In this document: piece after piece, positions 1 to 40,323 of the stretch
How positions within the stretch are numbered: position 1 is the stretch's first letter
How the letters are laid out: every line of letters starts with the position of its first letter
From: Pseudomonadota bacterium
GTDB lineage: Bacteria > Oederibacteriota > Muellerivitia > Muellerivitales > Muellerivitaceae
Direction: 5' to 3'
DNA length: 40,323 nt
NCBI GenBank assembly: GCA_021324075.1
Contig: JAJPJW010000060.1
Location: forward strand, 1-40,323
Notes under the pieces: generated by a model
What the model saw: only the letters and a program-made list of their open reading frames with translations
What the model was told of the DNA's origin: nothing
Databases searched by the model: none
Made by a program: the position numbers and the translations under genes

Positions 1-12
1 CCAGAAAGCTTG

Positions 13-522
13 TCATGGTCGCCGCACGGCGGCTTTCATCCCTGTTTTCAAGACGCCCCCTTTCCCGGAATAACGAAGCGCTATCAGAAGGATAAGCCCG
101 ACGGTGATGCAGGAGTCGGCGATATTGAAGATGTAGGGGAACCAATGGTGTTGGTAAAACCGAACGTCGATGAAATCCACCACGTTTCGGCGGAATATCC
201 TGTCGATGAAATTGCCCATGGCCCCGCCCCAAATCAATCCCAGAGCGAACCGCTCGGGTTTCTTTTCCGACGGGATAAACCGCTGGTAGGCGTACACGAT
301 GAGTGCGGCGCCAAGGGTGATGGCGGTGAAAAAGGGGATGCGGACCGCGGCTTTCGTGCCGGCCATAAACCCAAAGGCGGCCCCGGGATTTTGGACAAAA
401 GTGATGTCAAGAAAGTTCCGGATGACGGCGATGGAATCGCCCAACCGGCAATAACGGGAGATAAGATGTTTCGAAACCTGGTCGGTCAGGACGACGCAAA
501 GTGAAACGAGCCGGATGATCAT
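13..522 (-). CDS. lspA: Lipoprotein signal peptidase (signal peptidase II)
   Basis: Motifs NPGAAFGF, GGAMGNFIDR, VVDFIDV and FNIADS, with TM segments typical of LspA. Confidence 0.95.
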   Translation of the reverse strand: MIIRLVSLCVVLTDQVSKHLISRYCRLGDSIAVIRNFLDITFVQNPGAAFGFMAGTKAAVRIPFFTAITLGAALIVYAYQRFIPSEKKPERFALGLIWGGAMGNFIDRIFRRNVVDFIDVRFYQHHWFPYIFNIADSCITVGLILLIALRYSGKGGVLKTGMKAAVRRP

Positions 523-607
523 CAGGCGGCCCCTGGGTGATTTTTCAAAATGAATCCTGATGGCGGTCCGGCCGGCAATATTCGCTCATGGTTTTGTCCT
601 TCAAGGA

Positions 608-1303
608 TCAGGGGTTTTTCCCTATGAAAAATTGGAGGCCCGTGCCGAGATAAACCAATTGGCCCGGGTTGTTGCCGCCCTGGCCGTCCACCACCGATAA
701 CCCGTAGCCGCCCTCGATGATGAACCGCTCGTTGTCCGAAATTCGTCCGCTGGCGCCGATGGCCCCCAAAACCATGGCGTCGTCGGGAGGCGCCGAGTCG
801 CCCGACCCGAAGAACCCGCCCGGGAAGCCGTGCGCGCCGGCGAACCGCAGCGAGGTGTAGTAATTCCAGGGCTTTTCTGCGCCAACGGTGCCCAAAGTGA
901 TGCCCAGCTCGGCGTTGAGGCTCCTGCCGTTCGAATCGTCCGCAGTCCCGATTCCCGCCTCGAGCCTCCAATGGGGGTCCAATCCGTACCGCCCGGCGAG
1001 CTTCAAGGTGAGGGACCCCTTGTCCGAATACCGCAGGCCCATGACGTCCAACCCCAAATCGAACCGGTCGCCCAGCCCCTGGCGCCAGCGGCCGAACCAG
1101 GCATCCCCGCCGTCATGCCCGCTTGGAAACAGCGAAAAACCGGTGCCCACGGCCAGGCCCGCTTCCGATTGGCCCGCCGGAACGGTTTCCGGGCCCCCGA
1201 AAGTGGCCAAAGGCGGGGGGGCGGACATGGTGACGCATCCTCCCAAGGTGAATGCGGCGGCGATGAGTGCCGCCAGCACCAGGATAAAACTCCCGTTTTT
1301 CAT
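608..1303 (-). CDS. Putative outer-membrane lipoprotein, unknown function
   Basis: Lipobox-like LGGCVTM N-terminus and beta-rich, Gly-rich body. Confidence 0.7.
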   Translation of the reverse strand: MKNGSFILVLAALIAAAFTLGGCVTMSAPPPLATFGGPETVPAGQSEAGLAVGTGFSLFPSGHDGGDAWFGRWRQGLGDRFDLGLDVMGLRYSDKGSLTLKLAGRYGLDPHWRLEAGIGTADDSNGRSLNAELGITLGTVGAEKPWNYYTSLRFAGAHGFPGGFFGSGDSAPPDDAMVLGAIGASGRISDNERFIIEGGYGLSVVDGQGGNNPGQLVYLGTGLQFFIGKNP

Positions 1304-1326
1304 GGCCCTACCTCCTTTTGCTGGAC

Positions 1327-1370
1327 ATACCTAAACCTACTAGGTATAATACTCAATGTCAATAGGTATA
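1327..1370 (+). promoter_or_regulatory. Candidate padR promoter/operator: TGGACA - 17 bp - TATAAT with ATACCTA/TAGGTAT inverted repeat inside the spacer and a third TAGGTATA downstream
   Basis: TGGACA 1322-1327; TATAAT 1345-1350; ATACCTA 1327-1333; TAGGTAT 1341-1347; TAGGTATA 1363-1370. Confidence 0.5.
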
Positions 1371-1409
1371 GGCTGACGAGGCCCCATTCTCGCGCAAGGC
1401 GGCAGTCCC

Positions 1410-1769
1410 ATGAAAAAGGAAGCGGCGAAGAAGGCGAGCCAGAATTTCCTGAACGGCGTACCCATCCTTCTGGTGTTGAAGCTGTTGTCCGAGAAGGAGA
1501 TGTACGGCTACGAGATCGTGCGGGCGATCCATGAAAAAACGGGGCGTTCGCTTTCCTTCCCCGAAGGCAGCATCTATCCCACCCTGCACGTGCTGGAGGA
1601 GGACGGGCACGTGAAAAGCCGCGAGAAGGCGCACAACGGTCGGACCCGCCTTTATTACGCCATCACGCCCTCGGGCACGAAAAAGCTCGAACAATTGACG
1701 GGGGAATGGCGGAAGGTTTTCCAGGGCGTCCACCTGGCCCTCGACGCGGGGAAAGCGGGCCTTTCATGA
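1410..1769 (+). CDS. PadR family transcriptional regulator
   Basis: Winged-helix motif LLSEKEMYGYEIVRAIHEKTG...EGSIYPTLHVLEEDGHVKS. Confidence 0.93.
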   Translation: MKKEAAKKASQNFLNGVPILLVLKLLSEKEMYGYEIVRAIHEKTGRSLSFPEGSIYPTLHVLEEDGHVKSREKAHNGRTRLYYAITPSGTKKLEQLTGEWRKVFQGVHLALDAGKAGLS

Positions 1770-2500
1770 CCGGCCGCGAATGGAAAAGGCTGGGGGTCAT
1801 CCTGGCGGCCCGGGGCATGTCGGCGGGGCGGGTAGGCCGCGTGCTGGGCGAACTGGACGACCACGCCCGGGACATCCGGGAGGAACTGGAAGCAAGGGGC
1901 CTGGGCCCCGCTGAAGCGGGGGTTATGGCCCTGAGGAGGATGGGGGATACCGAGACCCTGGCCGATAATATTTTCCGCGGTTACGCCAGGCGCACCCTTT
2001 GGGGCCGACACCCGGTCTTCCTATCCATCGTTCTTCCCTTCCTCTCGGTGGCCCTCGTGACAGTGGCGGCCGTCATGGTGGGAAACCTCTTTTTCGGCCC
2101 ACTGCTAAAGGCCCTGGAGGTTCTCGGGTTGGGTACCGGCTTTCCCGTCGTCAGGGCCCTTTGCATGGGATTGTTCACCCTGGGCCGTTACGTTTCCACG
2201 GCCATTGCCGCCTGGTTCCTCTTGCGGGCCGCGAAAAAGCGCGTCCTTGAAATGAAGTGGGCCTTCCTGACCGCGGGCGTGACGGCCCTCCTCGGCTTCC
2301 TGCTCTTCCCCTACCTGCGGGTTTTCCCGCCGGAAGTTGCGGGAAAAATAGTGTCGGGTTCCTTCGCAGTAGGCCTGGGCCTAAGCGCAGCCTTTTTTCA
2401 GTCCGCCGACCATTGGACGCGTTTCCTTATTCCCCTGGTCCTGTTCGCGGCCTTTTATTCCGGAAACCTCAAGGCTAGTTGGCGAAAGCGCGCCGGATAA
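1766..2500 (+). CDS. PadR-associated membrane protein with permease-prefix/DUF1700-like N-terminus
   Basis: ATGA overlap with padR; N-terminal helical domain ELDDHARDIREELEARG, then several TM helices. Confidence 0.7.
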   Translation: MTGREWKRLGVILAARGMSAGRVGRVLGELDDHARDIREELEARGLGPAEAGVMALRRMGDTETLADNIFRGYARRTLWGRHPVFLSIVLPFLSVALVTVAAVMVGNLFFGPLLKALEVLGLGTGFPVVRALCMGLFTLGRYVSTAIAAWFLLRAAKKRVLEMKWAFLTAGVTALLGFLLFPYLRVFPPEVAGKIVSGSFAVGLGLSAAFFQSADHWTRFLIPLVLFAAFYSGNLKASWRKRAG

Positions 2501-2559
2501 CACGCGCTATCTCTTCGAGTATCCGGAAATTGGGAGTCGGGTCGCTCGATAATCTTCCC

Positions 2560-2589
2560 TTGTCCAAGATGGGTCCCCAGATTGGACAA
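2560..2589 (+). repeat. 30-bp 11-8-11 palindromic site, copy 1: TTGTCCAAGAT-GGGTCCCC-AGATTGGACAA
   Basis: One of four copies with identical central GGGTCCCC and TTGTCCA/TGGACAA arms. Confidence 0.9.
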
Positions 2590-2601
2590 TGAATTTAGCC
2601 G

Positions 2602-3030
2602 TCAGTCTACGGACCAAGCATTTTTCGACCCCAGAAGAAGCACCTTGTGTCTTTTCGGGTTTTTCATTTTTTTATACTTCGTAATTTTTAGAGCCGTTTT
2701 ATTCTTTTCGTTTTTCTTCAATTTATTAATCTCTTTTTTTCTCCACCGCTCAAATTCATTCCTCAGTTCCATCAACTTCAAATACGGATTTTTAAGGTTC
2801 ATTTCCTTAATCCGGCGGGAAGCGCTTGCCGAGCCAAAACCTTTCGAAGCAAGAAAAGGTCCCCAAAAATTTGTAACCGGAATGCCTTCCAACAAACAAT
2901 AAATTTGATCCAACACCCACCATTTAGCTTCAATCTGGGGAATAGTTCCGTACATCCTTCCTCTATCTTTTACTCCTTTGTTAAAGTCGTCGATATATAA
3001 CCTAATTTGTTCAAGTTTGCTTTGCTTCAA
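2602..3030 (-). CDS. Hypothetical protein, cassette gene 1
   Basis: TTG start preceded by AGGAGG; AT-rich; lies between site copies 1 and 2; stop is 12 nt from copy 1. Confidence 0.65.
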   Translation of the reverse strand: MKQSKLEQIRLYIDDFNKGVKDRGRMYGTIPQIEAKWWVLDQIYCLLEGIPVTNFWGPFLASKGFGSASASRRIKEMNLKNPYLKLMELRNEFERWRKKEINKLKKNEKNKTALKITKYKKMKNPKRHKVLLLGSKNAWSVD

Positions 3031-3072
3031 ATCTTCCTCCTGTATTGGACGGTACCGATTTCATTTTCCCCT

Positions 3073-3102
3073 TTGTCCAATCCGGGTCCCCGCCGTGGAC
3101 AA
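3073..3102 (+). repeat. 30-bp 11-8-11 palindromic site, copy 2: TTGTCCAATCC-GGGTCCCC-GCCGTGGACAA
   Basis: Same core and orientation as copy 1; inner CGGG/CCCG pair. Confidence 0.9.
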
Positions 3103-3117
3103 CCTTTTCGGAAAACA

Positions 3118-3390
3118 TTAATGATTCCAGTGGTGAAAGTACCCAACAAAATCAGGTCCCAAAACGAGAGCGCCGATGAAGAAACCAACAAGCCAAGGGA
3201 ATAAGAAAACGGCCGCGCCTTTGAATTTGTATTTTTTAAAAGCGATGACCAAACCCAGGATCAAAATCAAGAACGATAAAATGATCGCGGATTTGGAACC
3301 AAGGGTATTAAAAAGGAGGTAACCAATCCAAGTAAGGTTACCGGTAACAAAGCCAACCGCACCTCCCAAGATCAAAACTTTCAAATACAT
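3118..3390 (-). CDS. Small integral membrane protein, cassette gene 2
   Basis: MYLKVLILGGAVGFVTGNLTW..., several TM segments; RBS-like AGGGGGG upstream of the ATG at 3390. The longer ORF (to 3450) only translates the repeat. Confidence 0.65.
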   Translation of the reverse strand: MYLKVLILGGAVGFVTGNLTWIGYLLFNTLGSKSAIILSFLILILGLVIAFKKYKFKGAAVFLFPWLVGFFIGALVLGPDFVGYFHHWNH

Positions 3391-3420
3391 TTCGAAATAC
3401 CCCCCTAGCCATTTTTCCTT

Positions 3421-3450
3421 TTGTCCACGATGGGTCCCCAGAGTGGACAA
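3421..3450 (+). repeat. 30-bp 11-8-11 palindromic site, copy 3: TTGTCCACGAT-GGGTCCCC-AGAGTGGACAA
   Basis: Same core and orientation; outer A-T pair of copy 1 replaced by C-G on both arms. Confidence 0.9.
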
Positions 3451-3452
3451 TC

Positions 3453-3925
3453 TTACGGATTACTAACACCACCTTTCGAACGGAGGATTCTTTCTATTTC
3501 CCCTTTTTCGCCGATACTCCTTATGAATTGGGAGGGTGGCATTGGAAAAAAATCAGGAGCATGCAAAAGAAAAATAAAAGTTTCCCCGGAAAGCTTTTTA
3601 GAATCTCTAAGCGACCTTATCCACATGGGCCAATCGGGAAGAATCAGGGTTTTCGGGAGCTTCTTGCTGTCCCCCTTTAGAGTTTTTTCCTTATCAACGA
3701 TAACGTGATATCGAATTGTTTTACCTGAGTGTGGTGATGTCTTGGCCTTTCGTCGACTATTTCGTGGCCTGAAGCATCGACCATGTCCACCTTCACCACT
3801 TTCCCAACAATGATATAGTCCGCCTGAGCCACAAGTTCAGAAAGAGGCGTTGGTTTAATTTTCGTTGCATGGGCAAATGCGACAAAGCTTAGCATCACCG
3901 CGATTAACAATAATGATTTTTTCAT
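3453..3925 (-). pseudogene. Secreted protein, cassette gene 3, interrupted by a -1 frameshift at an A6 tract
   Basis: N-terminus MKKSLLLIAVMLSFVAFAHA (signal peptide) to ...ITLSLIRKKL*; the shifted frame continues EKTLKGDSKKLPKTLILPDWPMW...SKGGVSNP* and stops at 3453, 2 nt from site copy 3. Confidence 0.6.
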
Positions 3926-3948
3926 TCGATGCATTCCTTCAAACAACC

Positions 3949-3978
3949 CTGTTTATTGCGGGTCCCCGCCGTGGACAG
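3949..3978 (+). repeat. 30-bp 11-8-11 palindromic site, copy 4, degenerate left arm: CTGTTTATTGC-GGGTCCCC-GCCGTGGACAG
   Basis: Identical core and right arm nearly identical to copy 2; left arm diverged. Confidence 0.8.
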
Positions 3979-4104
3979 ATCCATTTCCAATCACGGCTTT
4001 TTTCACGCAATGCTTCCCTGATCAGTGCCCTTTACGTGATCGCGGGAAAATCCTAACGCAGTTATGGTAATATGCGATTGGTTCAACCGAAAGGGGCAAG
4101 ATCC

Positions 4105-5163
4105 ATGGAAAACAAGAAAAACCAAACCACCATTTACGACGTCGCCTACAAGGCTGGCGTTTCCATTTCCACGGTTTCACGGGTCCTCAACGGCAGCGTC
4201 GGCGTCCTGGATGAAACCCGCGAAAAGGTCATGAAAACCGTCTCTGACTTGAACTTCAAGCCCAGCTCCGTAGCGCGCAGTCTTGTGCTCAAACAGGTCA
4301 ACCTGATCCAAGTCTGCTTTTCCTGGTCCAGCGGCCAGTATCACATCAACCTGGAAAACCCATGGTACCTTGAGCTTTTGAACGGCATCAACCAGGTCGT
4401 GCAGGATAGGGAATATGGGCTCCTCATCAATACCCTTTCCGGGGTTTTCGATCCCCAAGAGGTTTACCGTCGCGTTTCCCGCAATGCCGTGGATGGAATT
4501 CTCCTGGTTTCCCCTTATTTGGGGGAGGAAGAACTGCGCCAGATAAAAAATTACCCCGTACCCGTCCTACTCATTGGGTGCAGGGTCGATGATCCCCAAA
4601 TCGATTACGTGGTCAGCGACAATGCCAAGGCGGTGGCCGGGGTGGTGGACCACCTGTTGGGCCTAGGGCACGAGAAAATCGCCTGTATCACGGGCGAGGT
4701 GGAAATTTCGGCGGACGCGGCCGAACGGTTGAAAGAGTTTCAAACTGCCATGGCCAACCAGGGCTTCAAGGTGCCAAAGGACTTCGTGGTAAGTGGGGAT
4801 TTCAGTAGGGAATCCGGCGTGAAGGCCATGAAGAAATTGATGGGGCTTAAGGAAAAACCCACGGCAGTTTTCGTGTCCAATGATTTGATGGCGCTGGGGG
4901 CTTGGGATGTCTTGATGGAGGAAGGCTTGGAAGTGGGAAAGGATATGGCCTTAGTGGGTTTCGATGATATAGAAGCGGCTTCGAAGAAGCCCTACTCCCT
5001 AACCACGGTCAAGCAGGACTTTCGCGCTATCAGCACCCAAGCCACGAACATATTGATAGATAAGATGCAAAAGCCGGATGAATGGCTGACCCGTCAAATT
5101 CTCGTTCCAACTCAATTGGTGATCCGTCAATCCAGCGGCTCCCGCCTTAAATCGCGCGGGTAA
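4105..5163 (+). CDS. LacI family transcriptional regulator
   Basis: TIYDVAYKAGVSISTVSRVLNG HTH plus periplasmic-binding-like domain; start 4105 chosen from RBS spacing. Confidence 0.95.
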   Translation: MENKKNQTTIYDVAYKAGVSISTVSRVLNGSVGVLDETREKVMKTVSDLNFKPSSVARSLVLKQVNLIQVCFSWSSGQYHINLENPWYLELLNGINQVVQDREYGLLINTLSGVFDPQEVYRRVSRNAVDGILLVSPYLGEEELRQIKNYPVPVLLIGCRVDDPQIDYVVSDNAKAVAGVVDHLLGLGHEKIACITGEVEISADAAERLKEFQTAMANQGFKVPKDFVVSGDFSRESGVKAMKKLMGLKEKPTAVFVSNDLMALGAWDVLMEEGLEVGKDMALVGFDDIEAASKKPYSLTTVKQDFRAISTQATNILIDKMQKPDEWLTRQILVPTQLVIRQSSGSRLKSRG

Positions 5164-5517
5164 AATTTCCCAGCCTTCTACTTTCTCTTCTTTTTCCGGC
5201 GCTCTTTTCGGCGGCGGGGCACCCGCAGCGAAGATCCGCTCCCCTTTGCCCATTTGGACAGGATCGACGAGCAGCATCAGCTCATCCGCCAAAAGATAGA
5301 TGTTGAATTTAAAAAGGGAGCCCATTTTCAAGGACTCCTCGACCACGATCTGCATACCCCCCAAGCTTAAATCCAAGGTGATGGCGTTTTTCTCGGATTT
5401 TCGCCATTCATCAACGGAAAGCATTTCGCCTTGGCCAGCCAGCCGATACTTGACAGGGATCTTGATCGAGAACCTTTTGTTCGAACGTCGTTCTGTAGAT
5501 ATCTTTGCGTTAGGCAT
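4999..5517 (-). CDS. PilZ-like domain protein whose 3' end runs antisense into the LacI gene
   Basis: ERRSNKRFSIKIPVKYRLAG...LDLSLGGMQIV PilZ-type motifs; C-terminal third overlaps the lacI-family gene. Confidence 0.65.
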   Translation of the reverse strand: MPNAKISTERRSNKRFSIKIPVKYRLAGQGEMLSVDEWRKSEKNAITLDLSLGGMQIVVEESLKMGSLFKFNIYLLADELMLLVDPVQMGKGERIFAAGAPPPKRAPEKEEKVEGWEILPARFKAGAAGLTDHQLSWNENLTGQPFIRLLHLIYQYVRGLGADSAKVLLDRG

Positions 5518-5578
5518 AAAAACTCCGAGGAATAAGAACCCTTTACTTTTACCTTGCCGTTATCGAAATTAAAATTCA

Positions 5579-5612
5579 ATAAAAAAACTCCATGGTATGA
5601 ACCATGGAGTTT
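5579..5612 (-). terminator. Intrinsic terminator, 12-bp perfect stem plus T7
   Basis: AAACTCCATGGT-ATGA-ACCATGGAGTTT, with a T tract on the minus strand, downstream of the 5690-6631 gene. Confidence 0.85.
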
Positions 5613-5689
5613 CAAACAATTAGGTTGTTGTGGATATTTAGCTCCAATTCATATCCCACCCCCTTTCCGGTTCTGTCCTTTCTCGATGG

Positions 5690-6631
5690 TCAACCTTTGG
5701 AGACAGCCTTGGATTTAGGCTGGATGGATTCAAATAGCTTGGAAAGCGACGCCTCTACATCCTTGAAAAATCCCATCCCCGCCTTTCCCTCCGAAGTCTT
5801 ATCTTTGATGGTGTCCAATTCGCCATAAAGATCCTTGAAATCCTGTGCGGTCCCATAACCCAGGGCCTGGGCGAACTCCAGATAGGATCGGGCATCGGAA
5901 AGGAGTTGGCCCAGCTTTTTATTATCGTCAGCGGAACGGGTTTTATTTTCCGAAAGCTTTTTCGCGTCAGACAATTCGTCCTGAGCCGCCACGACGGGAA
6001 GTGGAATGATATTGTCGGTCAAAACTAGGGTGTCGAGGGCCGTTTGCAGGGTTTCCTTAGCCTTATCCGTCTTACCATCATCAATGTATTTGACCGCTTT
6101 TTTGATGGCGTCCGGATAGGTGGCTAATGGAATATTGGAAACCTGTATGACCGTTTCACTGCGTAGGGCATCCAGGATTTCCCGGGCGTCCTGAACCTTC
6201 CCTTCCGCTAAAAGGTCCTGCGCCTTAATTCGTTCAGTTTTGACCTGGTCAATATCCGCATAGAGGTCATAAGTGGTCTCGGTAACATTATTAGGCGCTA
6301 AGGCCAGGTTTGGATCACGGGCCAGGATCAAATCCAATTTCCCCGTAGCCCGTTCCAGGGCCTTGATGGCCTTGTCCTTGTCGTTTTCATCCAGGTATTT
6401 CAAGGCCTCCCTTGTTTCCCAGATAGCATCCATAGCTTCAGAAGTGATCTGTTTCCGCTTCTCGGTTACCTTAACTTCCCCCTTATCCCCCTGCTTTTCC
6501 AGCTTGTCGTTCATTTGGGGTGTGGCGGTTGGAGAAGCCTTGGGATGGGTTGGATTGTCGGCCTGGGTGATCGAAGGATACCCAAAAGCCAACGCCGCGA
6601 GAATGGTTGATTGGATCAATAAATGTTTCAT
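5690..6631 (-). CDS. YfdX family periplasmic protein
   Basis: Signal peptide; YfdX-like repeats ALKYLDENDKDKAIKALERATGKLDLIL, IPLATYPDAIKKAVKYIDDGKTDKAKETL, NIIPLPVVAAQ. Confidence 0.85.
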   Translation of the reverse strand: MKHLLIQSTILAALAFGYPSITQADNPTHPKASPTATPQMNDKLEKQGDKGEVKVTEKRKQITSEAMDAIWETREALKYLDENDKDKAIKALERATGKLDLILARDPNLALAPNNVTETTYDLYADIDQVKTERIKAQDLLAEGKVQDAREILDALRSETVIQVSNIPLATYPDAIKKAVKYIDDGKTDKAKETLQTALDTLVLTDNIIPLPVVAAQDELSDAKKLSENKTRSADDNKKLGQLLSDARSYLEFAQALGYGTAQDFKDLYGELDTIKDKTSEGKAGMGFFKDVEASLSKLFESIQPKSKAVSKG

Positions 6632-6767
6632 GGTTTTCCTCCTTGTTCAAAAGTATTAAAACCATCTATTGTTCCGGCAACTCCTTCATCAACTTTGAAA
6701 AATTAATTAAGAACCTGTTTTTAAAAAATCAAGGCTAGAAATTTTTCATTTTTCGAGACTCTCATTT

Positions 6768-7655
6768 TCACCGCCCAGTAACTACCGGCGATCCGAATGT
6801 CTTGCAACGGACGATGTTTTTACCGTTCTTCTTAGCTTCATACATCAAAAGGTCGGCGCTATGGACGATGTCGTCAATTTTTTCAGGGATGTCGAAATAG
6901 GTCACAACCCCCATGCTGAGGGTCACCATTGGCATTTCCTCCTTGATGCCTTCGTCCACCGCCCTTTGCAATTTAAGGCTTAAGTCTTCTGCCGCTTCCG
7001 GGCCGGTTTCTGTAAATAAGACGACGAACTCATCCCCACCAATGCGTCCCACCAGATCACTGGACCGCACCTCGTTCTTGAGGATCGCCGAGACTTTCTT
7101 GAGGAGCTTGTCGCCCATCAAGTGCCCGTGGGTATCATTGATCCTCTTGAAATTGTCCAGGTCCAGGAAACAGAGGGTGAAGGGATGACCGTAACGGATA
7201 GAACGTTCACGCTCGGCTTCGGCGGCCTCAAAAAAGGCGGACGAGCTGAGAAGCCCGGTAAGGGCATCGGTTTTCGATTTTTGATAAGCTTTTTCCAGTT
7301 CGGCTTTCAAGGCCGCCAGGACATAGCAAACGGCGGCGAAATAAAAAATGATGGCGGCGGTGTCCCAAAGGACGATCCAAGGATGGGGGAAAAGGAAGGG
7401 ATGGATCAGGTAATCCACGATCAGGTAGCTGGCGCTTAAGGTGGAAAGGAAGAGTCCGGACCTTAAGCCCACGTTCCAAGTTGTCAGGGCGACCGGAACC
7501 AACAGGAAAACTGAAAGATGGAGAAGGCCACCGATCAGAAAGTCCAAGAAGTCGATGAAAAATATAAAAAGTAACGAGAAGCCGATAACCCCTTTTTTGG
7601 ACAGGGAAGAGATTATCAATTTTGAAACAGGAAATTTTTCAATCCCGAAAGGCAT
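6768..7655 (-). CDS. Membrane-anchored GGDEF-domain diguanylate cyclase
   Basis: N-terminal TM helices; DALTGLLSS, CFLDLDNFKRINDTHGH, RIGGDEFVVLF. Confidence 0.95.
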   Translation of the reverse strand: MPFGIEKFPVSKLIISSLSKKGVIGFSLLFIFFIDFLDFLIGGLLHLSVFLLVPVALTTWNVGLRSGLFLSTLSASYLIVDYLIHPFLFPHPWIVLWDTAAIIFYFAAVCYVLAALKAELEKAYQKSKTDALTGLLSSSAFFEAAEAERERSIRYGHPFTLCFLDLDNFKRINDTHGHLMGDKLLKKVSAILKNEVRSSDLVGRIGGDEFVVLFTETGPEAAEDLSLKLQRAVDEGIKEEMPMVTLSMGVVTYFDIPEKIDDIVHSADLLMYEAKKNGKNIVRCKTFGSPVVTGR

Positions 7656-7890
7656 TTAGGACCGCCTCAGGCTCAAAAAGCCAAAGCCGGGATTCCGCCG
7701 AAAGGCGGGTGGCTTCCAAATGGGTCTTTTGGCGGTTTTCGGTCTTGATCGTCTTTTTGGGTAAATCTCCGATACGCTTCCGAAAGGAAACGCCTAAGGC
7801 GCCCGAATGGAGGCCGTTTTAAAAATCGTTTGTCATTCCTTGATTGATTAAGGTCCATGACAACCTACCTGAATCTTTATTGAAGCAGGA

Positions 7891-7929
7891 AAGGCAGGCC
7901 GCCCGGGTTAAGCCCCAAGGGCCTGCCTT
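7891..7929 (-). terminator. Hairpin downstream of hsp20, possible terminator
   Basis: AAGGCAGGCC/GGCCTGCCTT 10-bp arms; weak T tract. Confidence 0.45.
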
Positions 7930-7939
7930 GCTCTTCCTT

Positions 7940-8386
7940 TCAGCCTGCCGTAACGGTGATTTGCCTGGGTTTTGCTTCCTCACTCTTGGGGACGGTGATT
8001 TCCAGGATGCCGTCCTTGACCGAGGCCTTGATCTTGTCGGCCTGGATCAGCTGGGGAAGGGAGAAACTGCGTTGGAAAGTTCCATAAGCCCTTTCCAACC
8101 GGTGGAAATTGCCTTTTTCCACGTCATACCGGGCTTTTTTCTCGCCCGAGATGGTCAGGATATTCTCGGCCAACGAGATTTTAATGTCCTCTTGCCTCAT
8201 CCCCGGCACTTCGGCGTAAAAACGGTATTCTTCTTTGGCCTCCTCCACATCCACGGAGGGGATCCATCCGGTTCCTAAACCCTGAAGGTCAAATTCGGGC
8301 CGCATTCCCAGGACATTGTCGAACAGGCGGTCCCATTGATTTTTGTCCAGCTTTAAACCCGATTTCAAAAGTCCCAAACCATTCAT
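7940..8386 (-). CDS. Hsp20 family small heat-shock protein
   Basis: Alpha-crystallin core: VDVEEAKEEYRFYAEVPGMRQEDIKISLAENILTISGEK...VKDGILEITVPK. Confidence 0.95.
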   Translation of the reverse strand: MNGLGLLKSGLKLDKNQWDRLFDNVLGMRPEFDLQGLGTGWIPSVDVEEAKEEYRFYAEVPGMRQEDIKISLAENILTISGEKKARYDVEKGNFHRLERAYGTFQRSFSLPQLIQADKIKASVKDGILEITVPKSEEAKPRQITVTAG

Positions 8387-8487
8387 GGTAGTTACCTCCT
8401 TTTCGTTTATTCAGAACAACTTTTGCTTCCGTGAAAATACAATTAGGAAACCTGTTTTTTTCCGTCAAGGGCTGAAATTGAGGATTT

Positions 8488-8856
8488 TTAAATGCCCCTA
8501 GGACCATTATTTTCGGCTTCTTTGAGAGGGTAATCCGTAATGCCCCAACGGTTCCCAAACCGGTCCCGGAATTCCACCGCGTGGCCCTTCTTGATCTTTA
8601 TGGGCTTGTATAAGAACTCGACCCCCCTGGCCTTTAATTTTTCGTATTCGTCCTGAAAATCATCGACAGCAAACCAAAGGGTCACTCTCGGTATATTTTT
8701 ATCGGCGGAAAAAGGGCTTGTAACCAGCAATTCATCTAAAAGCGAGGGCTCCGGGAAAGATTTCCCCAGGTTGACCGTTTCAAAGTAGTCCAAGAAATAC
8801 TTATAAAAATTCCGATGGTTACTTTGGTTGTAAAAAGTATTTTTGCGGTTCTCCAT
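8488..8856 (-). CDS. VOC family (glyoxalase-like) protein
   Basis: FAVDDFQDEYEKLKARGVEF...GHAVEFRDRFGNRWGI. Confidence 0.85.
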   Translation of the reverse strand: MENRKNTFYNQSNHRNFYKYFLDYFETVNLGKSFPEPSLLDELLVTSPFSADKNIPRVTLWFAVDDFQDEYEKLKARGVEFLYKPIKIKKGHAVEFRDRFGNRWGITDYPLKEAENNGPRGI

Positions 8857-8976
8857 AACCGTTACCTCCCTTGGTATCTAAGGATTAGGTTGATATCCGG
8901 TTTTAAAAAAATATTAAATTTTTTCCATTTGGCAAGGGGGGGCTTTTCAATCGTTGTAAATTTTGGGAAGGGGGTC

Positions 8977-9004
8977 TTGACATGAAAATCAGTTTGGGTA
9001 TATT
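8977..9004 (+). promoter_or_regulatory. Sigma70-type promoter upstream of the HPr gene
   Basis: TTGACA 8977-8982, 16-bp spacer, TATATT 8999-9004. Confidence 0.65.
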
Positions 9005-9052
9005 TTTTCCAAGTTTATTTTTTCTTTGATTTTCGGTTCAAAGGAGGGACCA

Positions 9053-9337
9053 ATGGAAATCACGGAAAGAGCAAAAGTCGTTAATAAGCTGGGCCTTCAC
9101 CTCAGGGCGGCCGCCGAGTTGGTCAAAACCGCCCATAAGTTCAAAAGTAAGATCACAGTCCGCCACCAAGAACGTTCGGCGGACGCCAAAAGCCTTATCA
9201 ATCTCATCGCACTGGGTATTCCTTACGGGGCAGAACTCACGCTGTCCTTCGAGGGAGAAGACGCCTGGTTGGCCTCCCGCGAAATCCTGGGTTTGTTCAA
9301 ACTCGGGTTCCGCGAATTGGAATTGGCGGCCAGCTGA
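9053..9337 (+). CDS. HPr family phosphocarrier protein
   Basis: NKLGLHLRAAAELVKTAHKFKSKITVRHQERSADAKSLINLIALGIPYGAELTLSFEGEDA. Confidence 0.93.
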   Translation: MEITERAKVVNKLGLHLRAAAELVKTAHKFKSKITVRHQERSADAKSLINLIALGIPYGAELTLSFEGEDAWLASREILGLFKLGFRELELAAS

Positions 9338-9504
9338 CGATTCCCCTGATTGCAGCTTTTCCCCCAGGTTCTTGGCTTGTTCGATGGGATGGGGCTTGGG
9401 GGAATGTCCCCGGGGGAAGAGTGTGTGCCGAGGATCACCGAAGGTAGCCGAGGGCAGGGGAAGGTTTTTCCCCCAAAACCACGTTATTTAAATTGCTTAT
9501 ATAA

Positions 9505-9933
9505 TTATTTCTTGTTCATCCAAATCTCGACATTTCCCATGGAATGTATTTTCGCAATGTAAGGGGGTTCTTGGTAGCCAATTGATTTTTCAATTTTCGA
9601 AGCCGCTTTGATGAAAATATCAGCCATTTGTTCGGCGTTCATATTACCCTTCACCAAAGTATATAACCTCGCTCCACCTTTCAAAATCGCAAGCAATTCG
9701 GGAGCACGATGCAGGATCATATTGTCTTTGGTGAGAATGACCCAATTACGGCGTCCAACCTCCGGAATCCATTCTTCGTCCGGGGCATCTGATTTGAAAT
9801 GTTTATCGTGGATTTCAACTCTATAACCAGCTTCTCTTAGCTTTGAGGCAACCACCTCTTGGCCCAAAGACCGGTCAATAAAGAATACGAGTTCAAGCGG
9901 CGAGTTGGATTTCGCATCGAAGGATTTCGTCAA
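9505..9933 (-). CDS. PIN-like domain protein, putative toxin of a DUF433-linked (VapBC45-like) TA pair
   Basis: FFIDRSLGQEVVASKLREAGYRVEIHDKHF...VILTKDNMILHR; overlaps the upstream DUF433 gene by 41 nt. Confidence 0.7.
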   Translation of the reverse strand: MTKSFDAKSNSPLELVFFIDRSLGQEVVASKLREAGYRVEIHDKHFKSDAPDEEWIPEVGRRNWVILTKDNMILHRAPELLAILKGGARLYTLVKGNMNAEQMADIFIKAASKIEKSIGYQEPPYIAKIHSMGNVEIWMNKK

Positions 9934-10600
9934 TTTCTGGCCTCGAACGGTTGTAATCCTTTGCTAAAACGTCAGGAGATTCACCGGCGAGGAACCGCTC
10001 AGCCACAACACGAGTGGCGATACCCGTTCCAGCCAAAACTGGCCGTCCTCCGGAAATAGTCGGGTCAATAATGATGGATTTAGGTTGGTTTGCTTCTGGA
10101 ACACCATGAAGAATATAAGGAAACAATTTCTTGGCTAGGCCAGCCTCGTCCCATTCAATTCGATGCAAATAGACTTTCAAGACTTCCGACATTGCAGTTT
10201 GTCCATCTTGGCTCACATTAATCAATTTTCCAAGATGCTTAATGAACAGGTCATAACCGGAAATTTCAAACTTATGCTCCACCAGCGGATGTTTGGAACC
10301 AATGTTGGTTTGAAGATAACGAACAGCTTTCCTAATTTTTGGCAAAGGCAAGTTATAGTGCTTTCGGATCGAAAACAAAACATGTGCCTCAACTAGATTA
10401 ATGAAACTCAAAAATTTCGTATGGGGGTCTGGAAGCTCTAGGACGGGGGACATAGCCCCTCTTCCATCTTTTTGTTGGCCGAAAATCCAGGTCCGAAGGG
10501 TTGAAGTAGGCATCCGAAGATACCTTGCCGCCTCGGCTGGGGAATAATTGGGAAGTTCTCGCGGGTCTAAATTCTTAAAAGTCGTTCTCCTCAGGTTCAT
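9893..10600 (-). CDS. MerR-like HTH plus DUF433 protein, putative antitoxin
   Basis: YSPAEAARYLRMPTSTLRTWIFG; C-terminal DUF433 motif IIIDPTISGGRPVLAGTGIATRVVAERFLAGESPDVLAKDY. Confidence 0.8.
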   Translation of the reverse strand: MNLRRTTFKNLDPRELPNYSPAEAARYLRMPTSTLRTWIFGQQKDGRGAMSPVLELPDPHTKFLSFINLVEAHVLFSIRKHYNLPLPKIRKAVRYLQTNIGSKHPLVEHKFEISGYDLFIKHLGKLINVSQDGQTAMSEVLKVYLHRIEWDEAGLAKKLFPYILHGVPEANQPKSIIIDPTISGGRPVLAGTGIATRVVAERFLAGESPDVLAKDYNRSRPEIDEILRCEIQLAA

Positions 10601-10680
10601 CAAGCCCTCTTTTCTAAGTGTCGAAATGCGGTCTTGATACCAGTGAATTCTAGGGTACACCTAACAGGAAATCAACAAAG

Positions 10681-10979
10681 TGGTGGGGCATCCTGGATTC
10701 GAACCAGGGACCAAGGCATTCAGGTTGGTGCCGCTTACGCGGGCTCCCCGGACTATCTCTTCACCCAAATTTCAGGGTGTGGGACGCTTAAACGCGGTGA
10801 TTAAGGGGTCTATACCCCTCCGCTAGTCTCTGCACCTTCCCCCGGTGTACCGGGGGCTTGGCTCAGGATTGCCCGTCACCGGGTTTCCCTGAATTCATCC
10901 CATTTCATTCCCTGGCTTTCACCAGGGATGCACAGCTTCCGCTATGAGTGCCCTGCTCTAACCGCTGAGCTAATGCCCC
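10681..10979 (-). tRNA. tRNA with CAU anticodon (probably Ile2, elongator Met not excluded; not initiator), interrupted by an intron; exons 10944-10979 and 10681-10720, encoded CCA
   Basis: Exons join to GGGGCATTAGCTCAGCGGTTAGAGCAGGGCACTCAT|AATGCCTTGGTCCCTGGTTCGAATCCAGGATGCCCCACCA: 7-bp acceptor, GCTC/GAGC D stem, GGGCA/TGCCT anticodon stem, CCTGG/CCAGG T stem. Confidence 0.95.
10721..10943 (-). ncRNA. Group I self-splicing intron (223 nt) in tRNA(CAU), inserted between positions 36 and 37
   Basis: P1 CAU^AGC-GGAA-GCUGUG with U.G at the 5' splice site; P2 CCCUGG/CCAGGG; P3 UGGGAUG/CGUCCCA; P4 CAGG/CCUG; P5 CCCG-GUGA-CGGG; Q AAUCCUGAGCC; R CAGAGACUAG and S AGAUAGUCC (P7 GACUA/UAGUC); P8 CACCC/GGGUG; P9 CCGC-GUAA-GCGG; terminal omega-G. 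Confidence 0.93.
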
Positions 10980-11034
10980 AATTTTAAAGAGTGTCATTCT
11001 AAGACAGAATGACCCTTTCAACAAACTATCAGCC

Positions 11035-11236
11035 TATGACACTAATGACATCGATAAGACACCGATTTTCTGAAAACATTGTCCCGTAAGGATTTCCATG
11101 GCCTCGTAGAGAAGCATAAATGCCCTGGTCTTTAAATTTCATTACCACCTCTAGGTTTTTAAGCCCATTAAGCAAGGCATTGAAACCGCCCTGCTTCTGA
11201 AACCCGTTTCGTGTCTTATTCGTGTCATTCGTAGTG
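11035..11236. repeat. Imperfect inverted repeat pair (11035-11062 and 11211-11236) built from ~10-bp-spaced TGTC(A/T)T motifs
   Basis: GTGTCTTATTCGTGTCATTCGT vs reverse complement GTGTCTTATCGATGTCATTAGT. Confidence 0.65.
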
Positions 11237-11240
11237 CGCG

Positions 11241-11280
11241 TTTACCGCCACTGACCGCCACTTACCATGCGTTACCATGC
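11241..11280. repeat. Four 10-bp tandem units: TTTACCGCCA CTGACCGCCA CTTACCATGC GTTACCATGC
   Basis: Direct reading; every unit has ACC at the same phase. Confidence 0.75.
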
Positions 11281-11284
11281 TTTC

Positions 11285-11335
11285 AAAAAAAGGCCCTTGC
11301 CCGTGACCTGCTTAAAAGCGTTACGGGCAAAGGCG
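11285..11335 (-). terminator. Intrinsic terminator
   Basis: GCCTTTGCCCGT...ACGGGCAAGGGCC stem followed by T7 on the minus strand. Confidence 0.75.
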
Positions 11336-11406
11336 TTTAAAACGTGCTGGGGACAGTGATATTTTGACTCACGGACACCAAGACCCCGACCAACCCTCCA
11401 AAACAT

Positions 11407-11443
11407 TATGAGTGCCCTGCTCTAACCGCTGAGCTAATGCCCC
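11407..11443 (-). pseudogene. Fossil tRNA(CAU) 5' half
   Basis: 37-nt perfect match to 10943-10979 (tRNA nt 1-36 plus one base), then AATGTTTTGG (cf. exon 2 AATGCCTTGG), then similarity is lost. Confidence 0.85.
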
Positions 11444-11503
11444 CAAGACATGAAAAAGGTGGAAGGATGGCGACTATTGTAGGGCCGGAAAGAACTTTCG
11501 GGT

Positions 11504-12733
11504 TTAGAAAGCCAGTTCCAGGCTTTGAAGGCGCTTTTTCATCTCGGCGATGACGGCTTTTTCCCCCGCCTCGTCAGCGGCCTCGAAAGTCACCGAAAAG
11601 CGTAGGTAATGGCCCACATCGTCCCACGGCACCGTCGATATGAGGCAATTGTCGATGAGAAATTCTGAAAACTCCGTGGCGCTAGTGAAGTTGCGACCCT
11701 TTGCACTTTTGGGCGCCTTCATATAGGTGAAGAAGCTCGCCTTGGGCTTGTGGGCGTCGAAACCAATTTCCTTCAAAAGGCTGATCAGCAGATTGAACCG
11801 GCGGGAATATTTCTCCGCCGTCTTCCGCGTGATTTCCGGGTGGTCCAAGGCGAAAGCCCCGGCCTTTTGGATGGCGCGGAACTGGCCCGAATCGGTGTTG
11901 TCCTTGACGGTGCCGTAGGCCTTGACGGCGTGGGCGTCCCCCGCCAGAAAGCCGATACGCCAGCCCGTCATATTGTGGGACTTGGAAAGGGAGTGGATTT
12001 CCAGCCCCACTTCCTTCGCCCCGTCGATAGAAAGGAAGCTCAAGGGCTCGTAACCGTCGTAGGTCAAGGCGCCATAAGCGGCGTCGTTGACGACCAGGAT
12101 GTTGTTGCGTTTCGCGAATTCCACGGTCTTTTGGAAGAATTCCTTGGTGGCGACGGTCCCCGTCGGATTGTTGGGGTAGTTGATGTAGAGCATCTTGGCC
12201 CGCTTGAGGATATCGGCCGGGATGGCGGAATAATCCGGAAAGAAACCCTTCGACTCTTCCAGGGGTAGGTTATAAACCTCGCCGCCCAGGTACTTGCTGT
12301 AGGTGGCCGCCACCGGATAGCCGGGGACGGTCTGGAGGATGACATCCCCCGGGTTGATGAAGCAGATCGGCAGCATGGCCAGGATGGGCTTGGAGCCGAT
12401 GCCGTGCAGGATATTGGCGTTCGGGTCCAGGTCCTTCACCTTGAAGACGTTGGCCATATAGCGGGCGGCCGCCTCCTGGAACTCCAGGATGCCGTTGTCG
12501 GCGTACCAGCGGTTTTCCGCCTTGCCCGCCTCTTCACTGAGCCTGGCCACCACCGAGGGGTCGGCGGCCCAGTCGGGCTCTCCCACGCCTACGTCGATGA
12601 GCTTCAGGTTCGGGTTGGCCTTTTGGGCCCGGGCCTTGGCCCGCTTGATGATCTCGAACTTGTAGATGGCGGTGGATTTCCCGAAATTCTTGCCGCCCAG
12701 CCTCTCGGCGATCTTGTCTTCGAAATAGGACAT
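11504..12733 (-). CDS. dapL: LL-diaminopimelate aminotransferase
   Basis: IDVGVGEPDW, YINYPNNPTGTVAT, EIHSLSKSHNMTGWRIGF; whole-length DapL-like aminotransferase. Confidence 0.9.
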   Translation of the reverse strand: MSYFEDKIAERLGGKNFGKSTAIYKFEIIKRAKARAQKANPNLKLIDVGVGEPDWAADPSVVARLSEEAGKAENRWYADNGILEFQEAAARYMANVFKVKDLDPNANILHGIGSKPILAMLPICFINPGDVILQTVPGYPVAATYSKYLGGEVYNLPLEESKGFFPDYSAIPADILKRAKMLYINYPNNPTGTVATKEFFQKTVEFAKRNNILVVNDAAYGALTYDGYEPLSFLSIDGAKEVGLEIHSLSKSHNMTGWRIGFLAGDAHAVKAYGTVKDNTDSGQFRAIQKAGAFALDHPEITRKTAEKYSRRFNLLISLLKEIGFDAHKPKASFFTYMKAPKSAKGRNFTSATEFSEFLIDNCLISTVPWDDVGHYLRFSVTFEAADEAGEKAVIAEMKKRLQSLELAF

Positions 12734-12844
12734 GGCTTTTCCTCTTGTGTGGAATGGGCCCTAAGGGCCTCAAAGGAAGCAGCATTATGAACAAATTCGG
12801 GGAAGAAATCTAATGAAAGTGATTTCGATAGCTTTACATCTTGC

Positions 12845-12980
12845 CGTCATTGCGAGGCCCAGCCCCAATCGGGGCGTTTTGGGCCGCGGCAATCTCAGGT
12901 TGTGCGGTTTCTTTACCGAAAGAAACCTGGGATTCCCACGTCGCAAATCGAGCCTATCGGCTCTGCTCCTCGGAATGACG
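12845..12980. repeat. MITE/REP-like palindromic element with terminal inverted repeats and several internal hairpins
   Basis: CGTCATTGCGAGG (12845-12857) / CCTCGGAATGACG (12968-12980), 12/13 complementary; internal GGTTTCTTT-ACCG-AAAGAAACC, GAGCC-TATC-GGCTC and CCCC-AATC-GGGG hairpins. Confidence 0.75.
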
Positions 12981-12991
12981 ACTATTTTGTC

Positions 12992-14407
12992 TTACCAATC
13001 CACGTCCACGGTGGCGTCGCCGTTCAGGGTCACCCGGCCTTCGATGCCTTTATCGCTGATAAAGGCATCCTCCATTTTGAGCGAAGTGATATTGGTCTTG
13101 AGGCGGGCGTGGCCGCCCAGGGGCCGGTTGAGGACCTTGGCCATTTCCTTTTTCAACAGGTCCAGGTCCTTCCCCACGTTGATGACCGCTTCCTTCCGCA
13201 ACTGCTCCTTCATGCCCGAACCCATCACGAAAGCCGCCACCTGGACCAGGAAATCGCTGGTCTTGATGTCGAAATCCATGTCGGGGAAGTTGATCAACTG
13301 CTGGTCTTGATCGTAGACGGGGGTCCCCAGGAGGTAGATGGTCAGCTTGGCCGGCTGGCTGGAAAGGTTGAGTACGGGCTGGTATTCCACGTCCGCTTGT
13401 ACCACCAGCTGGCCCCCGGACCCGTAAATATAAAGGTTGTCGATCTTCAGGTTGTGGTTCCCGCCCCCGGGGAGCGCCTTGTTCAGGATGCCCAGCTTCG
13501 GGTCCACCAGCAGCTTATTGACCTCCTTGAAACTGATGACGAGGTTTTGTTCGATTTGGAATCCTTCAGGCCCGGGTTTGTAATCCTTCAAGGGCGGCAT
13601 TTGGGTGACTTCCACCTTGGGTTTGTCGCCGAAAACCACCTCGGGTTGGAAATCGAATTCGAAAACCGTCTCCAAGCGGGGATTTTTGGGATCCGGCACC
13701 AGGTGGTAGTCCCCCACGCTCAAGCCCTGGGGCTCTATATGCAGCCAGGTGTCCTGGGCCATCCGGATGGGCTCCTGGATCTTGGCCCACATTTCCTTGG
13801 CCTTGTTCACCATGTCCTTGGTCCTGTCCCGCAGGCCCTCATGGACCTTGCTGGTCCCCCGGCGGGCCAGTCTTTCCGCCTTCTTGCCGTCCTCCTCGCT
13901 GACCGAGGCCGTGGCCGTGTCGCCTTCCAGGAAATCGGGGGCTTCCAGGCGCATGTCCTTGGTCCAACTCACGGCGGAGGAAAGGTCGACCTTCAAGTCC
14001 TTCTCCGCTTCTTGGAGGACGGTCTCCGGCGCGCCGGCACCCTTCAAAGGTTTGGAAGCCTTGTCCGGCAGGTTCTTGGCGTGGAGATGCACGTGGGCCG
14101 TCAGGCTGTTGCCGTTGAACTCCCATTCCATTGGGTCCCACCAGACGGTGGTGCCAAGGCTCTTGGCCAGTGATTTTTCGGACTTGCTGATGTCCTGCTT
14201 CACCGCCTCCGAAAGGCGTTTCTCGACATCCGAAAGCTTGGGCAGGGGGATCACAACGGGGATGCGTAACCGCGAGGCCGGAGGTTTTGGCAGGACATGC
14301 GGGGGGGCGGGCCGGACCGGGATCATAAGCGGGGAAACCGAGGCACATCCCCCGACCAGGAGGGCCAAACCGGCAACCGTGAAAAGAAAGATTCTCGGGC
14401 GTTTCAT
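12992..14407 (-). CDS. DUF4403-like lipoprotein
   Basis: Lipobox LLVGGCASV; long beta-rich repeated fold; family recalled by pattern only. Confidence 0.6.
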   Translation of the reverse strand: MKRPRIFLFTVAGLALLVGGCASVSPLMIPVRPAPPHVLPKPPASRLRIPVVIPLPKLSDVEKRLSEAVKQDISKSEKSLAKSLGTTVWWDPMEWEFNGNSLTAHVHLHAKNLPDKASKPLKGAGAPETVLQEAEKDLKVDLSSAVSWTKDMRLEAPDFLEGDTATASVSEEDGKKAERLARRGTSKVHEGLRDRTKDMVNKAKEMWAKIQEPIRMAQDTWLHIEPQGLSVGDYHLVPDPKNPRLETVFEFDFQPEVVFGDKPKVEVTQMPPLKDYKPGPEGFQIEQNLVISFKEVNKLLVDPKLGILNKALPGGGNHNLKIDNLYIYGSGGQLVVQADVEYQPVLNLSSQPAKLTIYLLGTPVYDQDQQLINFPDMDFDIKTSDFLVQVAAFVMGSGMKEQLRKEAVINVGKDLDLLKKEMAKVLNRPLGGHARLKTNITSLKMEDAFISDKGIEGRVTLNGDATVDVDW

Positions 14408-14417
14408 GGGGGTCATT

Positions 14418-14966
14418 CTACTTGGTGGGGCGGCCCTGGGCAATTTTCACCGCTTGCTTGCCAAACCATGTGGATTCAGGCTTTCGGAGGTGTTTCATCA
14501 CCTTTTCCACATTCCGTCGAAGGGTTTCGGCCCCCTTCAGGTGGTTGAGGTAGCGATTGTACTCTTTTTGGTGGGAAGGGCTCAGCGCCTCGAAAACCGC
14601 CCTGGCTTTGCGGTCTTTCTTCAGTTCCCTGGCCAAAGCCGGGTTCATGGGCTCCACCCGGGGTTCGGTATCCAAGGTCAATTCCACCCGCACCCGGTCG
14701 CCCCTGTCCTTTCCAATCGCCTTGCGCATGATGCCGTGCAGGTAGAGACGGTGGTGTTGGCCGGGTTTGGCCTGGGTTCTCTTGGCGCCCAAGGGCATCA
14801 GGTTGGCCTTGAAAGGCCGGCCATCCAGAAAGACCTTTACGGGAACCACTCCCCGCTTCCCGAGTCTTATCCCTGTTCCCAAAGGCGGGTCGACGTAGGG
14901 ATTGATCCCCTCTTTGCGGATAACCGCCGAGAAGGAAACCTTTCCTACTTCTTTTTTTCTTTCCAT
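14418..14966 (-). CDS. DUF1905 plus YdeI/OmpD-associated-like protein
   Basis: GVVPVKVFLDGRPFKANLMPLG...RLYLHGIMRKAIGKDRGDRVRVEL...LSPSHQKEYNRYL. Confidence 0.7.
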   Translation of the reverse strand: MERKKEVGKVSFSAVIRKEGINPYVDPPLGTGIRLGKRGVVPVKVFLDGRPFKANLMPLGAKRTQAKPGQHHRLYLHGIMRKAIGKDRGDRVRVELTLDTEPRVEPMNPALARELKKDRKARAVFEALSPSHQKEYNRYLNHLKGAETLRRNVEKVMKHLRKPESTWFGKQAVKIAQGRPTK

Positions 14967-15505
14967 TGCCGGTACCGCTTGGCCATTTGGCCGATATGGT
15001 GTTCGACGTGCCAGATGTTATGCCCCACCTGGTATTCCACTGAAATCCGCCCGAATTCAGGGTGGGAAATGGTGTTTCCCCAAACCGAGGGGGGAAGCCG
15101 GTTCAAAAGGTTCGAATTGGCCTGGCGCAACATGGCAAAAAGTTTGTGTCCCTCTTCAAAATCCGCCTTCAAGTAGTTCGTGCGGTTAGCCCAAGTTTCC
15201 TGGTCCCAACTGGGCACACTGCCGCCCGGATCGGCCACCGCCTTGCGAAGCCGGAAATAGAGGTTGGCTTCCTGGTCGGCCAGGTGCCAAAGCACTTCCC
15301 CGACACACCAATGTTGCTCGGCCGGCTTGAAGTCCCACATTTTCCGGGGGAACCGGCTCAGGACCTTCTCGACCCTTTGGCCTCCCCGGGCGAAGACTTT
15401 CGACTTTTTCGCCCTTTTCCATCCGTGGACCAGCTTCTTGGCGCGTTTTTCTTGTTCCTTTGGGACGTCGGGACCTGCGGTAAAACCGGGACCGGAAAGG
15501 GGCAC
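14945..15505 (-). CDS. DinB/YfiT superfamily protein
   Basis: WCVGEVLWHLADQEANLYFRLR...VEYQVGHNIWHVEHHIGQM, metal-binding His pattern. Confidence 0.75.
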   Translation of the reverse strand: MPLSGPGFTAGPDVPKEQEKRAKKLVHGWKRAKKSKVFARGGQRVEKVLSRFPRKMWDFKPAEQHWCVGEVLWHLADQEANLYFRLRKAVADPGGSVPSWDQETWANRTNYLKADFEEGHKLFAMLRQANSNLLNRLPPSVWGNTISHPEFGRISVEYQVGHNIWHVEHHIGQMAKRYRQWKEKKK

Positions 15506-15555
15506 GGAAGTCTCCTTGGAGTCAAAATCCTGCTGGGATTGGAATGAAGGATAAC

Positions 15556-15585
15556 AAAAAAAGCGGGCCTTGGGGGCCCGCCTTT
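15556..15585 (-). terminator. Intrinsic terminator
   Basis: GCGGGCC/GGCCCGC stem followed by a T run on the minus strand, downstream of 15609-16511. Confidence 0.75.
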
Positions 15586-15608
15586 AAAGACCGGGCTGAA
15601 GGGCCTCT

Positions 15609-16511
15609 CTAGGACTGGTTGTAAACAGCCGTAAAATCTTCCGCGAACTCTTCCGCCGTCGTCTTGCCCCGGTGCTCCGCGGTCAAGGTTTGGTTGGGAT
15701 GCAGCTTTCCTTCGCCGCCGGCCTTGTACATCTCGATGAAAAGGTCCACGAATTTGGGCTTCATTCCGTTTCCCAGCATGCTCTTTCGGGCGTCCTCCAA
15801 CGAGAACTGGACGTAAGCCAGGTCCGGTTTGCCGAGGGCCTTGCCCAAGGCGGCCGTCATTTCCTTCATGCTGTATTCCTTGGGCCCGGTGAAATCGAGG
15901 AACCCGTGTCCGTTGAATTCGAGCCGGTCGAGCAATTCAGCGGCTTTCGCCCCAATGTCTTTCGTGGCCACACGATGCAGTGGAAAGTCCGAGGGATTGG
16001 CCGAGCCATTGATGCCTTTTCCCTTGATGAGCGACAAGGCGAAATATTCGTTCTCCATGAAGGCGCTGGGGCGCAGGTGAAGGACATTGATCCCGGAAAG
16101 CTTGTTCAATCTTTGTTCCTGCCGGTAAAGGCCCGCGATAGGGCCTGTGCCGCCGGGAAGTTCGGCGCCGATGGAGCTCAAATGGACGACATATTTCACA
16201 CCCGATTTCGAGATGGCTTGCACAATGGCTTCGCCCGCATGGTCCTGGAAATTCGAGAAATCCTCCGCAGTGTAAGAAGGCGGGATTAGCACGAAAACTC
16301 CATCCGCGCCCTTGAAAGCTTCGGTCATGGCCCCGGCGTCATCAATGGCGGGTGACGATATTTGGGCGCCCTTGACTTTCAAAGCGGACAATTTCTTTTC
16401 ATCCCGTCCGAGGGCCCGGACCGTGTGGCCCCTTTCCAAAAGTTTTTCCGTAATGACATGGCCGATATGGCCGGTCGCGCCCAACACCGCGTAAGTCCTT
16501 TTCGACATCAT
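15609..16511 (-). CDS. NmrA-like NAD(P)-binding protein
   Basis: TYAVLGATGHIGHVITEKLLERGHTVRALGRD Rossmann motif. Confidence 0.88.
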   Translation of the reverse strand: MMSKRTYAVLGATGHIGHVITEKLLERGHTVRALGRDEKKLSALKVKGAQISSPAIDDAGAMTEAFKGADGVFVLIPPSYTAEDFSNFQDHAGEAIVQAISKSGVKYVVHLSSIGAELPGGTGPIAGLYRQEQRLNKLSGINVLHLRPSAFMENEYFALSLIKGKGINGSANPSDFPLHRVATKDIGAKAAELLDRLEFNGHGFLDFTGPKEYSMKEMTAALGKALGKPDLAYVQFSLEDARKSMLGNGMKPKFVDLFIEMYKAGGEGKLHPNQTLTAEHRGKTTAEEFAEDFTAVYNQS

Positions 16512-16611
16512 GGCCTCCTTGGTTTGAATGGGACTAATTTGCGGGCGGGGCGGGGAACATATCAAGCGTCGGGGGAAATAAATCTGTTACTTGCGGGTAA
16601 CGGGAAGCGGA

Positions 16612-16650
16612 AATAAAAAGGGCGCGCCCCCTGCAGGGGGCACGCCCTTT
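16612..16650 (-). terminator. Intrinsic terminator of rpoD
   Basis: GGCGTGCCCCC-TGCA-GGGGGCGCGCC plus T tract on the minus strand. Confidence 0.8.
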
Positions 16651-16673
16651 CAGCCCGTCTTGGTTTTTGCCTC

Positions 16674-18475
<1,802 letters not shown>

Positions 18476-18479
<4 letters not shown>

Positions 18480-20272
18480 TTCGTTTCCACCTCTTGTGAA
18501 TATTGCCGCTTCAGCACGAACATTTGCTGGCCCAGCAGCATGACTTGTTCCGCTTCCCCAGCTTTTTCCGCTTCGTCCTTTTGCCTTTTCAATTCGGACA
18601 GCCGCCACTCCATGTGGCGCTTTTTAAGCCTTGCCGCCAAATCAATCAGCATGGCTTCGCGGTGTTTCTTTTCTGTCTTGCTCTCAATTTGGAGGAAGGA
18701 AGGCTCCAGTTCCGGAACCTGGTTCAGTTCCCCCACCTTCATTTCCCCTGCGCTCAGCTTCTCGAACAATTGCCGGAGGTTTTCCTTTTGGAAGACCTCG
18801 GGCGACAGTTCGTTGACCGCCCAGGGGACAAATTCCCCGTTCTCCTCCACCAGGAGGGCCAGGAAATCCGCCTCAATGGGCAGTTCCGCCAGCCTTGTCT
18901 TCGCTCCCTGCGGGGGGGAGGAAGCCTCCTTGCCATCGGCCGTCTTCGCATCGGCCATCGGCCGCCGGAAACCTTTTTTCCGTTCGGAATTAACGATGGC
19001 CAAGAGGCCCCGGTTGTCCAAGCCCAGCTCGGACTCGATGGCCGCACAGGCCGCCTGTACCGAAACCTCGTCCGGGATCTGCAGGATCATCGGCGCGAAA
19101 CCCTGTAGAGCTCGGAGTCGCTCTTCCACGGGCGTCCCCTGGAATTTTTTCTTCAGGGACTGGGCCCACCACCGGAAAAAGTCCGGGGCTTTTTGCAGCA
19201 ACCTCTCGAAGTCTTCCTTCGGATGCTTCTTTAAATACTCGTCCGGGTCCTTCGCGTCCGGCATTACCAGCACCCGGATATTCAATCCGGCCTGGATCAG
19301 CGGCTCAAATCCCCTTAAGACCGCCGCCTGCCCCGCCGTGTCGGCGTCGTAGGAGAAGACCACTTCCTTCGTGTAACGCGCCAGGACCCTTCCATGTTGG
19401 GACGTCAGCGCAGTCCCCAATGTGGCGACAGAATTCTCAAAGCCGAAATGATGGAGGGCCAAGGCGTCGAAGTAACCTTCCACCACCAGCACGTAACCCC
19501 GCTGTCGGATGGCCTCCCGGGCCATGTCCAGCAGGTAAAGGCATTCACTTTTCTTGAAAAGTAGTGTTTCGGGAGAATTGAGGTATTTCGGTCCCGATTC
19601 GTCGCTTAATGTCCTGCCGCCAAAGGCGATGATTTTATCATAGTTGTTTCGCACCGGGAAGATAAGGCGGTTCCTAAATTTATCGTAGTAGGTGTTCTTT
19701 TCCTCGTTATGGACCAGCAATCCGGCGGCTAAAAGTTCCTCCTGGGAAAAACCCGCTTTTTGGGCGGCGTTTTTAAGGAAATCCCAGCCTTGGGGGGCGA
19801 ACCCGATCAGGTATTTAAGGGCGTCCTCCTTGACGAATCCCCGCCCTTTGAAATAGTCCCGGGCCGCCTGGCCTTCCGCGGAAAGGAGCCTCTCCTGGAA
19901 GAATTTCCCGGCGAATTCGTTGAGCGCCTGCATCTTTTCCCGGACCCGGTCGGCCTCCTGGTCCCGCTGACTTTCCTGGGGTTTGGGGAGGTCCACACCC
20001 GCCTTCCCGGCCAGCAGGCGCAGGGCTTCCTGAAAGGGCATGCTTTCCTTTTCCATGATGAAGGTGATGACATTGCCGCCTTTGCCGCAGCCAAAGCAAT
20101 GGAAACTGTTGCGGCTCGGCGACACCATGAAGCTGGGGGATTTTTCGCTATGGAAGGGACAGAGGCCCTTGTAACTGGAACCGGCTTTTTTCAGCTGGAC
20201 GTATTCGCCGATGACCGACACGATGTCGGTGGCGTCCTTGACCCGCTGGATGATGTCATCGGAATATTTCAA
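18476..20272 (-). CDS. dnaG: DNA primase
   Basis: [29 protein letters not shown] zinc motif; Toprim [15 protein letters not shown]. Confidence 0.98.
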
Positions 20273-20289
20273 GCGTCACACCCCAAAAT

Positions 20290-22680
20290 TCACTTTTTAA
20301 ATTTTATCACCGTCACGCCCGCGCCGCCCTGGGCGGGTTCCGCCAGGGTGAACTCCACCCCTGGATGGGCGCCCGGCAGATGTTTATGGATGGCTTCCTT
20401 CAAGGCCCCCGTTCCTTTTCCATGAATAATACGCACGAATGGCAGGTTGACCAGGAGGGCGTCATCCAGGAATTTATCCAGCATCGGAAGGGCCTGGTCC
20501 ACCATTTTGCCCCGCAAATCCAGCTCCAACTTTCCCTTGTCGTCCAGGGCCTTGGCCGGCATGACGCTGGCCGGCTGGGGGCGGGCGACCGGTTTGGGGG
20601 CCGCAGTCACCCTTCCCAGGTCGGAATATTTACAGGAAAGTTTCATCCCGTTTTCCATGAGGATGACCGCTTCGCCCTTTTCCTCGTCGGCGGACAGTAT
20701 TTTGACGTCGCAATTTCCGGGTTTGAAAAAGACCGCATCGCCTTCCTTTAGTTCGCCTACTTCAACGATGACCTTGGCGGGGGCGGGTTTGATGTTCCTC
20801 AGTTTTTGGTTCACTTCCCTCTTGGCCGCGTTGATCCTTTCCGGGTTGATCCTATTGCCGCCGGGCGCCTCGACCCCCTGGATCAGGTGTTCCATCTTGC
20901 GGCGGGTGTTCTTGAGCAGGCCCTCGGCCTCGACCTGCGCTTCCTTCTTGATGCGCCGGGCTTCGTCCTTCATCTGGCGGCGGGCGGTCGTGAGCTCCTG
21001 TTCCATCCTCCGGGCGTTATCCCGGATTTTTTCCGCTTCCTGCCGGGCGATTTGCGCGGCCTGCTTCTCCTGCCCCAATTTCGTGAGCATTTCGGAAAGG
21101 TCGGCCTCGCCCTGGGGCAGGTGGGACTTGGCCTTCTCCAGGACTTCCTCGGGGAAACCGAACTGCCGGGCTAGGGTCAGGGCGTAGGACTGGCCGGGAA
21201 TGCCGGAAACCAGGCGGAAGGTCGGCTTGCCCGTTTGTTCGTCGAAAACCATGGCGGCATTGGCCATTCCCTTTTCTTCCTGGGTCAGCAGTTTTAAAAG
21301 GGGCTGGTGGGTATTGGCCATCACGGTGGCGCCCTTTTCCCGGAAGGCTTCCAGGCAGGCGATGCCCAAAGCGCCGCCTTCGCGGGGGTCCGTACCCGCG
21401 CCCAGTTCATCCAATAAGAAGAGGGTCTCGGGGCCGCAATGGTCCATCATGCGCTTCAAGGCCTTGAGCTTGGCCGCATAGGTGCTCAGGTGGTCGGAGA
21501 GGCTTTGGCCGTCCTCCAGGTCCGAGTCGAAATGGGAGAGGCGGGGGATGGAACTTTCATTGGCTGCCAGGACCGGCAGGCCGGCCTGGGCCATGACACA
21601 GGACAGGCCCAGGGTCTTCAAGGCCACGGTCTTGCCGCCCGCGTTGGGCCCCGAGACCAGGATGACCCTGACCTCGTCCTTGAACTCCGCGTCCAAGGGG
21701 ATCACTTTTTCCCGGAATTTGTCCCGGTTCTCCAGGGCCAAAAGGGGATGCCGGGCCGTCTTCAAGACCAGGCCCGAACCCGCATGGGGCCGGATAAACT
21801 GGCCGTCGTAGCGGGAGGCGAAGGTCGCCAAGACCCCGTGGGCGTCCACTTCCGCGCAGGCGATCAGGACGGCTTCCAGCAAGTCGCCCGAGGCCAGCAC
21901 GGCCTGGGTGGTCTCGCGGAGGATCTTCCGGATTTCCTCATCCTCCCGCAACAGCGCTTCCTTGACCCGGTTGTTGCTTTCCACGATCTCGCGCGGTTCG
22001 ACGAAGAGGGTGGAACCGGAGGCTGACATGCCGTGCACGAAACCGGGCACCTGGCCCTGGTGGTCGCGCTTGACGGGAACGACCAGCCGGCCTTCCCTTT
22101 CGGTGACAATCTTTTCCTGGAGCGCGTCGGCAGACCCTTCCCTTTGGAGGAAGGACTGGTAGAAATGCTGGACTTCGGACCGGAGGGCCTTGAGCTGGTC
22201 CCTGGCGCTTTTGAGCTCCGTGGAAGCCGAATCCAGTATCTCCCCCTTCTCGGAAACGACCGACTTGAGTTTTTCCCGCAGTTCGGGCAAGGCGTGGAGC
22301 CGTCCCAGCCATTCCTGGAAAACCACGGGCAAATCCCCTTCCGGGGTCAGGTACTGGCGTAGGCGGACCACCTGGTCCAGGAAGACCGCCAAGGAGGCCA
22401 GTTCCCGTGCGGAAAAAATCTCCCCCTTGGAACGCGCCTTTTCGAAAACTTCGACGAAATATTGGGAATCCGGCACCGCCGGGTCTCCTGCTTTTAAAAG
22501 GTGCTTCTCCAGTTCTTGGGTCTTCGAGAGCCGGTTTTCAATCAGACCCAGGTCGGCCAGGGGGCCCAGGGCTTTCAGGTAGTCCCGTCCCGCGGGAGTC
22601 TGGCAATGGCCGGCCAATGCGCCGAGCAATTTGGGGAACTCAACCGCGCGGAGGAAGTTATCGACGATTTCGTTTTTCAA
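20290..22680 (-). CDS. mutS2: Endonuclease MutS2
   Basis: VSGPNAGGKTVALKTLG Walker A; LLDELGAGTDPREGGAL; C-terminal Smr LDLRGKMVDQALPMLDKFLDDA...RIIHGKGTGAL. Confidence 0.97.
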   Translation of the reverse strand: MKNEIVDNFLRAVEFPKLLGALAGHCQTPAGRDYLKALGPLADLGLIENRLSKTQELEKHLLKAGDPAVPDSQYFVEVFEKARSKGEIFSARELASLAVFLDQVVRLRQYLTPEGDLPVVFQEWLGRLHALPELREKLKSVVSEKGEILDSASTELKSARDQLKALRSEVQHFYQSFLQREGSADALQEKIVTEREGRLVVPVKRDHQGQVPGFVHGMSASGSTLFVEPREIVESNNRVKEALLREDEEIRKILRETTQAVLASGDLLEAVLIACAEVDAHGVLATFASRYDGQFIRPHAGSGLVLKTARHPLLALENRDKFREKVIPLDAEFKDEVRVILVSGPNAGGKTVALKTLGLSCVMAQAGLPVLAANESSIPRLSHFDSDLEDGQSLSDHLSTYAAKLKALKRMMDHCGPETLFLLDELGAGTDPREGGALGIACLEAFREKGATVMANTHQPLLKLLTQEEKGMANAAMVFDEQTGKPTFRLVSGIPGQSYALTLARQFGFPEEVLEKAKSHLPQGEADLSEMLTKLGQEKQAAQIARQEAEKIRDNARRMEQELTTARRQMKDEARRIKKEAQVEAEGLLKNTRRKMEHLIQGVEAPGGNRINPERINAAKREVNQKLRNIKPAPAKVIVEVGELKEGDAVFFKPGNCDVKILSADEEKGEAVILMENGMKLSCKYSDLGRVTAAPKPVARPQPASVMPAKALDDKGKLELDLRGKMVDQALPMLDKFLDDALLVNLPFVRIIHGKGTGALKEAIHKHLPGAHPGVEFTLAEPAQGGAGVTVIKFKK

Positions 22681-23308
22681 GGAGTCCTCTTTTAAGTTTC
22701 TTTTTCATCCCGGGCGACGGCCGGTCGGCGCCGGGTTTCACTGAAATATAGGGGGTGCCCTTTAGGTAAAACCTCAAAGGCAGCTCCGAACCTTCCGTAA
22801 TGCCGATTCGGGTGGTGACGCCGACGGGTTCTTTGCGTCGGGCCCTTTCGAGGTAAACGGGTTTTTTCCAAAGTTTGGCGCCGTTGTATTGTTTCGTAAT
22901 CCCCAAGGCCTGCACCAGTTTGCCGGGACCGTTGGTCAGTCCCCGGTCGTCGATATCCAGCCGCCCACGGCGCTTGGCCATGAGCCCGGCACCTTCCACC
23001 GGCTCCAAGGCGCGGATCAAAACGGCCCCCGGGGTTCCGACCTTTTCAGTGACGACGTTAAAAAGGTAGTGGTTGCCGTAACAGAAGTAAACATAGGCAT
23101 GGCCGGCGGGTCCGAACATCACCTGGTTTCGGGGGGTCATGCCCCGGGCGGCGTGGCAGCCGGGGTCGTTCTTGGGGAGATAGGCTTCGACTTCCACGAT
23201 GCGGCCCGAGGTCAGGCCCTGGGGCGTTTGGTGGACCAGGACCTGGCCCAGGAGGTCTTGGGCCACCTGGCGGGTCGGACGGGAATAAAAGGATTGGGAC
23301 AGGATCAT
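22658..23308 (-). CDS. 3-methyladenine DNA glycosylase (AAG/MPG family)
   Basis: RIVEVEAYLPKNDPGCHAARGMTPRNQVMFGPAGHAYVYFCYGNHYLFNVV. Confidence 0.95.
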   Translation of the reverse strand: MILSQSFYSRPTRQVAQDLLGQVLVHQTPQGLTSGRIVEVEAYLPKNDPGCHAARGMTPRNQVMFGPAGHAYVYFCYGNHYLFNVVTEKVGTPGAVLIRALEPVEGAGLMAKRRGRLDIDDRGLTNGPGKLVQALGITKQYNGAKLWKKPVYLERARRKEPVGVTTRIGITEGSELPLRFYLKGTPYISVKPGADRPSPGMKKKLKRGLLEKRNRR

Positions 23309-23387
23309 GGCATCGCTCGAAGGGACGGTCTTATTCAGAACCAACCCGGTGTTCTCTCCGCGGCTTCGCCGCGAATTTCGGCTTTTC

Positions 23388-23840
23388 TTAACCCAGCTTG
23401 GACTTCACCAACCCGCTGACCTTGCCCATGTCGGCCCGGCCCTTGATCTTGGGCGTCAGGACGCCCATCACCTTGCCCATGTCCTTGGGCCCGGCCGCAC
23501 CCGCGGATTTGATGGCTTCTTCGACCAATTTGGCGAGTTCGTCATCGCTTAAGGAAGCGGGCAGGTATTTCTCGATCAGGGCCAGTTCGGCCTTTTCCTT
23601 GGCGGCCATGTCCGCCCGGCCTCCCTTTTCGAAGCCCTCAATGGATTCCTTGCGCTGCTTGGCCTGTTTCGAAAGCACATCGACGACTTCTTCATCCTTG
23701 ATCTCCCGCTTCAGGTCTACTTCCTTGTATTTAATGGCGGACTTGAGCATGCGCAGGGCGGAAGTGCCGGCCTCATCCTTGGCCTTCATGGCCGTAATCA
23801 GGTCGGCGTTGATCTTGTCGAAAAGGGGTGATGCGCTCAT
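23388..23840 (-). CDS. GatB/YqeY domain protein
   Basis: ITAMKAKDEAGTSALRMLKSAIKYKEVDLKRE...GPKDMGKVMGVLTPKIKGRADMGKVSGLVK. Confidence 0.95.
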   Translation of the reverse strand: MSASPLFDKINADLITAMKAKDEAGTSALRMLKSAIKYKEVDLKREIKDEEVVDVLSKQAKQRKESIEGFEKGGRADMAAKEKAELALIEKYLPASLSDDELAKLVEEAIKSAGAAGPKDMGKVMGVLTPKIKGRADMGKVSGLVKSKLG

Positions 23841-23880
23841 GGTTCCTCCGGGAGTGGCGTGAAAGTGGAAAGGGGGCGGA

Positions 23881-23916
23881 AATAAAAGAAGCCCGCGCCT
23901 TGCGAGCGCGGGCTTC
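23881..23916 (-). terminator. Intrinsic terminator of rpsU
   Basis: GAAGCCCGCGC/GCGCGGGCTTC plus T tract on the minus strand. Confidence 0.8.
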
Positions 23917-23929
23917 CACCGGCTTATGG

Positions 23930-24139
23930 CTATTCGCGGCTGAACTTCATCTGGCGGCGGCGCGCCTTCTTGCGGGCCGCGGCTTCGCGCTTCTTGCGGC
24001 GTTCGCTGGGCTTCTCGTAGAACTCGCGCTTCTTCATCTCCGAGATCAGCCCCGAATTCTGGACAACCTTCTTGAAACGCTTGAGGGCGTTTTCAATCGG
24101 CTCGTTTTCTTCCAATCGGACTTCGACCACTGTGGTCAC
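23930..24139 (-). CDS. rpsU: 30S ribosomal protein S21
   Basis: GTG start: VTTVVEVRLEENEPIENALKRFKKVVQNSGLISEMKKREFYEKPSERRKKR. Confidence 0.95.
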   Translation of the reverse strand: MTTVVEVRLEENEPIENALKRFKKVVQNSGLISEMKKREFYEKPSERRKKREAAARKKARRRQMKFSRE

Positions 24140-24301
24140 TCTCCCCTCTATGGGTGGAATAGGAAACCCTGAAACCATATGGCGCTTCAGGGAGGAGGAG
24201 TTTAATGCTTGGCCTAGCCCCCAGTCAAGCAAGGGAAAAACCATATTTAGCGGGTTTTGAGTGTCCGGAACCCTATAGGCGGGTGTTTTCGAGGAAAGGC
24301 T

Positions 24302-24643
24302 TCAGCCCGGAGGCCAGGCCATGAACCGGCCGCCCAAAAGATGGAGGTGCAGGTGGTAGACGGTCTGTCCGCCGTTGTCCCCGTTGTTGATGACCAGTCG
24401 GAAACCTTCCCCAAGGTTCAATTCCTTAGCCACCTTGACCGCCCGTTCGGTGAGTTGGGAAACCAAGGGGTTGCCCGCGGGGATGTCCTCAACCGTTTCA
24501 ATGTGTTCCTTGGGTATGAGCAGCACATGGGTGGGGGCGGCGGGATGGATGTCCGTGAAGGCCAGGAAGTTTTCATCTTCGTAAACGACGTGGGACGGGA
24601 TTTCCTTCCGGATGATCTTGCAGAACACACAATGGTCGCTCAT
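24302..24643 (-). CDS. HIT family (HINT-like) protein
   Basis: CVFCKIIRKEIPSHVVYEDE...HLHLHLLGGRFMAWPPG. Confidence 0.95.
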   Translation of the reverse strand: MSDHCVFCKIIRKEIPSHVVYEDENFLAFTDIHPAAPTHVLLIPKEHIETVEDIPAGNPLVSQLTERAVKVAKELNLGEGFRLVINNGDNGGQTVYHLHLHLLGGRFMAWPPG

Positions 24644-24735
24644 ACAGACCTCCAATTAACTTGTCATGCTTTGCCGACACCTTTACTATACAGCGCCAAA
24701 AGCTGATTTTCCTTTTCAAAATCCCGGATCCGGAA

Positions 24736-25407
24736 ATGCCCTTATTTAAAAATAGCCGTCGTCAAACCGCTTTCATCCTGGGGATTATTTTTCTAGCGGC
24801 TTCCGGCGCCCAAGCCGGAAATCTCTCCCTGGAGCTGATGACGGGGACGGCCTACAACTTTCCCACTCCGTTGACGGTCCAACAAGCGGGTTATCCGGAC
24901 ATCCAACTGACGGCCCAATACGACACCGAACCTTTCTACCCCTACACCCCCTATTACGCTTTTCGGATCTCCCTTTGGGACCGGAATGAAGCTTGGGAAT
25001 TCGAGCAGGTTCACCACCGGCTTTTCCTGACCAATCCCCCGCCCGAGATACAGGATTTTTCCATCCACTACGGCTATACCTATTTCCTCCTGGGCCACGC
25101 CTGGAAAATGGGGGATTACATCCTGCACTTGGACGCGGGACCGGTGGTCACAAGCCCGGAGAACATCGTTCGGGGCCAGGGTTTTCACACCTATAACAGG
25201 GGTATCCTGGATTCGGGTTACTATCTTTCCGGATTGGGGGCCCAGGCCGCCCTCAGCCGGAACTTCAACGTTTGGGATTCGGTCTTCCTGTTGGCGGACG
25301 TCGGTTTGATCGGGGGCTGGGCCTGGTGGGTGCCGATTTCCAACGGTTCGGCGGACGTCCCGACCCTGGGCCTTCACTTTCACATCGGAACCGGCGTCGG
25401 TTTTTAA
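24736..25407 (+). CDS. Hypothetical secreted beta-barrel-like protein
   Basis: Signal peptide FILGIIFLAASGAQA; alternating aromatic/Gly beta pattern. Confidence 0.6.
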   Translation: MPLFKNSRRQTAFILGIIFLAASGAQAGNLSLELMTGTAYNFPTPLTVQQAGYPDIQLTAQYDTEPFYPYTPYYAFRISLWDRNEAWEFEQVHHRLFLTNPPPEIQDFSIHYGYTYFLLGHAWKMGDYILHLDAGPVVTSPENIVRGQGFHTYNRGILDSGYYLSGLGAQAALSRNFNVWDSVFLLADVGLIGGWAWWVPISNGSADVPTLGLHFHIGTGVGF

Positions 25408-26033
25408 TCCTTGAACAAGTAAACCGCCATGTCCTCCGGCAGGTATCCCGTCACGATCTTGTACTTCCCTCCCGACCAAACCGCCGCCTTTTGTCCCAGT
25501 TCCGCCGGGGTGGTATAGAAAAGCTCCTCATCGGGCCAGGAAGCGTCGCGATTGAGCATGGTAAAGGCCATGCCCAGCCTGGCTCCGGCAAAAGCCTGTT
25601 CCACCATCCTCTCGATCCAGGCCCAATTGTCCCTGACCCTGTGGTTGAAAACGCCGTTCACGAAAACATAGTCCCATTTTTCCCGGGGCGGGTCTTGGAG
25701 GATGTCGCGTCTTTCGAACCGGGCTTCCGGGAAACGGTTCCGGGCCCGCTTGACCATGAAGTCCAGGATATCGATGCCGGTGTAGCTTCCCGTCCAGCCC
25801 GCCCCTTTGAGGTAACCATAAAGGCAGCCCAGGCCGCAGCCCAGGTCGAGGAGGCTTTTGTTCCGGAGGTCGCCGATGCCCGTCAGCGCCTGGAACCGCA
25901 GTTCCTGGTTGCGCCGGGACCGCCAGCCCGCTTTGTTCTCGGGAAGGTCGTATTTCCAGGACCGCAGCAGGTAAAAAAGATGGAGGTGGAGCCGGTCGTA
26001 AAAGCTGAAGGAACCGGCCAAGGTCAGGCCCAA
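25404..26033 (-). CDS. Class I SAM-dependent methyltransferase (start uncertain)
   Basis: NKSLLDLGCGLGCLYGYLKGAGWTGSYTGIDILDFMVKRARNRFP. Confidence 0.8.
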   Translation of the reverse strand: MGLTLAGSFSFYDRLHLHLFYLLRSWKYDLPENKAGWRSRRNQELRFQALTGIGDLRNKSLLDLGCGLGCLYGYLKGAGWTGSYTGIDILDFMVKRARNRFPEARFERRDILQDPPREKWDYVFVNGVFNHRVRDNWAWIERMVEQAFAGARLGMAFTMLNRDASWPDEELFYTTPAELGQKAAVWSGGKYKIVTGYLPEDMAVYLFKD

Positions 26034-27340
26034 TCGGCGGAAGCGCCGCCCGGACCCGCCCCGGTCACCGCCACCAAGGCCTCCTTGCCGAGCCACCCCT
26101 CCCTCTCGGGGAAGACCACCCGGAGGCCTTCGTCGGTCAAGCCGGCTTGCTGTCCGCCGCCATGCCGTTCGACGATGACCCGGTATTTGCGGCCGCTGGC
26201 CCTTTGGGCGGATTGGGCCAGGCATTCCCTTTTTAATTCCCAAAGCCGGTCCATGCGCTCCCGGATGACCGCGGAAGGAACTTTGGGCTTCAAGGCCTCG
26301 CCGGGGGTGCCGGGGCGGTCCGAATAGGGAAAAGGATGGAAGTCCAAAAAACCGGACTCCCGGATTAGCTCGAGGGTATTTTCGAAGGCCTTGTCCGACT
26401 CGCCCGGAAAGCCGGCGATGATGTCGGAAGTCAGGCCCACTTGAGGGGCCGCCTTCCTGGTCTTTTCGACGGTCCGGCGGTAATGGTCCAGGCTGTAGGG
26501 GCGCCGCATGGCCTTCAAAACTTCCTCATCCCCGCTCTGGAGGGGCAGGTGCAGGTGGGCGCAGAGTCCAAGCCCCGTCTGCCAGAGCGGCAATAGGGCG
26601 TCCTCGAAATCCGCAACCGCATAGGAGGACAGCCGCACCCGCCGGATACCCGGTAGGACCAGAAGTTTTTCGATCACCGGGGCAAGCCGGGGTTCCCCGG
26701 CCTTGAGTCCCCAGTCCCTTCCATAAGAGGAGAGCTGGATACCGGCCAAAACCAGTTCCTTCACGCCGTTCCGGGCCAACCGCTTGCCTTCTTCCACGAT
26801 CTCGAGCCCCGGCCGTGAAACCATTTCGCCCCGCACCCGGGGGATCAGGCAGAAGGAACAGCCGAAGTTGCACCCGTCCTGCACCTTGACCGTGGCCCTC
26901 TGGTGGCCGTCGAAACGGGTGATGCCGCCGCCCCAAGGGGTCGATGGTAAGTCCGGGGAAGAAGAAGGATCTTCCCCAAGGCTGGGATGGGATTTCAGGA
27001 TTTCAGGAAGAAGCCGGGATTTCTTGTCATTCCCGACAACCAGGTCCACACCCGCCAGGGCCGCCACTTCCTGGGGACGGTCCTGGGCCAGGCAGCCGGT
27101 AACCACGACGAAGGAACCGGGATTCTTGGCCTTGGCCCGCCGCACCAACAGTCGCCCCTCGGCATCGGCCGCGGCGGTGACCGTACAGGTATTGATGACG
27201 TAGATATCCGCGGCCTCGTCGAAGGGAACGGTTTGGAAAGAAGCCCTTTCCACCTGTTCCTTCATTGCCTGGCCATCATATTGGTTGACCCGGCAGCCAA
27301 GAGTGGTAAAGGCGATTTTAGTTTTGGGGACCGTCGTCAT
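26024..27340 (-). CDS. mtaB: tRNA t6A37 methylthiotransferase, MtaB family
   Basis: FTTLGCRVNQYDGQAM; VINTCTVTAAADAEGR; radical-SAM VQDGCNFGCSFCLIPRVRG. Confidence 0.92.
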   Translation of the reverse strand: MTTVPKTKIAFTTLGCRVNQYDGQAMKEQVERASFQTVPFDEAADIYVINTCTVTAAADAEGRLLVRRAKAKNPGSFVVVTGCLAQDRPQEVAALAGVDLVVGNDKKSRLLPEILKSHPSLGEDPSSSPDLPSTPWGGGITRFDGHQRATVKVQDGCNFGCSFCLIPRVRGEMVSRPGLEIVEEGKRLARNGVKELVLAGIQLSSYGRDWGLKAGEPRLAPVIEKLLVLPGIRRVRLSSYAVADFEDALLPLWQTGLGLCAHLHLPLQSGDEEVLKAMRRPYSLDHYRRTVEKTRKAAPQVGLTSDIIAGFPGESDKAFENTLELIRESGFLDFHPFPYSDRPGTPGEALKPKVPSAVIRERMDRLWELKRECLAQSAQRASGRKYRVIVERHGGGQQAGLTDEGLRVVFPEREGWLGKEALVAVTGAGPGGASADWA

Positions 27341-28430
27341 GGGATTCCGGTTTAGCGTCCTTGGGGGTGGAAAGCAAGAAGATGTCCAGCGGTGCGTAAA
27401 CCGCCAAGCGGTAGGAATAGGCTGAGATTTGGTCGATGAGATGCACCCGGAATTCGGCTTCGAACAAGGCGCCTCCCTCCAATGGGAATTCCCGTTTGGC
27501 GCCCAGTTCAAAATAAGTCCTGTTGTCCGCTACGAAAGGATGGATCTGATCCACCGTGGTCGAGTCCATCGAGCTATAGGAGGCGTAGTTGGCATCCCCT
27601 TCGGCGGTGTAAAAATCCTTTCCAACCCAGCCGATTCCGAAAAGTTGAAGGAAGCCGTCCGGGGCAACGGTGGTTTTTAAGTAACCCCCGCCTCCATACT
27701 GGGTGTTGCTGGTGCTGTCCCCTTCTAAAAGTCCGCTGCCAACGCCAAAAGCGTCAAACCGGGTGGAACCCAAAAGGCCCGGGACTTTCCAGCGGAAACC
27801 CAGGGCCGGCACCCAGTTATTGACGATCCCGCCGGTGGTGTAGAGCTGGCCGCCGTCGTGGAACCCGTGCAGTTCCTCCTCGAAAAGGAAGTTGTCATCG
27901 ATGGGCTCCTGCCAAACACCGCCATAATCCATTTGTTCCGGCTCGGAAGGGGTATTGAGCTGGTGCCAATTGAGGAACACGTTGGTTTTGAAGGCCGGAT
28001 TGTCCTGGATCCACTGGATTCCGTACTCGATGGGGCGGGTGAATTCGAGAAAGGTCACTTCCAATGGCTCGATGAACCCGTGTCGGTTGGTGGCGTCAAG
28101 GGTGCCCATGATGAGCCTCGTACCCCCTTCCCGGTATTCGAAGGAAAGCAGGGGTTTCACGTCCACAAAGGGATCGACGTCGCTGGTGCTGCGGAAATCG
28201 CCGAAAATCCCCGCCGAAAGGAAAGCCCTTTGGCCCAGCGCGGCCTCCAGCCGGCTTTGTCCCTGCTGGCCGAGCAGCGTTTCCCCCGTGCGGTAGGGCT
28301 CGAAAAATTCCGTGTTGTCGCCGTAGAAGGTGAAGGAATTGATCCAGGTGATGTCTGCGGCCAGGGCCTTGCAGGAAAGGGCGGCTGCCAGGGCCAGCCC
28401 CAGCAAAACCGGTTTACTTAAACGGATCAT
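27318..28430 (-). CDS. Hypothetical outer-membrane beta-barrel protein
   Basis: Signal peptide; beta-barrel-like alternation; start overlaps mtaB 5' end. Confidence 0.6.
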   Translation of the reverse strand: MIRLSKPVLLGLALAAALSCKALAADITWINSFTFYGDNTEFFEPYRTGETLLGQQGQSRLEAALGQRAFLSAGIFGDFRSTSDVDPFVDVKPLLSFEYREGGTRLIMGTLDATNRHGFIEPLEVTFLEFTRPIEYGIQWIQDNPAFKTNVFLNWHQLNTPSEPEQMDYGGVWQEPIDDNFLFEEELHGFHDGGQLYTTGGIVNNWVPALGFRWKVPGLLGSTRFDAFGVGSGLLEGDSTSNTQYGGGGYLKTTVAPDGFLQLFGIGWVGKDFYTAEGDANYASYSSMDSTTVDQIHPFVADNRTYFELGAKREFPLEGGALFEAEFRVHLIDQISAYSYRLAVYAPLDIFLLSTPKDAKPESHDDGPQN

Positions 28431-28436
28431 TTTGCC

Positions 28437-28469
28437 CCCAAAAAGAAAACGGGCCCCCAGGGGCCCGTT
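28437..28469 (-). terminator. Intrinsic terminator
   Basis: AACGGGCCC-CCAG-GGGCCCGTT with T-rich minus-strand tail. Confidence 0.75.
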
Positions 28470-28494
28470 GAGTGAGATCACTAAAAAGAACGGA

Positions 28495-29946
28495 TCAGAA
28501 CGAGAAGGTCAGGTCCACGCCGCCCTCAATCCCGCTGAAATCCAGGTCCAGGGCCTTGACCGGATCCCCTGCGGGAAGGTTCGAGAACCCCGCGGTCGTC
28601 TTGGAGCCGACCGTACCGACCGCCCCCGTATTGGTATCGATCATCAGCGTGCTTCCGGCATTTTGGAAGTTCGTCGCGTCCAGGTAACGGTAGCCGATGT
28701 AGGGTCCCACCGCGATTCCCTTGCCCAGGGAGAAGTCCACCCCCAGGATCGCCTGGGCGTTGAAGGCCAGGGCGCCGTAGGTCCCGCTGCTGGAATCCTG
28801 CCCCAGGGGGTTGGTCCCCGACGGGTCATATTCCTGCTTGCCGAAGGTCATGCTGATCGGCGAAATACCGCCGGAGATACCCAGGTAGCCCTTGACCTGC
28901 TTGTCCCCAAAGAGCAGCTTGAGCCCCAAATCGGTGGTGATGATGGTGGTATTGAAGGTGTACTTCCACACATCCGGGGTGTTCCCCGGAGGGGTGGGAT
29001 AGGTGGGGTTGAACTCGTAGGTCGTATAGGAAAGGTTGCCCACCGGGAAATAACCGATGGCCAGGTTGATCTCGAAATTGTCGCCCAATTGGACGAAGGG
29101 TTCCAACTCGGGCAGGGCCACGATATTGGGGGTCACCCCGCTCAGGGAAACGCTGCCCGCCTTGACCACGCTGGTCTTGATGTCGGTGGGGTCGGCAAAG
29201 ATGTCTTCAATCCCCCCCAGCAAATGGAAGCCGAAAGCCACCTGGCTTCCCTTGCCGCCGGCGGAAGTCCCGCCCGCCACAGCCGTACCCGTGTATTTGG
29301 CCACCTGGTCGTCCACCCATTGCTGGTCGTCGGGTGAAAGGGACGCCTTGACGCGGTCCGCATAGGCCTTGATGGAGGCATTGGGTTGCTTGGCGTTCGC
29401 GATGGCGAAATAGAGGGCCGCATTCTTGGCATTGCCCATCATGTAATAGGAATAGCCGGCGTAATAATAGGGACGGTAATCGTTGGGGCTCTGTTGGATG
29501 GCACCGTTGAAATACTGGATGGCTTGGGAATACTGGCGGCGCTGGAAGAGGGTGTAACCGGTGGATAAGTAGCTGGAGCCGCCTGTGGATGCGGCCGGCG
29601 CGCCCGTCCCACCGGAAACCTGGGCCCTAAGGTTTTGCACAAATTGGGCCAATTGGGTGTTACCAGGCTGTAAAGCCGAGGCCCTTTGGTAGAAACTCAG
29701 GGCATCCGCCTTGCGGCCCATGGCGTAATAGCAGTTCCCCAGGCCCTGGTAGGCGGAAGCGTTGTTGGGATTCATTTTAACGGCGGCGTAATAGTATTTG
29801 GTGGCTTGGGCGTAATTGCGGGCGGCGTAATATTGGTTTCCGGCGGCGTAATATTGGGCGTCGCTGGCGCCTTGGGACTTGGCAGGATTGGGGAATGAAA
29901 AACTCAAGGCAGCCGCTAAAGTCAACAGCAACCCAACGGTCTTCAT
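28495..29946 (-). CDS. TPR-containing outer-membrane protein
   Basis: Signal peptide; TPR motifs AQATKYYYAAVKMNPNNASAYQGLGNCYYAMGRKADALSFY; C-terminal beta-barrel-like region. Confidence 0.7.
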   Translation of the reverse strand: MKTVGLLLTLAAALSFSFPNPAKSQGASDAQYYAAGNQYYAARNYAQATKYYYAAVKMNPNNASAYQGLGNCYYAMGRKADALSFYQRASALQPGNTQLAQFVQNLRAQVSGGTGAPAASTGGSSYLSTGYTLFQRRQYSQAIQYFNGAIQQSPNDYRPYYYAGYSYYMMGNAKNAALYFAIANAKQPNASIKAYADRVKASLSPDDQQWVDDQVAKYTGTAVAGGTSAGGKGSQVAFGFHLLGGIEDIFADPTDIKTSVVKAGSVSLSGVTPNIVALPELEPFVQLGDNFEINLAIGYFPVGNLSYTTYEFNPTYPTPPGNTPDVWKYTFNTTIITTDLGLKLLFGDKQVKGYLGISGGISPISMTFGKQEYDPSGTNPLGQDSSSGTYGALAFNAQAILGVDFSLGKGIAVGPYIGYRYLDATNFQNAGSTLMIDTNTGAVGTVGSKTTAGFSNLPAGDPVKALDLDFSGIEGGVDLTFSF

Positions 29947-30130
29947 CCCTCGCATCGCCGCCTCCAAAAACCCTAAATGAATTTTGTTTGAGAAACGTTT
30001 CAAGCCAGGTAAGCAACAGACATTATAAAGAGTAAAAAAAACCCGTCTAGAAAAATGATTTAGTGAAACCGGTTTTCCCCCAGGGGTTTTTCCTGGGTTT
30101 CAAGCGTTCAAGCGGTAGGACGCGCCACTC

Positions 30131-31339
30131 TCAAGTGGACGCAGGCGCGGAAACGACGGCTTCCACTTCCCGGGCCCCTTCCTGGGGTTCATTGACGAAG
30201 ACCTTGGGGGAAATGTTCACGCGTTTTTTGTAGTCGCCCCTCACGCGGTCCACGAAAGCGGCGCTTTCGGCGGCCCTCACCAGGCAGACCACCGAACCTC
30301 CCCATCCGATGCCCATCATGCGCGACCCCAGGCATCCCGGCTGGCTGCGCACTACCTGGGTCAGGATATCCACCTCCTGGCAGGTGACTTTTAATTTGTC
30401 GGCCAGCGAATCATGGGATTCGCTCAGGAGCCGGCCGAACCCTTCATAATCCTGCTTCACGAGAAGGTCCTTGGCCCTTTTCACCCGTTGGTTCTCGTAG
30501 ACAACGTGGTCGAGGCGTTTGCGCAGGATAATGTCGATGTTTTTGCGGGCCGTCTCGTAGGCTTCCCCGCCCACGTCGCGCAGGGAGATGACCTTGGGGA
30601 CATACTTGCGGATTTCGGTCAAAAGCTGCCCGAAAAGCTCCAGCCGCTTTTTGAATTCTTCCTCCCTTTCCTTTTTGCGCGCGCCGCTGTCCACGACCAC
30701 CAGCTTGTAGTTTTGGGAATCAAAAGGCATGTATTCGGGCTTGAAGCTGCGGGCGTCGAAGAGCACCAACTGGTCCTTCTTGGCGAACTTGACCCCATAG
30801 GGGGAGAAATGGTCCCCCCTCATGGTCATGAATTGGCTTTCCACGCGCTGGCAGAGCTTGACCAGGGTGGCGTCATCCAGCGGGTTGGTCCCCAGGATGT
30901 TGCAGGCCACACCCGTGGCCACCGAAATGGCCGCCGAGGTGCCCAAGCCCATGTCCTCGGGCATGTCGCTGGTGATGACCATCTGGATGCCTTCGAGCTT
31001 GCGGCCCGTTCTTTCATAGAAATAAAGGACGCCCTTGGGGTAATTGGCCCACCCATCGGCCCGGTCGAATTTCAGCGTGGCCAGTGAAACCTTGATCTTT
31101 TCGTCGTAGGAGAGGGAATGGATGAAGGCCATCTTGTCGCTGCGCCGCTGGGCCGCCACCACCACCGAATGGTTGCCTCCTGCCAGCAGGCTGAAACCGT
31201 CCACCGCTTCGGTATATTCGCCCCCCAACAGGGTCAGGCGGCTGGGCGCCGCCACCAGGGTGATCCTGCGCCCCGGGTCGCCCCCGTATTGGTGCAGAAA
31301 GGTGGACTGGGCTTTCTTGATCAGGTCTTCCAGCGGCAT
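30131..31339 (-). CDS. GHMP-family sugar kinase, galactokinase-like
   Basis: LLGGEYTEAVDGFSLLAGGNHSVVVAAQRR; DMGLGTSAAISVATGVACNILG; MMGIGWGGSVVCLV. Confidence 0.8.
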   Translation of the reverse strand: MPLEDLIKKAQSTFLHQYGGDPGRRITLVAAPSRLTLLGGEYTEAVDGFSLLAGGNHSVVVAAQRRSDKMAFIHSLSYDEKIKVSLATLKFDRADGWANYPKGVLYFYERTGRKLEGIQMVITSDMPEDMGLGTSAAISVATGVACNILGTNPLDDATLVKLCQRVESQFMTMRGDHFSPYGVKFAKKDQLVLFDARSFKPEYMPFDSQNYKLVVVDSGARKKEREEEFKKRLELFGQLLTEIRKYVPKVISLRDVGGEAYETARKNIDIILRKRLDHVVYENQRVKRAKDLLVKQDYEGFGRLLSESHDSLADKLKVTCQEVDILTQVVRSQPGCLGSRMMGIGWGGSVVCLVRAAESAAFVDRVRGDYKKRVNISPKVFVNEPQEGAREVEAVVSAPAST

Positions 31340-31353
31340 AAGTCCTCCCGAAG

Positions 31354-32181
31354 CTATTTTTTAAACAAGATGAGGTAGTAGAACAGAATGGGGGCGTTGA
31401 AGAGCAGGCTGTCGATCCGGTCGAAGACACCGCCGTGTCCCGGTAGGAGGGACCCCGAATCCTTGGCGGAGAGGCTGCGTTTGATGATGGATTCTACCAG
31501 ATCGCCCAGTTGGCCGAACAGGGAAAGAAGGACTGAAAGGGCCACCACATCCGCGAGGCTGTAGGTCGAAGGGACGCCCAGGGCGGCCATGGCCTTCCAA
31601 AGCAGGAGGAGACCGGCCAGGACCATCGCGAAACCGCCGATGCAGCCTTCCACGGATTTCTTGGGCGAGGCCAGTGGGGCGAAATGGTGCTTTCCCCACC
31701 AGCGCCCGCCGAAATACCCGCCCGTGTCATAGGCCCAGGTCGCCACATAAAGCCACATCAGGTGCCAGGCGCCCTGGGGCAGGTCCCGAAGGCGGAAAAA
31801 ATAAATGCCGAAAACCCCGAAATAAGCCACGCCGAAGAAGGTCACGCTGACCGAGGCCACCATTTCTTTCAGGGGACGGGAGGACCAGAGGAAGGAAAGG
31901 GTGAGGAGGAAAAGCCCCAACGGCAGGGCGTCATGTCCGGTCCAAAGGGCGGGCAGTTGCACCACCCAGGGGAAAAGCAGCAAGCCCAGGGCCACCATCC
32001 CCTCCGTCCGCAGGGTCTTGAACTTCCGGGCGTCGGCCATCCGCAGGTATTCCAGCAGGGAAAGCCCCAGGGCCGCCGCCACCACGATCTTGAAGGGAAG
32101 GGTCTCGTTCCAGAAGGTCAGGAATAGGAGGACAGGGATGGCCACCAGGGCCACTAGGATGCGCTTGGTCAGCGGGCCCAT
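31354..32181 (-). CDS. cdsA: Phosphatidate cytidylyltransferase
   Basis: TM-rich; C-terminal GQLGDLVESIIKRSLSAKDSGSLLPGHGGVFDRIDSLLFNAP. Confidence 0.96.
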   Translation of the reverse strand: MGPLTKRILVALVAIPVLLFLTFWNETLPFKIVVAAALGLSLLEYLRMADARKFKTLRTEGMVALGLLLFPWVVQLPALWTGHDALPLGLFLLTLSFLWSSRPLKEMVASVSVTFFGVAYFGVFGIYFFRLRDLPQGAWHLMWLYVATWAYDTGGYFGGRWWGKHHFAPLASPKKSVEGCIGGFAMVLAGLLLLWKAMAALGVPSTYSLADVVALSVLLSLFGQLGDLVESIIKRSLSAKDSGSLLPGHGGVFDRIDSLLFNAPILFYYLILFKK

Positions 32182-33008
32182 GAAGTCACGCTCCCCGTAA
32201 CGCTCTCCACACCCCCGAACCGCCTTTGGCGGGTTTGGAAATCCCTCAACGCTGCGATGAAGTGGGGCGTTCGGAAGTCCGGCCAAAGGGTGGGCGTGAT
32301 GTGGAATTCCGAATACGCCAGTTCCCACAAAAGAAAGTTGGAAACCCGCATTTCCCCGCTGGTGCGGATGAGAAGGTCGACTTCGGGCAAGGAAGCCGTG
32401 GAAAGGGACTGGGTGATGGTCTTCTCGGTGACGGCGGAAGGCTTGAGCTTCCCCGCTTTCACCTTGGCGGCGATCCCCTTCACCGCCCGGGCCAGGTCGG
32501 CCCGGCCGCTGTAGGAAAGGGGGAGGATGAGCTTTAAGCCGGTGTAGTGGGACGTGGCTTGGATAGACTCCTTGAGTTCCTTCCCGATTTTCGGGGGCAG
32601 GTCCGCCGTATTGCCGATGGTCCCCAACCGGACGTTGTTGCCCAAAAGTTCCGGCACTTCGCTGCGAAGGTATTGCTTGAGGAGCTGCATCAAAAGGGCC
32701 ACTTCCCGGGGGGGGCGTTTCCAGTTCTCGGTGGAAAAAGCGTAGAGGGTCAGGGCTTCCAGGCCCAGTTCCCCGGAAAGCCTGACGATTTCGCGGATGG
32801 AAAAGGCTCCGGCCCGGTGGCCGGCGATGCGGGGCAAATGGCGTTTTTTCGCCCAGCGCCCGTTGCCGTCCATGATGATGGCCACGTGGCGGGGCAGGTG
32901 GGGTTTGAGGCGGTAACGCTTGAGGAGGGCGGCCTTCTTGGGTGTTTCCAACGCCTTTGCCTTAGATCTCCATGATTTCTTTTTCTTTGTGCTCGGTGAG
33001 TTTTCCAA
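32169..33008 (-). CDS. uppS: Isoprenyl (undecaprenyl) diphosphate synthase
   Basis: HVAIIMDGNGRWAKKRHLPRIAGHRAG; LYAFSTENWKRP; DLLIRTSGEMRVSNFLLWELAYSEF. Confidence 0.97.
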   Translation of the reverse strand: MENSPSTKKKKSWRSKAKALETPKKAALLKRYRLKPHLPRHVAIIMDGNGRWAKKRHLPRIAGHRAGAFSIREIVRLSGELGLEALTLYAFSTENWKRPPREVALLMQLLKQYLRSEVPELLGNNVRLGTIGNTADLPPKIGKELKESIQATSHYTGLKLILPLSYSGRADLARAVKGIAAKVKAGKLKPSAVTEKTITQSLSTASLPEVDLLIRTSGEMRVSNFLLWELAYSEFHITPTLWPDFRTPHFIAALRDFQTRQRRFGGVESVTGSVTSWAR

Positions 33009-33519
33009 TTTCCTGGGTGTAGAGGTCCGTCATCTTCTGGATACGGTCGTGGTGTTTCTTGAACTCGTCCTCGGCGATATCTTTTTTGAGGTGGTCCAGG
33101 GATTTGTTGGAATCCTGCCGGATGCTGCGGATGGCCACCCGGCCCCCCTCGGCGTATTTATGGATCAGCTTCACGAATTCCTTGCGGCGCTCTTCGGTGA
33201 GGGGAGGCATGGAAAGGCGGATCACCTTGCCGTCGTTGGTGGGGGTTATCCCCAGGTCGCTTTTGAAGAGGGCCTTTTCGATTTCCCCCAGGGCCTGGGG
33301 GTCCCAGGGCTTCATTTCAAGGGTGCGGGAATCAGGAACGGAAATGTTGGCCACCTGGTTGATGGGCACCAACGAACCGTAGTATTCGACCTTCACGTGC
33401 TCCACCAGGGCGGCGTTGGCCCGGCCCGTGCGCACCGAGGCGAAGTCACGCTTGGTGGCCTCGATGGCTTTTTTCATTTTGGATTCGGTCTCGTTCAGGA
33501 TGGAATTCGCGTCGTCCAA
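32962..33519 (-). CDS. frr: Ribosome recycling factor
   Basis: FASVRTGRANAALVEHVKVEYYGSLVPINQVANISVPDSRTLEMKPWD. Confidence 0.98.
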   Translation of the reverse strand: MDDANSILNETESKMKKAIEATKRDFASVRTGRANAALVEHVKVEYYGSLVPINQVANISVPDSRTLEMKPWDPQALGEIEKALFKSDLGITPTNDGKVIRLSMPPLTEERRKEFVKLIHKYAEGGRVAIRSIRQDSNKSLDHLKKDIAEDEFKKHHDRIQKMTDLYTQEIGKLTEHKEKEIMEI

Positions 33520-33547
33520 TTCATCACCTCTTTAAGTCGGTTTGAAA

Positions 33548-34291
33548 CTAGTTTTTGACGGTGGTGCCAATCGGCTCCCCCCACACGGCCTTGTGGATAT
33601 TGCCGGGGGGCTGCAGGCTGAAGACAACGATCGGCAGTTTGTTGTCCATGCAAAGGGCGAAGGCGTTGGAGTCCATGACCTTGAGCCGCCGGTCAAGGGC
33701 GTCCTGGTAGGTAAGGCTGTCGAACTTCTTGGCTTTCGGGTCCTTCTTGGGATCGGCGCTGTAGATGCCGTCCACATTGGTGGCCTTGAGCATTGCATCG
33801 GCGTCAATCTCGATGGCCCTCAGGGCCGCGGCCGTATCGGTGGTGAAATAGGGGTTTCCGGTCCCGCCTGCGAAGATCACGATGCGGCCCTTTTCCAGGT
33901 GCCGCAGGGCCCGCCGGCGGATATAGGGCTCGGCCACCTTGGACATCTCGATGGCGCTTTGCACACGGGTGTGGGCGCCCAACTGCTCGAGGGCGTTCTG
34001 GAGCGCCAGCCCGTTGATGAGGGTGGCCAGCATGCCCATGTAGTCGGAGGAAACCCGGTCCATGCCCATGCGTTCGCCGTCGGCGCCGCGGTAGATGTTG
34101 CCGCCGCCGATGACCAGGGCGATTTCGACCCCCGACTTCTGGACCTCGTAAACAGCCTTGGCAATGGCACGGACGACCTTTTCATCGATCCGGTGCTGGT
34201 TATCGCCGGCCAGGGCTTCACCCGAAAGCTTTAAAAGGACGCGTTTGAACCGGGGGCCGGATTTTGAACCTTTGGAGGAAGCTGAAGCCAT
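33548..34291 (-). CDS. pyrH: UMP kinase
   Basis: [56 protein letters not shown]. Confidence 0.98.
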
Positions 34292-34348
34292 TCGCTCATT
34301 CCCTTGACGTTTTCACCGAAAGAGACTTGGAGAACAGCAGACTTTGGT

Positions 34349-34939
34349 TTATTCGCCCAATTGGAGGCGGCTGAACCGGCGGACCACTACGTTCTCACCC
34401 AGCTTGGCGGCCACTTCGGTGATGTATTGATTCACGGTCTTCTTGGGCTCGCGGATATAGGGCTGGTCCACCAGGCAGACCTGTTTATAGTAGCTTTCGA
34501 TCTTGCCTTCCGCAATCTTGGCCTGGACAGCCTCGGGCTTGCCCGATTGCTTGGCTTCGTTCAGGTAAATGGCCCGTTCTTGTTCGAGCTCGGCGGCGGG
34601 GACTTCCTCGCGGGTGACGTATTTGGGGACGGAAGCGGCAATCTGCATGGCCAGTTCCTTGGCTAGGTTCTGGAAATCGTCGGTCTTGGCCACGAAGTCC
34701 GTCTCACAGTTGACCTCCACCAGCACGCCCACCTTGCCGCTGTGCACGTAGCTGCCGATGACGCCTTGGTTGGCGCTGCGGCCCGAGCGTTTGGCCACCT
34801 GGGCCACGCCCTTTTCCCGCAACCAGACCACGGCTTTCTCAAAATCCCCGGCCGTTTCGGCCAAGGCCTTCTTACAATCCATCATGCCCGCGCCGGTCTT
34901 CTCGCGCAGTTCCTTTACCGCGTTTGCTGTGATTTCCAT
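34349..34939 (-). CDS. tsf: Elongation factor Ts
   Basis: [37 protein letters not shown]. Confidence 0.98.
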
Positions 34940-35008
34940 TTCAAAAGCTCCCTAGATTCATTTAAAGAATGTTTTGTTTTCGCTTGTACCGCCGCCTGAC
35001 ATCTTTCG

Positions 35009-35968
35009 TCAGGGCTTGTCGTCGCGGACGCGTTTGGTACGGATACGTTCGACCTTTTCGTTGGCCAGTTCGTCGGCCAGGACCGAAACGGTCTTGGCGT
35101 CGCCCGCCAGGGTTTCGACGTTTGCCGTGAGCAGTTCGGATTCTTCCTTTTGTTCCTCGGGGGCCTTTTCCTCTTCAACCACCGCCGTGGCTTCTTCGGC
35201 GGAAGCCGTCTCAGCGGCCGCCAGCATTTCCTCACCCACTTCGGAGGGCCCGACCGCCGCGTCCGGCGACACTTCCTTGCCTTCCAATTCCTTGGAACGG
35301 CCTTCCAGCACGGCCGAGGCCATGACCGAGGTCATGAGCTTGACGGCCCGGATGGCGTCATCGTTGCCCGGGACGACCACGTCAATTTCGCTGGGGTCGC
35401 AATTGGTGTCGACCACCGCCACGACCGGAATGCCCAGTTTGCGGGCTTCCTGGACGGCGATGTGTTCCTTCTTAGTGTCGATGACGAAGATGGCGCCGGG
35501 CAGCTTGGGCAGGTTCTTGATGCCGCCCAGGGAACGGCCTAGCTTTTGTTTGTCCTTGTTCAAACCGGCCTGTTCCTTCTTGGTGCGGTCGGCCATCTCG
35601 GTCTCCGAGATGCTTTCCAGTTCCTTCAGGTAGCCGATGGACTTCTTGATAGTGGCGAAATTGGTGAGCATGCCGCCCAGCCAGCGGTAGTTAACGTAGG
35701 GCATGCCGCAACGGTCCGCCTCTTCCTTGATGGCGTCCTGGGCCTGCTTCTTGGTCCCCACGAAGACGATGGTCTCGCCTGAAGCGGCCAGGTCCTTCAC
35801 GAACTGGTAGGCTTCCTTGAGTTTCTTGACGGTTTTTTGGAGGTCGATAATGTGGATCCCATTGCGCTCCCCGAAAATATAGAGGGCCATCTTGGGATTC
35901 CAGCGGCGGGTCTGGTGGCCGAAGTGAACACCGGCTTCCAGCAATTGCTTCATTGAAACAGACATCAT
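35009..35968 (-). CDS. rpsB: 30S ribosomal protein S2 with long acidic C-terminal tail
   Basis: [36 protein letters not shown]; about 90-aa Glu/Ala-rich C-terminal extension. Confidence 0.97.
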
Positions 35969-36134
35969 GGTACGACTCCTTTAAGTTGTTCCACCGCTTC
36001 TTCTTTCCACCCGGAGGGCGGGTCCCCTTCCAACCCTCGCGGGCCACTGAAAGGAACGTCGAAAAAGCGTGAGAGATAGGCCGGCGGCGGACCGCCTTGC
36101 CTGCTTCACGAGGCAAGCCTTGCGAAGCCGCATG

Positions 36135-36164
36135 GTTATAGCATGAACTCGCTGGAAATCACAA
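36135..36164 (-). promoter_or_regulatory. Candidate rpsB-tsf promoter
   Basis: Minus-strand TTGTGA - 18 bp - TATAAC. Confidence 0.4.
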
Positions 36165-36217
36165 GATTTTGTTGGTTTTAGGCGGGGTAAAAAGCCCTAT
36201 TCGGGGCTCATCACGGA

Positions 36218-37210
36218 CTAACCCCCGATGCGGGACATGGCTTCGCCTGGAGCAGGTGTGGTGAACCAGAAGGAATGGCCCTCGGGCTTGTGGTGGACGG
36301 CCCCCCGGATGCGTTCTTTAAGCGCTGCATCGGGAATTCCTCCCTGAAGCAGTGGTTTCAAGGCCAAACCGTCCGCATGGGCCATACAGAGTTTCAAGAA
36401 ACCATCCGCCGAAAGCCGCAACCGGTCGCAACGGGAACAGAAGGAATCGCTGACCGAACTGATGAAGCCGATCTTCCCCATTGCCTTCGGCAGCCGCCAA
36501 TCCGTTGAAGGCGCGTGGGCATAGCCGTCCACGGATTCCATCGCGCCCAAGGCAGCCTCGATCATTGCTTTTACTTCCTTGGGCGGGACCCCTTGCGAAC
36601 GTTCCAGGCGGACCGATGCTGTCACCGGCATATATTCGATGAAACGGATTTCCCAAGGATGGTCCATGGTCAGCCGCGCCAGATCCACCACGTCTTCCAG
36701 GTTTTCTTTAAGGACAACACAATTGACCTTCAGGGGCGTCAACCCCGCCTTTTCAGCTGCCATCAAACCGTCCCAAACCTTTTTCAGGCTGCCACCGCGG
36801 GTAATGGCCTTGAACCGCTCATCGTCCAAAGAGTCCAGGCTGACCGTCACCCGTTTGAGGCCCGCCTTTTTCAGGGGCTCCGCCAGGGTTTCCAAGCGCG
36901 TCCCGTTCGTCGTCAGGCTCAGGTCCCTGAGTGGAAGTCGCGCCAGGCGTTCGACAAGATCGTTCAGCCGGGGATAAAGGAGGGGTTCGCCGCCCGTGAT
37001 TTTGATCCGGTCGATCCCCAATTCCACCAGGGTTTCAACAGCCCTTATCTTTTCCTCCAGGGTCAGCAGTTGCGGTTTGTCCAGCCAGGCCACGCCCTCT
37101 TCCGGCATGCAGTAGCGGCATTTCAGGTCGCAACGGTCCGTCACCGAAAGCCGAAGAGTTTTCATTTCCCTGCCGAATTTGTCCTTCAACGTCGTTTCCT
37201 TCCCCGCCAA
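36218..37210 (-). CDS. moaA: GTP 3',8-cyclase (molybdopterin biosynthesis)
   Basis: CDLKCRYCMPEEG; KITGGEPLLYP; FCSRCDRLRLSADGFLKLCMA; C-terminal GG. Confidence 0.97.
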   Translation of the reverse strand: MAGKETTLKDKFGREMKTLRLSVTDRCDLKCRYCMPEEGVAWLDKPQLLTLEEKIRAVETLVELGIDRIKITGGEPLLYPRLNDLVERLARLPLRDLSLTTNGTRLETLAEPLKKAGLKRVTVSLDSLDDERFKAITRGGSLKKVWDGLMAAEKAGLTPLKVNCVVLKENLEDVVDLARLTMDHPWEIRFIEYMPVTASVRLERSQGVPPKEVKAMIEAALGAMESVDGYAHAPSTDWRLPKAMGKIGFISSVSDSFCSRCDRLRLSADGFLKLCMAHADGLALKPLLQGGIPDAALKERIRGAVHHKPEGHSFWFTTPAPGEAMSRIGG

Positions 37211-37296
37211 GCACGGATTTCATTTCAATTCTCTGTGTCTCGCTTGCTGTTTAACCAACATAGCTGTTTTAAAAGCCGTAAACAACCCGGGTCGGC

Positions 37297-38373
37297 TTAG
37301 CCGATCCTTCGGACCGAATTAGACTTCAAGATCAAGTAAACTTCCTTCCCCGGGGCCAGATCCATTTCCTTCACCGCGCCCCTGGTAAGGCGGACCAGCA
37401 GGGGAAATCCCGCCCAAAGTTTCAGTAAGTCCGTTTCATCTTGGACGATCGCTTCAATCCTGGCTGAAAGGACGTTCCTCGCTGAAAGCCCCTTGACCGG
37501 CGCGAGGGACAAAAGAATATCCTCGGCCGAAACGGCCAACTGAATCGGTTCTCCGGGGCGCAGTGGGATAGGGGTAGTCCACAAGAGAGTCTCCCCCACC
37601 TTAATCCCGGTCAAACCCCTTTCCTCGTCCTGGACGCTGACACTTCCCTCCAACAGGTTGTCGAAAGAAACGCCCGCCCATTGGGATTTGACGGCTCCCG
37701 CCCCCAATACAGAAAAGGGTTCTCCTTGAGCCAGGACCTTTCCTTTCTCTAGGACGACGGCTTCCTCGCCCAGGGCGAGGATATCCGGGATATCGTGGGT
37801 GACGTAGAGGATGGGAACATGGAACCTGTCCCGGATCTTCTTCAGGTAAGGAAGAATCCTTCCCTTGAGCCCCCCATCCAACGCCGAAAGCGGCTCGTCC
37901 AATAGCAGGAGACGGGGGCCCGAAACCAGGGCCCGGGCCAGCCCCACTCGTTGCTTTTCCCCGCCGGAAAGACGGGAAGGAAGGGCGCTCAAAATCTTGC
38001 CCAATTCCAAAAGCTCCACCACTTCCCCGAACCGGGGGGATTCCCCGCCGCCGGCTCGGTCCACCCCAAAAAGGATGTTCCTTTCCACCCGCAAGTGGGG
38101 GAACAAAAGCACGTCCTGGGGCAGGTATCCGATCCGCCTTTTTTCGGGCGGCAATCTTAACCCCTTGGCCGAGTCCTCCAGAATGACCCCTGACAACTCA
38201 ATGCGGGTATCCCGGGCGTGGCGGAGCCCGGCCACCATTTCCAAGAAACTCGTCTTGCCCGCTCCGGAAGGCCCGGCCAAAACGGTGACGCCGGCTTCCA
38301 GGTAAAGATCAACTTCCAGTGAAAAATCCGCCAATGGAAGCCTCCCGCGGACTTGGAGAAGGGGGGTATTCAT
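37297..38373 (-). CDS. modC: Molybdate ABC transporter ATP-binding protein
   Basis: Walker A GPSGAGKTS; LSGGEKQRVGLARAL; C-terminal TOBE/Mop-like domain. Confidence 0.94.
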   Translation of the reverse strand: MNTPLLQVRGRLPLADFSLEVDLYLEAGVTVLAGPSGAGKTSFLEMVAGLRHARDTRIELSGVILEDSAKGLRLPPEKRRIGYLPQDVLLFPHLRVERNILFGVDRAGGGESPRFGEVVELLELGKILSALPSRLSGGEKQRVGLARALVSGPRLLLLDEPLSALDGGLKGRILPYLKKIRDRFHVPILYVTHDIPDILALGEEAVVLEKGKVLAQGEPFSVLGAGAVKSQWAGVSFDNLLEGSVSVQDEERGLTGIKVGETLLWTTPIPLRPGEPIQLAVSAEDILLSLAPVKGLSARNVLSARIEAIVQDETDLLKLWAGFPLLVRLTRGAVKEMDLAPGKEVYLILKSNSVRRIG

Positions 38374-39053
38374 GGGCGCCCCTTTCCTACCGACCCGGGG
38401 ATTTTGCCGATCCATCCCGAAAGCCAGAGCACGGCGAAGGATAACGTGATGGAGCAGAGCATCAGGCGGCCCGCATCTGCGTCCCGCCCTAATTCGATGA
38501 ATTGGAATATCTGAACCGGAAGCGTGGTCGTCCGCCCGGGGATATTCCCGGCCACGAGGATCGTCGCCCCAAATTCGCCCAGGGCCCGGGCGAAAGCCAG
38601 CACCATCCCGGCGGCCACACCCCTCTTCGACAAGGGCAGGGTTACGGCAAGGAAGGTGCGCAAGGGACTCGCCCCCAGGGAGCGCGCCACCCCTTCCAGG
38701 CGGGGGTCCACCGCCTCAAAGGCCGTCCTGGCGGAGCGGACCAAAAGGGGAAAGGACATAACGGCCATGGCCGCGACGACAGCCTTCCAGGTGAAAATCA
38801 CCTGGATTCCGAACCGGTCCAGGAAACTCCCCAGCCACCCCAGGCGGCTGAAGAGCTTGAGGAGGATAAGTCCGGTAGCCACGGGGGGCAGCACCAAGGG
38901 GAGCGAGACCAGGGTTTCCACCAGCGACTTTCCCCGCCATTCGCGGCGGGCCAAAAGCCAGGCTATCAGGAGCCCCGGGGGGGTGATGAGAAGGGCGGAC
39001 AAGAAGGCCATGCCCGCCGTGAAAAGAATGAGGTCCGCTTCCCCGCTGTCCAT
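38370..39053 (-). CDS. modB: Molybdate ABC transporter permease
   Basis: LVSLPLVLPPVATG; FARALGEFGATILVAGNIPGRTTTLP. Confidence 0.96.
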   Translation of the reverse strand: MDSGEADLILFTAGMAFLSALLITPPGLLIAWLLARREWRGKSLVETLVSLPLVLPPVATGLILLKLFSRLGWLGSFLDRFGIQVIFTWKAVVAAMAVMSFPLLVRSARTAFEAVDPRLEGVARSLGASPLRTFLAVTLPLSKRGVAAGMVLAFARALGEFGATILVAGNIPGRTTTLPVQIFQFIELGRDADAGRLMLCSITLSFAVLWLSGWIGKIPGSVGKGRP

Positions 39054-39057
39054 GCGG

Positions 39058-39831
39058 TTATTTCAAACGATCCGCCGGGAGAAAACCATACTTTTTAAAT
39101 ACGTCCAGGGCGTCCTTTGACTTTAAGAAGGCAAGAAACTTTGCGGCCGCTTCCCTTGACTTCGAATCTTTCAATTGGGCCACAGGATAGGAAATTTTGG
39201 GCCCTTGCTTTAAAGACACCTCAAAGGCCGTTTTCACTTTCTTGGAAAGTGCCGCGTCGGTCTTGTAAACGATGGCGGCGTCCGCGTTTCCATATTCCAC
39301 CGCCGCCAAGGCGGCCTTGACATTGTTCGCGGGTATCACTCGGGCTGACAGGGCTTCCCAAATCCCAAGTTGGGTCAGGTATTGCTTGGTATAAACCCCG
39401 GCGGGAACACCCGAAGGATCGGCCAAAGAGAGGCGTTTCACCGGGGCCGAAACCAGGTCCGCCGGTTTGGAAAGAACCAGTTTACTGTCCAATGGGACTA
39501 CGACCACCAGCTTGTTGGAAAGCAGGTCGGTCCGGCTTCCCTCCAACAACAGTTTTTTATCCTGAAGGCCGTCCATTTGCTTCTCGTCGGCCGAGAAAAA
39601 CAGGTCGGCGGGAGCGCCTTCCACGATCTGCCGGGCCAGGAGGTTGGAAGCCCCAAAATTAAAAAGCGGCTTATCCCCCGTGGTCTTTTCGTAACCTACG
39701 GCGATCTCCTTCAACGCGTCCGTCAAGCTTGCCGCGGCAAAAACACTCACTTCTCCGGCGGCGGCAAAAGCCGGGGCGAACAGGATGGCGGCGAAAACGG
39801 CGCTCATTAAACGGCTCACAGTTTTTTTCAT
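39058..39831 (-). CDS. modA: Molybdate ABC transporter substrate-binding protein
   Basis: VSVFAAASLTDALKEIAVGYEKTTGDKPLFNFGASNLLARQIVEGAPADLFFSADEKQMD. Confidence 0.96.
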   Translation of the reverse strand: MKKTVSRLMSAVFAAILFAPAFAAAGEVSVFAAASLTDALKEIAVGYEKTTGDKPLFNFGASNLLARQIVEGAPADLFFSADEKQMDGLQDKKLLLEGSRTDLLSNKLVVVVPLDSKLVLSKPADLVSAPVKRLSLADPSGVPAGVYTKQYLTQLGIWEALSARVIPANNVKAALAAVEYGNADAAIVYKTDAALSKKVKTAFEVSLKQGPKISYPVAQLKDSKSREAAAKFLAFLKSKDALDVFKKYGFLPADRLK

Positions 39832-40158
39832 TGGCCACTCCCTCAAAAAACCTCGTTTGGATATTTATATAACTTGTCGATCGATTTTGCGAAATAAGAA
39901 TCGCCGATTTCGCCGTTTAAGTCGCGTTTAGAAAATTCAAAAGCGAGGGAATGTCCCCGATCCGAATTGACCTTTTTGTCAGTTCGATGCAAATATCGAC
40001 ATTCAGGATTTTTGCGGGACCTGGTTTTTCCAGTCTGGATAGGCCCATTTCAAAAAAGGAGTTTGTTACCAATCCTTGCCGACAAAACGGTTCTGGCGTA
40101 TGTTGACCTTGTTCTAACAATAACTGCCAAATAACCTTTTATTGAACTTGGGGGGATT

Positions 40159-40323
40159 TTGATTTCCATCGAACACAAAACCGAAACCCGCCGCACGGCC
40201 CGCGCCCAAGCTGTGGTGAAGGCGGCCCCTGCCACAATCCAGCGGCTCAAGCGCAATGACCTGCCCAAGAAGGATGTGCTCATCGTGGCCCGTACCGCCG
40301 GCATGATGGCGGCCAAGAAGACG
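40159..40323 (+). CDS. moaC: Cyclic pyranopterin monophosphate synthase, 5' part only (cut by window end)
   Basis: Missed by the ORF track: TTG start after GGGGGGA; KTETRRTARAQAVVKAAPATIQRLKRNDLPKKDVLIVARTAGMMAAKKT matches the MoaC N-terminal pattern. Confidence 0.75.
   Translation, partial: MISIEHKTETRRTARAQAVVKAAPATIQRLKRNDLPKKDVLIVARTAGMMAAKKT

Follow-up and report, generated by a model that had tools for sequence, protein, structure and literature searches.

Short 11-8-11 sites bound a putative system of trans-mobilised gene cassettes in one order of candidate division FCPU426

Integrons are the classic example of how a genome gathers individual genes into an array. Should a candidate phylum be doing likewise with sites that are simpler and unrelated, then the capture of genes into arrays has arisen more than once. 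The DNA analysed here (the window, a whole stretch of 40,323 nucleotides) raises this question at 2560-3978, where three small genes alternate with four short palindromic sites. A preliminary description made from the sequence had proposed that these are cassettes bounded by recombination sites and mobilised in trans. Are the sites really recombination sites, do the genes between them move, and what could move them?

The three-cassette array of the window

The array comprises four co-oriented 30-bp sites of 11-8-11 layout, whose orientation was read from the asymmetric core centre, TC. All lie on the minus strand. Site 1 (2560-2589; forward sequence TTGTCCAAGATGGGTCCCCAGATTGGACAA, gene-sense TTGTCCAATCT-GGGGACCC-ATCTTGGACAA) is located 3' of gene 1, site 2 (3073-3102; forward TTGTCCAATCCGGGTCCCCGCCGTGGACAA, gene-sense TTGTCCACGGC-GGGGACCC-GGATTGGACAA) 3' of gene 2, and site 3 (3421-3450; forward TTGTCCACGATGGGTCCCCAGAGTGGACAA, gene-sense TTGTCCACTCT-GGGGACCC-ATCGTGGACAA) 3' of gene 3. 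These three match the family pattern exactly. Site 4 (3949-3978; forward CTGTTTATTGCGGGTCCCCGCCGTGGACAG), the outermost upstream site of the array when read in gene-sense, matches with 2 mismatches only, because its left arm, which faces gene 3, has decayed (GCAATAAACAG). Hence the positions and the common orientation previously given for the four sites hold, with the fourth no longer intact. The sites are beyond chance: at up to 3 mismatches, the whole window gave 7 strand-wise pattern matches against 0.00 in 100 dinucleotide shuffles.

Each of the three intervals contains one small minus-strand gene, as had been described, except that the third is frameshifted. Gene 1 (2602..3030) starts with TTG as listed and encodes a 142-aa hypothetical protein with no Pfam match. 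Gene 2 (3118..3390, ATG at 3390) encodes a small hydrophobic protein, a probable membrane protein, with no Pfam match above the family cut-off. Gene 3 (about 3453..3925) encodes a secreted-type protein whose signal-peptide half and C-terminal half lie in different frames (program-listed ORFs 3677-3946 and 3453-3626), so that it is either a pseudogene or an assembly error. The stops of genes 1, 2 and 3 are 12, 15 and 2 nt from their sites and the starts 42, 30 and ~24 nt from the next site, in agreement with the earlier observation that stops are near one site and starts further from the next. The cassettes are also AT-rich, as had been said, with a GC content of 0.39-0.43 compared with 0.56 for the whole window. 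Elsewhere in the window, a Group I catalytic intron (Rfam RF00028, 68 bits) is present at 10728-10996 on the minus strand.

The decayed site 4 and the frameshifted gene 3 suggest that the array no longer moves. Moreover, no homologue of the window cassettes was found among the fetched loci of related genomes, and no recombinase was found adjoining the array. Taken together, these four features suggest a remnant, and the window array is probably a small three-cassette relic of a larger system rather than an active array.

Site family and array anatomy in related genomes

The genome of the window has four further sites on three other contigs, and co-oriented arrays were found in relatives of the same genus and of the same family. 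At no more than 1 mismatch, 81 sites were counted in genome G003 and 39 in G001, followed by G002 (10), G000 and G004 (5 each), G006 (4), G005 (3), and G007 and G008 (1 each). With a weight matrix, 216 sites were recovered from the fetched contigs, and shuffled DNA gave none at the same threshold. No sites were detected in the 50 genomes searched outside the order, or in the phages, plasmids and viral contigs searched. The matches of a genome_contigs scan were FCPU426 MAGs, one MAG matching G004, and one Omnitrophica contig. The last was discounted: about 2 chance matches to the 19-base pattern are expected in 257 Gb on both strands, and the site is isolated and low-scoring. Among the genomes compared, all of them fragmented MAGs with one MAG per species, the site system was confined to a single order of FCPU426, a candidate division of uncultured bacteria.

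Read in gene-sense, the family consensus has the form TTGTCCACGAC-GGGGACCC-NNNNTGGACAA, with conserved arm, core and variable arm in this order. The arms do vary, as had been noted, but unequally: the conserved arm adjoins the stop of a gene, while the variable arm adjoins the start of the following one. Likewise, the core had been described as invariant, and it is GGGGACCC at sites 1-3 of the window, whereas the family has several core variants (GGGTCCCC is the commonest; GGCTCCCC, GGTTCCCC and others also occur).

Arrays of this family have a strict polarity. Adjacent sites shared the same orientation in 133 of 133 pairs, with a median spacing of 807 bp, and the longest ORF was directed at the conserved arm in 119 cassettes and the opposite way in 12. 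The median distance from stop to site was 22 nt. Even among isolated sites, 19 of the 33 came after a gene stop, compared with ~6% at random. One outcome named beforehand as contrary to the cassette proposal, plain REP elements with no intervening genes, was not encountered, the sites of the relatives being mostly in co-oriented, gene-bearing arrays. Cassettes with a called gene mostly carry one gene of at least 60 aa, and some carry two or more, including toxin-antitoxin (TA) pairs. A cargo scan of 114 proteins gave PIN (10), BrnT (3), Phd/YefM (2) and many unknowns; in this respect, the cargo resembles integron cargo. The arrays provide some 100 candidate cassette proteins, of which many have no known function.

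Site-bounded shuffling of cassettes

In whole-contig BLAST comparisons, homologous stretches start and stop inside the sites, although flanking sequence was available on both sides. Cassette homologues were found in unrelated contexts, both within and between genera. Within G001, L037:1196-1790 and L044:11569-12164 are homologous from site to site at 93.7% identity, and within G003 so are L109 and L119 (92.1%). Between different genera, L043 (G001) and L112 (G003) share 80.2% over 1.9 kb, and L047 (G001) and L120 (G003) share 87.7%. Shared upstream DNA was detected for 19 site pairs (17 families) and shared downstream DNA for 24 pairs (13 families). The latter count was taken after removal of intron pairs: 20 of 44 shared-downstream pairs were excluded as the product of group II intron insertion, not of cassette exchange. 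No site pair shared both its upstream and its downstream neighbour, and the fully conserved synteny that would likewise have spoken against mobility is therefore absent. As far as can be read from these contigs, cassette order is not conserved among the genomes compared. This shuffling, with homology ending inside the sites, argues for the proposal that the units act as mobile cassettes with recombination-type sites at their boundaries, and comparative genomics suggests that cassettes can be excised.

The position of the breakpoint was less sharply defined. Positions 16-19 of the core go with the cassette upstream (p=0.047) and positions 20-23 with the one downstream (p=0.005), both values being uncorrected and modest. 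On this modest indication, the breakpoint may lie in the core or at its 3' edge. The recent copies L109 and L119 differ also in the variable arm, which means that not every breakpoint is clean. The two arms of a site vary independently of each other, with arm pairing equal to the shuffled expectation at every position, although single sites can nonetheless fold. Such independence is expected for the arms of different cassettes read as double-stranded DNA, not for a selected hairpin, and a hairpin function was rejected on the absence of covariation.

Group II introns also home on the sites. They begin one nucleotide 3' of a site at no fewer than 8 places in G001, G003 and G004, contain RVT_1/GIIM maturase and Rfam group II catalytic domains, and are oriented the same way as the cassette genes. 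Introns after or within sites are located in L117 (about 6098-8043), L055 (4767) and L118 (351), and further ones in L047, L038, L050, L056, L111, L145 and L015. In L117 the intron splits a site, and its 5' exon TTGTCCACGATG and 3' exon GGGACCCATCGTGGACAA show that the flanks join to a normal site.

Could the sites be immobile after all, as REP-like elements or terminators at gene ends, with nothing more than ordinary mosaicism around them? They are indeed palindromic, intergenic and usually 3' of genes, and group II introns insert alongside them as alongside terminator hairpins. We nevertheless consider this improbable. None of the 4 window sites matches an intrinsic terminator (a GC-rich hairpin plus a T run), the arms do not covary, and no Y1 transposase (RAYT-type, TnpA_REP-type) is encoded in G000 or in the site-richest genome G003. 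Furthermore, the homology is bounded by sites at both ends of the unit and the orientation is uniform.

In our judgement, the sites very likely belong to a system of gene cassettes that are mobilised in trans through site-specific recombination, with a tyrosine recombinase as the probable enzyme. In gene-sense, the mobile unit would most likely run from the variable arm NNNNTGGACAA through the gene or genes to the conserved arm TTGTCCACGAC plus the core GGGGACCC, and a putative circular form would contain a single full-length 30-bp site. The site-specific recombinase would recognise both inverted arms in double-stranded form, with strand exchange in the core or at the core edge. GA/TC, as the only asymmetric part of the core, would set the orientation, which would lead to one-way arrays. 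The enzyme acting in trans may be of the tyrosine type; inverted arms, a short polar core and exchange in the core, the last on modest segment p-values, are what is expected of tyrosine-recombinase sites and are found here. For tests, the system offers a compact site together with a few recombinases.

Candidate recombinases and relation to known systems

No recombinase gene was found adjoining any array, save for a trio in G006 at a distance of ~6 kb and an integrase in G003 ~0.4 kb from a weak site. A serine recombinase was considered because only the central 2 bp of the core are asymmetric; it is attractive, yet none exists in G001. In addition, G003 has no Y1 and no IS110 recombinase. From these absences, a tyrosine recombinase in trans is the best inference, and G001 and G003 each have several; the enzyme may instead belong to an undescribed class. 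The PF00589 proteins of nine genomes were sorted into clusters. Cluster A consists of integrases of ~370 aa, most of which adjoin tRNA genes with an HTH excisionase-like gene; hence they are probably island integrases, and the G003 integrase near the weak site is of this type. Their copy number tracks the number of sites, but also genome size, and cluster A was set aside as the cassette recombinase on both grounds.

Cluster C is a tandem XerC/D-like pair accompanied by a 750-770-aa protein without a Pfam match, and the three genes together are possibly a mobile element. Within the order, the pair is present only in G001, G003 and G006 (L178 11.6-18.7 kb, L180 and L181). It is unlinked to the arrays: no site is nearby, and it adjoins a repeated motif of its own. 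The pair is the most attractive candidate recombinase, though nothing ties it to the sites. The motif GATGGCGAACCCCCCTATCTACGCATCA recurs upstream of recombinase pairs or trios and elsewhere, some copies being followed downstream by a matching GATAGGG. Copies are located in L178 (14443-15054, five copies 134-156 bp apart), L180 (7012), L183 (9710), L190 (8320) and L124 (14394). The motif regions of L178 and L180 gave no Rfam match, and the motif is possibly a structured RNA or a recombination site. RIT-like trios of tandem tyrosine recombinases were found at G003:C16 (L182 118-3385) and at G006:C19 (L183 10617-13913), the latter being the one ~6 kb from a cassette array.

Cluster B is a lone divergent Xer, one per genome (L191:4794-5936 on the minus strand, and orthologues). 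A conserved dif-like palindrome of AACTTCTATAATTACAGTTATAGAAGTT type lies directly upstream of its gene in G002, G003, G005 and G008. Other genomes of the phylum mostly match XerC/D-like queries twice, unlike the single Xer of this order. These data bear on whether the sites are pdif, with passenger genes moved by the host chromosomal Xer at copies of dif. The 11-bp inverted arms around a short core, the scattered trans-mobilised modules without a recombinase of their own, and the TA cargo all agree with such a reading. It is, however, largely refuted, and we regard it as very improbable. The order has only the one divergent Xer per genome, and within it the tandem-pair XerC/D-like query recovered nothing but the pair element itself at E<=1e-30. 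The predicted host dif next to the lone Xer gene, itself a putative assignment, is unlike the cassette site TTGTCCACGAC-8-GTCGTGGACAA, which bears out the earlier statement that the sites are not dif, and the lone site of G008 is not at a GC-skew switch. Finally, the cassettes are uniform in orientation with an 8-bp core, whereas pdif modules have a 6-bp spacer and exist in a C and a D configuration, which are opposite to each other (PMC13141974).

It is even less probable that the sites are attC of an unrecognised degenerate integron or CALIN. The form of the array, the spacing between gene and site, and the TA-rich cargo would fit, as would the group II introns, which are known at attC sites, usually in the opposite orientation (PMC7923331). 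However, both RYYYAAC and GTTRRRY boxes were found in 0 of the 216 sites, the sites are 30 bp long, and their arms lack the covariation expected of a folded attC, so the earlier conclusion that they are not attC stands. Likewise, 0 of 10 representative recombinases reach the integron integrase cut-off TIGR02249, an absence that is not absolute in MAGs. HattCI and IntegronFinder are expected to miss the system because both search for attC and IntI. The least credible reading, in which each gene is a small transposon with sites as terminal inverted repeats for a DDE transposase, would explain why units delimited by sites turn up at various locations, some as near-identical copies in the same genome. 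Adjacent units, however, have a site in common rather than a pair apiece, and the sites have a polar core all in one direction.

The trans-mobilised cassette system favoured above may be a third, independently evolved one beside integrons and dif modules, a view toward which we lean with some reserve. It would be distinguished by superintegron-sized chromosomal arrays, a 30-bp site of dsDNA type, a dedicated recombinase (with tandem pair C as the candidate) and site-homing group II introns. No description of such a system was found in the open-access literature searched.

Compared with integrons, superintegrons and CALINs, the arrays described here are likewise long, one-way successions of small genes with a recombination site after each. 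They also resemble them in cassette exchange between arrays, TA cargo, group II introns at the sites, and arrays without a neighbouring integrase. They differ in the 30-bp 11-8-11 site, whose arms do not covary, in having no R-boxes and no IntI found, and in a breakpoint that appears to fall within the core of a site of dsDNA type rather than in an R box. As with group IIC-attC introns, insertion occurs directly 3' of, or within, a palindromic cassette site; here the introns have the same orientation as the cassette genes and use a non-attC site. The pdif modules of Acinetobacter plasmids are likewise genes bounded by short recombinase-type sites, and they are moved in trans, as the present cassettes appear to be, whereas here the sites are unlike the host dif, uniform in orientation, built on an 8-bp core, and arranged in chromosomal superarrays. 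Among plasmid Xer sites, cer has the 11-8-11 geometry in common with the present sites, but it occurs singly, acts in plasmid resolution and has accessory sequences, whereas here many sites of this geometry bound cassettes.

Follow-up and report, generated by a model that had tools for sequence, protein, structure and literature searches.

A group I intron between U36 and A37 of a tRNA-Ile2(CAU) gene in the candidate phylum FCPU426

The split tRNA gene and the fold of its intron

The window analysed here, a stretch of 40,323 nucleotides taken whole from a draft genome (98% complete, 228 contigs), carries on its reverse strand a tRNA(CAU) gene interrupted in the anticodon loop by a group I intron. 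The neighbourhood is that of an ordinary chromosome, with genes for an HTH/DUF433 protein on one side and an aminotransferase on the other, and with DUF4403, rpoD, dnaG and a MutS2-like gene beyond them on the same strand; no promoter-like site was recognised upstream of the split gene. ARAGORN run with its intron option placed the insertion point between U36 and A37 ('cat, intron 223' at 36/37), and the joined exons formed a complete cloverleaf labelled tRNA(CAU). A preliminary description of this DNA had given the same coordinates, the same 223-nt insert after U36 and the same cloverleaf, all of them correctly. The parts of the gene are as follows.

10979-10681, reverse strand: split tRNA-Ile2(CAU) gene (ARAGORN with the intron option).
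10979-10944, reverse strand: 5' exon, 36 nt, tRNA nucleotides 1-36, the last base being anticodon U36 (ARAGORN with introns; equal to the uninterrupted genes of relatives G005 and G007).
10943-10721, reverse strand: group I intron, 223 nt, without a homing-endonuclease ORF (RF00028, 68.3 bits; ARAGORN; intronless relatives).
10720-10681, reverse strand: 3' exon, 40 nt, tRNA nucleotides 37-73 plus an encoded CCA (ARAGORN with introns; intronless relatives).

The splice boundary is ambiguous by one base, as the intron and the 3' exon both begin with A, an ambiguity settled by the group I rules of a U.G pair at the 5' site and a terminal G. The Rfam model RF00028 (Intron_gpI), which the preliminary description had put forward as the check on its reading, matched the intron with 68.3 bits against a gathering score of 50 bits (E 2e-15 in the window). 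At genome scale this was the sole such match in the 3.57 Mb draft genome (E 4.2e-17), well outside chance expectation. The sequence contains the features that define membership of the group, namely the U.G pair at the 5' splice site in P1 and the terminal G, both conserved across the relatives compared, together with a P3-P8 core with its P7 pseudoknot and R/S elements. P1 (CAUAGC-GGAA-GCUGUG, with the U.G) and the R/S elements CAGAGACUAG and AGAUAGUCC read exactly as first quoted. Default ARAGORN found zero tRNAs in the whole window and a plain RF00005 search did not detect the split gene, whereas intron-aware ARAGORN did; the preliminary description had remarked that automated annotation often misses such split tRNAs. 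With a default tRNA caller, the genome would seemingly be without any AUA-reading tRNA.

The helices were assigned as listed here, P3 to P6a from the alignment of six FCPU426 introns.

10946-10931, reverse strand: P1, exon CAU plus AGC with GCUGUG, GGAA loop and U36.G wobble (U.G in 6/6 FCPU426 introns; distal pairs covary).
10928-10909, reverse strand: P2, GAAA loop (7/8 pairs change on both sides).
10902-10897 with 10785-10780, reverse strand: P3, enclosing P4, P5, P6 and P6a.
10892-10887 with 10868-10863, reverse strand: P4.
10883-10880 with 10875-10872, reverse strand: P5.
10862-10860 with 10836-10834, reverse strand: P6.
10856-10850 with 10845-10839, reverse strand: P6a.
10828-10824 with 10755-10751, reverse strand: P7, the guanosine-binding helix, GACUA with UAGUC (invariant in 6/6 FCPU426 introns).
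10823-10794, reverse strand: P7.1/P7.2 insertion, 30 nt, GCGG/CCGC and AGGGGU/ACCCCU with bulge UAAUCA (two P7.1 pairs compensatory within FCPU426).
10779-10762, reverse strand: P8, CACCC-UGAAAUUU-GGGUG (sequence and alignment).
10742-10731, reverse strand: P9, GNRA (GUAA) loop (4/4 pairs change on both sides).
10721, reverse strand: terminal guanosine, omega-G (sequence; invariant in relatives).

Across the six FCPU426 introns, 96.3% of the 383 pair cells held standard pairs and 23 of the 64 pairs of P1-P9 changed on both sides. None of 500 shuffles scored as high on either measure, and pairing fell to 34-47% in slid-partner controls. P3, P4, P6 and P7 varied hardly at all, which fits their place in the catalytic core. 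The P7.1/P7.2 insertion follows the 5' strand of P7 and precedes the 3' strand of P3, GCGG/CCGC enclosing AGGGGU/ACCCCU. The P1-P9 helices previously drawn by eye are backed by the covariation; this insertion had been missed.

Comparison with known introns

Cyanobacterial tRNA-Leu(UAA) and tRNA-fMet and Agrobacterium tRNA-Arg(CCU) contain established group I introns which, like the present one, interrupt a bacterial anticodon loop, but in other tRNAs. Group I introns of bacterial tRNAs are well documented (PMC3984707, PMC4033280), and Acidovorax and Burkholderia have group I introns in tRNA-Ile2 at the very site of the window intron, reported with no structure given (PMC8450103). Introns of tRNA-Ile2 are already known, then, from Azoarcus, Acidovorax and Burkholderia, and what is new here is the host phylum, FCPU426: our search of the open-access literature turned up neither tRNA introns in FCPU426 nor a P7.1 in tRNA-Ile2 introns. 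Bacterial tRNA introns are also less sparse than the preliminary description implied, since a single-pattern database scan returned at least 119 DNA stretches with such Ile2 introns, mostly from Betaproteobacteria among the matches listed.

Two cases of Ile2 introns deserve mention on their own account. Polynucleobacter sp. MWH-HuK1 has four 3' halves of Ile2 introns in one 2.15-Mb contig (L072, L096, L116, L118), which suggests that intron-bearing tRNA copies have multiplied or become fragmented. In a Bacteroidales MAG from horse faeces (L123), a single stretch of 8 kb contains two tRNA-Ile2 genes with introns, and one of the two introns, of 702 nt, encodes an HNH_3 protein.

The intron of the Azoarcus sp. 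BH72 pre-tRNA-Ile(CAU), of subgroup IC3, is like the window intron in host tRNA, in insertion after U36, in the CAU/GUG P1 with its U.G, in being a small ribozyme without an ORF and in its GNRA-capped P2 and P9, and the window intron is 70-74% identical to the two introns of the Azoarcus type with which it was compared. These likenesses could suggest an IC3 intron acquired from Betaproteobacteria, an origin that we consider unlikely in view of the fold and of the tree. P7.1/P7.2 is absent from the Azoarcus-type Betaproteobacterial Ile2 introns, whereas the window intron has a 30-nt covarying insertion there. The Azoarcus type also has an 11-nt-type receptor in P8, in contrast to the P8 described here; this CCUAAG...UAUGG receptor for L2 is a feature of the Azoarcus intron and not of all IC3 introns, and it or its like is seen in many Betaproteobacterial type A introns. 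In a tree built without the P7.1 region, the type A introns took their own side (95/91) and the FCPU426 introns grouped together (71/92), the latter clustering in two of three tree builds. The likeness to Azoarcus drawn at the outset thus held for host gene, site and splice-site pairing, but not for the fold.

A P7.1/P7.2 unit, mostly of 30 nt and with an AUAA-like bulge, is shared by one Bacteroidales intron and a second class of Ile2 introns in Burkholderiales. The Burkholderiales members (e.g. L051, L069, L147) share with the window intron the host gene, the site and a 29-30-nt module, but they are longer (249-281 nt) and belong to another host phylum; overall identity to the two compared was 70-77%. 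By sequence, the core and a P7.1/P7.2-UAAU module of similar length also occur in the crAss-like phage cr128_1 and in psbA intron 2 of Synechococcus phage S-CBWM1, which differ in their host genes, in the presence of endonuclease genes nearby and in a more distant sequence. With the window intron as query, plasmids gave no match and phages only partial matches, which argues against a recent phage donor. The T4 td and nrdB introns gave no Rfam match above gathering and no R/S pair in a motif search. The cr128_1 intron itself (L199, 1430-1645) has a P7.1/P7.2 nearly the same as that of the window, is separated by about 1 kb from tRNA-Arg genes of the phage and abuts an annotated endonuclease gene. 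Host tRNA and insertion site are common to the window and Azoarcus introns, the IC3 architecture is not, and in its fold, matched with the general Rfam group I model, the window intron looks more like the P7.1/P7.2-bearing, IA-like introns. At least two architectures are represented among tRNA-Ile2 introns, and the one that has been well studied is that of Azoarcus.

Group I introns were also detected in FCPU426 within the anticodon of tRNA-Asn (GU|U), in G022, G014 and G043 (L032, L035 and L033, respectively), with a P1 of GGCUGU/GCAGCC. No uninterrupted tRNA-Asn copy was found in these three genomes; a congener, G025, has an uninterrupted tRNA-Asn equal to the exact joined sequence (L198). 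No published case of a group I intron in a bacterial tRNA-Asn came up in the open-access literature. The G043 intron is 521 nt long and contains a 108-aa HNH-like ORF (L033, 1668-1994, reverse strand), with two CxxC pairs towards its 5' end and a Pfam HNH score below the cut-off, a candidate homing endonuclease.

Intronless relatives and the identity of the host tRNA

Relatives of the same family provide a natural control. In G005, G006 and G007 the Ile2 gene is uninterrupted and there are zero group I matches, while G001, G003 and G004, as well as G008 from a second family of the order, carry the intron and lack an uninterrupted gene. The uninterrupted tRNAs of G005 and G007 equal the predicted spliced product in 76/76 positions, and that of G006 in 72/76, its four differences lying in the T-stem with pairing kept. 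These orthologues define where the intron begins and ends without recourse to a fold and, alongside the covariance-model score and the covariation, they back the original reading of a CAU tRNA whose anticodon loop is interrupted by a group I intron. The Ile2 gene lies downstream of rpoD and on its strand in 8/8 genomes (the three intronless ones and G000, G001, G003, G004 and G008), 35 bases away at the nearest and about 10 kb at the farthest. Every genome of the order carries one of the two forms and not both, apart from G002 (84% complete), which has neither. From sequence and position, the intron-plus and intron-minus genes appear to be alleles at a single locus. G003, with the intron, and G007, without it, are placed in one genus, and gain or loss has therefore been exact within a genus.

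The preliminary description had left the host tRNA as Ile2 or Met, an alternative that resolves to Ile2. The spliced tRNA is identical to E. coli tRNA-Ile2 in 62/76 positions (82%) and to E. coli elongator tRNA-Met in 54/76, and it shares the segment CUUGGUC with E. coli Ile2. The count of other CAU tRNAs that had been proposed gave two genes and no second Ile2: the initiator fMet of the same genome (L025, with 95% identity to the E. coli initiator) and L007, which is equally close to E. coli Ile2 and Met (52/76 each) and is presumed to be the elongator tRNA-Met through elimination only. That the roles are reversed, the split gene being elongator Met and L007 being Ile2, would agree with the position of L007 about 80 bases upstream of tilS (C95: 38362-38435 and 38516-39100) and with the ARAGORN label, which is Met for every CAU, but this is very improbable given the identities above and the published introns at the same site in other bacteria, which lie in Ile2 (PMC8450103). 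The comparisons thus support a host tRNA-Ile2 distinct from fMet and Met.

No UAU anticodon or further CAU was present among the 42 other called tRNAs, and a pattern search found no uninterrupted Ile2 copy in the same draft genome; tilS is present (E 6e-53), and AUA is used, though rarely, accounting for 10 of the 180 isoleucine codons counted in seven genes of the window. Because this is the sole Ile2 gene found, with no Ile(UAU), with tilS present and with AUA in use, AUA decoding probably depends on splicing of the intron, and splicing is probably essential to the cell. tRNA-Ile(GAU) and tRNA-Ala(UGC) are likewise missing from the draft assembly, so that a second Ile2 gene could be unassembled. 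It could then be imagined that the intron has decayed, that a second Ile2 or Ile(UAU) tRNA, missing from the assembly, reads AUA and that the split gene is a remnant; in G012, a relative within FCPU426, an uninterrupted Ile2 does accompany a diverged intron-bearing Ile2 on a separate contig (L040, L163), either as a second copy or through a binning error. We regard such decay as highly unlikely. The exons are intact and identical to the uninterrupted sister genes, every core helix is intact in the window and kept by compensatory change, and the uninterrupted copy is absent from all five intron-bearing genomes of the order.

Evolution and proposed role of the intron

When the phage introns were added to the tree, the deep branches were weakly separated and an AU test of a single P7.1 clade gave p 0.25. 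Azoarcus-type and P7.1-type Ile2 introns may accordingly represent either one or two insertions at the U36/A37 site. We tentatively speculate, as a possibility on the less likely side, that two unlike group I ribozymes, one of the Azoarcus type and one phage-like with P7.1/P7.2, settled independently at the same tRNA-Ile2 bond, and that in FCPU426 the P7.1-bearing one has been inherited and repeatedly and precisely lost or gained while serving as the sole route to AUA decoding. The clean intron-plus and intron-minus orthologues in one family, and even in one genus, offer material for a study of such gain and loss.

As to the locus itself, we are highly confident, from the sequence evidence assembled here, that it is a chromosomal tRNA-Ile2(CAU) gene with a small group I ribozyme between U36 and A37, and the intron almost certainly splices itself. 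The chemistry of guanosine-initiated group I splicing is established (reviewed in PMC3984707). In the precursor, the CAU of the 5' exon would pair with the intron guide in P1, where U36.G marks the splice site. A free guanosine occupying P7 would attack after U36; in a second step the 3'-OH of U36 would attack on the far side of the terminal G223, which would ligate U36 to A37 and set the intron free. Before splicing, CAU would be locked in P1 and decoding blocked. TilS presumably acts on the spliced loop only, which would place splicing before modification, and once the exons are joined it could convert C34 to lysidine and allow the reading of AUA. In a candidate phylum, FCPU426, for which we found no earlier tRNA-intron report, a decoding step thus appears to depend on a ribozyme.
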